Shown here piece after piece: positions 1 through 64,000 of a DNA stretch of 64,000 bases. The notes under the pieces were generated by a model, which made no database searches, was not told the DNA's origin, and saw only the letters and a list, made by a program, of their open reading frames with translations. The translations under genes were made by a program, and so were the position numbers. This DNA is from Synechococcus sp. KORDI-100 (lineage in GTDB: Bacteria; Cyanobacteriota; Cyanobacteriia; PCC-6307; Cyanobiaceae): positions 1,054,001 to 1,118,000 of the forward strand of contig NZ_CP006269.1 of assembly GCF_000737535.1 (NCBI RefSeq). The letters are read 5' to 3'. The number at the start of each line of letters is the position of its first letter. The stretch's first letter is position 1.

Positions 1-1419
1 GTTGCGAATGCGGTCCGCTTCGGAATAGTTTTTCGAGGCCTTGGCTGCCCGCCGCGCTTCAACGGCAGTCTCAATCTCGGCATCGTCATCGGCGTCAGAC
101 CGGATCGGTTCCTGCTCCCATCGCAGGCCCAGAGCGGCGGCCAGTTCGCGTAACAGATGCCAGCGAGGACGCAGGTCCTGTAGTTCTTCAGCCGGAAGAT
201 CACTGTTGTCGCCGCGATCCAGGCGGTTGGCCAAGGCGCGCAGTGGTTTGGCCAGATCAAAGAGAACAGCCAGCGCTCCTGAGGTGTTGAGGTCGTCATC
301 CATGGCGGCGATGAAGCGCCCGTGCATCGCCAGAAGTCCATCTCCATCAGGACTGACCTGGCCCTGGATCGCCCCTTCTGCGAGAGCAGGGGCTTCTCCC
401 CAGCCCAGTGGAATGCCATGACGGTCGCCAAGGCCGAGGGCTGCATTCAATCCCTTCCATCCCGCCGCCGCGGCGTCGAGGGCTTCAGCGGTGAAGTCGA
501 GTGGCTTGCGGTAATGGGCCTGCAGCACAAACAGGCGCAGCGTCATTGGCGAGACACCGCTGTCGAGCAGTGCCCGGATCGTGGTGAAGTTGCCCAGCGA
601 TTTCGACATTTTGGTGCCGCCGACGTTGACCATGCCGTTGTGCATCCACAACTTCGCCAGGGTCGTGCCGTTGGCGGTTTCGGATTGGGCGATTTCGTTT
701 TCATGGTGCGGGAACACCAAATCGCCACCGCCGAGATGGATGTCGATCGTGAGGCCGAGTTCCTGACGCACCATGGCGGAGCATTCGATGTGCCAGCCCG
801 GACGACCTGGTCCCCACGGAGACTCCCAGCTGGGTTCACCTGCTTTAGCTCCTTTCCAAAGCGCGAAGTCGAAGGGGTGGCGTTTACGGCTCTCCTCCCC
901 ATCAGCGGTGCGACCGCTCGCTCCCTGTTGCTGCTCATTGGGATCGCGGCCGCTGAGCTTGCCGTAGTTGTTGGCCTTGGCAACGGCGAAGTAAACATCG
1001 CCATCAGCGCTGTAGGCCGCGCCTTTGGCTTCGAGTTCGCGAATGAGTTGCTGGATGCCATCGATGCAGCACGTGGCCCGCGGCATGCGATCGGCCGGCA
1101 GGATGTTCAGGCGGCCCATATCGATTTCAAAGGCTTCGATGTTGCGTTCGCTCACCGCTTGCATCGAGCTGCCTTCTTCATTGGCCCGGTTGAGAATCTT
1201 GTCGTCGATGTCGGTGTAGTTCTGGACGTAGGTGACGTCGTAGCCGCTCCAGATCAGATAACGGCGCAGCACATCCCAGTTGATGTAGCTGCGGGCATGG
1301 CCAAGGTGGCAGAGGTCATAGACCGTGACACCGCAGCAGTAAATCGTTGCTTTGCCGGCTTCGAGGGGCTCGAACGCTTCCGTACGGCTCGTCAGGCTGT
1401 TGGTGAAGCGCAGGGGCAC
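1..1419 (-). CDS. cysS: Cysteinyl-tRNA synthetase, C-terminus cut by window edge
   Basis: Charges tRNA-Cys with cysteine in the cytoplasm (class I synthetase). The minus-strand frame is open from a GTG at 1419 to base 1 (473 codons), so only the extreme C-terminus is missing. It begins [19 protein letters not shown]. The class I HIGH motif is seen as HLGH (complement of about 1290-1310) and the KMSKS loop as KMSKSLGN (complement of about 600-625). Zinc-site elements [16 protein letters not shown] and HHENE are present. An ATG at 1457 is out of frame, which supports the GTG start. The long plus-strand frame 322-1635 over this gene is an antisense shadow. Confidence 0.95.
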
Positions 1420-1768
1420 GGCAGATCGGCAGAACAGGCTGAGGTTACGGCGTGCATGAGATCAGGATCAGCGGCCTTGTCCCTGCAAGCGAGCCCAAGC
1501 CTGATCAGGCAGCGTTGTCGCGGTTGTCTGCGAAGTGATGAATGTTTGAAGGGTTTTCGTTGGTTGTTGCGGATTGTTTGGGTGCCATCGGACAGGGGGG
1601 CAAATCAGCACATATTTTGGCTTTGCGTTTTATGAATCTTCTGGCCCCTCTTGAGGGTCGTTGCTAGTCAAGCAGCGGCCCACTTGCTGATTGTTTTTCT
1701 GGGCAGGACGTTTCTTTAATGCATTGATGAATGCAGCTGCTATCTTGAATTGAAAGAGTCTTTACATC
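1420..1768. other. Intergenic region between divergent cysS and the repeat-protein gene
   Basis: No coding frame with recognisable content and no strong hairpin was seen. It must carry both divergent promoters. A GAAAGAG stretch just before 1769 could serve as a ribosome binding site for the repeat-protein gene. Confidence 0.4.
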
Positions 1769-3271
1769 ATGATCTTTACCGCCAAAGCTTTGTTGGAAGG
1801 CCTTGTGAGTGGGTCGTCGGTCCAGTTTTATGGCCCACCAGCAGGGATCCCAGACTCAGTTCCCGATACGTCCAGCATTCCCGATACGTCCGGCATTCCA
1901 GATACGTCTACGTCCGGCATTCCAGATACGTCTACGTCCGGCATTCCAGATACGTCTACGTCCGGCATTCCAGATACGTCTACGTCCGGCATTCCAGATA
2001 CGTCCATTCCAGAAGGTATCCCAGCTGGCCTAGATGCCGGTCCAATTCCTAATATTAATACTGATATTCCGGGCCTTTCTGATTTAATCAGTGGCAGTGG
2101 TGGTTCCATTCCTGATCCGTCAGGTCAGCCTGATCCGTCAGGTATGCCGCCTGATCTTTCAAGTTATTTGCCCAGTCAGATCGGTGAACTGAATCCGGAG
2201 CAATTTGCTGATTTCACGCCTGACATGATCGGTGATTTCAGCCCTGATCAGTTTGCAGAGCTGTCACCGGATTTGATCAAGGGTTTTGACCCGAATCAAT
2301 TCACTGCATTGGATCCCAGTGCTTTCGCTGGCTTTCAGGCCGATCAGCTCAGCAGCCTGCCTGCGAAGTTGGCCGGGGAATTCACTCCTGAGATGTTTGC
2401 AGAGTTGCCTGAAGATGCCATTGCAGGTTTTAAAGCCAAGGCCTTCGCTTCTCTGCCCACAGACGTATTTGCTGAGTTTGATCCCGGGCAGTTCGGGGAA
2501 TTGTCTTCAAAGCTGATCAAATCAATCAGTGCAGAACAATTCTCAGAGCTTGCGAATGGCGTGATGAAATCGATGGATGTTGATCAATTTATGGCTCTTT
2601 CGCCAGACGCTTTTGGCGGTTTTCAGGCCAATCAGCTCAAGAGCCTTCCCATGGATCTTGTCCAGGAGATGACGGCAGACATGTTTGCTGAATTGCCAGC
2701 TGATGCGATTTCTGGTTTGAAAGCGAAAGCATTTTCGGCGTTGTCCTCAGAGGCATTGGGTGCATTCGATGCAGGTCAGTTCTCTGAACTGTCTGCCAAG
2801 GTGATGAAGTCGATGACCGCTGGCCAGTTCGACAGTCTTTCCCCGGATGCCTTTGCTGGTTTCCAGTCCAGTCAGATCAAGAAAATCAAAACAAAGCTGT
2901 TGGCTGGAATGGATTCTGACTTGTTTTCAGAAATCAATCCTGATGCTTTTTCTGGGTTCTCGCCTGGGAAGATCAATGCGCTCCCTGATGAATTGATTGG
3001 AACGATCAGTCCAGACCAGTTGTCTTCTTTCAAGCCAGCTCTCTTTAAAAAGATGGATGGGAGTTTAATCGAGTCTTTCCGGCCCAAGGCGATCAAGGGA
3101 ATGACCCCTGAGCAGGCTGAAAAGATGAATAAAGTTGTGGCTAGTAATTTTGATCGTGATCAAATTCAGTCGATTAAACCAGAATGTCTAGACGCAATGC
3201 CGAGAGGGATTTTCAATCTTCTTGAAGATGATCTTTCTGCCTCCCAGCTTAATGGCTTGGAGAATTTGTGA
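1769..3271 (+). CDS. Repeat protein: Gly/Ile/Pro/Asp/Thr/Ser-rich N-terminus plus 22 sixteen-residue repeats
   Basis: A 500-residue protein of unknown function. Residues about 27-80 hold near-perfect GIPDTSTS and GIPDTS repeats. Residues about 81-139 are Pro/Gly/Ser-rich. From residue 140 to 491 the chain divides exactly into 22 repeats of 16 residues with consensus G-F-x-x-x-Q-F-x-x-L-x-P-x-A-x-x; examples are DFSPDQFAELSPDLIK and GFQANQLKSLPMDLVQ. A second-order duplication is visible: repeats 4-7 and 9 resemble repeats 10-14, and repeats 15-16 restart the series. The regular spacing suggests a solenoid fold (inference). No signal peptide or membrane segment is evident, so its location is unknown; surface display or a scaffold role are only possibilities. 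It stands alone, followed by a terminator and the convergent polA. Confidence 0.85.
   Translation: MIFTAKALLEGLVSGSSVQFYGPPAGIPDSVPDTSSIPDTSGIPDTSTSGIPDTSTSGIPDTSTSGIPDTSTSGIPDTSIPEGIPAGLDAGPIPNINTDIPGLSDLISGSGGSIPDPSGQPDPSGMPPDLSSYLPSQIGELNPEQFADFTPDMIGDFSPDQFAELSPDLIKGFDPNQFTALDPSAFAGFQADQLSSLPAKLAGEFTPEMFAELPEDAIAGFKAKAFASLPTDVFAEFDPGQFGELSSKLIKSISAEQFSELANGVMKSMDVDQFMALSPDAFGGFQANQLKSLPMDLVQEMTADMFAELPADAISGLKAKAFSALSSEALGAFDAGQFSELSAKVMKSMTAGQFDSLSPDAFAGFQSSQIKKIKTKLLAGMDSDLFSEINPDAFSGFSPGKINALPDELIGTISPDQLSSFKPALFKKMDGSLIESFRPKAIKGMTPEQAEKMNKVVASNFDRDQIQSIKPECLDAMPRGIFNLLEDDLSASQLNGLENL
1874..2005 (+). repeat. In-frame 24-bp tandem repeat (four full copies plus shorter copies)
   Basis: Four identical copies of a 24-bp unit start at 1892, 1916, 1940 and 1964, followed by an 18-bp partial copy at 1988-2005. 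A degenerate 18-bp version precedes them at 1874-1891. Each full unit encodes GIPDTSTS and its length is a multiple of three, so gain or loss of units would keep the reading frame. Perfect identity between units suggests recent slippage. Confidence 0.95.
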
Positions 3272-3352
3272 TACTGGAGACATCATCTTCTCCAAGGGAA
3301 GATGATGGTGGTTTGGTTATACAGTTAACTACCCCTCTTGAATCAACAGAAG

Positions 3353-3376
3353 GGAGTCCTGCAGGGCTCCTTTTTT
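3353..3376 (+). terminator. Rho-independent terminator of the repeat-protein gene
   Basis: GGAGTCC, loop TGCA, GGGCTCC (one T-G wobble), followed directly by six T. It lies about 80 bp after the stop at 3271 and just before the convergent polA stop. A further perfect 10-bp stem with a 7-nt loop sits at 3281-3307 but lacks a T tract. Confidence 0.75.
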
Positions 3377-3390
3377 GATGTGGAAAAGCC

Positions 3391-6336
3391 CTATTTCGCT
3401 TCCATCCAGTTCGCTCCGGCTCCCGTTTCTGCCACCAGAGGAACACTGAGCTGGATGGCGCTCTCCATCGTTTGCACCACAAGCTCTCGGGTGGTCTCGA
3501 AGGCATCCGGTGCCACTTCCAGCACCAGTTCATCGTGCACCTGGAGCAGCAGTTGGGCCGGAAGTCCTTGGCTCTGCAGGGCTGCCTGCAGCTGCACCAT
3601 CGCCACTTTGATGATGTCAGCGCTCGATCCCTGAATGGGAGCGTTGGCAGCGGCCCGAAGCTGTTGGGCCTCCATGCCGCCGCGGCGGGCCACATCCAGC
3701 TCGATCTCCAGCGGGTCCTTGCCCAGCAGACGCCCCAGGCCGTTGCGGTCGAAATGGAACGGGCGCCGGCGGCCGAGGATGGTTTCCACGTAGCCGCGGC
3801 TCAACGCCAGTCGTTCCTGCAGTTCAAGGAAGGCGAACACCTTCGGGTAGCGCTGTTTGTATTTGGCCAGGAACTCCTTGGCGTCCATCTGGCTGACGCC
3901 GGTCTCCCGCGCGAAGCGCTGGGCTCCCATGCCGTAGATCACACCGAAGTTGATGGTCTTGCCAAGGCGTCGTTCATCAGCGCTCACCTCGTCCTTGTCC
4001 AGCAACAGGCGCGCCGTCAGGGCGTGCACGTCGTCGCCACTGCGATAGGCCTCCTGCAGAACCTCTTCGCCGGAGAGGTGGGTGAGGATGCGCAGCTCGA
4101 TCTGGGAGTAGTCCGCGCTGAGCAGGGTCCAGCCCTCCTGGGGCAGGAACGCCTTGCGGATCCGGCGGCTGTACTCGGTGCGGACAGGAATGTTTTGAAG
4201 GTTCGGGTTGCTGCTGCTGAGCCGCCCGGTCGCCGTCACCGCCTGGTTGAAATCGGTGTGCACCCGTCCGGTTTCCGCCTCCACCAGCTGCGGCAGGGCA
4301 TCGACGTATGTGCTCTTGAGTTTGCTGAGCACCCGGTGCTCAAGAACCAGCGGCACGACAGGGTGATCGTTGCCGAGCTTCTCGAGCACCGTGGCGTCCG
4401 TGCTGTAGCCCGTTTTGGTGCGTCGCGATTTTTTCCGGTCCAGCCCCAGGGTGTCGAACAGCAATTCGCCGAGCTGCTTCGGGGAGGCCAGGTTGAAGTC
4501 CACCCCTGCGGCTTCCTTGGCTTCGCTCTCCAGCCGCTGCAGGGTGCTGCCCATTTCCTCGGAAAGGTCCTTCAGGTAGGGCACATCAATCCGGATGCCG
4601 GTGGATTCCATCAGGGCCAACACCGGCTCGAGGGGCTGCTCCACCTGCTCAAGCAACTGGATCAGCGGCGCACCCATCGCTTCCAGTTGCTGACGCAGCA
4701 GCAGGGCGAGTCGACGGGTCACATGCACGTCCATCCCGCAATACAGGCTGGCTGGACCGATGGCTACATCGGCGAAGGTCTGCTTCTTGCCGACGAGATC
4801 GCCGTAAGCGGTCGGTGAAAAACCGAACTCCCGCTCCGCCATCACCTCCAGACCATGCTTCGCCGCGGCATCGCGCAGGTAGTCCGCCAGCAGCGTGTCC
4901 ATCACCACGCCTTCAAGAGCCAGGCCATGGCGCAGCAGGATCAGGCGGTCGTATTTGGCGTTCTGGAGCGCTTTGGGATGGTCCGGGCTGGCCAGCCAGG
5001 GAGCGATGGCGGTGAGCACGCTCTCGAGCGGCAACTGCTGGGGCTGCTCTGTTGTGAGATCGCCTGAAGGCTGATGACCAATGGGGATGTATGCCATTGC
5101 GTCGAGGGCATCTCCCCAGCACAGGCCGATTCCCACAAGCTCTGCCTTGAAGGGATTGAGGTCTGTGGTTTCCGTGTCGAGGGCCACTGGCGCGCTGGCT
5201 TCGGTGCAGGCCATCAGCCGCTTCACCAGTTCGGCAAGGGCTGCCGCTGTTGTGATCAGCTGCGGCTGCAGTGCCGGCGTTGAACTGGTTTCAGCAGGCT
5301 CTTCGGCGGTCACAGCAGGACCGGCGGTTGTGTCCTGGGTTGCCGCTGGCTTGTGGTTGGCGGAGTATCCACCCACAGAGAACGCGGCAACGAATCCCTC
5401 CACCTGCCGCAGCAGGCTGTTGAGTTCCAGATCCTTCAGGCTCGTGCTGAGGGCATTGGCGTCCACCGCAGCCAGGCCCAGGTGTGGATCGTCCGGCAGG
5501 GGAATGTCCACCAGAATTTCCGCCAGCTTTCGGGAGAGATAGGCGTTGTCGTGATCGTTGCGCAGCTTGCCCTTCAGGGCGCCTTTGATCGCGCCGCGGC
5601 TGGCTTTGGGACCCTCTGCCTCCACCTCGGAGAGCGCCACGTAAACGGCATCGAGATCGCCGTTTTCCTTGAGCAGATTGATCGCCGTTTTGGGACCCAC
5701 CCCCCGCACACCGGGGATGTTGTCGGAGCTGTCTCCGGTGAGGGCCTTGAGGTCAACAACCTTCTCAGGCATCACCCCAAGCTTGCCCAGTACCCCCTTC
5801 TCGTCGATCAGGGTCGGGCCACTGTTTTTGGCATAGGGACCACCACCCATGTAGAGGACGGCGATGTCGCGCTTGTCGTCCACCAGCTGGAACAGGTCGC
5901 GATCCCCGGAGAGGATCCGCACGCTCCAGCCTTCCGTCGCACCGCGCTGTGCAAGCGTCCCCAGCACGTCGTCAGCCTCGTAACCCGGGGCCATGCAGAG
6001 GGGTAACTGCAGTTGCTCCCGCAGAATCAGCTGCAGTTGGTCGAGGTCCTGGAAGAACACCTCCGGGGCCACATCCCGGTGGGCCTTGTAGTTCGCATCG
6101 GCCTCATGGCGGAAGGTGGGTTCCGCGGTGTCGAAGGCGATGCACACCCCCTGGGGGTTGAGACTCTTGCCCGTATCCAGCAATGACTTGAGAAAGCCGT
6201 AGGTGACGCTGGTGGGTCGTCCGTCCTTGGTGGCGAGCCCCCCTTCTCCACCCTTGCTGAAGGCATAGAAACTGCGGAAGGCCAGTGAATGGCCATCAAC
6301 GAGCAGCAGCAGGGGCTTGGGGGACGCCTCGGGCAT
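3391..6336 (-). CDS. polA: DNA polymerase I with 5'-3' and 3'-5' exonuclease domains
   Basis: Repair and Okazaki-fragment polymerase, 981 residues, close to the usual cyanobacterial length. The N-terminal third is the 5'-3' exonuclease/FEN domain (LLLVDGHSLAFRSFYAF near the start, acidic DRDLFQL, and a helix-hairpin-helix region GVRGVGPKTAINLL). The middle domain keeps proofreading residues (VALDTETTDLNPF; YCGMD). The polymerase domain has motif A DYSQIELRIL, motif B RRLGKTINFGVIYGMG and motif C QVHDELVLEV. The ATG at 6336 begins MPEASPKPLLLLVDGHS. The upstream adaptor gene ends 23 bp away on the same strand, so the two may be co-transcribed. Confidence 0.97.
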   Translation of the reverse strand: MPEASPKPLLLLVDGHSLAFRSFYAFSKGGEGGLATKDGRPTSVTYGFLKSLLDTGKSLNPQGVCIAFDTAEPTFRHEADANYKAHRDVAPEVFFQDLDQLQLILREQLQLPLCMAPGYEADDVLGTLAQRGATEGWSVRILSGDRDLFQLVDDKRDIAVLYMGGGPYAKNSGPTLIDEKGVLGKLGVMPEKVVDLKALTGDSSDNIPGVRGVGPKTAINLLKENGDLDAVYVALSEVEAEGPKASRGAIKGALKGKLRNDHDNAYLSRKLAEILVDIPLPDDPHLGLAAVDANALSTSLKDLELNSLLRQVEGFVAAFSVGGYSANHKPAATQDTTAGPAVTAEEPAETSSTPALQPQLITTAAALAELVKRLMACTEASAPVALDTETTDLNPFKAELVGIGLCWGDALDAMAYIPIGHQPSGDLTTEQPQQLPLESVLTAIAPWLASPDHPKALQNAKYDRLILLRHGLALEGVVMDTLLADYLRDAAAKHGLEVMAEREFGFSPTAYGDLVGKKQTFADVAIGPASLYCGMDVHVTRRLALLLRQQLEAMGAPLIQLLEQVEQPLEPVLALMESTGIRIDVPYLKDLSEEMGSTLQRLESEAKEAAGVDFNLASPKQLGELLFDTLGLDRKKSRRTKTGYSTDATVLEKLGNDHPVVPLVLEHRVLSKLKSTYVDALPQLVEAETGRVHTDFNQAVTATGRLSSSNPNLQNIPVRTEYSRRIRKAFLPQEGWTLLSADYSQIELRILTHLSGEEVLQEAYRSGDDVHALTARLLLDKDEVSADERRLGKTINFGVIYGMGAQRFARETGVSQMDAKEFLAKYKQRYPKVFAFLELQERLALSRGYVETILGRRRPFHFDRNGLGRLLGKDPLEIELDVARRGGMEAQQLRAAANAPIQGSSADIIKVAMVQLQAALQSQGLPAQLLLQVHDELVLEVAPDAFETTRELVVQTMESAIQLSVPLVAETGAGANWMEAK

Positions 6337-6359
6337 GTTTCAGGTCTAGGCGGTGGGGC

Positions 6360-7535
6360 TCAGTCGCGGTCTTGCTTTGCCCAGGGGGGCAGGTCGATGA
6401 ACACGCGGGTGCCGGGTTGCAAGCCTTTCAGAATGGCGGTCTGATCACCACTGCTGCTGCCCAGGTCCACGCTCTGGAAACGTGGCTGCTGGTCGTCTCC
6501 GACCAGCAGCACACCGGGAGTGCCGTTCTCAGTCACGATGGCCACGGTTGGCACCAGGGTGCGTGCCGGGCTGCGACCGGTCTGGAAATCGACGTCGGCG
6601 GTCATCCCGATCAGGAGCTTTGTGGGTGGATCGATCAGCTCGAGATCGACTTCAAACGACGTGACGTTGTCCTGCTTCTGAGCCCGTGGAGCGATTTCCA
6701 AGACGCGGGCTCTGAAACGTTCATCCGGGAAGGCTTCAACGCGAACCTCGGCCTCCTGCCCGATCACGATGCGTCCGATGTCGCTTTCAGGTACCCGGGC
6801 CACGGCTTCAAGCCCCTGGGACAGTTCCACAACGGAGGAACTGGTGGCTCCAGCGTTGGTGGATGCCGTGGTGGTCGGCGTGACGAACGCCCCTGGATCG
6901 GCGTAGCGCGCCGTGATCTTTCCAGGGAACGGAGCCCGGATCAGAAGCTGACGGCTTTCCTCTTCGAGTTGCTCGACCCGCTCCCGGGCTGCGATCACCT
7001 GGGCTTCAGCGGCAATCATGTCGCTGCGGACGGTGTTGAAGTCATCAGCACTCAGAACCCCGTCGCGAAAGAGGGACTCCCGGCGTTTGAAGTCGTCCTG
7101 CTTGGCACGGAAATTGGCGTCAGCCTGGCGCAGCAGAGCCCGTCGTTCATCGAGGCGGTCGACGATGTCTGCGCCATCCATGACCGCGAGAACCTGATCG
7201 GCTGCAACCTCATCCCCCTCATCCACCAGCAGCTGGTCCAGCAACCCGCGATTGCGAGGACTCACATTGACGCGTCGGATGGCTCTCAGCTCTCCGCTTG
7301 CAGTCACCACCCCCGAGAGCGACCCACGTGTGGCTTCCACGGTGAAAGGGGTCAGATCGCGGGAGCGGTTGCGTAAGGGGCCGAACCGCCAGAACAGGCC
7401 ACCACCGGCGAGCACCGCCACAAGCAGAACAATCAGTCCCGCGCGACGGTTGCTGCGTTTGGCACTGGGCTGGGGCAATCCCAGCAGGGGCTCCTCCATG
7501 GGCGGAGACGTGGGTCGTTGCTCGATCCGCACCAT
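6360..7535 (-). CDS. HlyD/MacA-type membrane fusion (periplasmic adaptor) protein
   Basis: 391 residues. A positively charged N-terminus is followed by one membrane anchor (about residues 30-50, AGLIVLLVAVLAGGGLFW). Next comes a barrel/lipoyl half (GVVTASGELRAIRRVNVSPR), a helical hairpin rich in Arg, Glu and Gln, the second lipoyl half (IRAPFPGKITARYADPG) and a C-terminal beta-barrel region ending near GLQPGTRVFIDLPPW. This is the normal order for adaptors that join inner-membrane ABC exporters to an outer-membrane channel. No permease or ATPase lies beside it, so the partner must be elsewhere. ATG 7535 was chosen over the longer frame from 7706, which would run into ychF. ATG 7499 is an alternative. 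Confidence 0.85.
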   Translation of the reverse strand: MVRIEQRPTSPPMEEPLLGLPQPSAKRSNRRAGLIVLLVAVLAGGGLFWRFGPLRNRSRDLTPFTVEATRGSLSGVVTASGELRAIRRVNVSPRNRGLLDQLLVDEGDEVAADQVLAVMDGADIVDRLDERRALLRQADANFRAKQDDFKRRESLFRDGVLSADDFNTVRSDMIAAEAQVIAARERVEQLEEESRQLLIRAPFPGKITARYADPGAFVTPTTTASTNAGATSSSVVELSQGLEAVARVPESDIGRIVIGQEAEVRVEAFPDERFRARVLEIAPRAQKQDNVTSFEVDLELIDPPTKLLIGMTADVDFQTGRSPARTLVPTVAIVTENGTPGVLLVGDDQQPRFQSVDLGSSSGDQTAILKGLQPGTRVFIDLPPWAKQDRD

Positions 7536-7587
7536 TGGGCCACAAAAGTTCACAACATTGTTGCGCCCTGCCGGTAGATTCCGGCCC

Positions 7588-8679
7588 ATGCTCAAAGCTG
7601 GAATTGTCGGGCTGCCCAACGTCGGCAAGTCCACCTTGTTCAACGCGCTTGTCGCCAATGCCCAGGCGCAGGCTGCAAATTTCCCCTTTTGCACGATTGA
7701 ACCCAACGTGGGGACGGTGGCGGTACCGGATGAGCGCCTCGATCAGCTCACCAGGCTCAGCAACAGTCAGAACACGATTCCCACGCGGATGGAGTTCGTG
7801 GATATCGCAGGCCTTGTGAAGGGTGCGAGCCAGGGGGAAGGCCTTGGCAACAAGTTTCTCGCCAACATCCGTGAGGTGGACGCCATCGTCCATGTGATTC
7901 GTTGTTTCGATGATGACGATGTGATCCATGTCTCAGGCTCCATCGGCCCGACCCGCGATGCCGAGGTGATCAATCTTGAGCTGGGCCTGGCTGATCTGGC
8001 CCAGATCGAAAAACGACGGGAGCGGCTGAAGAAACAGATGCGCACCAGCAAGGAGGCCCAGGTAGAAGATGCAGCTCTTGAGAGGATTCTGCAGGTCCTC
8101 GAGCAGGGCGGAGCTGCGCGCAGCGTTGATCTCAGCCCCGAGGAGGCAGCGATGCTTCGCCCCCTCGGGTTGTTGACGGCCAAGCCGATCATTTACGCCA
8201 CCAATGTCAGCGAGGAAGAGCTCGCCGAGGGCAACGGCTACTGCGAGGAGGTGAGCGATCTGGCAGCCAAGGAAGCGGCTGAGACAGTGCGGATCTCAGC
8301 GCAGGTGGAAGCGGAGCTGATTGAGCTGGGGGACGACGAGCGCAGCGATTACCTCGAAGGTCTCGGAGTCAGTGAAGGCGGGCTGCAGAGCCTGATCCAG
8401 GCGACGTATCGCTTGCTTGGTCTGCGCACCTATTTCACGACCGGTGAGAAGGAGACCCGTGCCTGGACCTTCAAGGCCGGCATGACGGCACCCCAGGCCG
8501 CCGGGGTGATTCACACCGATTTCGAACGGGGCTTCATACGTGCCCAAACCATCGGCTGGGAGAAACTCCTCAATGCCGGCTCACTTTCAGAGGCTCGAAA
8601 CAAGGGCTGGTTGCGCAGCGAAGGGAAGGACTACCTCGTCGAAGAGGGGGATGTGATGGAGTTCCTGTTCAACGTCTAG
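7588..8679 (+). CDS. ychF: Redox-regulated ATPase / GTP-binding protein YchF
   Basis: 363-residue Obg-family P-loop protein, family length. MLKAGIVGLPNVGKSTLFNA carries the Walker A/G1 loop (residues 8-16), followed by DIAGLVKGAS (G3). The G4 position is the non-canonical element that gives this family ATP preference (known of the family). A helical insert and a C-terminal TGS-like domain (AWTFKAGMTAPQAAGVIH, DFERGFIRA) complete it. The start is fixed by the conserved MLKAGIVGLPNVGKS; the frame upstream to 7252 overlaps the divergent adaptor gene and is not coding. It is associated with ribosomes and stress response in other bacteria. Confidence 0.97.
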   Translation: MLKAGIVGLPNVGKSTLFNALVANAQAQAANFPFCTIEPNVGTVAVPDERLDQLTRLSNSQNTIPTRMEFVDIAGLVKGASQGEGLGNKFLANIREVDAIVHVIRCFDDDDVIHVSGSIGPTRDAEVINLELGLADLAQIEKRRERLKKQMRTSKEAQVEDAALERILQVLEQGGAARSVDLSPEEAAMLRPLGLLTAKPIIYATNVSEEELAEGNGYCEEVSDLAAKEAAETVRISAQVEAELIELGDDERSDYLEGLGVSEGGLQSLIQATYRLLGLRTYFTTGEKETRAWTFKAGMTAPQAAGVIHTDFERGFIRAQTIGWEKLLNAGSLSEARNKGWLRSEGKDYLVEEGDVMEFLFNV

Positions 8680-8703
8680 CCGGGGGATGGGCATGAATGT
8701 CCT

Positions 8704-9816
8704 TCAGCCAACCAGTGTCGGCTGAATTCTTGACAGCATCCTTTCGACGGAGTCGCTGATCAGATGCCAGGGCTGAGGGTGGCAACGATGCTCAATCATG
8801 CGAACGAGATGATCGGCGATGGCGTGCATCCTGAGTTCTTCGTTCAGGGACGTCGGTCGGTAGCGGCATCGCTTGCGTTCCAGGAGCTGCTTGTCGTTTG
8901 GGAAGGCCTTGTCCCAGCGGCACCCCCAGACCTCCTTGGCGAAGCGCTGGTTGTGGGCCTGGAAGTGCGCATAGGTGGAGCGGGCCAGCGGTCGGTTAAA
9001 TCCCCAGAACGAGGGATCGCTCCAGCCTCTCCAGGCTTCCTCCTTGAGGATGATCTTGGAGGAGCCTTCGATACGGCGGTGACTGATGCCCTGCCCCTGG
9101 AGCTTTTGGCTCAGCAAGCGCGACAGCCAGACGCCGCGAATTCCCGGGCTGCGGTTGTAAGAGCGTTGGCTCCCACGTTTCCAGGATTTGTTGGTGGGGA
9201 GGCCGAGTTCCTCTAGAAATTGATCAAAAGGATCCTGATTGTTCTGCCTGAAGGGAATGAATTGAAGCTTCAACCCCTTTTTTCTGGCATTCAGAAGTGG
9301 TTGGAAATGGCTCCAGAAATCGAATAAATCACCTCGTTTCTCAATCTCTCCGCGCTCATGGCTTTCTCCTGGCAGGCGTCCGATGATGGCTGCTTCCAGA
9401 AAATCTTCAAATGTCTGGCTGTGATAAAAACGTCTGAGTGAGTATGTGTATCTTGAGTTGATGTAATCAAGTTGTGTGCGAATGAAAATGACAATCTCGA
9501 GTTCGAAGCCCTTCTTTTGAGCAAGTCGCTGAAGGGTTTTGAGTGTCTTCGGATCGTTTAAGGGAACCGCAAATTGCTCGGCGCTGATCAGTAAATTCTT
9601 GCCTTTATCTTTGTGTGAATTGAGGTGTACTTTAAGCGGATTCCAGTTGCCATTGCAAAGGTCACGGGCGAGCACTTTGAACGTCTTTGACCCCTTTGGA
9701 TAGTCATAGATAAACCCTTGCTCGTTGAGTTTGGTTTGATTCTGAAAAAGACGATCCTGGATATACGTGGAGGCTGTTTTATGCGTGCCGGCGTGAATGA
9801 CGAGTCTCGCTGCCAT
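8704..9816 (-). CDS. Sulfotransferase-like protein
   Basis: 370 residues. The N-terminus MAARLVIHAGTHKTASTYIQ matches the nucleotide-binding loop of PAPS-dependent sulfotransferases (H-x-G-x-x-K-T-A/G-S-T), and LEIVIFIRTQLDYINSRYTY resembles the second 3'-phosphate-binding strand with R-x-x-x-D-x-x-x-S. The remainder is basic and diverged. The likely role is sulfation, or another transfer, onto a polysaccharide or surface glycan, but the substrate is unknown. The ATG at 9816 is preferred to the TTG at 9819. It converges with ychF 24 bp away. Confidence 0.65.
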   Translation of the reverse strand: MAARLVIHAGTHKTASTYIQDRLFQNQTKLNEQGFIYDYPKGSKTFKVLARDLCNGNWNPLKVHLNSHKDKGKNLLISAEQFAVPLNDPKTLKTLQRLAQKKGFELEIVIFIRTQLDYINSRYTYSLRRFYHSQTFEDFLEAAIIGRLPGESHERGEIEKRGDLFDFWSHFQPLLNARKKGLKLQFIPFRQNNQDPFDQFLEELGLPTNKSWKRGSQRSYNRSPGIRGVWLSRLLSQKLQGQGISHRRIEGSSKIILKEEAWRGWSDPSFWGFNRPLARSTYAHFQAHNQRFAKEVWGCRWDKAFPNDKQLLERKRCRYRPTSLNEELRMHAIADHLVRMIEHRCHPQPWHLISDSVERMLSRIQPTLVG

Positions 9817-9961
9817 CAATCCGGTGCTGGTCTGGTTTGTTGAAGCGATTTGTTTAGCACGCTGCCTCGGTGCTTCTCATTCAGTTCGTCCCGGAGGCTG
9901 TCCTTCTGCTCACTGTTGTTTTGCTCGCACTGGTGGCGTCACAGGTAAGGTCGGCCGATCG

Positions 9962-10285
9962 ATGGGTCGAACAGAGATGGTTCGCTGGAATCAGGTGATC
10001 TGGTGCGCCATCGGTTCAGTATCGATGGGCTTGCTTCTGCCTCCCGTTGCCGAGGCTCTGATGTTCACGGTCCGTCCCGGAACGGTGTTTGCCAGCAAGC
10101 CCAGCTACAAGGCGGCCGATCGTCTCTCGATTGAAGCGATCGAGACGATCGTGGAGGGCCCGGCTCTCGAGCAAAAGGACACGTTCTGCCTCTACAACCT
10201 GTTCGATCGTCAGGGCAAGCCTCTATCCCCCGAGCGGGCCTGGATTCCCTGCCACAGCATCGACAAGATGTTCCCGGCTCCCTGA
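9962..10285 (+). CDS. Small exported protein of unknown function
   Basis: 107 residues from ATG 9962, or 102 from ATG 9977. A hydrophobic segment (VIWCAIGSVSMGLLLPPVAEA) looks like a signal peptide. The mature part of about 75 residues has two cysteines (TFCLYNLF and WIPCHSID) that could form a disulfide. No family recognised. Its 3' end overlaps the convergent MFS gene by 63 bp, both ends looking genuinely coded. Confidence 0.6.
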   Translation: MGRTEMVRWNQVIWCAIGSVSMGLLLPPVAEALMFTVRPGTVFASKPSYKAADRLSIEAIETIVEGPALEQKDTFCLYNLFDRQGKPLSPERAWIPCHSIDKMFPAP

Positions 10286-11452
10286 ACTGTCAAAGCGCGG
10301 CCTGAGTTGGTACGCCGTTGGGAGCATGGCCAGACAGGCCACCGCCATGCCCAGCCAGAGCAGGAGGCCGTGACCCTGTTGGTCCAGAAGTGCTCCGCCC
10401 AGCAGGGGAGCAACCACGGCGCTGATGGCGAAGCACTGGGAAAACAACGCCATGGCAAAGCCTCGATGCTGGGGAGGGGTTTCCTCGATCACCGCTTCCG
10501 TCGCTGTCGGCAGAAAAGCGGCCTGAGCAAGAGCCATCGGCAGCAAGGCCAGCACGACCAAGGTGGTTCCAGAGGACGTCAGCGCCGAGACACCAAGCAA
10601 GAGGCAGGCCAGACTGAAGCTGGACAGGCTGAGGCCGAGGCCGAAACCGACGCTGCGCTCTGCCAGCCAGCGTCCGACTGGCCACTGCAGGATCACCAGC
10701 AATGACAGCTGGAGGGCGATGAGCCCGCCGCTGGACGTTTCACTCAGGCCAGGTCGTTCGAGTCCGCCACGCACAAGATCGATCGGTAAGGCGCTCTGTT
10801 CGAGGGAGAGGATTCCAGTCGCCATGATGCTGATCGCAAGCACCGGAAGAAGTGGCAGCAACCACGTTGGCTTGAGGCGCGGTTCCGGGGTCTGTCTCTG
10901 TCGCGCTTCCGCAGTGCTGCTGCGCTCATCCAGCAGAGGGTTCAGGCTGATCAACACCAGGACTGCAATCATGCAGATCGCTTCGACCCCGTAGATCAGT
11001 CGCAGCGTTCCCAGCCAGGCGCAGAGTGAGCCGATCAGGGCGCCAATCCCGAAACCGAGAGCATCAGAACTTCTCACCAGGGCGTATCCCCTTCCGGATG
11101 GCACCGCCCCACAGCTGAGCGGCACCGCCAGTTCAATCGCGGGCCAGTACAGACCGGCTGCTGATCCCAGCAGAATCTCACCAGCGACAAAACCGCCGTA
11201 ACTGTCAGCCCTGAAGAGGGTGATGTCGGCCAGCACGGCCAGGATGGTCGTGAATCTGATCGGCCAGGAACAGGACAAGCCGCGATCGAGAAGGGCTCCG
11301 CTCAGCAGCCGCACAACCGTGCCGACAAGGGCGGAGAGAGCCAGGCCACTGCCGACCTGGCTGGCAGAGAAGTCGATGGCGTGGAAGACCATGGGCGTCA
11401 TGAACACCACGCCTCCGGCACCGATTGAGGCCAGCAACCGGAGCCGTGTCAC
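10223..11452 (-). CDS. Major facilitator superfamily transporter
   Basis: About 409 residues from GTG 11452, the normal size for a 12-helix MFS carrier. Many hydrophobic helices are visible (for example VLALLPMALAQAAFLPTA, LLPLLPVLAISIMATGIL), with a short basic loop GALLDRGL after the second helix and a cytoplasmic central loop rich in R, Q and E (DERSSTAEARQRQTPEPRL). The substrate cannot be told. The frame is open to 11761, but that part overlaps the divergent hydrolase gene and has no membrane character, so the GTG before RLRLLASIGAGGVVF is the better start. Confidence 0.8.
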   Translation of the reverse strand: MTRLRLLASIGAGGVVFMTPMVFHAIDFSASQVGSGLALSALVGTVVRLLSGALLDRGLSCSWPIRFTTILAVLADITLFRADSYGGFVAGEILLGSAAGLYWPAIELAVPLSCGAVPSGRGYALVRSSDALGFGIGALIGSLCAWLGTLRLIYGVEAICMIAVLVLISLNPLLDERSSTAEARQRQTPEPRLKPTWLLPLLPVLAISIMATGILSLEQSALPIDLVRGGLERPGLSETSSGGLIALQLSLLVILQWPVGRWLAERSVGFGLGLSLSSFSLACLLLGVSALTSSGTTLVVLALLPMALAQAAFLPTATEAVIEETPPQHRGFAMALFSQCFAISAVVAPLLGGALLDQQGHGLLLWLGMAVACLAMLPTAYQLRPRFDSSGSREHLVDAVAGNPGPLGG

Positions 11453-11538
11453 ATTCCTCAGGCCTGGTGGAAACTGGTTCCACCACCGCAGAGGCTCGGG
11501 AATTCTTGCGCGGACGCTCAGCAGGACGACAACTGGCA

Positions 11539-13104
11539 ATGGGGCTGCTGAGCAGTCTGCTGGTCCTGAACGCAGGATCGTGGCCGTCCAGGGCAGCTGA
11601 GCGCCTGGAAGTTGAGATCGATGCTGTGGTGCTTCCTGTGAAGGTGAGCGAGCTTGGCGCCTGGGTTCGATCTGGAGGGAGAAGCCGGTCCGAGTTGAAC
11701 ACCTGGCTGAAGCTGCTGGATGAGGACAGCAGGGCTGGTCTGATGCGCCTTCTGGAGGCACCGGTTCTCACCCAACGCAGTCTTGGTCAGCAGATCCTCC
11801 GCAGCTGGGCCGCTGGGCCATTGCTCGATGCTTTGCGTGAGTTGATTCGCGTGGAGGGGAGCCGCCCGGTCAGCAGTGAAGAAGTGCTGGCCACGCTCGA
11901 GGCGTTGCTGCGTCGCCAGAAGATTGTTTCAACGTTGGATCTGCTTGAGGCCCTGCCCAGTGAACGGTTGCGGCTGGATCTCGACGCTCTGGTGTTGGCG
12001 GCTTCCCGCTGGCGCCGGCAGATGGAGCGACATCAGCGACTGACCTCCAATCTGGCGAGCTCGTCGTCGATCAAGTGGCCGCTTGATCGGGAGACCGAGA
12101 CGGCCTCCGGAAGCACCATGAGCACCCTGCGGTTGCCTGCTGCCCACCGGCCCGGGGGACTCAGGGTTCAGCGCTTGATGCCCACGAAACGCCCTGAAAC
12201 ATCCGATGGTGTCTGGGTGCTGCTGATGCCTGGCCTGGGAGGGGACCCCGAGCATTTTCACTGGTTGGCCAGAGCCCTTGTTGAGCAGGGCTGGCCTGTG
12301 GCTGTCCTGGAGCATCCCGGTAGTGATGCCGCCGCAGTTCAAGCGCTTCTGGAGGGACGTCAACCGTTCAGGGGGGCCGAGGCGCTCCGTCAGAGAGTGC
12401 AGGACATGAACGTGGTGATCCGCTCTCAGCGCTCCGGTGCTTTGGCCATCCCCGGTCAAAGGGTGGTCTTGATCGGTCATTCCCTGGGCGCACTCACGGC
12501 GCTTCTGGCCACAGGGATTTCCCCAGCGGATGGGTTGTCCGACCGCTGCAGCGAGGCGCTGGGGGACCTGCCGCTGACCAACCTCTCGTTGCTGCTGCAG
12601 TGTGAGTTGGCGGCAGCAGGCGTCTTGAAGCCCCCGCCTCCGATCCCATCCGTGCAGGCGATCGTGGGCCTCAACAGTTTCGGCAGCCTGATCTGGCCGT
12701 CATCTCGCGCGATCTCCATGAGGCAGCCGTTGCTTCTGATCGGCGGCACGCTCGATCTCATCACGCCGCCGCTCAATGAGCAGCTCGACCTTCTGGATGC
12801 ACTGGGATCTCATCCAGCCAGTCGGGCCGTGATTGTGGAGGGCGCCAGTCACTTCTCTCCCATACGGGTGGAGGGACAACAAGGGGCGGCCAACGCCAAT
12901 GACCTGTTCAAGCTGAGTGAGGAACTGGTCGGCGTCCAGCCCCTGCTGGTTCAGCAGTTGATGATCAGGGAACTGATCACCTTCCTCAGGCAGGTGGAGA
13001 GGTCTGAACCCATGGGAGCGTCAGAGCATCTCCAGGCCGATTCAATTCGATGGCATCGCCTGAACCGCGACGACGCCAGGGGGTTTGTTCAGCAGAGTCA
13101 GTAG
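11539..13104 (+). CDS. Exported alpha/beta hydrolase with DUF1400 N-terminal domain
   Basis: About 521 residues. A signal-like MGLLSSLLVLNAGSWPSRAA is followed by the cyanobacterial DUF1400 region (VVLPVKVSELGAWVRSGG ... LNTWLKLLD), then an alpha/beta hydrolase fold (WVLLMPGLGGDPEHF). The nucleophile elbow is GHSLG, the acid is probably in GGTLDLITPP and the histidine in VEGASHFSP, so the triad looks intact. The likely substrate is an ester or lipid outside the cytoplasm (inference). The start is uncertain: a TTG about 30 bp upstream would add a basic stretch. The gene ends 7 bp inside the convergent permease gene. Confidence 0.8.
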   Translation: MGLLSSLLVLNAGSWPSRAAERLEVEIDAVVLPVKVSELGAWVRSGGRSRSELNTWLKLLDEDSRAGLMRLLEAPVLTQRSLGQQILRSWAAGPLLDALRELIRVEGSRPVSSEEVLATLEALLRRQKIVSTLDLLEALPSERLRLDLDALVLAASRWRRQMERHQRLTSNLASSSSIKWPLDRETETASGSTMSTLRLPAAHRPGGLRVQRLMPTKRPETSDGVWVLLMPGLGGDPEHFHWLARALVEQGWPVAVLEHPGSDAAAVQALLEGRQPFRGAEALRQRVQDMNVVIRSQRSGALAIPGQRVVLIGHSLGALTALLATGISPADGLSDRCSEALGDLPLTNLSLLLQCELAAAGVLKPPPPIPSVQAIVGLNSFGSLIWPSSRAISMRQPLLLIGGTLDLITPPLNEQLDLLDALGSHPASRAVIVEGASHFSPIRVEGQQGAANANDLFKLSEELVGVQPLLVQQLMIRELITFLRQVERSEPMGASEHLQADSIRWHRLNRDDARGFVQQSQ

Positions 13105-14117
13105 CGGATTCTTGGATCGAGTGCGGCCACCAGCAGATCCACAGCAACGCTGACCAGCACCACCAGCGCTGCGATCACCACGACGATCCCCTGAACAACG
13201 GGGTAGTCACGCTGGTTGATCGCTTCCTGCAGGCGCAGGGCAATGCCCGGCCAGGAGAAGGTCACTTCGATCAGCAGGGCGCCGCCAATCAAAGACGCCA
13301 CTGTGATGCCAGCGATGGTGAGGACCGGCAGCAAGGCATTGGGAAGACCGTGACGGAGCACCACCAGTCGCTCGCTCAGGCCACGGCTGCGTGCTGCCTC
13401 GACGTAGTCACTCCTCAGGGTTCGTCGCAGGTTCAGTCGCAGAGCCGTGGTGAAGGTTCCACTCAGCAGCAGGGCGAGTGTTCCGGCCGGAAGGATCAGA
13501 TGGCGAATGGCGCCTCGCAGGGCCAGCCAGTCGGCGCTGCGGATGCTGTCGAAGAGATAGAACCCGCTTCCTTCCGGTGGTAACAGGCTGGGAGGGAATC
13601 GACCTCCCACCGGCAACCATCCAAGGCTGACTGCGAACAGGAGCTGAACCAGCATGGCAACCCAGAACGGTGGCAAGGCGTAGGTTCCGAGTCCGTATAG
13701 GCGGCCTGAGAGATCCAGCTTCCCTTCCGGGCGGGCGATTCCGCTGAAGCCGATGCTCAGGCCGATCACTGCGGCTGCGATCAACGCGATCACACTCAGT
13801 TCCAGGCTGGCTGGCAAGGTGCGCCCGATGATTGTTTGCACCGGCTCTTGGTTGATCAGAGCCTGGCCAAGATCTCCATGGAGGAGACCCCGGAGATAGC
13901 CGAGGTACTGATCCAGCAAAGACTGATCCAGGCCCAGTCGGGCCCGCATGGCAGCCTTGGCCGCTGCCGGAGCCCGGCTGCCCAGCACGGCATCCACGGG
14001 ATCACCCGGGGCCACTCTCAGAAGCAGAAACACCAGCGTGGCGATCAGCCAGAGCATCACGGGAGCGAGCCCGAGCCGCGTGGCGCTGTAGCGGAGAAGC
14101 TCGCGAGCGCGTCCCAT
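13098..14117 (-). CDS. Oligopeptide/dipeptide-type ABC transporter permease (DppB-like)
   Basis: 339 residues, six hydrophobic segments. The N-terminal segment WLIATLVFLLLRVAPGDPVD with the conserved R-x-x-P-G-D-P, and the EAARSRGLSERLVVLRHGLPNALLP cytoplasmic coupling loop, are typical of DppB/OppB permeases. Its ATG overlaps the stop of the binding-protein gene by one base (TGATG), so the two are translationally coupled. Neither a DppC-type second permease nor the ATPases are in the window. Confidence 0.88.
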   Translation of the reverse strand: MGRARELLRYSATRLGLAPVMLWLIATLVFLLLRVAPGDPVDAVLGSRAPAAAKAAMRARLGLDQSLLDQYLGYLRGLLHGDLGQALINQEPVQTIIGRTLPASLELSVIALIAAAVIGLSIGFSGIARPEGKLDLSGRLYGLGTYALPPFWVAMLVQLLFAVSLGWLPVGGRFPPSLLPPEGSGFYLFDSIRSADWLALRGAIRHLILPAGTLALLLSGTFTTALRLNLRRTLRSDYVEAARSRGLSERLVVLRHGLPNALLPVLTIAGITVASLIGGALLIEVTFSWPGIALRLQEAINQRDYPVVQGIVVVIAALVVLVSVAVDLLVAALDPRIRY

Positions 14118-15688
14118 CAGCCGTCTCTTCTGAGCTGGTGCAGAAGAACTCTGCCGCTGCCATCAAATTCAGGCGTGCTCAGGTTGGTTTGCCCCCACGC
14201 TCGTGGTGCTTCAAGCCAGACCGGGATGTAGGCAGATCCTTTTGCCGTCATCTCCTCCACCGTTTGCAACGGTTCCAGGCGTGCCGGACCCCGCAAGGCA
14301 TCGCTGGCCTTCAGTGACTGTTCCAGCCCTGGCGCCGACCAGAAGCTGCCACTGATGGCGGCTTCGCCGTCCTGACAGATGTTCCCTTCCGAGGAGACGC
14401 AGCTCAGCAACGGTGTGAGATAGGCCTCAGGGTCGGGATACTGGCCGCTCCAGTCGAGGATGACCGACTTGTAGGCACCTTTGTCGAGCTGTCGGTAGAT
14501 GGTGGTTGATTCCACCCCATCAAGGTTGAGCACGAGACAGTCGTCGAGGTCGCGCTGGACCTGGGCCTGCCATGTCAGAGCCAGAAGTTTGTCGGCGGGA
14601 ACGTTGGAGCGGAAGGTCAGCGGGATCGTGAGCAACTTGTCGCCGCAGTATCCCGCCTGGCTCAGCAGCCGTCTGGCAGCTTGTGGATCGTGGCTTGGCC
14701 AGCTGGGCTGATCGCCGCCAGGCAGGCCTGGGGGAACGAGGGACCTTAGTGGTGTTCTCAGTCCGTAACTCACGCGTGTGCTGATTTCCTCCCGGTTGAG
14801 GCTGAGGGCCAGAGCGCGGCGCAGGCGTTGGTCCTTCAAGGGCTCGGCGTTGCTGAGCAGGGTGATGTAGCCGATGCCGGTGGCAGGGCCGATCCCCTCA
14901 TGCAAGGCACCGGTCTTAGCCATTTCATGGAGGGCGTGACGCTGGTCTTCGTCAATCGAGGCGGACAGAAGAACATCCACCTCGCCACTGCGCAGGGCTC
15001 CATAGAGGGCTGTGGAGTTACTCAGCGTGATCAGGTCGAGTCCGTCGTTGCTCGGAGGCTGTCCCCAGTAGCGATCAAAGGGTTCCAGCCGTTGCTGGTG
15101 TTCACTGAAACTGGTGAGGCGGTATGGACCGGTGCCGACGAACCGGTCATGCAGGAATCGGTCCTGATGCTCGCTGTAAGCCGTCGGTGAAATCGGCGTC
15201 AGGTTCAGTGAGGTCAGCAGACCTTCCAGGGACGTGGAGCGTCGGTTGAGGTTGAGGCGCAGGGTGTAGGGATCCTCCACCTCGATCGAAGCGATCCTGT
15301 CGCCAACGACATAGCTGAGGGTTCCAATGCTCAGGAATCGGCGCAGGCTGAAGGCCATCGCCTCTGCATTGAAACGGGTGCCGTCGTGGAACAGAACGTC
15401 CCGGCGCAGCGGAATCGTGACGGTGCGTCCATCAGCACTGATCCGGGGCAATGTCGACGCCAGTCGTGGTTCAAGTTGACCGTTGGAATCCAGTGCGTAG
15501 AGAGGATCACCCAGAGCGCTGAGCAACTGGATGGTGCTGCCGCCGTTGGCCTGGGATGGATCGAGTGAGCTGATGCGGCCGGCGGACGCAACAGTCAGGC
15601 GGCTGTCCCAGCGCGGGGCCATGCAGGCGGCCTGGCTGATGCAGAGGCCAATGACGGTCAGGAGGTGGATCCCGGTCCGATGCAGCAC
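14117..15688 (-). CDS. Extracellular solute-binding protein, peptide/nickel family 5
   Basis: 523 residues, GTG start. A signal sequence of about 22 residues ends at SQAAC, which may be a lipoprotein cleavage site, though the residue at -3 (Q) is unusual. LTVASAGRISSLDPSQANGG and RDVLFHDGTRFNAEAMAFSL are family SBP_bac_5 signatures. It would capture peptides or a similar oligomer in the periplasm for the coupled permease. The substrate is not predictable from sequence. Confidence 0.88.
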   Translation of the reverse strand: MLHRTGIHLLTVIGLCISQAACMAPRWDSRLTVASAGRISSLDPSQANGGSTIQLLSALGDPLYALDSNGQLEPRLASTLPRISADGRTVTIPLRRDVLFHDGTRFNAEAMAFSLRRFLSIGTLSYVVGDRIASIEVEDPYTLRLNLNRRSTSLEGLLTSLNLTPISPTAYSEHQDRFLHDRFVGTGPYRLTSFSEHQQRLEPFDRYWGQPPSNDGLDLITLSNSTALYGALRSGEVDVLLSASIDEDQRHALHEMAKTGALHEGIGPATGIGYITLLSNAEPLKDQRLRRALALSLNREEISTRVSYGLRTPLRSLVPPGLPGGDQPSWPSHDPQAARRLLSQAGYCGDKLLTIPLTFRSNVPADKLLALTWQAQVQRDLDDCLVLNLDGVESTTIYRQLDKGAYKSVILDWSGQYPDPEAYLTPLLSCVSSEGNICQDGEAAISGSFWSAPGLEQSLKASDALRGPARLEPLQTVEEMTAKGSAYIPVWLEAPRAWGQTNLSTPEFDGSGRVLLHQLRRDG

Positions 15689-15717
15689 GCCAGTCGTCCG
15701 ATCCGCTCGGCAGCTAT

Positions 15718-15972
15718 TTAACAGCCGATCGTCGAGATCTGGTTGAAGGAGATCTCAAACACGGGTGATCCCTTCGCCTCCAGCGGCCAGCGACGCACCC
15801 AGCAGCGATCGTGCTCTTCATCGACGCCGATCACCTGGTAAGTGTCGTTGTCCACGCTCTTCTGATCATCACCCAGCAGGTTGACACGGTCACCCTGGTT
15901 CACAGTCATGGTGTGCGGATGGTCCGAAAGACTGCAGCCTTGGCTGGCTTCGGTTGTGATGGCGTTCGACAT
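15718..15972 (-). CDS. Small conserved-looking protein, possible SH3-like barrel
   Basis: 84 residues from ATG 15972 (MSNAITTEASQGCSL) or 63 from ATG 15909 (MTVNQGDRVNLLGD). The core VNQGDRVNLL ... YQVIGVDEEHDRCWVRRW is beta-rich, as in short SH3/KOW-like domains. No function is assigned. It sits between the binding-protein gene and hom on the same strand, with separate spacing on both sides. Confidence 0.6.
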   Translation of the reverse strand: MSNAITTEASQGCSLSDHPHTMTVNQGDRVNLLGDDQKSVDNDTYQVIGVDEEHDRCWVRRWPLEAKGSPVFEISFNQISTIGC

Positions 15973-16092
15973 GAACGTTCCGAGCACAGAACGGAAAAAC
16001 CGTTCTGAATTTGAGGAAGATCTTGACACTCTGAAGCATCCACTGGGGTGTTTGCCAGCCCCTGCAGGTGTTGATTGGCTTGTTTTCGCTGT

Positions 16093-17406
16093 TCAGAGGC
16101 AGCCCAGATGGGCCGCAAGGCCGGAAATTTCAGGCATGGATTGAATTTCCTGCAAGGCATCGTCCATTTGTTTCTGGCTCACCTCATGAGTGATCACCAC
16201 GATTTCCGCGCCTGCTTCGGTCGCGTTGAACTGAATGATTGATTGAATTGAAACAACGCGGTCACCGAAGCAGCTGCCGATCCTTCCGATGACACCGGGA
16301 GTATCGCTTGTGTGGAATCGGACATAGTGCTTCTGACGCACCTCTCCAGGATCGACAAGCCTGCATTGACGCCAGCTGTCTGCGGCCAGCAGCGGGTCCA
16401 GGCGGCCAGCGGATTCACTGGCTTGGCGAACCCCAGCAATGTTGAGGATGTCCGCCACCACGGCGGACGCGGTCGGACCTGTCCCCGCACCCGGGCCATA
16501 GAACATCACACGACCGATGGGGTCCCCTTCCACAAGGATGGCGTTGTTCACACCATTGACTCCAGCCAGAGGATGGTCGGTTGGCACCAGGGTGGGTTGA
16601 ACCCGAAGGGACAGGGGCAGGACGTCGGAGGCGTCATCGCCGGACATCCGTTCCGCCACTGCCAGGAGCTTGACGCCATATCCCAATTTGGAGGCGTACT
16701 CCACATCGCGACCCTGCAGCCGGCTGATTCCCTCGGTGGGAACGCCACTTCGATCGATGGCGCCCCCAAAGGCCAGAGCAGCCAGGATCGCGATCTTGTC
16801 GGCAGCATCAAGACCGTCCACATCGGCTGCAGGATCGGCTTCGGCGTAACCGAGACGCTGAGCCTCAGCCAGCACCTCGGCATAGGCCACACCCTCATTG
16901 GCCATCCGCGTGAGGATGTAGTTGGTGGTGCCGTTGATGATTCCGCTGACGCGGTTGATCCGGTTCCCCCCAAGGGACTGTTTCAACGGTTCGATGATCG
17001 GGATGCCGCCCCCGACAGCGGCCTCAATCAGCACATACACGCCGGCAGCTGCTGCGGCATCGGCAATTTCGCGACCGTGACGTGCGATCACCGCCTTGTT
17101 GGCCGTGACGATGGATTTGCCGTTGCCGATGGCTTGCAGGATCAGGCTGCGCGCCGGTTCGATCCCTCCGATGACCTCCACGACCACATCCACACTGGGA
17201 TCATTCACGACGGCCTGAGGATCTGTCGTGAGCAGATCTGCTGGCAGGTCAACCGGCCTTGGTCGCTCGAGGTCGCGGACGGCCACGCGAACCAGATCGA
17301 GGTCTGAGACCAGCGGATGCCGTTCAGCGGGGGACAGCAGGATCGATGCCACGCCACCACCCACCGTGCCCAGGCCAAGCAGCCCTACGCCGATCCTCGA
17401 ACCCAT
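16093..17406 (-). CDS. hom: Homoserine dehydrogenase
   Basis: 437 residues. Reduces aspartate semialdehyde to homoserine for threonine and methionine synthesis. The N-terminal NAD(P)-binding loop is GLLGLGTVGGGVAS. The catalytic region contains NGTTNYILTRM and the signature LGYAEADPAADVDGLDAADK. A C-terminal ACT domain (YVRFHTSDTPGVIGRIG) indicates feedback control by an amino acid, usually threonine. ATG 17406 (MGSRIGVGLLG) was taken rather than the upstream TTG at 17433. It follows sufE by 37 bp on the same strand. Confidence 0.95.
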   Translation of the reverse strand: MGSRIGVGLLGLGTVGGGVASILLSPAERHPLVSDLDLVRVAVRDLERPRPVDLPADLLTTDPQAVVNDPSVDVVVEVIGGIEPARSLILQAIGNGKSIVTANKAVIARHGREIADAAAAAGVYVLIEAAVGGGIPIIEPLKQSLGGNRINRVSGIINGTTNYILTRMANEGVAYAEVLAEAQRLGYAEADPAADVDGLDAADKIAILAALAFGGAIDRSGVPTEGISRLQGRDVEYASKLGYGVKLLAVAERMSGDDASDVLPLSLRVQPTLVPTDHPLAGVNGVNNAILVEGDPIGRVMFYGPGAGTGPTASAVVADILNIAGVRQASESAGRLDPLLAADSWRQCRLVDPGEVRQKHYVRFHTSDTPGVIGRIGSCFGDRVVSIQSIIQFNATEAGAEIVVITHEVSQKQMDDALQEIQSMPEISGLAAHLGCL

Positions 17407-17443
17407 TCCTGCAGTTCCGTCAACACACAACAACCGTCCGACT

Positions 17444-17884
17444 CTATGAATCGGCCGTTGGTTCGGCCTCCAGCGTTCTGGCCTGGTTCTGCATGGTTTT
17501 CAGGATGTTCAGAAAGCCATTGGCACGAGAGGGGGTGAGGCTGGCCTGAAGCCCGGTTGCTGCGATGAAGGCAGGATCAATCGCCTGCACCTCTCGGGGT
17601 GTCAGCCCGTTGAGCCCCTGGATCAAAAGAGCCAGGAGTCCCTTGGTGATCAGGGCATCGGAATCACCTTTCCAATGCATCACGCCGTTGCTCAGATCTC
17701 CCCGCACAAACACCTGTGAGACACAGCCACGCACCTTGATGTCGTCGGTCTGTTGATCCTGCGGCAGCGGATCGAGTTTCTTGGCGAGCCAGAGGACGTA
17801 CTCGTAGCGGCGTTTGGGATCCGCCGTTCCGCCGAGACGCTCCACCATGCGATCGAGGGCCTCACTGCCGGTGCCGGGGGTCAT
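17444..17884 (-). CDS. sufE: SufE-type cysteine desulfuration / Fe-S assembly protein
   Basis: 146 residues. Accepts sulfur from SufS and passes it to the SUF scaffold. The active-site loop VRGCVSQVFV carries the sulfur-accepting cysteine (residue about 54), preceded by RYEYVLWLAKKLDPLP as in SufE proteins. Length is normal. Its start overlaps the stop of the upstream small exported gene by 4 bp (ATGA). Confidence 0.92.
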   Translation of the reverse strand: MTPGTGSEALDRMVERLGGTADPKRRYEYVLWLAKKLDPLPQDQQTDDIKVRGCVSQVFVRGDLSNGVMHWKGDSDALITKGLLALLIQGLNGLTPREVQAIDPAFIAATGLQASLTPSRANGFLNILKTMQNQARTLEAEPTADS

Positions 17885-18297
17885 GCCTTGGGGTGGTTCC
17901 TTCGGCGCTGCACGCTAACCAGCAGCCCGACGAGGACCAGCACAAGAGGACTCTGGACAACCTCATCCAGGTTCACCCTGCCGGCCTGGATCGGGACCTC
18001 GAGGTAGTCGCGATGGCCAGGGCCGCCATCCACCTGAAGGTCGTAGCGACCATCTTTCACGCCATCGAGATCAAGCCTGATCTGACCGGCCGCATCGGTT
18101 CTGCCGAGCTCCTCACCAGGTGTCCCGTCCGCTTGCAGAAGACGAATGACAGCCCCGGCCGCAGGCTCTCCGTTGGAAAACCGGCTGCTCAGTTCAAGAT
18201 CACCATCGAGATAGTGGAGTGCGCTTTCGATCTGATGGGCCCGAAGCGGTGGTGCTGCAGCGACCGTGAGCAGAACCGCGGCAAGGAAGAGACGCAT
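17881..18297 (-). CDS. Small exported protein with C-terminal membrane anchor
   Basis: 138 residues. A clear signal peptide (MRLFLAAVLLTVAAAPPLRA) is followed by a beta-rich periplasmic part with an Ig/carboxypeptidase-regulatory-like pattern (GAVIRLLQADGTP, DGRYDLQVDG) and one C-terminal helix (SPLVLVLVGLLVSV) ending in basic residues RRRNHPK. This layout resembles periplasmic helper proteins of metal transporters, but no specific role can be shown. It is coupled to sufE by ATGA and follows the cyclo-ligase gene by 19 bp. Confidence 0.75.
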   Translation of the reverse strand: MRLFLAAVLLTVAAAPPLRAHQIESALHYLDGDLELSSRFSNGEPAAGAVIRLLQADGTPGEELGRTDAAGQIRLDLDGVKDGRYDLQVDGGPGHRDYLEVPIQAGRVNLDEVVQSPLVLVLVGLLVSVQRRRNHPKA

Positions 18298-18316
18298 CAG
18301 TTGGAGGCCTGGAGGC

Positions 18317-18910
18317 TCATGATGCGGATGAAGACCCGATCAGGCCAGGCCCCTGTTCGCTGATCCAGCCGTTGAACGGGATATCCCATGGGTCCCGCGG
18401 CAGCAGCTCCTGGCTGACGCAGGTTTTGGGCAAGACGACCCAGGCCGGCACATTCGTCCAGTCCTGTCTGGAGCGCAGGCGGTCGTAGTAGCCACCGCCA
18501 TAGCCGAGGCGAATCCCAGTCTTGTCCACAGCCAGGGCTGGAACGATCAGCAGTTGAAGTTGTTCGGGCTTCAGTGGGGGTTCGTCGACAGGTGCAGGGA
18601 TGCCGCAACCGTCGCGCCCCTCCAGTGGCCTGCCGTCCCAGGGGCGATAGCTCAGTCCCCCCTGTCCATCGCTGCAGGGCAACGCCAAGTCCAATGCCCG
18701 CAGTTTCGGCAGGAGGGGTATCAGATCCGGTTCGCCGGGCAGCGGCCAGTAGAGACCAAGAAGGCCAGCTCCCGTGCGTAATCGTCCGTTGCCCCTGGAT
18801 GGAAGCAGCCAATTCAGCAGCTCCGCGCGAATGGTCTCGTCATTCCGCTGCTGGCGGAGAGTGCGGAAATGGCGCCGCAGGATCCGTTTCTGGAAAGGGT
18901 CTTCGTTCAC
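18317..18910 (-). CDS. 5-formyltetrahydrofolate cyclo-ligase
   Basis: 197 residues from GTG 18910. ATP-dependent conversion of 5-formyl-THF to 5,10-methenyl-THF. The C-terminal signature LGYGGGYYDR and the preceding LLIVPALAVDKTGIR are diagnostic. The N-terminal DPFQKRILRRHFRTLRQQR is the usual basic first helix. The start overlaps the stop of the methyltransferase gene by 4 bp (GTGA), which fixes it. Confidence 0.93.
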   Translation of the reverse strand: MNEDPFQKRILRRHFRTLRQQRNDETIRAELLNWLLPSRGNGRLRTGAGLLGLYWPLPGEPDLIPLLPKLRALDLALPCSDGQGGLSYRPWDGRPLEGRDGCGIPAPVDEPPLKPEQLQLLIVPALAVDKTGIRLGYGGGYYDRLRSRQDWTNVPAWVVLPKTCVSQELLPRDPWDIPFNGWISEQGPGLIGSSSAS

Positions 18911-19665
18911 TCCAGCAGGCCCCAGCGCCCCATCAAAGGCAGATGCAGCGGCAGCTGCTTCTGATCCGGTGGCCAGAGCGCTTCGAGCTCCTGCTGGAAA
19001 GTGGCCATCAGGTCCTGGCATTGATGGTCGTTGCTGCGCAGAGCCGACCAGGTCCTGATGAAACCCAGCAGTTGTTTCGCTGTCCAGTTCAGCTCAATGC
19101 GCAGGTCATCGGGAACCTTTTGGCTTGACCCTGGAAAGGGCAGATCGGCATAACGCTTGTCCACGTGGACGCGTTCGGCTGGCCATAACCCCTGCAGACG
19201 CTCGTAATACAGCGCATCCAGCCAGTGCTGCAAAGGCTCGGGTGCCCCCTGCAGCGGGTCGTAGCCCAGCCATGCCAGCACTCCGCCAGGCTTCAGCACC
19301 CGGATCACCTCCTTGTTGAAGCGCGGAACATCGATCCAGTGGATTGCCGCAGCCACCACCACGGCTTCAAGACTCGAGGTCTGGAGGCCACTGTGTTCAG
19401 CGGGTGCCACCCGGTAGTGAATGCGGCTGTGGGCAGGTGCCGCAGCGATCTGGGCTGGACTGAGGTCGGTTGCCACCACCCGGTCAAATTCAGCGGCGAG
19501 GCCAACGCTTGCCTGGCCGCTTCCACAGGCTGCGTCCCAGCAGCACTTACGGCCTGGAGCCTGATCCGCCAGCCAACGGAACAGGGCACGGGGATAGCCA
19601 GGGCGGCAGCTTCGATATGAATCCGCGACAGCCTCGAACCAACCGTGGCGAGGTCTGCCGCTCAT
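18907..19665 (-). CDS. Class I SAM-dependent methyltransferase
   Basis: 252 residues. SAM motif I is WDAACGSGQASVGLA. VVATDLSPAQIAAA (acidic post-I end) and EAVVVAAAIHWID (motif II/III) follow, then VLKPGGVLAWLGYD. It resembles small-molecule methyltransferases of the UbiE/type 11 group; the substrate is unknown. ATG 19665 is preferred to GTG 19668. It heads the minus-strand run that continues through the cyclo-ligase, the small exported gene, sufE and hom. Confidence 0.88.
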   Translation of the reverse strand: MSGRPRHGWFEAVADSYRSCRPGYPRALFRWLADQAPGRKCCWDAACGSGQASVGLAAEFDRVVATDLSPAQIAAAPAHSRIHYRVAPAEHSGLQTSSLEAVVVAAAIHWIDVPRFNKEVIRVLKPGGVLAWLGYDPLQGAPEPLQHWLDALYYERLQGLWPAERVHVDKRYADLPFPGSSQKVPDDLRIELNWTAKQLLGFIRTWSALRSNDHQCQDLMATFQQELEALWPPDQKQLPLHLPLMGRWGLLE

Positions 19666-19836
19666 CACTGAAACCAGACGATCCCAGCCGAAGCCGAATG
19701 ATTTTCTTCACTGTAAGCACCTAGTTGAATGATCGGCTAGCACATCTGTTCGGTTAATGGAGAAGACAATGGATCGATAGCAGTGGTCGAGGTTTCAGCT
19801 GCTTATCGCTGCAGTGATTGATTCGTTAGACGATTG

Positions 19837-20085
19837 ATGTTCAACCCTTTTTACTGGATGTTGTCGAGTCAGCTGATTGCGAACGTTGAGATGCTGTCGA
19901 CAGTGCATGCCCGCCAAACAAGCCTCTACGGGGCTGAGGGTTCCTGGGAAGGTGTTTCTGAGAGATGGTTTGAAGATCGATTGAGGGAAACTCCTGTTCT
20001 ACAGGATTGGAAACGGTGGTTATCGGAAAACGTAGATGAATCGTACGCCGTCGATATCCGTGATGTATTGACTCCCCTTTCTTGA
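19837..20085 (+). CDS. Small protein of unknown function
   Basis: 82 residues from ATG 19837 (MFNPFYWMLSSQLIANVEML). Aromatic-rich, acidic C-terminus, no signal peptide. Its last 66 bp overlap the convergent gene at 20020-20376. A 15-bp piece encoding WFEDR (19966-19980) recurs at 20464-20478 in another open frame, hinting at a duplicated relative. No family recognised. Confidence 0.5.
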   Translation: MFNPFYWMLSSQLIANVEMLSTVHARQTSLYGAEGSWEGVSERWFEDRLRETPVLQDWKRWLSENVDESYAVDIRDVLTPLS

Positions 20086-20376
20086 GCACTTCATTTGGTC
20101 TGTTTGATAATGGAAGCTCTCATAAGTTTCATTGTCGATAAAGGTGACGTTGCAGCTTCCATCCGGCGCCTCGTTGATGATTTCTGCGTAGTGATTTTGG
20201 TTCTCACGATCTGGGTATGTAACTGCAAAGATAGCATCAGTAATCGGTGTAATTGTGCACTTCATTCGTTCGTTTGCTTCATCAATGCAATACGATTGTG
20301 AATGTACGGCTCGTGGAGAAGCGATGACAAGTACAGATTGAATGATCAGACTTGTGATGAGCAGTGGGTAATTCAT
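20020..20376 (-). CDS. Small exported cysteine-containing protein
   Basis: 118 residues. Signal peptide MNYPLLITSLIIQSVLVIAS with probable cleavage near AVHSQS. The mature chain has four cysteines (SYCIDEAN, MKCTITP, GSCNVTF, MKCSRKG) suited to two disulfides, and ends with strand-like RFIYVFR. Probably periplasmic or secreted. It is the first of several small exported genes in this island. No family recognised. Confidence 0.65.
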   Translation of the reverse strand: MNYPLLITSLIIQSVLVIASPRAVHSQSYCIDEANERMKCTITPITDAIFAVTYPDRENQNHYAEIINEAPDGSCNVTFIDNETYESFHYQTDQMKCSRKGSQYITDIDGVRFIYVFR

Positions 20377-20984
20377 GGCCCTCGAATGTTCACTCAGGTC
20401 AACAGTTTAAATTCTTGACTCCCGTTTGAGGCAGCACAGTCGCAAAGACAATGCCTCAGGCTCTGGTTTGAAGATCGAGACGCCCAGACGTGGAGCGGAA
20501 TGAAGCATCAGGTGCGACTTCACAGGGAGGATCCGCAGCCCATGGAGGGCATCCCCGCGGTAGACCATCGTCTGCCGACTGACGACCAGGGACGATGACG
20601 CATCAGGCTGGATGCAGGCTGTTTGCCCGACACAACGACAAACTCATTGAAGGAGCCAAGCCTGAATCGTATGAATCAGTTGAAACTGATCCTCTGATCA
20701 ATCTGACCGTGCATCGTGGTTGAAACATCTCATTGCTGCTCATCTTCGCCCGTTCAGCTACTGCAGCCTGTGGTCAAGATCGTGGTGACGTCTGTCGAGG
20801 TGTTGCTGTCGTGAGCTTCTTGATGCAATGACAATCAAGCAAATCACATTGAACGTGTGTCATCAGGATTGAAAAACCGGATTGTTTGATCAGGCGTCTC
20901 TTCAGACGAATCAAGCCGGATGGTGACTGGTTGCAATGCCATGATCAAAAGTCGTGCTAATTTAATGGTGAGATTCAGAATGTG
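20377..20984. other. 608-bp stretch without a confident gene; two overlapping tiny open frames
   Basis: Two small plus-strand frames are linked by an ATGA overlap: 20500-20598 (32 codons, beginning MKHQVRLHREDP) and 20595-20723 (42 codons, beginning MTHQAGCRLFARHND). The first frame stays open upstream to 20419 without a start codon and there contains LWFEDR, so it may be the tail of a decayed gene. Nothing else is recognisable. Confidence 0.3.
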
Positions 20985-21230
20985 ATGTTCAAAAAAATTC
21001 CGGCAGCACGACGTATCCTGATTTATGTAATTCTAAGTTATCTTGCGCTGGTTCTGGTTAACAACAGTGGGCTTGAATACGGCAATATGTGGTTGATCTA
21101 TACACCGATGTTTGTCGCTATTTATATCTTCTCCCGCTGGCTCGACAGCCGCTTCGGCCCCATGAATGAGGCCTCGGCCGCCAGATCTGAAGACGTCAAG
21201 CCTTTGCTCAAGCCTGGGTCAAAAGACTGA
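20985..21230 (+). CDS. Small membrane protein with two transmembrane segments
   Basis: 81 residues from ATG 20985; a GTG directly precedes it. A basic N-terminus (MFKKIPAARRI) is followed by helix 1 (LIYVILSYLALVLV), a short loop NNSGLEYGN, helix 2 (MWLIYTPMFVAIYIFS) and a cytoplasmic-type tail rich in charged residues. Function unknown. The next 294 bp (21231-21524) hold nothing recognisable. Confidence 0.65.
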   Translation: MFKKIPAARRILIYVILSYLALVLVNNSGLEYGNMWLIYTPMFVAIYIFSRWLDSRFGPMNEASAARSEDVKPLLKPGSKD

Positions 21231-21524
21231 GTGCGCCATCTTGTCAAAATTCTGATGCCAAGTTCTTTGGTTTGATTCAGGATTCAGCGAGCGTCCTCAT
21301 CAGTCAGGTTTGTTGTGATCCTGCAGAAAGATTGGCAACGAAATCCCTGTGAATGATCAGCTCATCAACATCAGAGGGCTCCGGATCAGCTTGTCTGTTG
21401 GAAAAACTGTCTTGGCTTTGTTGATTCAATCAACGCATTGGTCTAGCCGAGAGCTTTGCGTATTGTTCAGGCAAATCCTTGATCTCTTTGGCGCTTTTTG
21501 GCTGGTTTAAGGTCTGTGGACCTG

Positions 21525-21746
21525 TCACCAACCTGTGGGTTTAAGCATTTGATATAGATATTTAAGCTGCTTATCATTGATGCGGAGTTCCCACTGTCCC
21601 CCTGTATTTAACAGTGCAAGATTTTTCTGAGCCACCAAGGGGTCAAAGCCTAAGTTCCACATGTGCGATAAAAAAGTCTCTATTCGCATGCTGATGCCTT
21701 CAATGGCAACAAAGTCTTCTGCCTTCTTGGTGATAGTTGCTTTCAC
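21525..21746 (-). CDS. Small hypothetical protein
   Basis: 73 residues, GTG start (MKATITKKAEDFVAIEGISM). Composition is that of a soluble protein; LSHMWNLGFDPLVAQKNLALL and NDKQLKYLYQML look like amphipathic helices. No signal peptide, no recognised family. It is isolated, so confidence rests on coding appearance only. Confidence 0.45.
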   Translation of the reverse strand: MKATITKKAEDFVAIEGISMRIETFLSHMWNLGFDPLVAQKNLALLNTGGQWELRINDKQLKYLYQMLKPTGW

Positions 21747-21837
21747 TGGTTGCTTTCGTGATTGCAGTCTTTGCTTCTAATCAATACTGGACCAGATGCT
21801 TCGATGGGTGTGATGATCTTGTGATCGGCCTGAGAGT

Positions 21838-22280
21838 TTGGTGAATTCAACAGCATTTGGGGTGCAGGACAATCGTGCTGGAAGACTGAACTGCAGCAGA
21901 TTGTTCAAGAGGTTCTTCACCGCTGAAACCAGGTCATCACAGAACCTACGCATTGTCCTGGATGGGCAGATGGATTCAGTACGGATCGATCTGCAGTCAG
22001 GCCATGCAGGAGCTGGATACGAATGTTTAGATGAGATTAGTAAGAGTTGTTACCTAAAACGTCCTAAAAATGATACAACCGTTATGAGGTTGCATTCAGA
22101 TCATAAAATTTCAGTTATCAAAAATCTAACTGCCAACACAATCCTGGCAGTGCTGTCTGTGATTTCAAAATCACCGAAGACAACGGTATGGTGTCTTATG
22201 GTCATTACGAAAGTGGTGGGCAAGGGGCGTATATCAAATCAAATGATGGGAATGTAACCACCTATCCCCCTTTCCTGTAG
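21838..22280 (+). pseudogene. Probable frameshifted remnant of a small protein gene
   Basis: Coding-like sequence switches frame. One frame from about 21838 reads through YECLDEISKSCYLKRP and SDHKISVIKN, then becomes unconvincing. From about 22110 a different frame reads NPGSAVCDFKITEDNGMVSY and continues to a TAG at 22278-22280 (ending NVTTYPPFL). Together they look like one cysteine-containing protein broken by a frameshift near 22110-22150. No good start codon or signal peptide was found, so the 5' end may also be lost. Confidence 0.4.
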
Positions 22281-22346
22281 TTTCAGGCTTCGATTGGCAG
22301 GTTTCAAATTTGTATGGCACGATTAAAGGAGACCTACCTACTTTTC

Positions 22347-22721
22347 ATGCTTACAGGTTCCGAACTTCTTGCCAAAGTCAAAGACTTAGGTGATGTCCCC
22401 AAGTCTGACCTTGTTAAAGCCTGTGGCTATGTCTCTACAAAGAAGGACGGCGGTGAGCGCTTGAATTTCACAGCCTTCTATGAGGCTCTCCTGGAAGCAA
22501 AGGGTGTGAGTCTGGCGACAGGTGGCACTGCTGGTATTGGTAAAGGTGGTCGCAAGCTCAGCTATGTGGCGACCGTTCAGGGCAATGGAAATCTGCTGAT
22601 CGGCAAGGCCTACACGGCGATGCTGGACCTCAAGCCAGGCGACAACTTTGAGATCAAGCTTGGCAAAAAAGCCATCCGTCTGATTCCTGAGGGTGGTGCT
22701 TCAGACGACGGAGAGGAGTGA
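22347..22721 (+). CDS. cyAbrB-family transcriptional regulator
   Basis: 124 residues from ATG 22347 (MLTGSELLAKVKDLGDVPKS). An ATG at 22314 in the same frame would add 11 residues; an AAAGGAGA stretch at about 22325 lies between the two and favours 22347. Features of cyanobacterial AbrB proteins are present: helix LLAKVKDLGDVPKSDLVKAC, YVSTKKDGGERLNFTAFYEA, and a C-terminal AbrB-like swapped-hairpin region (YTAMLDLKPGDNFEIKLGKK). Members of this family bind DNA and adjust carbon/nitrogen and stress genes. It is the only clear regulator in the island. Confidence 0.88.
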   Translation: MLTGSELLAKVKDLGDVPKSDLVKACGYVSTKKDGGERLNFTAFYEALLEAKGVSLATGGTAGIGKGGRKLSYVATVQGNGNLLIGKAYTAMLDLKPGDNFEIKLGKKAIRLIPEGGASDDGEE

Positions 22722-22739
22722 TCTAAGGAATCTCGTTGT

Positions 22740-22774
22740 GGGAGTGACCCTGCTTTTTTCGCAGGGACCTCCCA
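22740..22774 (+). terminator. Strong hairpin downstream of the cyAbrB gene
   Basis: GGGAG, CCCTGC, loop of six T and C, GCAGGG, CTCCC: two perfect stems separated by a small internal loop, 18 bp after the stop. The T run is in the loop rather than after the stem, so it is an atypical terminator or an RNA-stabilising hairpin. Confidence 0.45.
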
Positions 22775-22801
22775 GACTGAGTGCTCATGTGAAGGCTCCC
22801 T

Positions 22802-23038
22802 TTGGTCGGTAAAGAGACGTGTTGGGTTTGGTTTCGAGGGGGTCTAAATGACGGCAGCCGCTGGGTAAGTGGTTGGTATGGAAGCCCCGCCAGACTCGGC
22901 GGAGTTCGTATCGAGCACTTTGACTATGTGGCTTGCCGGGTTCCCGAATGGCGAGTGGCTTGGAAAGAGCCTGAAGATTTGAAGGCAGGTCCAGAGATTC
23001 CAGAGGATGCTCAATGGAAGCTGTTTCCAGTGGATTGA
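22802..23038 (+). CDS. Small hypothetical protein, Trp-rich
   Basis: 78 codons, opening with TTG at 22802; the in-frame stop at 22790 leaves no ATG or GTG, so the start is doubtful. Reads CWVWFRGG, RWVSGWYGSP, HFDYVACRVPEWRVAW and ends with KLFPVD. The last 22 codons lie in the 68-bp repeat that recurs twice downstream without the rest of the gene. Possibly a real gene whose 3' end has been copied. Confidence 0.45.
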   Translation: MVGKETCWVWFRGGLNDGSRWVSGWYGSPARLGGVRIEHFDYVACRVPEWRVAWKEPEDLKAGPEIPEDAQWKLFPVD

Positions 23039-23042
23039 GATG
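22975..23042 (+). repeat. 68-bp repeat, copy 1 (3' end of the 22802 gene)
   Basis: Encodes the C-terminus DLKAGPEIPEDAQWKLFPVD plus the stop and a few bases. It is identical over 68 bp to copy 2 and is followed within 30 bp by a signal-peptide gene start (23072). Confidence 0.95.
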
Positions 23043-23071
23043 ACATCATTAGTTCCCGCAGGCTGTTTCTT

Positions 23072-23511
23072 ATGTAACTCCTTTCACTCATCGGTGCACT
23101 GCTCCTTTCGGCGTCCCCGGCCGCCGCTGGTGACTATCTATATTTGAGGTGTAAGTGTTCAGCTGATATTGTGACTACCGAATCAAAATCGTAGAAAATA
23201 TTAGATGATAGAACGATTGATGATATTGCACTCCTTAAAATTGGTTTTAAGCAGAAAACAGTTCTTGATTCTCGCTCTGAAGCCTTGGCTATACGCTTCA
23301 AAATAAAACGATGACTATTATATAGAGGATTGACGATGACGAAACGATATTGAACGGTGTAGACAAAATAGAGTTGATGCCACCATATTCTTGGTCTGGC
23401 AGTGAAACTATAATATTAAAATCCAAGAATGTAACCCGGAATTACAGCTATGAGGAGGGTTCTTGCGAAGAAATTGATGCTTCAGTGTTTGACGAGGCTT
23501 TGAGACAATGA
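23072..23511 (+). pseudogene. Decayed exported-protein gene with a stop at codon 2
   Basis: The frame opens ATG TAA, then continues as LLSLIGALLLSASPAAAG, an excellent signal peptide and cleavage site like those at 23508 and 24321. The mature part reads DYLYLRCKCSADIVT, hits a TAG, continues in the same frame as KILDDRTIDDIALLKIGF to a TGA, then shifts frame to IDDDETILNGVDKIELMPP ... SCEEIDASVFDEALRQ and ends at TGA 23509-23511. So there are at least two nonsense changes plus one frameshift in a gene of about 145 codons. Its end overlaps the next ATG by 4 bp (ATGA), evidence of an old operon. Confidence 0.75.
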
Positions 23512-23705
23512 AATTCCTCCCAATCATCGGTGCACTCCTTCTTTCAACAGCACCAGTCCATGCAGGCAGTCCTTTCGATGACGGAGATCCTTACGACAAC
23601 TACACACCTTATGAAATTTGTAAGGCCTACATGAATGGTGATCCTGATATCAAAGATGATCTGCCGACAGAAGACTTCAGCCAATGCTCTGCGTATCGTT
23701 GGTGA
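23508..23705 (+). CDS. Very small exported protein
   Basis: 65 residues. Signal peptide MKFLPIIGALLLSTAPVHAG, cleavage after HAG or HA. The mature peptide of about 45 residues is acidic, with two cysteines (YEICKAYMN and FSQCSAYRW). Its start is coupled by ATGA to the decayed gene before it, and its leader resembles those at 23072 and 24321, whereas the mature parts differ. Secreted or periplasmic; function unknown. Confidence 0.6.
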   Translation: MKFLPIIGALLLSTAPVHAGSPFDDGDPYDNYTPYEICKAYMNGDPDIKDDLPTEDFSQCSAYRW

Positions 23706-23729
23706 GTGTCGTTCGATGGCAATCACTGC

Positions 23730-23797
23730 AGATTTGAAGGCAGGTCCAGAGATTCCAGAGGATGCTCAATGGAAGCTGTTTCCAGTGGATTGAGATG
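23730..23797 (+). repeat. 68-bp repeat, copy 2 (orphan 3' gene end)
   Basis: Identical over all 68 bp to 22975-23042, but without the upstream part of that gene. It lies 25 bp after the 23508 gene and abuts the 3' end of the minus-strand gene at 23801. Confidence 0.95.
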
Positions 23798-23800
23798 TGA

Positions 23801-24148
23801 TTAAAGTTTCTCAAGAATACCTACATCGATAACGCCAGGGCAACCTGGCAGCTTCCGGTGTCCGGTTTCGTCAGGGGTGTTGAGCCACTGATAGATACGA
23901 AGAGGATCACCTGGCTTCAGGTCTCCATAGTTCACTCTATTTGTTAGGTATGGTGTTGTGAATTCCTGTGATCGCTCAGCATGATGAAATCCGAGTAATT
24001 GATACATGCAAATTGTGCTCATCGCTGTCTTGGCTTCAGCGAAATTAATTTCATACTTGTACTCCTGGCTTGTAACAGGGTGCGAGATTGCAGGAGCGAA
24101 TGGCAAACCAGCCGAAATAAGTGAAAGAAGCAAATACCTTTTAATCAT
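23801..24148 (-). CDS. Small exported protein
   Basis: 115 residues, ATG 24148. Signal peptide MIKRYLLLSLISAGLPFAPA with cleavage near AIS. The mature part has two cysteines (STICMYQLLGF and LPGCPGVIDVG), which may bond. It is inserted in the opposite orientation between repeat copies 2 and 3. No family recognised. Confidence 0.65.
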   Translation of the reverse strand: MIKRYLLLSLISAGLPFAPAISHPVTSQEYKYEINFAEAKTAMSTICMYQLLGFHHAERSQEFTTPYLTNRVNYGDLKPGDPLRIYQWLNTPDETGHRKLPGCPGVIDVGILEKL

Positions 24149-24223
24149 TACAGAATTGAGTGAAGTTGATGAAGTATATCATCAAATATTGCCCAATTAA
24201 AACTGTTTCTTGAATTAACCTAA

Positions 24224-24291
24224 GGATTTGAAGAAATCTCCAGAGATTCCAGAGGATGCTTAATGGAAATTGTTTCCAGTGGATTGAGATG
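24224..24291 (+). repeat. 68-bp repeat, copy 3 (diverged)
   Basis: Matches copies 1 and 2 along its length with several substitutions; the CAA of the others is TAA here, so its frame is broken. As with copy 1, it is followed after about 30 bp by a signal-peptide gene start (24321), and the intervening sequence is also similar to that after copy 1. Confidence 0.9.
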
Positions 24292-24320
24292 TGATTATTA
24301 GACCCTGCAGGTTGTCTCTT

Positions 24321-24632
24321 ATGAAACTCCTACCACTGATCGGTTCGCTACTCGTTTCAGTGACTCAAGTCATGGTTTTAGCTGAACCTACTAAGGCTGA
24401 GATTACTCGGGAAGCTCTTGAGGAACATTGTTGGTCCAATGAGCAAGTGTGTGAGGCATTAGTTCGGTATATAAATATTAAATCTCAGATTTGGTACGAA
24501 TTTGAACAGTACTGCAAGGAAAAATCTAACGGCTGGCTGACGCCAAAAGGTATATCTGAAGGAGCTGAATATTTGTACAGGCACAATGAACCGAGAGATG
24601 ACTGGGATGGGAAGCTTCTCGCCAAAGAATAA
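24321..24632 (+). CDS. Small exported protein, Rap1a/Tai-like pattern
   Basis: 103 residues from ATG 24321. Signal peptide MKLLPLIGSLLVSVTQVMVL, then a helical mature region with cysteines EEHCWSNEQVCEALVRYINI and FEQYCKEKSNGWLTPKGI, followed by EGAEYLYRHNEPRDDW. The order C-(x6)-C-x-x-x-(V)-x-Y-(I) ... C ... P-x-G-(I/V) ... YL-x-x-(H/N) resembles the Rap1a/Tai immunity-protein family. That likeness is my reading, not a search result, and such proteins also occur outside type VI loci. No secretion system or effector was seen nearby. Confidence 0.6.
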   Translation: MKLLPLIGSLLVSVTQVMVLAEPTKAEITREALEEHCWSNEQVCEALVRYINIKSQIWYEFEQYCKEKSNGWLTPKGISEGAEYLYRHNEPRDDWDGKLLAKE

Positions 24633-24805
24633 GAGAATCACATTATCTACCATGCGTTATTTGATGTCTATGAAGCCCACCGAGACTGTTTGGATTGGGA
24701 TTTACCATTCACAATCTATTGCGAAATTAACCTTAGACCGTAGAATCACTGCGTTAACATGAAACGTAACTGAAGCAATCAAAATCAAATATGTATAGAA
24801 AATGT

Positions 24806-25639
24806 CTATAAAGGTATGTTCAAAACTTTATAATCTGATCTGCCGTCACAGATGATTTTAGTTTCTCCTATCCATTTTTTCCATTTATCAGTTGCCTTGC
24901 CATTTTTATACCACGCATAGGTTTTGTCTTTGCAGTCAACGACCTGAATCGCTACAGCTTTACGTGGACCTCCAGGAGTTGCCGGGGTGCCGGGCACAAA
25001 CTCTTTTGTTGGATTAGTCGTCGTACATGTTTGACCTCCATCTGTTCTTTGATGAAGTACTCCATCGACCCACTTGAACGCAGGGCCAGGACCCGTATAG
25101 GTTGTATTCGGTCTACATATTGTTTTTGCAGGAGTCGCGTCTCTGTAATAGCCTGATGTGCCTGCTACAGGCTGTTGATAATAATGAATAACATGCTCCC
25201 TGGCCGCGTATCGATCAGGCTGCCCTTGATGGGGAACACGAAACATTTGGGGGAGCATATACAAAACCTCATTACTTGTTGCATAATACTTATATACCCA
25301 GCCAACTACTTTTGGAAGCCCGAGCTGATCCACCCCAGCTTTCGCCACACAGAAACCATCTGAATAACATTTCTCGCCGTCTGAATTGTCTCCAGAGCCG
25401 AAAGCTTTTTTTGAGGAATCAGATGATTCGGGGCTATTTAACTGAATGCAACCCGAATAGTCCTTGGCGTTTACACAACGATTATGAATCTCATCGCTAA
25501 TCTTTTGCGCTACCAAATTAACTTCATCGGGTGCCGGAAGGAAGGTCTGATCAGAGTTGTCTAAAAATAATTTATCCGACCGAATATCTCAGCTCAGGGC
25601 TGTCACAATAGGCACGACAGCAATCGCTTCAACAAGCAT
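24806..25639 (-). pseudogene. Exported or anchored Cys-rich protein gene interrupted by an in-frame TGA
   Basis: The frame 25516-24806 encodes a 236-residue soluble domain with many cysteines (HNRCVNAKDYSGCIQ, GEKCYSDGFCVAKAG, KTICRPNTTYTGPGP, GQTCTTTNPT, VVDCKDKTYAWYK, KIICDGRSDYKVL). It begins only at a TTG, yet the same frame reads upstream as DKLFLDNSDQTFLPAPDEVN to a TGA at 25589-25591. Beyond that stop the frame continues as a hydrophobic leader MLVEAIAVVPIVTALS from ATG 25639. The simplest reading is one secreted or anchored protein of about 277 codons interrupted by one nonsense codon. The domain itself could still be made if a TTG start works. Confidence 0.6.
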
Positions 25640-25703
25640 CAGGGATGATTGCGATAGTGCTCCATAATAACCTTGATATCTAATCAATAAACTATTCTTT
25701 TGG

Positions 25704-25835
25704 TCATACGCGTGCAAACTCACTTGTGATGGGCATAAGGATTTGCTCGATGCAGTCGGCGTTGACCCAGCGGATGACTCCTGTATCGACGTCAGCCACT
25801 TAAACCAAGCTCGGTGACGAGTCTTTGGGAAGCAT
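25704..25835 (-). pseudogene. Small gene with internal TAA
   Basis: ATG 25835 starts MLPKDSSPSLV, then TAA, then the same frame reads VADVDTGVIRWVNADCIEQI and on to TGA at 25704-25706. It looks like a single protein of about 43 residues carrying one nonsense codon. Restart from the GTG right after the stop is possible. Confidence 0.4.
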
Positions 25836-25838
25836 GCT

Positions 25839-26317
25839 CTAGCTGGTTTCAAGCCCAGTACCTCGGCGATAAACCTTCAGCGGGAATTTGGCATTGCCGT
25901 CGTCGTTTATGCCGAAGTCTTCATCGCCAAGCGCCTCGACGATGCCGTCAGGCAATGAACGCTGCTCAAGAATCAGCAGTTCGGGGCGCTGACGCTCGTT
26001 CCTCCAAGCAATCACACCAGTGATTTCTTGGGTTACACGAACTCGACGCCCATCTTTGGACGAGCAGGACGTGTTCCCGGATGTTCTCAGGTCATTAAAA
26101 ACCCAGGCGAGGAGGACATTGCTTCCGGGGTCAGTTGTTGATGGCCTGTGCCGTGAAAGTTAAAAGCCACTCGTTAGATCCACCCTGAGGCACAGCTGAG
26201 TGTTTGATCTGCAAGTTGCGAATTCAAGGGACAACTCCACGTAAAAACACCATTGCCGTAATCGCCACAATGTCCGTCTCTTGGGTGGGCGGGCTTTCTT
26301 GCTAATGAATTCGTCAA
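25839..26317 (-). pseudogene. Degraded gene readable in three successive frames
   Basis: Three abutting coding-like pieces. About 26317-26174 reads RDGHCGDYGNGVFTWSCP and continues to a TAA. About 26220-26131 reads HSAVPQGGSNEWLLTFTAQA to a TGA. About 26159-25839 reads DPGSNVLLAWVFNDLRTS, later LPDGIVEALGDEDFGINDDG, and stops at TAG. Joined, they would make a protein of about 155 residues. The third piece alone is a long open frame with no start codon. No family recognised. Confidence 0.45.
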
Positions 26318-26406
26318 TCTTGGATGCCTTGCACTGAATAGCTATCAGGAAGACGCTTCATTTTTATTTCAAGTCTTTGCATCTTGCAGTTCATTGAGTG
26401 CTAGTC

Positions 26407-26619
26407 TTAGGCGCTCAAGTAAACCTTCTTCCCTTTTGAATTGAGTCGGTACTTGCCTCCCTTTGGGCCAGTGAAGACCGTGGAAGTATCAATCGTCATG
26501 GCTGTAGCTTCCTGAACGATTTTCAAAGCCGGTGGTTCAGGAATGATGTCCGTCTGGGTCTCTTGATCTGGACGAGCATTTCGGTTCAGGATGTTTGCGA
26601 ACCACTTTGGAAAGTCCAT
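26407..26619 (-). CDS. Small protein with PBCV-type basic adaptor-like C-terminus
   Basis: 70 residues. The N-terminal MDFPKWFANILNRNARPDQE is followed by a Pro/Thr-rich middle and the C-terminal FTGPKGGKYRLNSKGKKVYL. That tail fits the short basic adaptor motif first described in chlorella-virus proteins (G-P-K/R-G-G-K/R-Y ... G-K-K-V-Y), often found as a tail on other domains. No signal peptide. Role unknown. Confidence 0.6.
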   Translation of the reverse strand: MDFPKWFANILNRNARPDQETQTDIIPEPPALKIVQEATAMTIDTSTVFTGPKGGKYRLNSKGKKVYLSA

Positions 26620-26770
26620 TGTGAACGTGTTACGAGGAGATAAGAAGAGGCTAACAATTTAATGACGGATGTCAATCACTGCTCTTATCGCTTGCATTCA
26701 GTGAGTGTATAAGTCTCAGGATGCAAGCGCATATTTTTTGTCTTTACCGAGGGAAGCGCGTCGTGCCCCG

Positions 26771-27156
26771 ATGAAGTGTCTGCTCTCTGGATTGGCCTCA
26801 TTGCTGCTGCTGGCCTCGCCGTCGCTTGCGGTTGAAGAGGCAGTGGAAGAGGGTAAGGGCACCACTTGGAATTCCGGCTGGGGGATGATGGAGAGCGGAG
26901 CGCGACTTACCTGGCGAGTTGCTGATGTGAAAACAGGACAAATCACTTTGTCGTTCCTGATTGCCGTTGACGACAATGTCGTGTCAAACAATGGATTTAG
27001 GTATTGGCCTACAGGGGAAGGGAAGTCGACTGTAGACAAGTTACTTTTGAGGATTTCTACGTCTGTAACGCGAAAAAGAGAAAGGGTTTAAAGGCGGAGA
27101 CTGAACACTTGCGAGCATTGGCGTTTGAATTCTGCGGCGAAGACAAAAGATCTTGA
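26771..27156 (+). pseudogene. Exported protein gene with a -1 frameshift near its 3' end
   Basis: ATG 26771 starts with signal peptide MKCLLSGLASLLLLASPSLA, then a domain TTWNSGWGMMESGARLTWRV ... NNGFRYWPTGEGKSTVD. In frame it ends at 27091 with a basic, non-protein-like tail (LLLRISTSVTRKRERV). In the -1 frame from about 27037 it reads instead VTFEDFYVCNAKKRKGLKAE ... FEFCGEDKRS to TGA 27154-27156, a convincing C-terminus with two cysteines. A one-base deletion near 27030-27037 (or a sequencing error) explains this. The signal peptide makes it a member of the exported-protein set of this island. The following 27157-27354 holds nothing recognisable. Confidence 0.55.
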
Positions 27157-27354
27157 AAGGATAATCTTTGCTGCAATATAAGTAATGGATAGAAAGGTAC
27201 GGCTTAAAAGCATATTTAATAGATTTTCGTATTGATCGTGCCATTCATTCTTGTATCCGTACGTCTTGCATTAAAAGCAGCTATGGGTCAACAAATGACG
27301 CGTGGCTGCAGGCGGCTGTTCAGCGCGCATGGAGCAGTGTTGTGGAGTCATGGA

Positions 27355-27507
27355 TCAGATGCCAGGGTGCTCAAGCATCACAGTCGCAAGGTCTGACTCA
27401 GTCAGCTCAATGCATTCCTGCTCCTGAGATTCCGCAATGACCAGGGTGTCTGGAAGGCGGAAAGTTTTCTCAAGATCTGTTTTCGTGGCACCGAAGGGGT
27501 AGGTCAT
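27355..27507 (-). CDS. Small hypothetical protein
   Basis: 50 residues from ATG 27507 (MTYPFGATKTDLEKTFRLPD), acidic C-terminal half (ECIELTESDLATVMLEHPGI). The ATG comes immediately after the T run of a hairpin, with no Shine-Dalgarno sequence, so translation from this ATG is doubtful. No family recognised. Confidence 0.4.
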   Translation of the reverse strand: MTYPFGATKTDLEKTFRLPDTLVIAESQEQECIELTESDLATVMLEHPGI

Positions 27508-27600
27508 AAAAAAAGAGGGCTCATGCAGCCCCCGGGAACATTCCCCTAGGAACGCATTGATGACGCATCGCTGTGCCGCCGTTACATTACTCAACAAAGT
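27508..27600 (-). ncRNA. Candidate small RNA or attenuated leader
   Basis: Reading the minus strand from about 27600, two hairpins follow one another: GGGAA/TTCCC (27534-27545) and GGGCT, CATGC loop, AGCCC (27517-27531), the latter followed directly by seven T (27508-27514). That is a textbook intrinsic terminator with no minus-strand protein gene upstream of it. It could end a small RNA of roughly 80-110 nt or attenuate the 27355 gene. The 5' end is not defined. Confidence 0.4.
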
Positions 27601-27610
27601 TCTGTAACGG
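27579..27610 (+). promoter_or_regulatory. Inverted repeat at the ribosome binding site of the 27616 gene
   Basis: CCGTTACA (27579-27586) and TGTAACGG (27603-27610) form a perfect 8-bp inverted repeat with a 16-nt spacer. The right arm touches the GGGAG ribosome binding site. It could be an operator or an RNA hairpin that blocks translation. Confidence 0.5.
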
Positions 27611-27615
27611 GAGCC

Positions 27616-27717
27616 ATGGCCTTCACCACCCAAGACCTCCTCGTTCTGTTCGGCAGCTTTGGAATGGCCCTCTTTGCTCTGAATCTCTACAAGCTGACCA
27701 GACCCGCTCAGGGCTAA
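27616..27717 (+). CDS. 33-residue single-span membrane protein
   Basis: ATG 27616 with GGGAG just upstream. Sequence MAFTTQDLLVLFGSFGMALF continues as ALNLYKLTRPAQG. One membrane helix (about residues 8-24) and a short basic tail, the size and form of small photosystem, cytochrome b6f or NDH-1 subunits, but it does not match the PetN, PetM, PetG, PsbT or PsaM sequences I know, so no name is given. Confidence 0.65.
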   Translation: MAFTTQDLLVLFGSFGMALFALNLYKLTRPAQG

Positions 27718-27873
27718 GCGGAGGTGGCAGACGTGCTGGCGTGTTCAGCGTTTGGTGTCAGGATCCAGGCCTAACAGAGGGCCCAAAAACGGAACGGACC
27801 AATGGGCGTCGTCAGCCTTAATTCGCTCGAACCAAAGTCAACGACTGGATCCTCATGCTGCAAGTCAATCGCT

Positions 27874-28338
27874 TTACCGCTGAAACCAACCGGTGAGTGC
27901 CACCGCCAGGGCATCGGCGGCATCATCGGGTCGTGGAGGTTCCGACAGGTTGAGTTCTCGCATCACTGCGTCGAGCACTTCGTCTTTATCAGCATGTCCG
28001 AAGCCGGCCAGGGCCAACTTGATCTGCATCGGTGGGAATTCAACAACCGGCAGCTTGAATCGTGCCAGGGTCATCATGATCACTCCTCTCGCCTGCACCA
28101 CATTGATGGTGTTGCTTGAGCGGTAGAAAAAGAATTTTTCGACAGCAGCTTGTTGCGGCCCCCAACGGCGGATCAGCACACGCAGATCACGGGCGATTTC
28201 CACCATCCTTTCCCCATCCGAACATCCCGGTTCGGTTCGGATGATTCCGCAGTCGAGCATCTGTCGCCGACTCTCCGTCACGTCGATGACCCCGTAGCCC
28301 ACCCGGGCCAGACCGGGGTCGATGCCCAGGATTCGCAA
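27874..28338 (-). CDS. ruvC: Holliday junction resolvase RuvC
   Basis: 154 residues, TTG start ([20 protein letters not shown]). The catalytic acid in GIDPG, the later AVEKFFF glutamate, and the C-terminal acidic cluster [15 protein letters not shown] are conserved. Acts with RuvAB to resolve recombination junctions. It is the last gene of the minus-strand run, 6 bp after chlI. Confidence 0.95.
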
Positions 28339-28344
28339 GATGGA

Positions 28345-29433
28345 TCAGGCGGCGATGGCCAGTTCAAAGTCGGCGCGATCGCTGCTTTCACTGCGCTCGA
28401 ACACCTTGCAGAACACCTTCACAACCCGCTCACCTGAATCCACCTGTTCCAGGGGATCCTTTCGCAAGCGATGGCGAAGACAGCAGGAGGCGACCCGTGC
28501 CACATCGTCTTCACTCACCTCAACGCGACCTTCAAAGGCCGCCAGGGCCCTGGCGGCTCGATTGGTCACGATGTCCCCTCGCAAGCCATCAACATTCAGC
28601 TCGCCGCAGACCGCTGAGATTCGCAAGCGCAGATCCTCATCAATGGTCACGGTGTCGAGCCGCTGCTGGGCCTCCACCACACGATCCTGAAGAGCTTTCT
28701 GATTCCCTTCCACTGCGGAGTTGAAGCCGTCGGGATCACGATCAAAAGCGGTGCGTTGATCCACCACCTGAACGCGCAGTTCGGGATCGCGGACTGTGCG
28801 GACTTCAACGCTCATGCCGAAACGGTCGAGCAGCTGAGGACGCAGTTCACCCTCTTCGGGGTTCCCGGAGCCGATCAGCACAAAACGGGCGGGGTGTCGC
28901 ACCGAAACGCCTTCACGTTCGACCGTGTTCCAACCTGATGCTGCCGAATCCAGGAGAACGTCGACCAGATGGTCGTCGAGAAGGTTCACTTCGTCGACGT
29001 ACAGCAAACCTCGGTTGGCTTTGGCCAGCAATCCCGGCTCGAAGGCACGCACTCCTTCACTGAGCGCCTTTTCGATATCAATCGTTCCGCAGAGTCGATC
29101 TTCCGTTGCCCCAAGCGGGAGATCCACCATTGGAACCTGGCGCGGTTCCGTTGACAGGGTTTGCCCCTCCTGCAGTTGTTGACGGATTTCGCTGCTCTGC
29201 AGATCCGGATCGCTGGGAGAGCTGTTGTAGGGATCACCAGCCACGACATCAATATCAGGCAACAGATCTGCCAAAGCACGGATGGTGGTTGACTTCCCGG
29301 TACCCCGGTCACCCATGATCATCACGCCGCCGATGCGCGGATCGATCACGTTGAGGAGAAGCGCCAGTTTCATCTCCTCCTGACCGATCACGGCCGTGAA
29401 AGGGAAGACCCTGCGCTTCCGGGGTGCACTCAC
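28345..29433 (-). CDS. chlI: Magnesium chelatase ATPase subunit I
   Basis: 362 residues, GTG start. The AAA+ motor of Mg-chelatase, which inserts Mg into protoporphyrin IX for chlorophyll. Walker [10 protein letters not shown] (residues 41-49), Walker [18 protein letters not shown], sensor region [20 protein letters not shown] and arginine-finger region [12 protein letters not shown] are all present. The start overlaps the upstream stop by 4 bp (GTGA). The N-terminal [20 protein letters not shown] is typical. Confidence 0.97.
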
Positions 29434-30815
29434 GGGATCTGAACTGAAGACGAAGTGGATTGTTTCACAGGCTGGATGGTGAGCACCTGAGGCGGAGTGG
29501 CGTCAGCGGGATAAATGAGTCGCACGCTGACGTCCCGTTGTTCACCAGGCCCCAAGGTGATGCGTCCCAGGGCAGGCCCTTGCTGACCCTGACGCAGAAC
29601 GAGGTGGATGGTCTGCACTCCCAGGGACTGTCCATCACGGTCGTGAAGCCCCGACACTTCGAGTGGTCCGCGAAACATGACCGGTCCGCTGTTGGTCTTG
29701 CGAAACGTCAGGCCACCGACAGGGCGATCGGTCTTGAGCGGAGATTCCAGAGCGATTTCAAGCGTCACTGCTCGGTTCTGGGTGTTTTTCAGGGGGAGTG
29801 TCAGGTCGTAGTCGACGCCGTAGTTCCCGTGAGCAGCCCATGCTGTTTGCGGGTAAAGACCTTTGAGCTCGGCCGTCTGCACCTGCTGGGTTCCCAGAGA
29901 CCCTCGCTCAAGGCTGCTGATCGGCCATGACAGTGGCTCTGAGGGAACCTCCAGAAGAGGGCTGCCAGGGTCTGTGATCCTGCTGCGCCAGCCGCTGCCA
30001 ATCTGAACGCCGCTGACTCTGGAATAAATCATCTTGCCCTTGGCTCCACGCTCTGTCGGGCTGTGTTCCTTGGGGCTGAGCCGTCCGCTGCTCAGCAATT
30101 CAGTCCAGCGCTCCGCCGGTGGGGGAGTCTTGTTGGGTCCCCTGGCGGCCAGGGTGGCCAGAGCGACAGGCCCTGAGCTGTGCAGGCGCAGCTGAAGGTT
30201 GCGGCCATTGAGCAGCGGGTCCAGTCCTGCGACTGGAATTGGGAGAACCAGCAATGTTGTTGGTGCCCCGGGCTGGAGCCGCCAGCTGCCCGTGGAGAGC
30301 TCGGTTGCCCGGCGACGCTTCAGGAGGTCACCGGCAACCCGACTGCCTGGTCCGGCGGCGATCACGTCGCTGGTCTCCCGGATCAGGGTTGGCAGAGGCA
30401 GAAAAGGGGCAGCGGTCTGACCTGGTTGCGTTGCCTGGGAAAGAGAGGTGCTGCCCTCAAGCAGTTTCAGATCGACGGGATGTTCACCGAGTGGGGCTGC
30501 CAGAACCGCCAGCCACAACGTTGATTCCAGGCTGTCGTCATCGCCTGCGTAGACGTGATGGCTGAACAGGTCAAATCGTCCATTCAGTTCAACATCCAGA
30601 CCTGCCCCATCGGTGCTTGGAAAGGTGGAGAGAAGAATGCCATCGTCCTTGATCAGCTCGGGGTTGTTGTCATTGACCATCAGGACCGAATCCAGCCGTC
30701 CTGGTAATGGCCTCACCTCCTGGCGGCGCAGTGTGTCGTCGGCTGCGAAGGATGCTTCCGTCAACCCTCCAGACAGACAGATCAATGTTGCCGAAAGCAG
30801 GGCTGGCAGTCTCAT
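29430..30815 (-). CDS. Exported DUF3370-type protein
   Basis: 461 residues. Signal peptide MRLPALLSATLICLSGGLTE, then LRRQEVRPLPGRLDSVLMVN and a long beta-rich region with GNYGVDYDLTLPLKNTQNRA and a C-terminal LGRITLGPGEQRDVSVRLIY. The pattern and length fit the cyanobacterial DUF3370 family, whose function is unknown. Coupled by 4-bp overlaps both to the serine hydrolase before it and to chlI after it, so all three are probably co-expressed. Confidence 0.8.
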   Translation of the reverse strand: MRLPALLSATLICLSGGLTEASFAADDTLRRQEVRPLPGRLDSVLMVNDNNPELIKDDGILLSTFPSTDGAGLDVELNGRFDLFSHHVYAGDDDSLESTLWLAVLAAPLGEHPVDLKLLEGSTSLSQATQPGQTAAPFLPLPTLIRETSDVIAAGPGSRVAGDLLKRRRATELSTGSWRLQPGAPTTLLVLPIPVAGLDPLLNGRNLQLRLHSSGPVALATLAARGPNKTPPPAERWTELLSSGRLSPKEHSPTERGAKGKMIYSRVSGVQIGSGWRSRITDPGSPLLEVPSEPLSWPISSLERGSLGTQQVQTAELKGLYPQTAWAAHGNYGVDYDLTLPLKNTQNRAVTLEIALESPLKTDRPVGGLTFRKTNSGPVMFRGPLEVSGLHDRDGQSLGVQTIHLVLRQGQQGPALGRITLGPGEQRDVSVRLIYPADATPPQVLTIQPVKQSTSSSVQIP

Positions 30816-31921
30816 GGCGAGGTTTCGGGGGTCGGACGGGGGGGTGCCGGCAGGGGTTTGAGATGAGGAGCCATGGCTTTAGCCAGTGCGCGAATCATGT
30901 TGGTGGAACGTGGGTCGTTGAAGGGCCCCTGGACCAGGAAGCCTGCAACGGCACGGCGTCCGTCCGGTAGTTCGATCAGCCCTGCGTCGGCGTAGGCAAT
31001 CCCGATGTCACCGGTTTTGTTGTAAACGTGATAGCCCTTGCGAGCCAGGCTTTCATTCGGCGAACCCTGGGCGCCACCAACCCCCTGCAGCAGGCCTGTG
31101 GGTAGGAGCGTGTCCGTCACCGACGTCGACATCACTTCGCGAAAGAGATCCCGGCTCCTGGGGCTGAGGGTTTCGCCGCTGTCCACCAGCGCGATGGAGC
31201 GACTGAGATCGCGGGCGCTGGTGGTATTGGTGCCATCGAGGTCTGGCAGCCAGTTGTTGACCTCTGTCGCAGGCAGTCCGAGGGCCTGGAAGCGGGCGTT
31301 GATGGCCGCTTGACCCCCCACCCGTTCAATCAACAGATTCGTGGCGGAGTTATCACTGACACGAATCATTTCCGTCGCCACCTCAAATGTTGGAAAGCGG
31401 CTTCCGACCGGCTTTGAGGCCATCCAACCGGCCCCACCACCAATCAGTTCCTTGGTCAGGGTCAACGGTTCATTCCACTGCAGATCGCCGCTGTCAACCA
31501 GTTCAAGGGATGCCAGCAGAATCGGGGTCTTGATCGAACTTGCCGCCGGCATCGGCCGCTCAGCCTCGAGTTGGGCAAACCGACCATCATCCAGGATCAG
31601 CATGTAAGCGCTGGTCTTGAGATCCTTCTGCTGAGCCGCCAGCTGTTTCCATTTCTCCGAAAGGGCTGTGATTTCCTGTTTCGGCTCGAAGCGTCCAAGA
31701 GGCAGTCCCGCGTCACCATCGCGGCTGCGAAGGGGTTCTGCAGATGAGGTTCCGGGATTGTCCTCGTCAGGCGTCAACCCGGACAACCAGGCCTGAGAAC
31801 TGATCCATTCGGGCAGTGATATCTGCTGATTGCGGACCTGTGGCGCCAGCACTTTCAGGGCAGAGCCCGTCAGCACCCCCAGCCCGATGCCCATCAGGAT
31901 CAGACGCAGAACCAGCCGCAT
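30812..31921 (-). CDS. Membrane-anchored serine hydrolase of the class A beta-lactamase/PBP fold
   Basis: 369 residues from ATG 31921 (MRLVLRLILMGIGLGVLTGS, signal or anchor). The three active-site motifs are present: S-x-x-K in AASSIKTPIL, S-D-N in RVSDNSATNLLIERVGGQ, and K-T-G in YNKTGDIGIAYAD. A glutamate-type omega loop is not obvious, so it may be a peptidoglycan-acting or esterase-like relative rather than a true beta-lactamase. The frame extends to a TTG at 31969. Coupled to the DUF3370 gene by ATGA. Confidence 0.82.
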   Translation of the reverse strand: MRLVLRLILMGIGLGVLTGSALKVLAPQVRNQQISLPEWISSQAWLSGLTPDEDNPGTSSAEPLRSRDGDAGLPLGRFEPKQEITALSEKWKQLAAQQKDLKTSAYMLILDDGRFAQLEAERPMPAASSIKTPILLASLELVDSGDLQWNEPLTLTKELIGGGAGWMASKPVGSRFPTFEVATEMIRVSDNSATNLLIERVGGQAAINARFQALGLPATEVNNWLPDLDGTNTTSARDLSRSIALVDSGETLSPRSRDLFREVMSTSVTDTLLPTGLLQGVGGAQGSPNESLARKGYHVYNKTGDIGIAYADAGLIELPDGRRAVAGFLVQGPFNDPRSTNMIRALAKAMAPHLKPLPAPPRPTPETSP

Positions 31922-31997
31922 GGGTCGTCCCCATCCCGCGGCTCGCTTGGATGGTCGGCTAGTCGTCAACCCGGGTGCGTTCCGTTATCGGCTGAGG

Positions 31998-32756
31998 TTA
32001 GGGGCGTCTGGCCCGAACGGCCCATCGCAGCTGACGAACCATCCCTCGCAGCAAAGCAACCTCCTCACGGCCTGTCGTGGCTCGCTGCAGCAGATCATTC
32101 ACTTTCGCCATGCGTGCCGAGGCGGTGTGAGGCAGGAGATACCCCACCTCCAGCAGAAGGCTTTCGGCATCCTTGAGGAAGTCGCTCATCACAGCTGCCG
32201 GAGCAGGATCCGGTCCTTCCGGTTGGCTGACCATCGAGTGGCGCTGCAGCCGATTCATCTCATGAAGCACCACAGCCACGGCATGGGACAGGTTCAGCGA
32301 TGGATACGTCGCATCGCTGTGCAGGCTGAGAACTCTCTGGCACAGCCGCAGTTCACTGTTGCTCAGTCCACGGTCTTCACGGCCGAAGACGACGGCGACC
32401 GGCTGGGTTTCACCGGTCGGACCATCTCCGCTGCTGAGCAACCAGGCCAGGGCTTGATCAGATGTCAGCAGGGGGATCTCTCCATGGTCGATCCGTCCGC
32501 AGGTGGCCACCGCCCTGCGGCAGCCCGACAAGGCATTCAGCAGTGAGTGATGGACTGTTGCGTGATCCAGCAAGTCGCAACCGTGAACGGCCATGCGTCG
32601 GGCGTCTTCGCTCTGATGATCACATTGAGGATTCACAAGCCGCAGGGACTGCACGCCGAAGTTGGCGCAGAGTCTGGCCACACTCCCCACGTTGAGTGGA
32701 CCGGCCGGCTCAACCAGAACGACCACCCGTGGAGGATGCGGAGCTGACGATGTCAA
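31998..32756 (-). CDS. SPOUT RNA methyltransferase, TrmJ/TrmH family
   Basis: 252 residues. VVVLVEPAGPLNVGSVARLC is the N-terminal signature. The SPOUT knot motifs VAVVFGREDRGLSNSELRLC and YPSLNLSHAVAVVLHEM are intact. Closest in form to TrmJ, which methylates the 2'-O of tRNA position 32. It starts at a TTG overlapping the cytM stop (TTGA); a downstream GTG before VVLVEPAG is possible. The C-terminal extension is helical. Confidence 0.88.
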   Translation of the reverse strand: MTSSAPHPPRVVVLVEPAGPLNVGSVARLCANFGVQSLRLVNPQCDHQSEDARRMAVHGCDLLDHATVHHSLLNALSGCRRAVATCGRIDHGEIPLLTSDQALAWLLSSGDGPTGETQPVAVVFGREDRGLSNSELRLCQRVLSLHSDATYPSLNLSHAVAVVLHEMNRLQRHSMVSQPEGPDPAPAAVMSDFLKDAESLLLEVGYLLPHTASARMAKVNDLLQRATTGREEVALLRGMVRQLRWAVRARRP

Positions 32757-33190
32757 CGCAGCGTTCGCAGATAGGCGAGTAGATCAGCCATCGATGACGG
32801 CTCCATCTGAAAGCTCGGCATGGGCGGTGTTTCTCCACTCACGATCTGGTGAACCACTCGCGGATCCGAGCTTCGTTGACTGATCCCCACCAGGCTTGGA
32901 CCAAGCAATCCCTGCCCTGCCAGGCCATGGCAGCCAGCGCAGTTGATCCGGAACAGCTGGCCGCCATGGTCGACGGAACCCTGAAGTTCAAGGGTGGCCC
33001 TCAGGTAGGGATCCTGACGGGCATTGCCCAGCACCCAAAGAAGCAGCACCACGCAGGCTGCAGCTGCAAGAACGACCAGGGCGGCGATCAATCCACGACC
33101 ACCGTCGACTTGGGCGTCATCGTCCTGACTTACAGCAGTTGATGTCGGCTCCGACACGGCGATGGAAGTACGTGAAAGAATTGTGGTCAA
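32753..33190 (-). CDS. cytM: Membrane-anchored c-type cytochrome, cytochrome cM-like
   Basis: 145 residues. One N-terminal membrane helix (about residues 34-56, LIAALVVLAAAACVVLLLWVL), then a single haem domain with C-A-G-C-H at residues 84-88 and a probable axial methionine in GETPPMPSFQM. Size, anchor and haem domain fit cyanobacterial cytochrome cM. A GTG at 33154 is an alternative start and would shorten the N-terminus by 12 residues. It is divergent from petG with only 21 bp between ATGs, and is the first gene of the minus-strand operon. Confidence 0.8.
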   Translation of the reverse strand: MTTILSRTSIAVSEPTSTAVSQDDDAQVDGGRGLIAALVVLAAAACVVLLLWVLGNARQDPYLRATLELQGSVDHGGQLFRINCAGCHGLAGQGLLGPSLVGISQRSSDPRVVHQIVSGETPPMPSFQMEPSSMADLLAYLRTLR

Positions 33191-33211
33191 TCCTGCGCCA
33201 TTGTGTGATCG

Positions 33212-33328
33212 ATGATCGAACCTCTTCTGTGTGGAATTGTTCTGGGATTGATCCCTGTCACACTGATGGGTCTGTTTGTGGCGGCCTGGAATCAGTATCG
33301 ACGGGGCGACAGTGCTCTCGGGGGCTGA
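33212..33328 (+). CDS. petG: Cytochrome b6-f complex subunit PetG
   Basis: 38 residues: [20 protein letters not shown] continues [17 protein letters not shown]. The N-terminal [13 protein letters not shown] and tail QYRRG are characteristic of PetG, a single-helix subunit needed for b6f stability. Its last 71 bp overlap the 3' end of rsmD on the opposite strand. Confidence 0.93.
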
Positions 33329-33872
33329 GCATCAACAATCCTGTGCTCCCGTAGCGACGTCGGTCGATCACCGACCAGTCATCACCTGCGTTGAGCGGAT
33401 GGTCAGCGGAATGTTCACAGACCACGAGACTGTCGGGATTCAGCCATGAGCCGCTTCGTAGCTTGCTGAGAACGGGCTGGTAAAGGCCCTTTTCGTAGGG
33501 CGGATCGAGATAGACCAGATCAAAACCGGGCTTGTCCCAGTCATGGCTGAGCCAGCTGATCACGTCGCTGCGGATCACATTCATACTCGATCCGTTTGAA
33601 GCCCCCTGCTGTGTTGAGACGAGATTCTGCTCGCAGATGCGGGCTGTTTTTGGGTTTGATTCCACGGCAACCACCATCACAGCTCCGCGTTGGAGTGCCT
33701 CGCAGCCCATCACTCCACTGCCGCTGCAGAGGTCAAGCCAACGGCAGCCAAACAAACGCGGCGAAAGGATGTTCATGACAGCTTCCCGAACCCTCGATGT
33801 GGTTGGCCGTGTCCCGGAACCGCGGGGACTCAGAAGTTTGCGGCCACCCGTCAGCCGGAGCTGCCCCTGCAT
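33258..33872 (-). CDS. rsmD: 16S rRNA (guanine-966-N2)-methyltransferase RsmD
   Basis: 204 residues. The N-terminal [23 protein letters not shown] motif [19 protein letters not shown] and catalytic D-P-P-Y in [14 protein letters not shown] are diagnostic. The C-terminal tail after MLSPREHC lies antisense to petG and may be a loosely conserved extension. It begins 2 bp after the hisH stop on the same strand. Confidence 0.93.
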
Positions 33873-33873
33873 T

Positions 33874-34542
33874 TCAGGGCTGATCTCGGGTGCTTCCTTC
33901 AGGCTGAATCGTCCTGAGCCAGCTCAGCCAGCGTTTCAGCATCAGAGAGCCACAGTCCGCCGATTTCTCGGGATGGAATTGACAGGCTCCCACACGGTTG
34001 TGCCAGACCATGGCAGTGACTGACCTGTCTCCGAAGGGAGCAGTGGCAGCCAGGATGTCCTCGTCGGCGCTGGGAACAGCGGCGTAGGAATGCACGAAAT
34101 ACACCCAGGCCGTTGGATCCCCCCGTCGTAGCAGAGGGCAATCCATGACGGGATTGAGAGGGGCCCAGCCCATGTGGGGAATGCGCTCGCGTGGATCATC
34201 CGGAAGACGCTCAACGCGACCTGGCAGCAACCCCAATCCCTGACGGACACCTTCCTCGCTGCTTTCGAACAGCAGTTGAAGCCCAAGGCAGATTCCAAGA
34301 AGGGGTCCGCCATCCCTAACCCAGGTCTTCAGATGGGGAACCAGCCCGGTGGATTCCAGGTTGTCCATCGCAGGGTCGAAGGCTCCGACTCCCGGAAGAA
34401 TCAGGGCGTTCGGAGACGTCAGATCTGCTTCGGAGCGGATTTCCATCACGCCACATCCCAGCCGTTCCAGAGATCGTCTGACGGAATGGAGGTTCCCCAT
34501 TCCGTAATCGATCAAACCGATCGTCAGAGTTTGACGCCCCAA
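33874..34542 (-). CDS. hisH: Imidazole glycerol phosphate synthase, glutamine amidotransferase subunit
   Basis: 222 residues, TTG start. Class I amidotransferase: TIGLIDYGMGNLHSV, oxyanion strand ALILPGVGAFDPAM, nucleophile elbow GICLGLQLLFE, and catalytic His-Glu in CQFHPEKS. Supplies ammonia to HisF in histidine synthesis. It lies between trxA and rsmD, 11 bp after the trxA stop. Confidence 0.95.
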   Translation of the reverse strand: MGRQTLTIGLIDYGMGNLHSVRRSLERLGCGVMEIRSEADLTSPNALILPGVGAFDPAMDNLESTGLVPHLKTWVRDGGPLLGICLGLQLLFESSEEGVRQGLGLLPGRVERLPDDPRERIPHMGWAPLNPVMDCPLLRRGDPTAWVYFVHSYAAVPSADEDILAATAPFGDRSVTAMVWHNRVGACQFHPEKSADCGSLMLKRWLSWLRTIQPEGSTRDQP

Positions 34543-34553
34543 CCCGTATGGTT

Positions 34554-34877
34554 TCAGAGGTATTTCGAGATGGTGCCGCTGAGCGTTGCCTTGGGAACGG
34601 CACCGACGACGGTGTCAACTTTCTGGCCGCCTTTGAACACCATCAGAGTCGGAATGCTGCGGATTCCGTACTGGCTGGCGACGTTGGGGTTCTCGTCGGT
34701 GTTGAGCTTGAACACCTTGATCTGACCGTCGAATTCCTTGGCGATCTCCTCAACGATCGGGGCCACCATCCGGCAGGGACCACACCAGGGGGCCCAGAAG
34801 TCCACCAGCACCGGCACGTCACTCTGCAACACGTCCTGTTCGAAGGAGGCGTCGGTAACAGCTGCGGCGCTGGACAT
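34554..34877 (-). CDS. trxA: Thioredoxin
   Basis: 107 residues. Disulfide reductase with active site W-C-G-P-C at residues 31-35 ([18 protein letters not shown]), cis-proline in [11 protein letters not shown] and the conserved buried aspartate. ATG 34877 gives the standard length; the frame upstream to 35045 overlaps Yfr1 and is not coding. It follows guaB3 and Yfr1, the usual picocyanobacterial order. Confidence 0.97.
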
Positions 34878-34979
34878 ATGTCCTGAAGAAAGTGCCCAGA
34901 ACTTAGCAACAGTCCAGAACCAGATTCCTGGTCTGACGTTGCATGCAGGGAACTGTGATGGTGAACAGGAGGAAGAGTG

Positions 34980-35047
34980 AAAGCCCGAACGCGCCGGGCC
35001 GGGGGGTGTGAGGAGTGTGAGAGCGTCAGCTCGCACACATCTCACAC
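34980..35047 (-). ncRNA. yfr1: Regulatory RNA Yfr1
   Basis: The minus strand contains ACTCCTCACAC (complement of 35006-35016), the single-stranded core conserved in Yfr1. It is preceded by a stem-loop GTGTGCGAGC-TGAC-GCTCTCACAC (35038-35015) and followed by a terminator hairpin GCCCG/CGGGC (34983-34999) with three T. Placement between guaB3 and trxA is the known Yfr1 locus. Known role: a trans-acting RNA that pairs through the core motif to repress mRNAs, including porin-type genes. The 5' end is approximate. Confidence 0.9.
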
Positions 35048-35057
35048 TAGCCCTGGC

Positions 35058-36221
35058 TTACTTGCCCATCCCCAGTTGTTGAGCTTTCTGGTACACCTTG
35101 CCCTCAGTCAGCAGTGACGGTGCCACTACAACCTCAACCTGCTGCATCTCCGCAAGGGTTCTGGCACCGAGGGTGCCCATCGAGGTTTTCAGTGCGCCAA
35201 GCAAATTGTGGGTTCCGTCGTCCAGGAGTGCAGGACCTCGCAGAATCCGTTCCAGGCTGCCCGTGCTGCCCACATTGATCCTCGTTCCCCGGGGGAGTAC
35301 CGGGCTGGGGGTCGCCATGCCCCAGTGGAAACCTCGTCCAGGGGCCTCTTCAGCGCGGGCGATGGGGGACCCGATCATGACGGCGTCAGCTCCGCAGGCG
35401 ATGCACTTGCAGATGTCCCCTCCGGTGACGATGCCTCCATCCGCAACGATGGGAACGTATCGGCCCGACTCCTGCAGATAGTCGTGACGAGCGGCAGAAC
35501 AATCCGCGACTGCAGTGGCCTGGGGGATGCCGACGCCAAGAACGCCCCGGGAGGTGCAGGCGGCTCCGGGTCCGATTCCGACGAGGACCCCTGCCGCGCC
35601 GGCGCGCATGAGCTGCATGGCCACGTCGTAGGTGACGCAGTTCCCGATGACGACAGGCACACCCATGTCTCGACAGAGCGATTCCAGATCGAGCTTGTCC
35701 CGCCCTTCAGGCCCGATGTGTTCCGTGGACACCACAGTGGCCTGAACAAAGAAGAGGTCCGCACCGGCTTCAGCGATGGCGTTTTTGTACTTCAGGGCTG
35801 CAACCGGGGTGCCGCTGACGGCCGCAATTCCCCCGTTCTGCTTGATCTGCTTGATGCGCTGCCGGATCAGCTGTTCCTGAACGGGTTGGCTGTAGAGCTC
35901 CTGCATCAGGGGCACAAACGCATCCTTGCCGACCGCTGCAATGCGATCGAGAACAGGATTGGGGTCCTCGTAACGGGTTTGAACCCCCTCCAGATTCAGA
36001 ACACCGAGGGCGCCCAGCTGGGACAGTCGAACCGCCATGTCCACATCGACCACGCCGTCCATGGCACTGGCAATGATCGGGATCGATCGTTCGATGCCAC
36101 CGAGCGTCCAGGTCGTATCTGTGACTTCCGGATCGACTGTGCGCCCTCCAGGGACGAGTGCGATCTCATCAATTCCGTAGGCGCGGCGAACGACCTTTGA
36201 GCGTCCGAGCTGAATGTCCAC
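35058..36221 (-). CDS. guaB3: IMP dehydrogenase-family protein, GuaB3 type
   Basis: 387 residues, GTG start. A TIM-barrel of the IMPDH/GMPR family without the CBS insert. GVGPGAACTSRGVLGVGIP is the phosphate/active-site loop with the catalytic cysteine, and PIVADGGIVTGGDICKCIAC the second phosphate loop. VRRAYGIDEIALVPGGRTVD at the N-terminus is typical of the GuaB3 subgroup. The role is in GMP/IMP metabolism; family members without CBS domains may act as reductases, so the exact reaction is not certain. Confidence 0.9.
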   Translation of the reverse strand: MDIQLGRSKVVRRAYGIDEIALVPGGRTVDPEVTDTTWTLGGIERSIPIIASAMDGVVDVDMAVRLSQLGALGVLNLEGVQTRYEDPNPVLDRIAAVGKDAFVPLMQELYSQPVQEQLIRQRIKQIKQNGGIAAVSGTPVAALKYKNAIAEAGADLFFVQATVVSTEHIGPEGRDKLDLESLCRDMGVPVVIGNCVTYDVAMQLMRAGAAGVLVGIGPGAACTSRGVLGVGIPQATAVADCSAARHDYLQESGRYVPIVADGGIVTGGDICKCIACGADAVMIGSPIARAEEAPGRGFHWGMATPSPVLPRGTRINVGSTGSLERILRGPALLDDGTHNLLGALKTSMGTLGARTLAEMQQVEVVVAPSLLTEGKVYQKAQQLGMGK

Positions 36222-36276
36222 CGCAGGATTTGTTCAGATCCGGACAAGTTACCAACCAGCAGCCTGTCAGCCGGCC

Positions 36277-36777
36277 TCAGCGGCCTGTGATGCTCGACCA
36301 GCGGGATCGCAGGTCACTGATCACGTTCTTGCGGTCGGCGCTGCGAATCATGTTGCGCAGAAGAAAATTGATCAGCCAGATCAGGCCTGTGAGTTCGAGA
36401 AGTCCGGAGATCAGTGGCAGGTTGTCGATCGTGCTGACAATCCCGCTGTAGATGTTCAGCACGATGATCAAAACGATCAGGCCGAGGCCGAGCTTGATCG
36501 GCGTGCTCCATTGTTTCCAGAGACCCTCGAGGTCCTGGCCGTTGAACCACTGGCGAAGCTTGTCCTTCAGCAGATCCCATTCACCACCTTCCGCGCCCTC
36601 TTGCGCAGGAATCTCAACGCTGCTGGAGAAGGTGGGATCGAGTGTTGCGGCAGGCTTGGGCTCCGGGGTCTGTGCTGAAGATGGAACTGGACTCGGCACT
36701 GGAGTTGACAGAGGCGTTGACTCCGGGGAAGGGGTTGGTGTCGGTCCTGGCTGTTGCGTCTCCTCGGTCGACCCCAT
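36277..36777 (-). CDS. curT: CURT1/CAAD-domain thylakoid membrane protein
   Basis: 166 residues. A long Pro/Ser/Thr-rich N-terminus (about residues 1-60) is followed by an amphipathic helix DLLKDKLRQWFNGQDLEGLW, two membrane helices (LGLGLIVLIIVLNIYSGIV and LISGLLELTGLIWLINFLL), and a terminal amphipathic helix SADRKNVISDLRSRW. This is the CAAD/CURT1 layout, known to bend thylakoid membranes and influence photosystem II assembly. It lies alone between guaB3 and gyrA. Confidence 0.85.
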   Translation of the reverse strand: MGSTEETQQPGPTPTPSPESTPLSTPVPSPVPSSAQTPEPKPAATLDPTFSSSVEIPAQEGAEGGEWDLLKDKLRQWFNGQDLEGLWKQWSTPIKLGLGLIVLIIVLNIYSGIVSTIDNLPLISGLLELTGLIWLINFLLRNMIRSADRKNVISDLRSRWSSITGR

Positions 36778-36869
36778 ACAAGCTTTGCGAGCTAACTGAG
36801 ATTTTATCCGAGCTTTCCAGTTCGGATGCCGTCTGGAGATAGACTGAAGGGCGGCGGATTGACCCTTGT

Positions 36870-39467
36870 ATGGCGGATTCTGTGGGGCCCGGCGGTGGCG
36901 GTCCCGGTGATTCCGATGACCGGATCATCCAGACGGATCTGCGCAACGAAATGTCGCGGTCATATTTGGAATACGCGATGAGTGTGATCGTGGGACGGGC
37001 GCTGCCCGATGCCCGCGACGGACTCAAGCCGGTGCATCGGCGGATTCTCTACGCGATGTACGAGCTAGGGCTCACCAGCGACCGGCCGTATCGAAAGTGC
37101 GCCCGTGTGGTGGGTGAGGTCCTTGGTAAGTACCACCCCCATGGAGACACGGCGGTCTATGACGCCCTGGTGCGCATGGCCCAGGATTTTTCGATGTCGA
37201 TGCCCCTGATTGATGGGCACGGCAATTTCGGTTCGGTGGACAACGATCCACCAGCTGCGATGCGATACACCGAATCGCGGCTGCAGGCACTCACCACCGA
37301 CAGCCTGCTGGAGGACATCGAGGCCGAGACGGTTGATTTCGCTGACAACTTCGATGGGTCTCAACAGGAGCCGACGGTATTGCCGGCCCGGATTCCACAG
37401 TTGCTCCTCAACGGTTCAGCCGGCATTGCCGTTGGGATGGCGACCAACATCCCGCCGCACAACCTGAATGAACTCATTGATGGTCTGCTGGCCCTGATTG
37501 AGAATCCCGAAATCTCGGATCAGGATCTGATCCGCCTGATTCCAGGGCCGGATTTCCCAACCGGAGGCCAGATCCTCGGCCGTGACGGCATCCGTGAGAC
37601 CTATCTCGGTGGCCGCGGATCGGTGACGATGCGCGGGGTGGCCGGCATCGAAACGATTGAAGCGCCCGGGCGCCCAGACCGTGATGCGGTGATCATCACG
37701 GAGCTTCCCTACCAGACCAACAAAGCCGCGTTGATCGAACGGATCGCCGAATTGGTCAATGACAAGAAGCTGGAGGGCATCTCCGACATCCGCGATGAAA
37801 GCGATCGCGATGGCATGCGGATCGTCGTTGAACTGCGCAGGGATGCCTACCCGCAGGTCGTGTTGAACAATCTGTTCAAACTCACACCGCTGCAAAGCAA
37901 TTTCAGCGCCTACATGCTGGCGCTGGTGAAAGGGGAGCCGATCCTTCTCACCTTGCGCCGCATGCTGGAGGTCTTCCTCGACTTCCGAGTCGAGACGATC
38001 GAGCGGCGTACCCGCTACCTGCTGCGCAAGGCTGAGGAACGGGATCACATCCTGCTGGGCCTGCTGCTGGCCCTTGACCAGCTCGATCCGATCATTGCCC
38101 TGATCCGCGCAGCGTCCGATACAGCAACTGCCCGGGCTCAACTCCAAGAGCGCCACGGGCTAACAGATGTTCAGGCGGACGCGATTCTGCAGATGCAGTT
38201 GCGACGTCTGACCGCTTTAGAGGCCGACAAGATTCGACTTGAACATGAGGATCTGGTCACCAAGATCGCTGACTACAAGGACATTCTTGGCCGGCGTGAA
38301 CGGGTCTTCGGAATCATCCAGGCTGAGCTTGGGCAACTGCGTGATCGTTACCCGACGCCTCGCCGCACCGAAATCCTTGATCTCGGTGGCGGGCTCTCCG
38401 ATATCGACCTGATCGCCAATGAACGCTCGGTGGTTCTGCTGACCGAGACCGGCTATCTCAAGCGGATGCCTGTCAGTGAGTTCGAAGCGACCAGCCGCGG
38501 GACGCGCGGCAAAGCCGGAACCCGCAGCCAGGGTGAAGATGCGGTGAAGCTGTTCATCAGCTGCAACGACCACGACACGTTGGTGTTGTTCAGCGACCGC
38601 GGGGTGTCCTATGCCCTGCCTGCCTACCGTGTACCCCAGTGCAGCCGTGCGGCCAAGGGCACGCCCGTGGTTCAGTTGCTGCCGATTCCCAGGGAGGAGG
38701 CGATCACTTCGTTGATTCCGGTCTCGGAGTTCAACGACGACACTGATTTGCTGATGCTCACCACAGGGGGCTTCATCAAGCGCACCCGCCTCTCGGCCTT
38801 CAGCAACATCCGCTCCAATGGCCTGATCGCCATCAATCTGGAGGAAGGCGATGCCCTCACCTGGGTGCGCCTCGCGGTCCCAGGCGACAGCGTCTTGATC
38901 GGCTCCAAAGCCGGAATGACCATCCACTTCCGGCTCAGTGATGAGGAGTTGAGGCCCCTGGGACGCACCGCCCGAGGCGTCCGTTCGATGAACCTGCGCG
39001 ATGGCGATGCCTTGGTGAGTATGGATGTGCTTCCGGTGGAACTGGCCGATCAGGTGGCCGCCAGCGCAGACGACGAAGAGGATGCCGTGAGTGAAGGTCC
39101 CTGGGTGCTTGTGGCTTCGGCCTCGGGCCTGGGCAAGCGCGTACCGGTGACGCAATTCCGATTGCAGAAGCGGGCCGGCATGGGCCTGCGGGCGATGAAG
39201 TTCCGCACCGAAGCCGATGAGCTGGTGGGGCTGAGTGTGCTCGGTGCCGGTGAGGAATTGCTGCTGGTGAGCGAGAAGGGGGTGATCGTGCGCACCAGCG
39301 CCGATGCGATTCCCCAGCAATCCCGTGCTGCCACGGGGGTGCGTCTGCAGAAGCTTGACAAGGGCGATCGGCTGCTCAAGGTGGTGCTTGTGCCGCCGGA
39401 GGCCGAAGACGACTCCGCTGACGACACCTCTTCAGACGACACCGCAACAGACGAGCAGGACAGCTGA
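36870..39467 (+). CDS. gyrA: DNA gyrase subunit A
   Basis: 865 residues. The breakage-reunion domain has the active-site tyrosine Y133 in [10 protein letters not shown], and the quinolone-region helix [19 protein letters not shown] (Thr94 at the position equivalent to E. coli Ser83). A six-bladed C-terminal domain follows, then a short acidic tail. The GyrA-box, Q-R-R-G-G-K-G in the model enzyme, reads SRGTRGKAG here. It introduces negative supercoils with GyrB. The stop is 2 bp before the crtL start, suggesting a shared transcript. Confidence 0.96.
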
Positions 39468-39469
39468 CC

Positions 39470-40723
39470 TTGGCTGAGCCGGTGGATGTGCTGGTGCTGG
39501 GGGGCGGTCCTGCTGCTCTCTGCATCGCTTCGGAGCTGAACCAACGGGGCGTGCGTGTTGCTGGCGTTGCCCCCGATCCGGTTGATGCTCCCTGGCCGAA
39601 CACCTACGGCATCTGGGCCGATGAACTGAAAATGGTGGGGCTCGAGCCGTTGCTTGAGCACCGCTGGAGCGACACCGTCAGTTATTTCGGTGAAGGCGGA
39701 TCAACGGCTCAGGATCGGTGTCATGCCCATGGGATCGACTACGGCTTATTCGATCGGGCTGCCCTGCAGCGGTGGTGGCTGGAGCGGGCCGACGGCGTGG
39801 TTTGGCATCAGGACACGGCCGAACGGGTGGCGGTGAACGGTTCAACCACCAGTGTCAGCTGTGCATCAGGAACCACGTTGCAGGCTCGCCTTGTGATCGA
39901 TGCCTCCGGCTCGCGCACACCCCACATTCGCCGCCCTGATCAGGGTCCGGTGGCGGGCCAGGCGGCCTACGGCGTGGTGGGGCGCTTCTCCCAACCGCCG
40001 ATTGAGCCGGGTCGCTTTGTGTTGATGGACTACCGCTGTGATCACCTCAGCGGAGCGCAGCGCGAGGAACCTCCAACGTTCCTGTATGCGATGGATCTGG
40101 GCGATGGGGTGTTCTTCGTGGAGGAAACCTCGCTCGCCCTGGCACCGGGCGTTCCCTACGACGTGCTCAAGCAGCGCTTGCAGCAGCGCCTGGATCAGCG
40201 GGATGTGGAGATCACCGAAGTGATCGATGAGGAGTTCTGCCTCTTCCCCATGAACCTGCCGTTGCCGGATCGCCGTCAGCCGGTGCTGGCCTTCGGTGGT
40301 GCGGCGAGCATGGTGCATCCAGCCTCGGGCTACATGGTGGGGTCATTGCTGCGGCGGGGACCTGATCTGGCTCTGGCGATTGCCGATGCCCTCTCCAATC
40401 CAGCCATGGGATCAGTGGCCTTGGCAAAACGGGGCTGGCAGGCGCTCTGGCCGATCGAATTGGTGCTGCGCCATCAGCTGTATCAATTTGGGCTGAGTCG
40501 GTTGATGGGCTTCAACGAAGGGTTGCTGCGCACCCACTTCGCCACGTTCTTTTCGCTGCCGCGTGAGGAGTGGTTTGGATTTCTCACCAACACGTTGCCG
40601 CTGCCACGACTGATGACCGTGATGCTGCAACTGTTCGCGATGGCTCCATGGGAGCTTCGTCGCGGCTTGGTGCTGGGAGCTCCCGGGCCTCAGAGCCCCA
40701 CGTTTGCCCAGTCCAGTGGCTGA
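39470..40723 (+). CDS. crtL: Lycopene cyclase, plant/cyanobacterial CrtL family
   Basis: 417 residues, TTG start 2 bp after the gyrA stop; a GTG at 39482 is possible. The N-terminal FAD-binding motif is VDVLVLGGGPAALCIASEL. YGIWADEL, DGVFFVEETSLA and FGGAASMVHPASGYMVGSLL are CrtL signatures. Makes beta (or beta and epsilon) rings of carotenoids from lycopene; which ring type cannot be decided by reading alone. Its 3' end overlaps the convergent GH57 gene by 34 bp. Confidence 0.92.
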   Translation: MAEPVDVLVLGGGPAALCIASELNQRGVRVAGVAPDPVDAPWPNTYGIWADELKMVGLEPLLEHRWSDTVSYFGEGGSTAQDRCHAHGIDYGLFDRAALQRWWLERADGVVWHQDTAERVAVNGSTTSVSCASGTTLQARLVIDASGSRTPHIRRPDQGPVAGQAAYGVVGRFSQPPIEPGRFVLMDYRCDHLSGAQREEPPTFLYAMDLGDGVFFVEETSLALAPGVPYDVLKQRLQQRLDQRDVEITEVIDEEFCLFPMNLPLPDRRQPVLAFGGAASMVHPASGYMVGSLLRRGPDLALAIADALSNPAMGSVALAKRGWQALWPIELVLRHQLYQFGLSRLMGFNEGLLRTHFATFFSLPREEWFGFLTNTLPLPRLMTVMLQLFAMAPWELRRGLVLGAPGPQSPTFAQSSG

Positions 40724-42258
40724 ATCAGAGGGAACAGACGATCGTCTGAACGAACAGCTTCGAACCAGCCATCCGGAAGCGGTTCCTGCCCGTCCATGGC
40801 GCTCATCAGGGTCCAGAAGCGGTCCAGGTGTCGTTGGATCCGTTCCTTCGCCAGCCCTGTTGTGGTCCCGGCTCTCAGGATGAAGCTCCAGTCGGATGAC
40901 TGGGCCAGCAGCAGTTCCCGCGCGGCCTGTTGCAGCAGAAGCAGATCGGTTTCCCGTGCCACTCCGCGGCTGCAGCGACGCACCATGGCATCACCGGCAC
41001 GCCCCCACTCGGCCACGACCCAGGCGTTCGTGTCATTGAGCCAGTAGTTGTGGTAACCACCCTGTCCCCAACTCGACGGACAGGGGTCGCACAACTGCAG
41101 CTGACCTGCTGCGCTCAGCACATCTCTCAGGCGGGTGAACACCACGCCCTCGCTGGGACCCTGACGGAACAGTTCCGAGAGGAAGTGGGGACCCTCGAAC
41201 CACCAGTGTCCGAACAGTTCAGCGTCAAATGGAGCGACCAGAAGAGGGCTGATGTCCATCGAGTGGCTGAGTCGATCCAGTTGCCGTCGGCGTCCTTGCA
41301 GGTAATGACGGGCGTGTTGGCGAACCTGCTGCTCGGCGATTGCCGGCTGATAGGGCTGTTTCTGGTCCAGCGGCAGCTGATGATCGGTCACCCTGTGCAG
41401 CTTGAGGCCGAGGGGACGCGGTTGATCCAGGCCCAGAGAAGAGAGTGCCTCGATGGGAAGATCCCATCCCAGGTCGCGATGGAACTCCCGGTAGTGGGGA
41501 TCTCCGGGGTAACCGTCTTTGGCTGACCAGACCGGCAAAGTGGCTTCACTGTCCCGGCCGAAGAATGCAACGCCACTGCGGCTGCAGATCGGGGCATAAA
41601 CACCGAAACGGGGTCGGGGTTTGCCATGCAGCAGGCCATGACCGTCAAGAACGGCGTAGCGCAGCCCGGCATCGCGCATCCAGAGATCAAGACCCTCGTA
41701 ATAAGCGCATTCGGGCAGCCAGATCCCGAGGGGACGCTCTCCGATCAGTCGTTGGTGCTCCCGTACCGCTGTCCGCAGCTGACCTCTGATCGCTTCAGGG
41801 TTCTGGCGGAGCAAGGGGAGATATCCATGGGTGGCTCCGCAGGTGAGCAGGTCAGCAATGCCCTGCTTCTGGAGGCTCGCGAAGCGTCCGATCAGGTCTC
41901 CGTCGCAGTCCAGCCAGCCCTGCCGGTGGCGCTTGATGGTGGCCGCAAGATGCTGCGCTGCCGGCCTGAGGGCGTCGGCGGCCCGAGGCAACAGCCTGAG
42001 CCTGTCATCCAGCCATTGCGCAAAGCGCTGCTTCAGTTCTCCATCGCTGAGGAGCGAGAGCAGTGTTGGAGACAGGCCGATGGTGATTCTGGGCTGGGCC
42101 TCCGGGTTCTGGACGGCCTGCTCAAGAACCTCCAGAAGGGGGAGGTAACACTCGATCAAAGCCTGGAAAAACCAATCCTCTTCGAGCGAGCCAGGCTCAG
42201 TGGAACGGACGTACGGCAAGTGGGCGTGAAGAACCAGGGCGAGAGCGCCTTTGGTCAC
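40690..42258 (-). CDS. Glycoside hydrolase family 57 protein, probable glucan branching enzyme
   Basis: 522 residues, GTG start. LALVLHAHLPYVRS is GH57 motif 1, GIWLPECAYYEGLD holds the probable nucleophile glutamate, and VAPFDAELFGHWWFEGPHFL the acid/base aspartate. The C-terminal domain GQGGYHNYWLNDTNAW resembles the branching-enzyme-type subgroup with a DUF1957 tail. The likely role is glycogen branching; alternatively an alpha-amylase-like activity. It stands between convergent crtL and divergent leuA. Confidence 0.87.
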   Translation of the reverse strand: MTKGALALVLHAHLPYVRSTEPGSLEEDWFFQALIECYLPLLEVLEQAVQNPEAQPRITIGLSPTLLSLLSDGELKQRFAQWLDDRLRLLPRAADALRPAAQHLAATIKRHRQGWLDCDGDLIGRFASLQKQGIADLLTCGATHGYLPLLRQNPEAIRGQLRTAVREHQRLIGERPLGIWLPECAYYEGLDLWMRDAGLRYAVLDGHGLLHGKPRPRFGVYAPICSRSGVAFFGRDSEATLPVWSAKDGYPGDPHYREFHRDLGWDLPIEALSSLGLDQPRPLGLKLHRVTDHQLPLDQKQPYQPAIAEQQVRQHARHYLQGRRRQLDRLSHSMDISPLLVAPFDAELFGHWWFEGPHFLSELFRQGPSEGVVFTRLRDVLSAAGQLQLCDPCPSSWGQGGYHNYWLNDTNAWVVAEWGRAGDAMVRRCSRGVARETDLLLLQQAARELLLAQSSDWSFILRAGTTTGLAKERIQRHLDRFWTLMSAMDGQEPLPDGWFEAVRSDDRLFPLIQPLDWANVGL

Positions 42259-42261
42259 GGA

Positions 42262-42278
42262 ACCACCAGAAAGGTGGT
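42262..42278 (+). promoter_or_regulatory. Short perfect hairpin in the leuA/GH57 divergent region
   Basis: ACCACC, loop AGAAA, GGTGGT, just outside the GH57 start and 84 bp before leuA. It could be an operator or part of an untranslated leader. Confidence 0.35.
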
Positions 42279-42362
42279 CGAATTTAGAACGGGTTGAGGG
42301 TCTCCCCTAAAGTCACGTAACTCATAGTCATTCCGACTAATGCCTGCTCCTGGAGAGTCGCC

Positions 42363-43985
42363 ATGGCCAAGGATCCTGGTCGCGTTCTGATTTTTGACAC
42401 CACCCTTCGGGATGGTGAGCAATCCCCTGGAGCCAGTCTCAATCTTGAGGAAAAGCTGGCGATCGCCCAGCAACTGGCGCGGCTTGGGGTGGATGTGATC
42501 GAAGCAGGGTTCCCGTTTGCCAGTGCCGGAGATTTCTCGGCGGTGCAGAGGATCGCCCAGCAGGTGGGAGGCGAACAGGGCCCTGTCATCTGCGGCCTCG
42601 CCCGGGCATCCAAAGCCGACATCAAGGCCTGTGCCGGCGCCGTGGCACCGGCTCCATGCCGGCGCATCCACACGTTCATCGCCACCAGCGACATTCATCT
42701 CGAGCACAAGCTGCGCAAGAGCCGCGCTGACGTGCTGCAGATCGTCCCGGAGATGGTGGCCTATGCCCGGTCGTTGGTTGAGGACGTTGAGTTTTCCTGT
42801 GAAGATGCCGGCCGCAGCGATCCGGAGTTCCTTTATCAGGTGATCGAGGCTGCGATCGCAGCCGGTGCCACCACGATCAACATTCCTGACACCGTCGGTT
42901 ACACCACACCAACGGAATTCGGGTCATTGATCGAAGGCATCAACGACCATGTCCCGAACATCGAGGAGGCCATCATTTCCGTGCATGGCCACAACGATCT
43001 GGGATTGGCCGTCGCGAATTTTCTTGAGGCCGTCAAGAACGGTGCCCGACAGCTTGAGTGCACGATCAACGGCATCGGGGAACGTGCCGGTAATGCCTCC
43101 CTTGAGGAGCTAGTGATGGCACTGCATGTGCGACGTCGTTACTACAACCCCTACTTCGGGCGAGAGGCTGACAGTCCGACTCCACTGACCGGTGTGCGCA
43201 CGGAAGAAATCACCAAGACGTCTCGTCTGGTGTCCAACCTCACCGGCATGGTGGTCCAGCCCAACAAGGCCATTGTGGGCGCCAATGCTTTCGCCCATGA
43301 ATCGGGCATTCACCAGGACGGGGTCCTGAAAAACCGCCTCACCTACGAGATCATCGATGCCCGGACCGTTGGCCTGAGTGACAACAGGATTTCACTGGGC
43401 AAACTCAGTGGCCGCAGTGCGGTTCGGGCACGACTCGAGGAACTGGGATACGACCTCACCCGTGAGGATCTCGATGAAGCGTTCGCCCGCTTCAAGGACC
43501 TGGCGGATCGCAAACGGGAAATCACCGACAGGGATCTCGAGGCGATAGTCAGCGAACAGGTTCAGCAACCGGATGCACGCTTCGTGCTGGGGCTGGTCCA
43601 GGTGAGTTGCGGCAGCAGTCTGCGACCAACAGCCACGGTCACACTTGCGGACGAAGAGGGAGGCGAACGCACCGGATCAGCCGTTGGGACCGGACCGGTG
43701 GACGCGGTGTGTCGAGCTCTGAATGATCTGGCCGGGGTTCCCAACGAGCTGGTGGAGTTCTCGGTCAAGTCCGTCACCGAAGGGATTGATGCCATGGGTG
43801 AAGTCACCATCCGGCTGAGACGGGACGGATCCCTGTTTTCCGGTCATTCCGCCGATACCGATGTGGTCGTTGCTGCTGCGCAGGCGTTCATCAATGCCTT
43901 GAACCGTCTGGTCGCTGGAATGGAGAAACCGCCGCTTCATCCCCAGAAGGATGTGGTGGTCGCGGAACCCCGGCCGAGCCTCTGA
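42363..43985 (+). CDS. leuA: 2-isopropylmalate synthase
   Basis: 540 residues. First committed step of leucine synthesis (acetyl-CoA plus 2-oxoisovalerate). [20 protein letters not shown] is the N-terminal metal/substrate motif. [20 protein letters not shown] and [16 protein letters not shown] belong to the catalytic barrel, [15 protein letters not shown] is conserved in the linker region, and the C-terminal part ([20 protein letters not shown]) is the leucine-sensing LeuA dimer domain. ATG 42363 gives a standard length. Confidence 0.96.
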
Positions 43986-43991
43986 TCGGGG

Positions 43992-44819
43992 ATGAGTCGC
44001 CGAGTTCTTGTTTCGGTGCTGCAGCTGCTGGTGCTGCTGTTGCTGGCCTTGCTGGTGCTCGTGCCGCTGCTTTGGCTGGTCAGCACTTCTCTGAAGGGAC
44101 CGACCGAGGACATCTTCAGCAGTCCTCCTGCCTTTCTGCCGTCGGCGCCCAGTCTTCAGGCTTACGTGCGGCTGTTTCAGGACAACCCCCTCACCACCTA
44201 TATGTTCAACAGCACCGTGGTCAGTGCTCTGGCCGTGATCGCGAATCTTCTGTTCTGCTCGATGGCGGCTTACCCATTGGCCAGGATGCGGTTCGCCGGC
44301 CGCGGCCTGGTCCTTGGGCTTGTTGTCGCCACGATCCTGATTCCCTTCCAGGTGGTGATGATCCCCCTGTACCTCCTGATGGTGCAGCTGGGGTTACGCA
44401 ACACTCTGGTGGCACTGGTGATTCCGCAAGCGGCAACAGCGTTCGGTCTGTATCTCCTTCGTCAGAGCTTCCTTGGTGTTCCCGTTGAACTCGAGGAGGC
44501 GGCTCGCATTGATGGCTGCAGCAGGCTGGGTGAATGGTGGAACGTGATGATTCCTGCCGCCCGCGCCGACCTGATCACCCTGGCGATGTTCGTCTTCATC
44601 GGCACCTGGAGTGATTTCCTCTGGCCCCTCGTCATACTTGATGATCCCAGTCTCTACACCTTGCCCCTGGGTCTGCAGCAGCTCTCCAGCAGCTTCGGCC
44701 TCGACTGGCGGATCGTGGCAGCTGGATCTGTCGTCTCGATTCTCCCCGTGCTCATCCTGTTCGTGTTGCTACAGCGCTTCATTCTTCCCAGCGCCAGTGG
44801 TGATGCCGTGAAGGGCTGA
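43992..44819 (+). CDS. Sugar-type ABC transporter permease (MalG/GgtD-like)
   Basis: 275 residues, six membrane helices. The cytoplasmic coupling loop VELEEAARIDGCSRLGEWW is the E-A-A motif of carbohydrate importers. LWLVSTSLKGPTEDIFSSPP after helix 1 is typical of MalG-side subunits. It starts 6 bp after leuA and is probably co-transcribed. The MalF-type partner, ATPase and binding protein are absent here. In marine Synechococcus such a permease could belong to the glucosylglycerol importer, but that is inference. Confidence 0.85.
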   Translation: MSRRVLVSVLQLLVLLLLALLVLVPLLWLVSTSLKGPTEDIFSSPPAFLPSAPSLQAYVRLFQDNPLTTYMFNSTVVSALAVIANLLFCSMAAYPLARMRFAGRGLVLGLVVATILIPFQVVMIPLYLLMVQLGLRNTLVALVIPQAATAFGLYLLRQSFLGVPVELEEAARIDGCSRLGEWWNVMIPAARADLITLAMFVFIGTWSDFLWPLVILDDPSLYTLPLGLQQLSSSFGLDWRIVAAGSVVSILPVLILFVLLQRFILPSASGDAVKG

Positions 44820-44843
44820 CTTAGAACAAGACCTCCGCTGCTC

Positions 44844-45095
44844 ATGATTGTGTCGCTTCAGGATCTCGACCGTCTGATGGCCTTGCGTCAGCAGGATCCA
44901 GCCTTGGCTGCCCGTCTGCGTCAGCCACTTGATCTCGAGGCATTTCTGGCGCTGGCGTCTGAATTCGGTTGCTCCGTGACCGAAGCCGATGTCTTTGCAG
45001 CTCAGCAGCGGGAAGACTCGCAGCGCTCCGCCGAGGAACTGCAACGCCAGCAGGCCGATGAGTCTCGCCGCTTGCGAACGTTCATCCAGGGATAG
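44844..45095 (+). CDS. Nif11-domain small protein
   Basis: 83 residues. LDRLMALRQQDPALAARLRQ and LEAFLALASEFGCSVTEADV match the Nif11 helical domain that also serves as the leader of some lanthipeptide and related precursors. No Gly-Gly cleavage site and no Cys/Ser/Thr-rich core follow; the tail is polar and coiled-coil-like (RSAEELQRQQADESRRLR). No modification enzyme is near, so it is more likely a stand-alone member than a natural-product precursor. Confidence 0.8.
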   Translation: MIVSLQDLDRLMALRQQDPALAARLRQPLDLEAFLALASEFGCSVTEADVFAAQQREDSQRSAEELQRQQADESRRLRTFIQG

Positions 45096-45188
45096 CTCGC
45101 CGTGGCGTGTCCAGCACACGTTCACGTGCCACGGATCACCGACAAAGCCCGGGCTTTGAGGGAACGTGAGGGCTGGATTGAATGATCG

Positions 45189-45347
45189 ATGTCCGCGCAA
45201 CAGGAGAGCCAGACACGACCGTATTGGACTCCTGGAGATCTCAATTCAAAGGATTTGAAACCCCGTCGGCGTCGGGAACCTTCTGCGCTTGCACCAGCGG
45301 AGGACTCAGCGTTCCTCAGCTGGAGTGATTTGTTTGGAGAGCGCTGA
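45189..45347 (+). CDS. Small hypothetical protein, 52 residues
   Basis: Begins MSAQQESQTRPYWTPGDLNS, has a basic patch KPRRRREPS and ends FLSWSDLFGER. Composition (Pro, Arg, acidic tail) fits a real small protein. A second frame from ATG 45182 (48 codons) overlaps it, so which is used is uncertain. No family recognised. Confidence 0.45.
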   Translation: MSAQQESQTRPYWTPGDLNSKDLKPRRRREPSALAPAEDSAFLSWSDLFGER

Positions 45348-45381
45348 GGAGCCCCAACCCTCCAACGCGGCAGACGTTGGC

Positions 45382-45591
45382 TCAGTCCTCAAGACGAACG
45401 ACATCAGGGGTCGCTCCATGCACTTCACCGATCCAGCGGGCATGCCGGACGGCACCGTCGTGGGTATGGAAGATCCAGGCATCGGCAGGCGATTCCAGCG
45501 TCTCAATCACCTGGCTCTGGGAGTTCACACCTAGATAGCGGCCCGCTGGAAGGGACCGCAGCACATAGCGCTCGGCGTAGTTGGAGAACAT
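45382..45591 (-). CDS. Small hypothetical protein
   Basis: 69 residues: MFSNYAERYVLRSLPAGRYL, then GVNSQSQVIETLESP and DAWIFHTHDGAVRHARWIGE. Beta-rich, soluble, no signal peptide. It lies in a cluster of small genes between the Nif11 gene and the MTH1187-type gene. Confidence 0.6.
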   Translation of the reverse strand: MFSNYAERYVLRSLPAGRYLGVNSQSQVIETLESPADAWIFHTHDGAVRHARWIGEVHGATPDVVRLED

Positions 45592-45666
45592 GGCCCTTGA
45601 AGGCTTTCACTGAACCCATAGCGATATTGAGACAGCTGAGACTCATTGTGCGGAATCTCTCCTGTT

Positions 45667-46134
45667 TTATTCCAGCAGCGTTAATCGGCTCCGTTGTTGC
45701 CAGATCAGACCAGTCGGTGCCTGGAATCGCAACTGATGGCCACCATCCCGAAACCATGGTTCAGGCCACGGTGTCAGGGTCAATTCACCGGCCTCCAGGT
45801 TCCACGCGGTTTTCAGCCAGCGATGCAGGCTGTCCCGGTCTGGTGCTTGCGGCTGCTGCCAATGAACAACCGCCAGCTGACGGGGTGTTGATGTCAGCGT
45901 CACGATGCGGTGATGGGGCTCACCATCCTCCGCTGGTTGCTGGGATTCATCGAGTGATTCCTCGCTGACGAACAGGCGCAGCCCTGCGCTGTCGTCCGAT
46001 TGAGGGAGCTGGTATTTGTTCAGATAAAGCCGTCTGGCCTTTGGAAAGGCGGCTCCAGGGGCCCTGGCCATCAAGGCGTTGTAAGCATTTTGCAGCGTCT
46101 GCGTCATGCCGAGCATGGTCGGAACATCCTGCAT
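45667..46134 (-). CDS. Hypothetical protein
   Basis: 155 residues from ATG 46134; internal ATGs (MLGMTQTLQN) are alternative starts. Reads QNAYNALMARAPGAAFPKAR, YLNKYQLPQSDDSAGLRLFV, HRIVTLTSTPRQLAVVHWQQ and ends WQQRSRLTLLE. A mixed alpha/beta soluble protein without recognisable catalytic motifs. Divergent from the 46169 gene, with 34 bp between. Confidence 0.6.
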   Translation of the reverse strand: MQDVPTMLGMTQTLQNAYNALMARAPGAAFPKARRLYLNKYQLPQSDDSAGLRLFVSEESLDESQQPAEDGEPHHRIVTLTSTPRQLAVVHWQQPQAPDRDSLHRWLKTAWNLEAGELTLTPWPEPWFRDGGHQLRFQAPTGLIWQQRSRLTLLE

Positions 46135-46168
46135 GGAATGATGAAGACAATGACGGGACTGTCCAGTG

Positions 46169-46417
46169 ATGAGGTCGCATCGCTCCCGATATCGTCTGGC
46201 TGGACTTGATGGTCAGCCCCACCCTGTGTTGGACACCACCTACGACAGTCTGGAATCCGCTTTGACGGAAGCGCAGAACTGGTGTTCAGGTCAGGGTGCC
46301 TCATGCGCTCCGGCACAACGGGGCATTGCTGTCCAGGTTCGTACCGGGACTGGCTCCTGGAGAACCATCGATTACCCCAGGAGCTGTCTTATTACGCCGT
46401 CGCAGAATCCTGGCTGA
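46169..46417 (+). CDS. Small hypothetical protein coupled to the MTH1187-type gene
   Basis: 82 residues from ATG 46169 (MRSHRSRYRLAGLDGQPHPV). Contains YDSLESALTEAQNWCSGQGA and VQVRTGTGSWRTIDYPRSCL. Soluble; no known family. Its TGA overlaps the ATG of the next gene by one base (TGATG), so the pair is translationally coupled. Confidence 0.65.
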   Translation: MRSHRSRYRLAGLDGQPHPVLDTTYDSLESALTEAQNWCSGQGASCAPAQRGIAVQVRTGTGSWRTIDYPRSCLITPSQNPG

Positions 46418-46722
46418 TGACGTGGGTCAGCATTGATCTCTGTGTCGTTCCGATCGGCGTCGGCGTCTCGTTGTCTCCGTTCATCGCGGCATGTCAACGG
46501 CAGATCGCTCAATCTGGACTCAAGTCTCAGTTGGGCCCGAACGGCACGGCCATTGAAGGCCCCTGGGATGAGGTGATGGCCTGCGTCCATGCCTGCCATC
46601 AGGAACTGCATCGAATGGGGGCGCCAAGGATCTACACAACGCTGAAGATCAACACACGCACCGATCGTGAACAGTCTTTCGAGGACAAGGTGAACGCGGT
46701 GGAACGCTGTCTCAAGGTCTGA
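46417..46722 (+). CDS. MTH1187/UPF0045 family thiamine-binding-type protein
   Basis: 101 residues from ATG 46417 (MTWVSIDLCVVPIGVGVSLS). The ferredoxin-like fold pattern is clear: SPFIAACQRQIAQSGLKSQL, GPNGTAIEGPWDEVMACVHA, and APRIYTTLKINTRTDREQSF. Members bind thiamine or related small ligands and form tetramers. The longer frame from 46282 belongs to another reading of the preceding gene. Confidence 0.87.
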   Translation: MTWVSIDLCVVPIGVGVSLSPFIAACQRQIAQSGLKSQLGPNGTAIEGPWDEVMACVHACHQELHRMGAPRIYTTLKINTRTDREQSFEDKVNAVERCLKV

Positions 46723-46801
46723 GAATCTTGAGAAGTTATGGGGGAAACGACTCCCTCGAGTCAAAAGTTGAGACCAATGAGTACAGCTTTGAGTCGCATC
46801 T

Positions 46802-47296
46802 GTGCGTCGCCGCCGCTTGCCATTCGCTCTGCTGTTGCTTCTGTTCGCCGGTCTTGGTGCAGCAGCTCCCGCTCGGGCTGCCACCTGGGAGCGAATCGGT
46901 GGGTATGTCCGCCTGATGCGGCGCGCTGGTGTTGAGTCCTTGGTGGCGAAGGATTGTCCAGAGGGCCTGCTCGGAGCCTTTCATGAGGGACGGCAGGTGC
47001 TGCTGATGTGCGGCAACAACCTTCCGGATGACCCTGAATATGTCTGGATGGTGCTTGCCCATGAATCCGCCCATGTCATGCAGTTTTGCAACGGTGGTCC
47101 GTTGATGCCTGCCGCCTTGCTCACCCAGGAGATGGATCGAGCCCGTCGGACAAGCCCCGACGCCTTCCATGAGTTGAGGCTTTACCACGTGAGTCAGCAC
47201 CATGTGGAAGTCGAGGCGCGTCTGGTGCAGGCGTTGCCTCCAGACGAGGTGGAGGCCTTGTTCTATCGCCATTGCGGCAATCGGCTTGAGCGCTGA
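46802..47296 (+). CDS. Exported HExxH-containing putative metallopeptidase
   Basis: 164 residues, GTG start. Signal peptide with a very basic start (MRRRRLPFALLLLLFAGLGA). The mature region contains MVLAHESAHVMQFCNGGPLM, an H-E-x-x-H zinc motif, after VLLMCGNNLPDDPEYVW. Two more histidines (LYHVSQHHVEVEARL) follow, with a glutamate that could be a third ligand. No exact family is recognised. The end overlaps the start of the rluA-like frame by 11 bp. Confidence 0.65.
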   Translation: MRRRRLPFALLLLLFAGLGAAAPARAATWERIGGYVRLMRRAGVESLVAKDCPEGLLGAFHEGRQVLLMCGNNLPDDPEYVWMVLAHESAHVMQFCNGGPLMPAALLTQEMDRARRTSPDAFHELRLYHVSQHHVEVEARLVQALPPDEVEALFYRHCGNRLER

Positions 47297-47919
47297 AGGC
47301 CTTGCGGAACTGCATCGCGATGACTGGCTCTTGGCGGTGGAGAAGCCCGCTGGGCTGCTGAGTCAGCCAGGGCTTGGGATGCATCAGCAGGATTCGGTGA
47401 TCACCCGCCTGCAGCGGAACGACCCTGATCTGCAGCTTGCCCATCGACTTGATCGCGATACGTCGGGAGTGTTGCTCCTGGCCCGTGGCCAGGACGCCTT
47501 ACGACGCTGCAATGCCCTGTTCGCCAGACGGGATGTTCACAAGCTGTACGTTGCGGATGTGATGGGAGTCATGCGGGGCAGCGGAGTGATTCATGCGCCA
47601 TTGGCACGGCTGCAGCGCCATCCGCCTCGTTACGGCTCATCCGGCGGGGCGTTCTGCCCGGACGCGCTGGAGGGTGCGGCGGCCACAATGGAATTCAACC
47701 CGTTTGTGGCTGGTCCCGTTCACCGGTCGTTCCCATCAGCTGCGCTCCCATCTGGCTGAGCGCGGACACCCGATCGTGGGGGATCCGATCTACGGCGATG
47801 GAGGCTCGTCTCGTCTGTATCTTCATGCCGTCGCACTTGCCTTCCGACATCCCTTCACAGCCCAGAGATTTCGAGTTCTTTCCAGGAATCAGATGCCATG
47901 TCCATTCCAGCAGAACTGA
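47286..47919 (+). pseudogene. RluA-family pseudouridine synthase, frameshifted
   Basis: Frame 1 from TTG 47286 carries LLAVEKPAGLLSQPGLG and the catalytic loop LAHRLDRDTSGVLLLARG, then HAPLARLQRHPPRYG, and ends at 47759 in unrelated sequence. The correct C-terminal part is in the +1 frame: ARTRWRV, then RLWLVPFTGRSHQLRSHLAE, RGHPIVGDPIYGDGG and LYLHAVALAFRHPF, ending at 47919. Both halves are well conserved, so a single-base insertion near 47630-47650 splits the gene. The decay looks recent, or it is a sequence error. The catalytic domain is cut, so the product is probably inactive. Confidence 0.8.
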
Positions 47920-48167
47920 TCGGCTACGGCGCTGCGGCGTTAACGACGGCGAGCTTCTTCCCCCAGGCCGTCAAGACCCTGCGAAGCGGGGACACCCGGG
48001 CGATTTCCCTTGGCATGTACACCCTTTTCACCTGTGGTGTGACCTTGTGGACCATCTATGGCGTGATGGCCGGTGATGGTCCAGTGATCGCTGCCAATGT
48101 GATTACCTTGCTGCCTGCAGCTGTTGTCCTGCAGCGCAAGCTGGCGGATCAGCCGCGGAAACTCTGA
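47898..48167 (+). CDS. SemiSWEET-type sugar transporter
   Basis: 89 residues with three membrane helices and a PQ-loop motif: LIGYGAAALTTASFFPQAVK, TLRSGDTRAISLGMYTLFTC, then GVTLWTIYGVMAGDGPVIAA and a final helix. One subunit forms half of a sugar pore, working as a dimer. It begins inside the 3' end of the rluA-like remnant and overlaps the convergent PgpH-type gene by 19 bp. Confidence 0.9.
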   Translation: MSIPAELIGYGAAALTTASFFPQAVKTLRSGDTRAISLGMYTLFTCGVTLWTIYGVMAGDGPVIAANVITLLPAAVVLQRKLADQPRKL

Positions 48168-50248
48168 CGGGCAGGAATCGGGTATGGGATCCGGCGATGG
48201 CGCATCCTCCGCCATACCCGTACAAAGGCCTTCACCACCAGTTCCATCTCTGCACGACTCAGGGAGCTCTTGCGGAGCTGGCCATCGCGAAGTCGGGCCT
48301 CCACGATCGAACGCACTGTCTCGACCGCCTGTCGCTCGGAGGTGTCAGGAGGCAGGGAACGCAGCGCTGCTTCACAACCGTCCGCCAGCATCAACACGGC
48401 CGTTTCCCGGGACCGGGGGGCCGGACCGTTGTAACGAAAGCGCTCTTCATCCACCGCGGGATTTTGCTCCCTTGCCTTGTGGAGGAAGTACCCCATCTTC
48501 AAAGTGCCCTGGTGTTCAGGGATGAAATCGGCGACTGGCCGCGGCAGTCGGTGACGGCGTGCCAGTTTCAGCCCCTCATCCACATGGGCCTGCAGGACGG
48601 CAGCGCTGGCGAAAGGATCGTCCAGTTCGTCGTGGGGATTCGGACCGCTCTTCTGATTCTCGATGAACCAGTCGGGTGCATGCAGCTTGCCGACGTCGTG
48701 ATAAAGGGAACCTGTTCGGATCAGGTCCACATCCGCTCCGATGGCTCGGGCCCCTTCCTCGGCCAGACCGCAGATCATCAGCGTGTGCTCGAAGGTGCCA
48801 GGGGCTTCGGAGGAGAGACGTCGCAGCAGGGGTCGCTCCTGATCCGCCAGCTCCAGCATCCGAGCGCGTGTCAGCAGGCCGAATGATCCCTCCAGGATCG
48901 GGATCAGCAGAAGAGCCGTCATCAGCAGCAAGCCCAGCACCAAGGCCTCTGTCGCCAGCTCATCCAGTCCGCCGGAGACACTCACCCAGGGGCGCCAGCC
49001 TGTGTAGGGCTGGAGCTGGAGCAGAAGCCACTGACCGAGAAAAGCGCCGAGCGGAAGCATCACCGCCATCTGAAGCAGCTGCCCTCGACTCCGTTGACGA
49101 CCAGCCAGGAGAGCCCCCGCCGCGGCGACCGAGGCCGCCATCAGCAGTCGTCCATCACCCAGGCCGTTCACCTGTTCCGGCCAGAGCAGGCTCGCGATCG
49201 CCAGCCACGCCAGTCCGCAGCCGGGACCCAGCCCCTCGGTCAGCACCAATGTGGGCGGCACCAGCAGCGCCAGAGGAATCACATTCGCCCCGAACCAGAG
49301 CTTCGCCGCCTGGACCAACAGCAGAAATCCAAGGGCCAGCAAGGCATGACGCACCTCGAGGGTGGGGCGTTCACGGCGCATCACCAGCAGCATCACGCCG
49401 CAGCCCGCCAGGGCCTCAATGAAGCGTCCCAGCCAGATCACCGGCTGAGGCTCGCGCCGAACCTTCCCGAAGTAGTCGAGGACGTCGTAGGCCTGGGGGC
49501 TGATCGATTCACCTTTGCGTGTGATCAGGTCTCCCTTGCGGACCTCAATTGTTGGGATTCCCTGTTTGGTGAGCTGCTCCTCAATGAGCTGTTTGCTGAG
49601 CGTCGGGTCCGTGCGGAGGTTGCTGCTTCCCTGGAGCGTGCTCACCAGCAGCTTGCTGGCCAGGGTTCGTGCTGCCGGATCGTCGACCTCCAGCGGCAGA
49701 TCCCGCATCTGGATACCAGCTGCGCGACGCAGCTCCTCCGTCGCAAGGCTGCTCACAAGCCCCTGGCTGAGCATTCGATCAGCAGCGCGGCGCACGGCGT
49801 TGTCCCAGGCGAGGTGCTCGGCTTCGCTGCGCTTCTTGAGCCAACGCTGTTCCTGGGGCGAAAGATTCACCGGGCCAATCCGAGCGGCGGAACCGCTGTC
49901 CGTCACCTGCTGCAGCTGATCGAGCTGTTGGTTCAGCCGCTGCCTGAGCTGAAGGGTCTCGTCGTCGTCGATGACCTGAACAACCGAACGGGCAACGAGG
50001 CTCGAGCGTCGTTGCTCAAGGGCCGTGCTGTCCTTCACCAGGGCATCTTTGGGGGCAACGGCGTCGAACGGTGCCAGGGAACCGGGTTGCAGATCGGGCT
50101 TCAGCAGCCAGGGAATACTGGAGAGAAGAGCCACTGCGATACAAACCAGCAGCAACACCACTGTCTGAAGACGGGTCCAGCGCAGCAATCTGCGGCTGGG
50201 GGCCTGATGTTGCAGCCAGCCCCGCCAAAGAAGGCTCGCCCGAAGCAT
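48149..50248 (-). CDS. 7TM-HD family phosphohydrolase, PgpH-like
   Basis: 699 residues from ATG 50248 (GTG 50254 possible). One N-terminal helix, an extracytoplasmic 7TMR-HDED-type domain (LNLSPQEQRWLKKRSEAEHL; DPTLSKQLIEEQLTKQGIPT), about seven membrane helices, then the HD domain FEHTLMICGLAEEGARAIGA, TGSLYHDVGKLHAPDWF and FIPEHQGTLKMGYFLHKA. Known relatives hydrolyse cyclic di-AMP, which probably applies here. It converges with the SemiSWEET gene and diverges from folD. Confidence 0.9.
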   Translation of the reverse strand: MLRASLLWRGWLQHQAPSRRLLRWTRLQTVVLLLVCIAVALLSSIPWLLKPDLQPGSLAPFDAVAPKDALVKDSTALEQRRSSLVARSVVQVIDDDETLQLRQRLNQQLDQLQQVTDSGSAARIGPVNLSPQEQRWLKKRSEAEHLAWDNAVRRAADRMLSQGLVSSLATEELRRAAGIQMRDLPLEVDDPAARTLASKLLVSTLQGSSNLRTDPTLSKQLIEEQLTKQGIPTIEVRKGDLITRKGESISPQAYDVLDYFGKVRREPQPVIWLGRFIEALAGCGVMLLVMRRERPTLEVRHALLALGFLLLVQAAKLWFGANVIPLALLVPPTLVLTEGLGPGCGLAWLAIASLLWPEQVNGLGDGRLLMAASVAAAGALLAGRQRSRGQLLQMAVMLPLGAFLGQWLLLQLQPYTGWRPWVSVSGGLDELATEALVLGLLLMTALLLIPILEGSFGLLTRARMLELADQERPLLRRLSSEAPGTFEHTLMICGLAEEGARAIGADVDLIRTGSLYHDVGKLHAPDWFIENQKSGPNPHDELDDPFASAAVLQAHVDEGLKLARRHRLPRPVADFIPEHQGTLKMGYFLHKAREQNPAVDEERFRYNGPAPRSRETAVLMLADGCEAALRSLPPDTSERQAVETVRSIVEARLRDGQLRKSSLSRAEMELVVKAFVRVWRRMRHRRIPYPIPARQSFRG

Positions 50249-50345
50249 GCTCACACCAGGGAGGCGAACCAGGAGGTTCGGGTTGACATGATCACGCTAG
50301 CTCTCCTGTCAGGGCATGCTGGGTGTGGAATGGAAGCTTGATCAC

Positions 50346-51227
50346 ATGGCCCTGCGGCTTGATGGCAAAGCTTTGTCCGCACATCTGGAACAGCGTCTGA
50401 GTGCGCTGATCGCCGATCATCACGACCAGGCCGGTCGGCCCCCTGGACTGGCTCTTCTGCGCGTTGGGGATGATCCGGCCAGTGGCGTTTACGTGGCCAA
50501 CAAGGAGAAAGCCTGTGCCCGGGTTGGGGTGACGAGTACAGGGGTGCATCTCAGCGCAGAGAGCGCGGCTGGTGACGTGCTCCATGAACTTCAGCGCTTC
50601 AACAGGGACCCACTTGTTGATGGAATTCTGTTGCAGCTTCCTCTGCCGGATGGCCTGGATGAGGGTCCCTTGTTGACGGCGATCGATCCCGACAAGGACG
50701 CCGATGGTCTCCACACGCTGAATCTTGGACGGCTGCTCAAAGGCGAACCAGGACCACGCAGTTGCACTCCGGCCGGTGTGATGGCACTCCTGCGCAGCAA
50801 TGGCATTGATCCGGCCGGCAAGCGAGCTGTCGTGGTCGGCCGGAGCATCCTGGTCGGTCAGCCGATGGCTCTGATGCTTCAGTCGGCCAACGCCACGGTG
50901 AGTGTGGCTCACTCACGCACAAGTGATCTCGCCACTCTGACCAAGGCAGCAGAGATTCTTGTGGTGGCCGCCGGCCGACCGGGGATGATCGGTGCTGAAC
51001 AGGTCAGCCCCGGTGCGGTTGTGGTGGATGTCGGCATCCATCGCAAACCGGAAGGTGGACTCTGCGGAGATGTACGCGCCGATGAGGTGGCCGGTGTTGC
51101 CGCTGCCCTTACTCCCGTCCCCGGGGGTGTGGGGCCCATGACGGTCACGATGCTGCTCGTGAATACAGTTCTGGCTTGGTGCCATCGACACGGGATTGCT
51201 CATGGCCTGGATGACCTGATCAGCTGA
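50346..51227 (+). CDS. folD: Methylenetetrahydrofolate dehydrogenase/cyclohydrolase
   Basis: 293 residues from ATG 50346 ([20 protein letters not shown]). Motif [20 protein letters not shown] with the catalytic lysine in [19 protein letters not shown], and the NADP-binding segment [20 protein letters not shown]. The C-terminal [18 protein letters not shown] is the second signature. Interconverts 5,10-methylene- and 10-formyl-THF. Upstream in-frame codons to 50316 are not conserved. Confidence 0.96.
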
Positions 51228-51235
51228 ATTCATCA

Positions 51236-51922
51236 ATGTCGCTTCAATGGCTCTTCCCCACACCGGTGCTTCAGGTTGACCTTGAGCCTGATGCCGAGAC
51301 CGTTGCGGCCATGAACGTTGAAATGGAGTCGTTTGATCGCAACGTCTTCCTCCACCCTGAGTTCAGTGATCGCAACAACCTGACCGGTGATCTTCTCGGT
51401 CATGCCGGCCTGGATCAGTTGCATCGCATGGATGCTTTTCAATGGCTCAATCAGCGCCTCGCGGAGCAGACCAGCCTCTATCTGGAGGGACTTCTGGGGC
51501 CCAAGCATGGCCTTGAAGTCCATATTCAGAAGGCCTGGCCCGTGGTTTGTTCCCAGGACGGGGGCTCAATCGAGCTGCACACCCATCGCAATGCGCAGCT
51601 GAGCGCGGTTTTTTACGTGCGTACGGAAGCCGGCAACAGCAGCGGCGAGATCGAGTTTCAGGCACCTGACGACTACTTCAGCCATGTCATGGCGATTCCC
51701 TATCGCGATGCTGCTGTTTCAGGAGGCATGTTTTCTCCCGAGCCCAACCGCCTGTTGCTGTTCCCGTCCGATTTGCGACACCGAGTGATGCCATATGAAG
51801 GGCAGAGTCCTCGTTACTCCGTGTCCTACGACCTGGCGATTACGACAGCCTCAGGGCAAGGCAAGGAGATGCGGATGCCCCATCCGATGGACTGGGTGCC
51901 TCTGACGATGTTCAGTTCTTAG
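51236..51922 (+). CDS. 2-oxoglutarate/Fe(II) oxygenase-like protein
   Basis: 228 residues. MSLQWLFPTPVLQVDLEPDA is the start of the TIGR02466-type family. Iron-site residues fit H-x-H in SIELHTHRNAQLSAVFYV and a distal His in LLFPSDLRHRVMPYEG, with the 2-oxoglutarate arginine in PRYSVSYDL. Substrate unknown. It follows folD by 8 bp, so co-transcription is likely, and overlaps the convergent ParB-like gene by 11 bp. Confidence 0.8.
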   Translation: MSLQWLFPTPVLQVDLEPDAETVAAMNVEMESFDRNVFLHPEFSDRNNLTGDLLGHAGLDQLHRMDAFQWLNQRLAEQTSLYLEGLLGPKHGLEVHIQKAWPVVCSQDGGSIELHTHRNAQLSAVFYVRTEAGNSSGEIEFQAPDDYFSHVMAIPYRDAAVSGGMFSPEPNRLLLFPSDLRHRVMPYEGQSPRYSVSYDLAITTASGQGKEMRMPHPMDWVPLTMFSS

Positions 51923-53282
51923 GCCGGGACAACAGTCGCTGCAATCGTCGTTGCAGTCGCCACAACCTCTGAGCCATGGAGGTGCCGGATGCCGACCGGT
52001 TGTCCGCCAGCAGCAATCTCAGACGCCCTCGAATGGCCTCGGCTTCAGCTTGCAATTCAAAGCGCTCACGTGAATTGAGTGTTTCGGGGGTCAGCTTTTC
52101 AAGCAGGCGTTTGGAGGCCTGCAGATGATGCAAAACCCGACTGGGAACCCGTTCCTGTCGAAGCTGCTGACGGGTCTCGTCCACCGCCGATTCAATGGCT
52201 CGCGCCAGTCGTTTCGGGTCCTGATTCTCAAGAACCTCTGCGACGAGTCTGCGGCGATGGCGACGTTTCAGCCGTGTTGACTTGTTTCGCAGGCTTGGCT
52301 GCAGATGTCCCTCCTCGATCAGACGTTGCAGGACCAGTGCTGGCATTGAGCGGTGGATCGGTGCTTCAAACGGGAACTGTCGATCGAAGGTGGGTGCGAG
52401 ATCACGGCGCTGCTGGATCAGCAGCAACCCGATGGCCTGCCAGGGTTCACGGAGATCATCCGAGAGTGCTTGCAGCTGTTGCTGCAGCTTCTGGAACAAC
52501 GGTTCGCAGGCTGACACCAGCGAGTACTGATGCGGCGCCTTGCAGAGGCTGCCGAGGTAGGTCTCGACCAGCGAGAGTTGTTCGAGCTCCTGGTCAAGCG
52601 TCTCTCTGGAATCCAGTTGATACGCCTCTTTCACCCAGTCCGGATCGAGCCCGAGGACCTCGATCTGCTGTCGGAGTTTGAGGCGGCGATCGACCCAGCC
52701 GTAGGGCAGCTTGGTTTCCGGTGCAAGCTGCAGGGCGGTTTCGATGTACTCAACCTCGCTGCGAGACACACTGGCCGGCAGAACGGCGACGAGGGGCTGA
52801 CTGAATCGCTGGTAGATCTCTGGGTTTTCGCTGAGGAGTTGCCGCATGGCTGACAAACGGCGGTTGCCGTTGATCACCACACCCGTTGCATCGACAAGCA
52901 ATGGCTCGGTCTGGACCTTCAGTCGCCGCAACTCCCGCAGAATCGGCCCCCGCTCATCGGCGGCCTTCTCCAGCAGCAGACGATGCAGGAGCACCTGCGT
53001 GTCCGCTTTGGCCTCTTGCTGATACAAGCGATTCAGTTCGGCGGGATGCTGCGAGAACTGTTCCTGCAGAGCAGCCAGCAGGCGGCCGTTGTCGACGCGG
53101 TAGACGAGAAGCTCCTGGTCCAGATGGACCGTCGGCAACTGCGTTGGACCGTGACGAAGGCTGATCCAGTGATCGGGAACAACTCCTGAGCAGGCCTCTT
53201 CGATGCGATCCCGTCGCTTCGCAGGGTTCTCAATAGGGGCGAGCACCTGACCTCCAGGGTTGAACAGGAGGTCCAGTGTCAC
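51912..53282 (-). CDS. ParB/Srx-like fold protein of unknown function
   Basis: 456 residues. LLVDATGVVINGNRRLSAMR matches the ParB/sulfiredoxin nucleotide-binding core (G-N-R-R-L-x-A). TKLPYGWVDRRLKLRQQIEV may be a helix-turn-helix-like region. The rest is strongly basic and helical (LKRRHRRRLVAEVLENQDPK; ending RRLQRLLSRPKN). Not a chromosomal ParB: the order and the adjacent genes differ, and no parA is near. It may bind nucleic acid and use CTP or ATP (inference). Divergent from crtE with 45 bp between. Confidence 0.6.
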   Translation of the reverse strand: MTLDLLFNPGGQVLAPIENPAKRRDRIEEACSGVVPDHWISLRHGPTQLPTVHLDQELLVYRVDNGRLLAALQEQFSQHPAELNRLYQQEAKADTQVLLHRLLLEKAADERGPILRELRRLKVQTEPLLVDATGVVINGNRRLSAMRQLLSENPEIYQRFSQPLVAVLPASVSRSEVEYIETALQLAPETKLPYGWVDRRLKLRQQIEVLGLDPDWVKEAYQLDSRETLDQELEQLSLVETYLGSLCKAPHQYSLVSACEPLFQKLQQQLQALSDDLREPWQAIGLLLIQQRRDLAPTFDRQFPFEAPIHRSMPALVLQRLIEEGHLQPSLRNKSTRLKRRHRRRLVAEVLENQDPKRLARAIESAVDETRQQLRQERVPSRVLHHLQASKRLLEKLTPETLNSRERFELQAEAEAIRGRLRLLLADNRSASGTSMAQRLWRLQRRLQRLLSRPKN

Positions 53283-53327
53283 CGCAATCGCTCTGCCTGA
53301 GAGAATCCCGCCAGTTCAGGCCTCTCC

Positions 53328-54218
53328 ATGACCGACGGCTTTGATTTCAAGGCCTATCTGAACCAGGCCAGGGAACGGGTGGAGGCTGCCCTTGATGGTT
53401 CTCTGGCTCCTGAGCGGCCTGAGTCCCTGCGAGAAGCGATGCGTTACTCGCTTCTGGCCGGCGGCAAGAGACTGCGACCCATTCTCTGCCTGGCGGCCTG
53501 TGAACTCGCTGGTGGCGAGGCTGAGCTGGCGATGCCGACAGCTGTGGCCCTGGAGATGATCCACACCATGTCGTTGATCCACGACGATCTGCCAGCTATG
53601 GATGACGATGACCTTCGTCGTGGAAGGCCGACCAATCACAAGGTGTACGGGGAGGCCGTGGCGATCCTGGCCGGCGATGCCCTGCTCACACGAGCGTTTG
53701 AAATGGTGTCGCTCCGCAGTCCAGGCGTGCCGCCGGATCGTCTGCTCAAAGTGGTGGGAGAGCTTTCGCTTGTCGCCGGTGCTCCCGGGCTTGTCGGTGG
53801 CCAGGTGGTGGATCTTGAGAGCGAAGGCAAGGACGTTGATCTCGACACCCTGGAATACATCCATCTCCACAAGACGGGCGCCCTGCTCAGCGCCTGCGTG
53901 ATCACCGGAGCCATAGTCGGCGGTGCCGATGAAGCACTGATCTCCGCACTGCGTGTGTATGCCCGTGGCATCGGGCTCGCGTTTCAGATCATCGATGACA
54001 TTCTGGACATCACGGCCAGCAGCGAGGTGTTGGGCAAGACAGCTGGCAAGGATCTGGTCGCCGACAAAACCACCTACCCGAAGCTGCTGGGACTTGAAGA
54101 GTCCCGCCGGCGAGCAGATGCCCTGGTCGGGGAGGCCAAGGATGTTCTCGGGCCATGGCAGCAACGCGCGATGCCGTTACTGGCCCTGGCAGATTTCATC
54201 ACCAGCCGCGACCGATGA
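53328..54218 (+). CDS. crtE: Polyprenyl (geranylgeranyl) diphosphate synthase
   Basis: 296 residues. First aspartate-rich motif [20 protein letters not shown], second motif [20 protein letters not shown], and [19 protein letters not shown] near the N-terminus. In photosynthetic bacteria this enzyme makes GGPP for carotenoids, phytol and prenylquinones. A farnesyl product cannot be excluded from sequence alone. It is followed by two coupled genes. Confidence 0.93.
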
Positions 54219-54727
54219 TCGAGACGGCCCCAACCCATGCCGTGGTGCATGAGCTGATCGATAACGCCTCACTCGCCTGGGGATTGGCGGCCTGCGGCCT
54301 GGCCCAGCTTTCCAAGTTGTTCATCGAACTCGTTCTTCACCGACGCTGGCGGCCCGCTGTCCTGGTCGAAACCGGAGGCATGCCGTCAAGCCATTCGGCT
54401 CTGGTGACAGGTACAGCTGCCGGTCTGGGCTGGACGATGGGCTTTGACCATCCTCTCTTCGCCTTGGCGGCCACCGTTGCGTTCATCGTGATGTACGACG
54501 CCAGCGGGATTCGGCGTGCAGCAGGGTTCACAGCGGAACGGGTCAATGCTCTGCCCGATGAACTCTGGCCTGAGACCCTCGAGAAACCCCTCAAGGAAAG
54601 TCTTGGTCACAGCCGTCTGCAAGTGCTTATCGGCAGTCTGATCGGTCCTGCTGTCGCCTTGCCAGGTTTGGTCTTTCTTGGTTCGCCACTGCATCTGATC
54701 AGCATCATCGGAGCGGGGTCGGGGTGA
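54215..54727 (+). CDS. Divergent PAP2 / DUF212 family membrane protein
   Basis: 170 residues from ATG 54215 ([20 protein letters not shown]). Motif [20 protein letters not shown] and [20 protein letters not shown] are family signatures, with four or five membrane helices. It resembles acid phosphatase/vanadium haloperoxidase-like proteins and may act on prenyl or lipid phosphates, consistent with its ATGA coupling to crtE (inference). Confidence 0.88.
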
Positions 54728-56214
54728 GACCTGCAGCGGAGCTCACTGCTGATCAGAAGCGAGCGTCGGAAGCCTTTTTGGAGTGGCTGAATCGGCCCGC
54801 GGATGGCCTGCCATTCGTCCTGAGCGGATACGCCGGCAGCGGCAAGACCTTCCTGTCGATGCGTCTGCTGCGTCAGGTTGAAGACAGTGGACTGTGCTGG
54901 ACCGTTGTGGCGCCGACGCACAAGGCCGTCGGAGTGTTGCGACAAGCGCTTGATCTGGAGGGGCTGTCCCCCACCTGGTATCCCTCCACGATTCATCGGT
55001 TGTTGCGTCTCAAGCTCAAGCGGCAGGGAGATGCGGAAGCCTGTGAACCCACAGAGCAGACGGCGATGGCCCTCGAGCACCTCGGGCTCGTGCTGGTGGA
55101 CGAGGCCTCGATGGTCGACAGCACACTCCTGGGCATCGCGCTGCAGTGCGCTCATCCCTTCAAGACGCGACTGGTGTTCGTCGGTGATCCAGCCCAGCTT
55201 CCGCCGGTTGGCGAGCCCGAGAGTCCTGTTTTCGCAATGCGCCGTGCCTGCTGCGCCTCACTCAGCGAGGTGGTGCGGCATCAGGGCCCGGTGCTGCAGC
55301 TGGCAAGCCGGCTGCGCGATGGAGGCCTCCCCTGTCGCAATCCTCCGTTGCTGCCGGCCATCCACGATGCCCGTGGCCAGGTGATCTGCACCGACAAACA
55401 GAGCTGGCTTGACCAGGCCCGCACAGCCCTGCGCCAGGCATCGCTCCAGGACAATCCCGATGCTGCAAGGGTTCTCTGCTACACGAATCGCACCCTTGAG
55501 AGGCTGGTTCCCCATGCCAGACGGGCGATTCATGGAGAGATGGCTGATCAGATGCCGGTTCTGCCCGGCGAGGTGCTGATCAGCCGCTCGGCTGTGATGG
55601 CGCCGGCCTCCCGTGATGGTGCGGAAGCCGGGGAGGAGCCGGACATGGTGCTGGGCTCCAATCGAGAGGTGCTGGTCCTTGATGTGGCCCCTGAAGCCTG
55701 TGATCTGGCGGACTTTGGCTGTTCCCCCAGCGATGGTCCGGTGCCGGTGATCAAGACACTCTCTGCAACCGTTCGTGCCGGCGAGTTGGACCTGACCCTT
55801 CGCCTTCAGCCTCCGGCGGGGTCCGCCGCGCGCTCGTTGCTGGATGAAGCCATGCAGCGGCTGCGACAGCAGGCAAGGGACGCTGGCAAAAAAGGAGGAC
55901 GGCCCTTCTGGCGCCGTTACTTCCTGATCAGAGATGCGTTTGCATCCCTCGGACCGGCAGCGGTCTTAACGGTCCATCGCAGTCAGGGGAGCACCTTCGG
56001 AGACGTGTTCGTTGCCCCTGACGTGTTCTGGCCGCAGGACCTGACCCTGCGTCGTCAGTTGGTCTACGTGGCGGTCAGTCGGGCTCGAACCGGTGTCTGG
56101 CTTGTGGGTCAGGGAGACGCTGCCGAGGAGCGTGCCATCTGGCTGGATCGGCTCAGATCCGAGTCAGCCCCGACAGTCCCTGCCAGCCCAGATAGCCACC
56201 CAGGACAAGACTGA
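54724..56214 (+). CDS. RecD/Dda-like superfamily 1 helicase
   Basis: 496 residues, GTG start overlapping the DUF212 stop (GTGA). Walker A is FVLSGYAGSGKTFLSMRLLR, motif II LVLVDEASMVDS, motif III RLVFVGDPAQLPPVGEPE, and the C-terminal UvrD-C2 motif AAVLTVHRSQGSTFGDVFVA followed by LVYVAVSRARTGVWLVG. A 5'-3' DNA helicase of the Dda/RecD2 type. Its last 62 bp overlap the convergent 56153 gene. Confidence 0.9.
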   Translation: MRPAAELTADQKRASEAFLEWLNRPADGLPFVLSGYAGSGKTFLSMRLLRQVEDSGLCWTVVAPTHKAVGVLRQALDLEGLSPTWYPSTIHRLLRLKLKRQGDAEACEPTEQTAMALEHLGLVLVDEASMVDSTLLGIALQCAHPFKTRLVFVGDPAQLPPVGEPESPVFAMRRACCASLSEVVRHQGPVLQLASRLRDGGLPCRNPPLLPAIHDARGQVICTDKQSWLDQARTALRQASLQDNPDAARVLCYTNRTLERLVPHARRAIHGEMADQMPVLPGEVLISRSAVMAPASRDGAEAGEEPDMVLGSNREVLVLDVAPEACDLADFGCSPSDGPVPVIKTLSATVRAGELDLTLRLQPPAGSAARSLLDEAMQRLRQQARDAGKKGGRPFWRRYFLIRDAFASLGPAAVLTVHRSQGSTFGDVFVAPDVFWPQDLTLRRQLVYVAVSRARTGVWLVGQGDAAEERAIWLDRLRSESAPTVPASPDSHPGQD

Positions 56215-56839
56215 CGCCAGCCACAACCAACTCTCCGTGGGCGAACAGAAGTTGCTTGCAATGCTGCAGAACCGGGAGGACCCGTTCTCGCCTGATCAAC
56301 ACCGCTGCAAACGGCAACAGCATCAGAATGCTGGCCGCAAGGGTGAACAGGACACCGCCGACCAGCTCCTTATCAAGTGGTAGTCCTGCGGCCAGGATTA
56401 CGGAGGCCGACTTGGCGAACAGCAGCAAGTCGTCTGGCGTGATCACCTGAACCAGAGAGCTGAGAGCGATCAGCAAAGGCATGGGCATCGCTGTGAGGCG
56501 ATCCACCGTGCGGGTCCAGCCCGGCGGTCCATCACTGTTGGTGATGGCATTCAGGCACTCTCTGCCACCAAGCGTGAGCAGGGCGCCGCCACCGATCAGA
56601 TCCAGCCCGGTCCTTGGATGGGAGCCGTGCGTCATGTCGAGGACCAGACCATGTCCGAGGGTCAGCAAAGCGACCAAGGTCAGCAAGCTGGTGACAACCC
56701 AGGCCGCCAGAAACAGGCCACCGCGTCGTAGGGGCGAAGGACCGAGCAGCAGAAGTAGGAGAACGGCGATGTGCAGTGGAGAGATCGCCAAGCCGATGCC
56801 GAAAGCGGTCAGATCACTCCAGAGAGAAACTCCAGTCAT
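56153..56839 (-). CDS. GAP (Sap-like) family multispan membrane protein
   Basis: 228 residues, about six membrane helices (FGIGLAISPLHIAVLLLLLL, AWVVTSLLTLVALLTLGHGL, ALSSLVQVITPDDLLLFAKS, VLFTLAASILMLLPFAAVLI). Layout resembles GAP/Sap proteins linked to glycolipid or small-molecule export. The C-terminal 20 residues are encoded antisense to the helicase end. No partner genes are adjacent. Confidence 0.65.
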   Translation of the reverse strand: MTGVSLWSDLTAFGIGLAISPLHIAVLLLLLLGPSPLRRGGLFLAAWVVTSLLTLVALLTLGHGLVLDMTHGSHPRTGLDLIGGGALLTLGGRECLNAITNSDGPPGWTRTVDRLTAMPMPLLIALSSLVQVITPDDLLLFAKSASVILAAGLPLDKELVGGVLFTLAASILMLLPFAAVLIRRERVLPVLQHCKQLLFAHGELVVAGVSLVLGGYLGWQGLSGLTRI

Positions 56840-57121
56840 GGCGTTGGGCTTTCGCTAGCGGTTCCGGGGACTTTCACCCGCTCTCAGAATGCCAACCCAG
56901 CGGCATCCTTCGCTGCAGGACCGTTCGCAGACGACAGGCATGGGACCTGTCACTGATCAGGTTCCTCAGTCGAGGGTCTGCAGCGATTGGCCTTGTCCTG
57001 CCCGTTCAGTCCGGGGGACGTTCGTCCTGGCAATCTCTGTTCTGATCGTCGCGTTCGGGTTGGTCGCTTGAAAGGGGCAGGCCCGCCCTCGCCCCCGAGT
57101 GAATCACCCTGAAGAGTGTCG

Positions 57122-57172
57122 AAGCATGGCTTCGTCAAAGCATGGCTGTCGTCGAACCATGGCTGTCGTTCA
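57122..57172 (+). repeat. Three tandem copies of a 16-17 bp CATGGCT-containing unit
   Basis: CATGGCT begins at 57125, 57141 and 57158, with the following bases (TCGTCAA, GTCGTCGAA, GTCGTTCAT) similar in each. Spacing is 16 and 17 bp. Confidence 0.75.
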
Positions 57173-57200
57173 TCACACGTCCAGACGTCGTCCAGCACAT

Positions 57201-57256
57201 GTAGTCGATCAGATGTAGCCGATCAGATGTAGTCGATTAGATGTAATCGATCACGT
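57201..57256 (+). repeat. Four tandem copies of a 14-bp unit
   Basis: GTAGTCGATCAGAT at 57201, GTAGCCGATCAGAT at 57215, GTAGTCGATTAGAT at 57229 and GTAATCGATCACGT at 57243. Each contains a (T/C)CGAT(C/T)A core, so it could serve as an iterated binding site, or be plain slippage. Confidence 0.9.
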
Positions 57257-57321
57257 CTTGATGTTAGCGACCGTGCTCGAGGCATGTCAGAGCGGTCGCC
57301 GACCAGCCTTTGCTGTTCGGT

Positions 57322-57924
57322 TCAGAAGCGTTCAAGCGGTTGCGTTGGAGCATTCCAGCGAGAGATCGCTCTCTTGCCGCGTTCCCAGCCGAGAACGCTC
57401 ACCGATGCTGTGCCGAGTTTGAACAAACTGCCACCGGAGGCGCCAAGCCCCAGCCAGGTGCCCGTGAGCGCCCTGAGGATGTGACCGTGGGCGAACAGAG
57501 CAACATCCCCCTCTCCTGGAGCCGCCAGAGCTTTTCCAATCGCTGTTTCGCATCGAGCCTGAACCTGCTCAGCGTTTTCGCCGTTGGGGCAGCCATGGGT
57601 CCAGACCGTCCAGTCAGCGATGGTCTCGCGGATCTGCGGCGTTGTGATCCCTTCGTAATCGCCGTAGTCCCACTCAAGGATGTCCCTCTGCAGTTGCATC
57701 TGAGCTCCGAGTCCAGCCAGTTCGCAGGTTCTGCGGGCACGTTGCAGCGGTGAGCTGAACACGGCGGCGAAGGCCTGCTTCGCAAGAATGGGGGCCAGGG
57801 CTGCCGCCTCCTGTTCTCCCTCGGGCAGCAGTGGAAGGTCGGTGCTGCCGGTATGCCGGCCGTTCAAGGCCCATTCCGTGGCTCCATGGCGCAGAAGCCA
57901 GAGCTGACGTTGCGAGTCGGACAT
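57322..57924 (-). CDS. Histidine phosphatase (phosphoglycerate-mutase-like) protein
   Basis: 200 residues from ATG 57924 (MSDSQRQLWLLRHGATEWAL). Catalytic R-H-G in LLRHGATEW, VFSSPLQRARRTCELAG (second Arg), EWDYGDYEGITTPQIRE (Glu), and the distal histidine in VALFAHGHILRALTG. A cofactor-independent broad phosphatase or mutase; the substrate is not predictable. Confidence 0.9.
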   Translation of the reverse strand: MSDSQRQLWLLRHGATEWALNGRHTGSTDLPLLPEGEQEAAALAPILAKQAFAAVFSSPLQRARRTCELAGLGAQMQLQRDILEWDYGDYEGITTPQIRETIADWTVWTHGCPNGENAEQVQARCETAIGKALAAPGEGDVALFAHGHILRALTGTWLGLGASGGSLFKLGTASVSVLGWERGKRAISRWNAPTQPLERF

Positions 57925-57978
57925 GGAATGCTCAGGCAGGGGCAACCTGTTCAGGATGACCAGGGCTGGATCGATCCG

Positions 57979-58089
57979 TCACATGGTCAGGATCAGAGCT
58001 CCCAGTCCGATCCCCACAACCAAACTCACAATGCCGAGCAGCGCGCGCCAGAAGGCCGTGCTGCGTGGATTGAAAAAGTCCTGATTCAT
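57979..58089 (-). CDS. Small single-span membrane protein, 36 residues
   Basis: MNQDFFNPRSTAFWRALLGI continues as VSLVVGIGLGALILTM. Polar N-terminus and one C-terminal membrane helix. The ATG overlaps the stop of the upstream exported-protein gene by 4 bp (ATGA), which is the main reason to accept it. Function unknown. Confidence 0.6.
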   Translation of the reverse strand: MNQDFFNPRSTAFWRALLGIVSLVVGIGLGALILTM

Positions 58090-58475
58090 GGAACGACGCT
58101 GATGGTCGGCTCAGTCTCGGCAGGAGGTGCCGGAAAGGGGAAGCGTCGAAACACCTTGTGGTGCAGCGTTGAAAGCGAGGCGTCGTAGTGCGCATCAGCG
58201 ACCACGCTGTAGCGATATCCGAGCACGACAGGCTGATCCAGGTCGGCTTCGCAGCCGCGGATGAAGGTGTCAACCGTTGCGGAACCGCCGCCCAAGCGCG
58301 CCTCTGGAATGCGCACCTTGAAGGTCCCCTCACCTTGCCTCCAGCGATGACAGGCGAGCTGCGCGTCCTCCGTGCTGGCGTACATCCGCTGGGCAGGTTG
58401 GCGCTTGGCACTCACCACATCCATTCCGATCAAGTGCACCACGGTGATGGTGAAAATGATGCTGAAACGGAACAT
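58086..58475 (-). CDS. Exported protein with paired cysteines
   Basis: 129 residues from ATG 58475. Signal peptide MFRFSIIFTITVVHLIGMDV with cleavage near VSA. The mature part contains LACHRWRQGEGTFKVRIPEA and FIRGCEADLDQPVVLGYRYS (two cysteines). Ends in a Pro-rich tail. The frame also opens at 58514. Coupled to the 36-residue membrane protein downstream. No family recognised. Confidence 0.65.
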   Translation of the reverse strand: MFRFSIIFTITVVHLIGMDVVSAKRQPAQRMYASTEDAQLACHRWRQGEGTFKVRIPEARLGGGSATVDTFIRGCEADLDQPVVLGYRYSVVADAHYDASLSTLHHKVFRRFPFPAPPAETEPTISVVP

Positions 58476-58577
58476 GGTCTGGCCTGGGCACACCCATGAC
58501 GTCGACCTAGCCATGGAGAACGTGTCAGGGCCGCCCTGTTCCCAATCTCTTTATGGGACTGATCTGATTGGGCTGAT

Positions 58578-58928
58578 TCAGTAGCGCACTTCAAACCAGT
58601 CCTCCCCTGTGGCAGGCAGCCTCACAGGCAGCACCTGCAGCACCCTGGCTCCAGGCGGTCCCTGTTCGCACCAGGCCCTCAGTTCGGCAATGGCATGGGG
58701 TGAACCTTCAGCCTGCACTTCCACGCTGCCGTCATGCCGGTTGCGGACCCAGCCAGTGATGCCGAGGTCCTGAGCGCGTCGGCAGCAGCTGCTGCGGAAC
58801 CCAACCCCCTGCACGCGACCGTGGATCAGCAGTTGCCAACGCTCGAGGAAGGGATGCAGACGTGCTTGTGCGCGACTTACAAAGCGTCGCTCCAGAGATT
58901 CGGCGCGGCTGCGAGAGCGTCGCGCCAC
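58578..58928 (-). CDS. Acylphosphatase
   Basis: The family core begins near 58845: LERWQLLIHGRVQGVGFRSS with the catalytic arginine in G-V-G-F-R, and GWVRNRHDGSVEVQAEG with the catalytic asparagine. It hydrolyses acyl phosphates. There is no ATG, GTG or TTG right before the core; GTG 58928 lies inside the 3' end of cobB and gives 116 residues, and CTG before HPFLERW would give about 91. The start is therefore undecided. Co-oriented with and overlapping cobB. Confidence 0.8.
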   Translation of the reverse strand: MARRSRSRAESLERRFVSRAQARLHPFLERWQLLIHGRVQGVGFRSSCCRRAQDLGITGWVRNRHDGSVEVQAEGSPHAIAELRAWCEQGPPGARVLQVLPVRLPATGEDWFEVRY

Positions 58929-60241
58929 CGGGAACAGATCGTCGTAGAGCTGGCCCAGTGCAGGTGAACCCAGCTGGCGTGAAGTCTTTGATCTCCCCAT
59001 CCTTCCCTCACCTGTTCAAGACGCCACCCCTCAATTTCCCACAGCGCCATGTCGGACGGGCGCGTGTCGAGGGACCAGCGATGGAACTCATGCCCCTGCA
59101 GCTGCTCGTTCTGACGCGTCAGGAGACCATTGCGCCTGGGTCGAAGGGTGCGATATCCAACCTGAAGTCGTCCCCTGCTGGCTGCAAACGGAAGGAGTCC
59201 CGCCATGGCCCGTCCGGTGCCGTCAAGATCGGTCAGGGTTCGTCCCAGCAGCAGCATGCCGCCGCATTCGGCGTAGATCGGCAGCCGCCCTGAAGCCTGG
59301 CGCAGACTGCTGAGACTGCGCTTGCAGTGGCTGAGCTGCTCGGCATGCTGCTCCGGGAACCCGCCGGGCAGGATCAGTCCGCGTGCTTGGGCAGGCAGTG
59401 GTTCATCGGCCAGGGGACTCCAGGGCAGGAGCGGCATTGCCATGTGTTCAAGAAGCTCTCCTGTTTCCTGGTATCGGAAGTGAAAGGCCTCATCGGAGGC
59501 CACGGCCACCGGCAACGACTCGCCTGTCGGCTGCGGGAGGTTGGCCACTGGATCGTCTCCAACCCTTGGGGCGGCCAGAAGTGGCTCGAGCCGTTGGAGG
59601 TTGAGATGGGTCTTTGCCAGGTATGCCCAGCGCTTCAGGCGTTGATTGCGGTTGTCCAGTTCATGGGCAGGGGCAAGACCGAGATGCCTGCAGGGGAGTG
59701 CCAGATCGTCGGTTCGCGGCAGGCAGCCCAGCAGCGGCACGTCGATGCCGGTCAGCACATCCGCCAGGAGGTCCCGGTGCCGTGCACTGCTGACACGGTT
59801 CAACACAACACCGGCCAGCTGCAGCGTCGGGTCGTGATCACGAAAACCACGGACCAGGGCTCTAAGCGAAGCGGCCTGCCCGCCGGCGTCCACAACGAGC
59901 ACCACCGGCAGATTGAGCAGCTTTGCCGTTGCAGCAGTGCTGCCTTGCTCACTGCTGCCCAGGCCGTCGAACAACCCCATGACGCCCTCGACAAGAGCAA
60001 GCTGGGCTGAGCGGCTGTAGCCGTGAAAAGCCCTCACAACCCAGCTCTCACCACAGAGGTTGCTGTCGAGGTTGCGGCAGGAGCGCCCGGCAGCCGTGCT
60101 CAGAAGCTGGGGATCGAGGTAGTCCGGCCCAACCTTGTAAGGCTGAATAACGCGCCCAGTGGATCGCGCCCAGCTCAGGAGAGCCAGGCTGAGAAGGGTC
60201 TTGCCGCTGCCGCTGGCTGGCGCCGCGATGACAACGGCCAT
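58877..60241 (-). CDS. cobB: Cobyrinate a,c-diamide synthase
   Basis: 454 residues (CobB/CbiA type). N-terminal P-loop MAVVIAAPASGSGKTLLSLA, then QPYKVGPDYLDPQLLSTAAG. The C-terminal glutaminase-like domain has GLILPGGFPEQHAEQLSHCK and the nucleophile region IYAECGGMLLLG, ending HASWVHLHWASSTTICSRWR. Amidates cobyrinic acid in cobalamin synthesis. Starts 15 bp after opcA. Confidence 0.94.
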   Translation of the reverse strand: MAVVIAAPASGSGKTLLSLALLSWARSTGRVIQPYKVGPDYLDPQLLSTAAGRSCRNLDSNLCGESWVVRAFHGYSRSAQLALVEGVMGLFDGLGSSEQGSTAATAKLLNLPVVLVVDAGGQAASLRALVRGFRDHDPTLQLAGVVLNRVSSARHRDLLADVLTGIDVPLLGCLPRTDDLALPCRHLGLAPAHELDNRNQRLKRWAYLAKTHLNLQRLEPLLAAPRVGDDPVANLPQPTGESLPVAVASDEAFHFRYQETGELLEHMAMPLLPWSPLADEPLPAQARGLILPGGFPEQHAEQLSHCKRSLSSLRQASGRLPIYAECGGMLLLGRTLTDLDGTGRAMAGLLPFAASRGRLQVGYRTLRPRRNGLLTRQNEQLQGHEFHRWSLDTRPSDMALWEIEGWRLEQVREGWGDQRLHASWVHLHWASSTTICSRWRDALAAAPNLWSDAL

Positions 60242-60256
60242 GGGGTGGAGTGGTTG

Positions 60257-61543
60257 CTAGGCCAGCAGCCTGGCAGCCAGGGGTGCCGCGGCGGCCAGCA
60301 GGGGATTGGTGGTGTCGTGCCCACCACTGAGCAGACGGGCGACATCCATCTCCGGAGAGGCGTGCTGGGTGGGAACCAGCTCCTCCAACAGTTCCATGCT
60401 GGCCATGCCGCCACCTTCCAAACGCATGCAGCCACCGGATTCGGCGCAAAGAATCACGCAGACCCCTTTGGCATTGTCCGGCTGGCTGACGAGACGCAGG
60501 CCGACCATCTGTCCTGCATGGACACTGGGCTGGCCCATGGGCACGGACATCAGATGGAAGTTCACCTCAACCCCGTCGCCGCGTCTGAAGCGGGAAGCGA
60601 TGCCGTCCTCCGTGGCTTCGGTGTGCTCCAGCTGCCAGCCCAGTCGATCGGCAACCCAGCCTGCCAGCAGGAGCCCCTGGGCTGGATGGTGGCCTTCGAC
60701 ATCGATGTCGAACTGCACGATATGGCTGAGGGCATCACGACGATGGGGAGGGTCAAAGACCATCGCCAGCGTCTCGTGCCAGCTGCGCAGTCGCAGCCAG
60801 TTCAGATCGTTGACAGCCTGTCCTGACTCCACTCGATCGCGCAGCAGGTCAAGGCAATGGCGGGGAGTGCCGTTGGCGGTGTCGATGATGAGGCGTCTTG
60901 GAGAGCTGGCCAGCTGCTCCAGGAGCCCTGACGCTTCATCGAGGAAACCGTTCCACCACACCCAGGACGGCATGGATGGCGGAAGCAGAGGTTGAAGGAT
61001 GTTCATCCCGTCCTGGAGCGCGTCATGGCCGCCTCGCAGCACCACAACATCGCCACAGGCTGCGGTGCCGCCACCTTCTTCCGGCAGTGGGCAGTAGGCC
61101 GCCACGAGGGTTTCCAGTGGCTTGCCGTCGTCGATGGTGGGTGCCAGCGTGATTAGACGTCGCGGTTGCAGGGCACTGAGAGCTGGATCGATGTACTGCC
61201 CCCGCAGGTCGTCGCTGGCTTCACTCCCCTCGAACGCGGCGCATGCCCTGATCACAGCGATGTCCAGGGGCGGGGTGCTCAGAGGCAGATCGGCATCGGC
61301 AATGGCCTGCCGGCCTGCCGCGATCAACTGCTTGGACTGCTGCCCAGTGATCGGCCCTTTGAGACGGCCACTTCTCACAAGCTGCTGCTCGGCCCAGGCG
61401 GGTTGCCAGATCAGCAGGCAGAACGTGTTGGCCCCCGTTCCTGTGCTGCCTTGCTGCTCAGGGGACCAAAGCTGCTCGAGGTAGGTGGGAACCTCGGCAG
61501 GGGCGAGTTCCAGAGGGGTCTGAAGGGTGAGCTGGGGGGACAT
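60257..61543 (-). CDS. opcA: Glucose-6-phosphate dehydrogenase assembly/activator protein OpcA
   Basis: 428 residues. TLQTPLELAPAEVPTYLEQL at the N-terminus and the segment LSTPPLDIAVIRACAAFEGS are typical. The C-terminal half contains GVEVNFHLMSVPMGQPSVHA and SGGCMRLEGGGMASMELLEE. In cyanobacteria OpcA activates Zwf under redox control; two or more cysteines are available here (FCLLIWQ, TAACGDVVVL, VILCAESGGCMRL). It follows zwf by 43 bp as expected. Confidence 0.93.
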   Translation of the reverse strand: MSPQLTLQTPLELAPAEVPTYLEQLWSPEQQGSTGTGANTFCLLIWQPAWAEQQLVRSGRLKGPITGQQSKQLIAAGRQAIADADLPLSTPPLDIAVIRACAAFEGSEASDDLRGQYIDPALSALQPRRLITLAPTIDDGKPLETLVAAYCPLPEEGGGTAACGDVVVLRGGHDALQDGMNILQPLLPPSMPSWVWWNGFLDEASGLLEQLASSPRRLIIDTANGTPRHCLDLLRDRVESGQAVNDLNWLRLRSWHETLAMVFDPPHRRDALSHIVQFDIDVEGHHPAQGLLLAGWVADRLGWQLEHTEATEDGIASRFRRGDGVEVNFHLMSVPMGQPSVHAGQMVGLRLVSQPDNAKGVCVILCAESGGCMRLEGGGMASMELLEELVPTQHASPEMDVARLLSGGHDTTNPLLAAAAPLAARLLA

Positions 61544-61586
61544 GGCTGAGGGTGCGGGCGCAGAGTTGGTCGGGTGTCAGGTGATC

Positions 61587-63110
61587 TCAGGGACGGCGCC
61601 AGAGCAGTCCGTCACGGGCCATCAGGGCATCGGCGGCGGCTGGTCCCCAGGTGCGTGATTCATAGGGATAGATCGGCAGCTGCCAGGGGCTGTCTTCAAT
61701 CAGTTCCAGCAGCGGCGTGTAGAGCCGCCAGGCCGCCTCCACTTCGTCACTCCGAGTGAACAGGGTCGGATCGCTGAGCATCGCGTCGGCCAGCAGGCGC
61801 ACATAGCCCTCATCGGAGGGTTCGCCGAAGGATTCGTCGTAGGAGAATTCCATGTCTATCGGGCGACTGCGCATGCCTGACCCCGGAGATTTCACCTCGA
61901 AGCGGAATTCGGCTCCTTCATCGGGCTGAATCCTCAGGATCAGCTGATTGGCCGTTGGCCCACCGGTTGCGGCATCAAAAAGATGCACCGGAGCCTCACG
62001 GAAGGTGAGCACGACTTCGCTGAGACGCTTGGCTAGGCGTTTGCCGGTTCGGACATAGAAGGGAACACCCTGCCAACGCCAGTTATCGATGAACAGTTTC
62101 AGAGCGACGTAAGTCTCCGTCGTGCTGTTGTGATCAACACCCGGTTCCTGGCGGTAACCGGCCAGAGGGGAATTTTGGGTGCCGCCGGGGCCGTACTGAC
62201 CGCGGATGCAGCAATTCCAAGGCTCCAGCTCATCGGCCAGGCGAGCCGCCTGAAGGACCTTGGCTTTTTCATTGCGGATCGCCTCCTGATCGAACCGTCC
62301 CGGAGCTTCCATGGCCGTGATGGCCAGCATCTGGGTGAGGTGGTTCTGCACCATGTCTCTGAGGGCACCCGATGATTCGTAGTAGCCGGCGCGTTCCTCA
62401 ACTCCCACCGTTTCTGCGGCGGTGATCTGGACACTTGAGATGTAATTGCGGTTCCAGATCGGCTCGAAAATCGTGTTGGCGAATCGCAGCACCAGGATGT
62501 TCTGGACTGTTTCCTTGCCGAGGTAGTGGTCGATCCTGAAAATCTGATTTTCCTGGCCGCAGCTCTGAACCACCTGGTTGAGGGCCTGGGCGCTGCCGTA
62601 ATCACGACCGAAGGGTTTCTCAATCACCACCCGGCTTCGCTTGGGATCCTTCAGCAGGCCGGCGTCGGCGAGGGCCCGGCAGCCACTTCCGTAGAACTTT
62701 GGTGACACCGAGAGATAGAAGGTTCGGTTTCCGCGCGTGGCGCACTGCTGGTCGATTGTCTCGAGGCGACCACCCAGGCGAACCACATCCTGCGGCTGCT
62801 GCAGATCTACGGGTTCGTAGAAAAGCTTCGCGGAAAATTGTTCCCAGGCCTTGGGATTCTCCTCAATTTTTGAGGCCAGAGCTTCTGTCATCTTGCCTCT
62901 GAACTCCTCATCACTCCAGGGGCGACGAGCACAGCCGAGCAGGGCGAATTCACTGGGCAGGCGCCGTTGTTTGAACAGTTCAAACAGGGCTGGAACAAGT
63001 TTTCGATGCGTCAGGTCACCGCTTGCTCCAAAGATCACCAGACACTGCGGCGAGATGACGCGTTCCTGACGAAGTCCAACCCGCAACGGATTGGTGATCG
63101 TGGCGGTCAT
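61587..63110 (-). CDS. zwf: Glucose-6-phosphate 1-dehydrogenase
   Basis: 507 residues. NADP-binding loop CLVIFGASGDLTHRKLVPAL and catalytic signature RIDHYLGKETVQNILVLRFA, preceded by RVVIEKPFGRDYGSAQALN. VPFYVRTGKRLAKRLSEVVL is the later conserved block. First step of the oxidative pentose phosphate path, the chief NADPH source at night. Transcribed with opcA, probably from a promoter in 63111-63209. Confidence 0.97.
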   Translation of the reverse strand: MTATITNPLRVGLRQERVISPQCLVIFGASGDLTHRKLVPALFELFKQRRLPSEFALLGCARRPWSDEEFRGKMTEALASKIEENPKAWEQFSAKLFYEPVDLQQPQDVVRLGGRLETIDQQCATRGNRTFYLSVSPKFYGSGCRALADAGLLKDPKRSRVVIEKPFGRDYGSAQALNQVVQSCGQENQIFRIDHYLGKETVQNILVLRFANTIFEPIWNRNYISSVQITAAETVGVEERAGYYESSGALRDMVQNHLTQMLAITAMEAPGRFDQEAIRNEKAKVLQAARLADELEPWNCCIRGQYGPGGTQNSPLAGYRQEPGVDHNSTTETYVALKLFIDNWRWQGVPFYVRTGKRLAKRLSEVVLTFREAPVHLFDAATGGPTANQLILRIQPDEGAEFRFEVKSPGSGMRSRPIDMEFSYDESFGEPSDEGYVRLLADAMLSDPTLFTRSDEVEAAWRLYTPLLELIEDSPWQLPIYPYESRTWGPAAADALMARDGLLWRRP

Positions 63111-63209
63111 GGAGCATCGGCTTCTGCCGTCGGTTTAGGCACGGAAGCGGAAATGCACAGTGCTCCATGACATCCCGCCATGAATTGACGTTTTTTTGTG
63201 TCCAACCCC

Positions 63210-63237
63210 AAAAAAAAGCCCACCCGGGAGGGTGGGC
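63210..63237 (-). terminator. Terminator of petH
   Basis: On the minus strand GCCCACCC, TCCC loop, GGGTGGGC (perfect 8-bp stem) and eight T, 48 bp after the petH stop. Confidence 0.92.
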
Positions 63238-63284
63238 GCATGGACATCGGGCTCATCGTTGATCCCGAGACCGTGTGGCTGGAT

Positions 63285-64000
<716 letters not shown>

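Follow-up and report, generated by a model that had tools for sequence, protein, structure and literature searches.

A strong transcription terminator that runs directly into the start codon of a small gene raises the question of what is terminated there and how the gene behind it is expressed. This arrangement lies on the minus strand of a 64 kb window (the whole stretch of DNA analyzed here) from the 2,789,000-base genome of Synechococcus sp. KORDI-100, whose relatives include Synechococcus sp. AG-670-A05. The interval in question, 27508-27615, separates the divergent genes P0001 and P0002 (Table 1), and an initial annotation had placed in it a small RNA that might act on either neighbor. 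We regard it as moderately probable that P0002 has its 5′ leader in this interval, in which a predicted two-way promoter would yield an RNA of ~70 nt that is stopped at the terminator, and that P0002 would be expressed by read-through.

Table 1. Coordinates of the features discussed (positions within the 64 kb window)
Feature	Position	Strand	Remarks
P0002, 50-aa ORF	27355..27507	-	ATG abuts the T-run; assigned from pN/pS and conservation
Intrinsic terminator	27508..27533	-	GGGGGCTGCATGAGCCCTC-TTTTTTT; 7-bp stem, 5-nt loop, T7; hairpin conserved
Predicted ~70-nt leader RNA/sRNA	27508..27577	-	Ends at the terminator; conserved in 14 genus genomes
Lineage-specific hairpin	27534..27545	-	GGGGAAUGUUCCC, GGGG-AAUG-UUCC; in or beside a 12-nt insertion, directly before the terminator
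Imperfect palindrome	27579..27610	.	CCGTTACA-N16-TGTAACGG; candidate two-way promoter/operator between P0001 and P0002
HLR1-like site	27581..27598	+	GTTACATTACTCAACAAA, differs from KTTACAWWNNKTTACAWW at 2 positions; covers both -10 hexamers; weak
Candidate -10 of P0001	27583..27588	+	TACATT; implied start near 27595
Candidate -10 of minus-strand RNA	27584..27589	-	TAATGT; implied start near 27577
P0001, 33-aa single-helix membrane peptide gene	27616..27717	+	MAFTTQDLLVLFGSFGMALFALNLYKLTRPAQG; membrane helix judged by eye

The terminator and the small gene behind it

The existence of a strong minus-strand terminator, as claimed originally, was borne out. A scan of both strands with strict cut-offs (stem of at least 7 bp, at least five G-C pairs, and at least six T residues) returns three sites in the 64 kb, among them 27533-27508 with its 7-bp stem and T7, and no sites in 40 dinucleotide shuffles. 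This terminator is real and above chance. Among 14 short-type leaders, 12 retain an undamaged hairpin followed by T6 or T7. Four observations count against our model, the first three being that the hairpin is broken in G004, the T-run is interrupted in G014 (where P0002 also has an internal stop codon), and the hairpin before P0002 is weak at locus L038 of AG-670-A05. The latter organism has two copies with longer, different leaders, and its diverged copy at L037 has another stem sequence but still presents a hairpin and T5, followed after 6 nt by ATG. The fourth is a third P0002 copy in G019 (C105:1129-1275), which is excluded from the leader counts and has no recognizable terminator in front of it.

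Across 12 leaders, the terminator helix is paired in 96.9% of cells and both leader helices in 97.2%, compared with 36-64% for slid partners. These pair counts, alignment A4, and the covariance model described below all exclude G000 and G005 because of a 12-nt insertion. The covariation check that had been proposed for the hairpins gave a result that is consistent with pairing but thin. A single pair (T-A, T-G, C-G) is altered on both sides, and because 82 of 500 shuffles equal this outcome, the covariation is compatible with the structure and does not prove it. Of the two hairpins initially described, the terminator hairpin is the one that is kept, whereas the additional hairpin beside it accompanies the 12-nt insertion. 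Of the 14 short-type leaders, only those of the window and G005 have this insertion, and thus the additional hairpin is not a conserved part of the element.

It had also been stated that no upstream protein gene is present for the terminator to serve. This is true only in part, since ruvC, a gene named from its sequence, is co-oriented on the minus strand and has its stop at 27874, ~340 nt upstream of the terminator, with P0001 between them on the opposite strand. The site could therefore be viewed as the ordinary 3′ end of ruvC with a chance ORF behind it, but we judge this highly improbable. The cassette formed by P0001, the leader, and P0002 is ~360 bp long, and no neighbor is common to the window and the 14 relatives compared. 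All ORFs located between 12 and 46 kb of the window and encoding 60 aa or more were searched against the 14 cassette loci, and matches came only from ORFs that overlap the cassette. Eight of these loci span 10-12 kb and have the cassette roughly at their center, and the other six span 2-3.2 kb. Because relatives carry the cassette without the window neighbors, the terminator belongs to the cassette rather than to ruvC.

Equally contrary to the notion of a chance ORF, P0002, judged by its substitution pattern, is a real conserved gene under purifying selection. Over 15 loci its mean pN is 0.18, its mean pS is 0.52, and its median pN/pS is 0.35; the P0002 frame has the lowest pN and the highest pS of all six frames. 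The G014 copy, which contains a stop codon, was excluded from the codon test and from alignments A1 and A2. P0002 has homologues in 15 of the 34 genomes of the genus (including the interrupted G014 copy). A family-wide sample of 251 genomes contained 11 with a homologue, every one of them from the same genus. The protein has no match in Pfam above the cutoff, in NCBIfam, or among solved structures (PDB), and its AlphaFold2 model (pLDDT 73.7, pTM 0.27) is too poor for a fold search. One reading frame lies directly after P0002 in nine loci and presumably encodes a protein resembling dCTP deaminase. Phage records gave no match.

The T-run directly precedes the ATG of P0002 in 13 of 14 short-type relatives, and TTG takes the place of this codon in the pseudogenized G014. 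Because no promoter fits between the terminator and the ATG, P0002 mRNA would have to come from read-through. The terminator hairpin ends 7 nt before the AUG, and in the read-through RNA the region from -20 to -8 is mostly paired (mean unpaired probability of 0.24-0.56 at 16 loci), and therefore translation of P0002 may also be hindered. Attenuation of the 27355 frame, one of the two functions first suggested for this interval, is thus supported by a T-run that sits flush with a conserved start codon, by the absence of room for another promoter, and by the persistence of this layout in relatives.

The predicted leader RNA

The order P0001, palindrome, leader of 63-76 nt, hairpin, T-run, and P0002 ATG (TTG in G014) is common to 14 genomes. 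A covariance model of the leader gives 14 strong matches in the 34 genus genomes (E<=6.1e-10), all of them at the cassette, and it found no free-standing copies of the RNA in these genomes. Among 32 weaker matches, 13 loci were inspected and look like ordinary terminators; another, G019:C22:15954, is the diverged leader itself. No Rfam model matches the leader at gathering threshold, with only unrelated matches at E>=1.2, and a literature search found no description of this leader or cassette. The sequence of the locus and the conservation of the terminator in relatives support the predicted transcript that had been proposed, a short minus-strand RNA that ends at this site.

The stability of this RNA is a separate matter. 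The interval 27508-27615 folds with an energy of -43.9 kcal/mol and a z score of -3.72, whereas the predicted transcript of ~69 nt alone has a z score of -1.42, a stability that is not unusual (15 loci folded, -2.95 to +0.91) and that counts against our model. The fold excess of the interval is therefore mostly due to the palindrome at 27579-27610, which is more likely to be promoter DNA than RNA. The minimum-energy folds predicted for 15 leaders contain competing 5′ hairpins, none of which consistently takes the 5′ arm of the terminator, and no antiterminator is evident on inspection of these folds.

A plain attenuated or weakly expressed leader, in which the terminator merely lowers P0002 expression and the short RNA is a functionless by-product, must be weighed, and we consider it a possible but rather doubtful account. 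It agrees with the confinement of all strong covariance-model matches to the cassette, with the lack of standalone copies, with the resemblance of the weaker loci to ordinary terminators, with the moderate structure of the 5′ stretch, and with a pairing to P0001 mRNA that is not unusual (see below). However, the unpaired sequence GTCGTTCC between the 5′ hairpin and the terminator is well kept among the short-type leaders, and GACGTTCC is found again in the diverged L037 leader. Such conservation goes beyond the needs of a passive leader.

Some relatives also carry GGAGG-N7-ATG in the leader, from which translation could run into the terminator, either as a leader peptide that causes attenuation or as an N-terminal extension of P0002. 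Several genomes have this motif, and four of the 14 short-type leaders join its frame to that of P0002. In the other 10, including that of the window, it is out of frame, stopped, or without an ATG, which excludes conservation of a leader peptide. Moreover, the ATG lies within the 5′ hairpin, which persists where ATG is replaced by CTG (G012 and L037). We therefore attach very little probability to translation of the leader.

A candidate two-way promoter

The read-through model that we favor needs a start site for the leader RNA, and the palindrome between P0001 and P0002, which is conserved in the cassette relatives, is the candidate region. Within it, the sequence TACATTA (27583-27589) provides -10-like hexamers on both strands that have bases in common. 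The plus-strand form, TAnnnT at the -10 position of P0001, is present at 16 of 16 P0001 loci that are linked to P0002. The minus-strand form (TAATGT or TATTGT) is likewise found at 16 of 16 linked loci, at one of eight loci that lack P0002 and have a GTTACA-type element, and at none of 12 other P0001 loci. This comparison leaves out nine P0001 matches without a locus, and a fixed pattern decided the class of two loci that lack P0002 but have related elements (L108 included); classification by eye gives 1/9 rather than 1/8. The difference between 16/16 and 1/8 corresponds to a Fisher p of 2.3e-5 when kinship is ignored. The association of this hexamer with the presence of P0002 is the best available hint of a real minus-strand start. 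Counting against our model, a generic sigma-70 scan detected no promoter in the cassette, which has -10-like hexamers and no -35 hexamer.

Start sites placed 7 bp from the two hexamers would be 18 bp apart. According to Warman and Grainger (PMC12825309), this is the commonest start-to-start distance at bidirectional promoters, and the overlapping -10 hexamers of the cassette are a further likeness to the promoters described there. In the cassette, by contrast, the starts are predictions, and the hexamers are surrounded by a far longer palindrome that may serve as an operator. Its core, GTTACA...TGTAAC, has a single occurrence in the genome, and the palindrome was consequently rejected as a regulon motif.

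The sequence over both -10 hexamers also resembles HLR1 (consensus KTTACAWWNNKTTACAWW), the site to which RpaB binds at high-light genes. With at most two mismatches, this pattern occurs twice in the window versus 0.08 expected. Across the genome it occurs 19 times, compared with 22 for the reversed control, and because it is no commoner than this control, light control of the cassette promoter is a guess. Examples of HLR1 and their positions within core promoters are given in PMC6331805.

The P0001 peptide gene

With a threshold of E<=0.001, 24 of the 34 genomes of the genus contain a P0001 homologue, and the peptide has neither a Pfam nor an NCBIfam match. A short one-helix peptide that is encoded divergently from a small RNA recalls type I toxin-antitoxin systems, in which case the leader would be an antisense or trans-acting regulator of the 27616 gene; the initial annotation had suggested that the RNA might regulate this gene. 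G019, in which P0002 is present three times and P0001 twice (E<=0.001), with some of these copies in tandem, also fits such a system. However, the starts predicted at ~27577 for the minus strand and ~27595 for P0001 diverge, and the predicted transcripts do not overlap. Furthermore, when whole-length duplexes were calculated with mononucleotide shuffles as the control, the duplex of the window leader with P0001 mRNA was reached by 240 of 300 shuffled leaders, which is unlike the complementarity of type I systems. Pairing is inconsistent across 16 loci, the strongest case being L010, whose value 5 of 100 shuffled leaders attain. Many loci, in addition, have a P0001 homologue but lack P0002 or the leader. 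Given this lack of overlap and of any unusual complementarity between the predicted transcripts, antisense control of P0001 is not supported, and we consider a toxin-antitoxin-like role for the leader very unlikely.

Several other observations concern the surroundings of P0001 homologues. At L110 (G029) and L114 (G018), homologues without P0002 have small Chloroa_b-bind (Hli-like) genes (PF00504, E 5-7e-5) next to them on their upstream side, a proximity that hints at a role for the peptide family in light stress. At L112, L045, L113, L114, L044, and L048, a P0001-like ORF follows a single-helix ORF of 40-43 aa (MTDYSGAIFALIAITSVLTAAVVFVLAQPTDLPVIKK-type), and at L115, L043, L116, and L119, P0001 paralogues diverge from an ORF of 67-69 aa (MSIDARCQEQRSAADRMF-DFKYTRPG...); the one member of each group that was scanned has no Pfam match. 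The latter four loci again have CGTTACATT, or a one-base variant of it, upstream. In AG-670-A05, P0001/P0002 units are arranged in tandem (L038:812-1365 and 1852-2377), and there an ATGA overlap joins P0001 to another small membrane ORF.

Relation to known systems and proposed function

The layout can be read either as an actuaton or simply as an attenuated leader. Actuatons, as defined by Kopf et al. 2015 (PMC5386190), are abundant sRNAs that double as the 5′ part of an mRNA without a start site of its own, with examples from Synechocystis sp. PCC 6803 and 6714 that include Yfr2b/c, CsiR1, and SyR9. The cassette resembles them in the order of its predicted promoter, its predicted short RNA with a terminator, and a sense gene directly downstream, and in being found at different places. 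In actuatons the downstream mRNA is made by read-through, as is predicted here for P0002. Unlike actuatons, the cassette has a terminator hairpin that abuts the start codon, a downstream gene that stays with its leader from site to site and is not exchanged for another, and a promoter that apparently also serves the divergently oriented peptide gene. A terminator between promoter and ATG is likewise found in transcription attenuators and riboswitch leaders, but the cassette leader has no Rfam match, and its predicted folds contain neither an antiterminator nor a ligand-binding core.

Marine cyanobacteria, the group to which this organism belongs, also have the short, structured RNAs Yfr1, Yfr2, and Yfr103. 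In contrast to these, the leader matches no Rfam model, and Yfr1 is located elsewhere in the window (34980-35036, minus strand, 65.1 bits). Yfr103 is longer, at 290-328 nt, and has a palindrome upstream (PMC5069720); this feature is shared by the cassette, whose own palindrome occurs once in the genome. The cassette is a fresh example of an arrangement that is already known in cyanobacteria.

Comparison of the genomes establishes a conserved terminator, an ORF that starts at the T-run, -10-like hexamers tied to P0002, and a cassette with differing neighbors. Building on these features, the read-through model holds that a two-way promoter in the palindrome would start P0001 mRNA rightwards and the leader RNA leftwards. 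Most leader transcripts would probably stop at the terminator as an RNA of ~70 nt, whereas polymerases that fail to stop at 27508 would produce P0002 mRNA. The terminator hairpin should then hinder ribosome loading on this mRNA, such that P0002 would be made either weakly or under conditions that relieve termination. We infer in this model that the promoters and the terminator work, that the short RNA is stable and accumulates, and that read-through is regulated. A more ambitious proposal, which we consider unlikely, is that the ~360-bp unit is a self-contained cassette, present at different chromosomal sites of marine Synechococcus, with one two-way promoter, possibly light-controlled, and three products, namely a membrane peptide, a trans-acting RNA of ~70 nt, and a gated 50-aa protein. 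If this proposal were true, the terminator would double as an on/off gate and a ribosome block for the 50-aa protein.

If the read-through model is confirmed, ecologically important cyanobacteria would possess a compact and well-conserved unit of read-through RNA and protein, and test-ready coordinates would be in hand for two small genes that match neither Pfam nor NCBIfam families. The cassette would then also offer a natural test of whether terminators at start codons serve as regulated gates.
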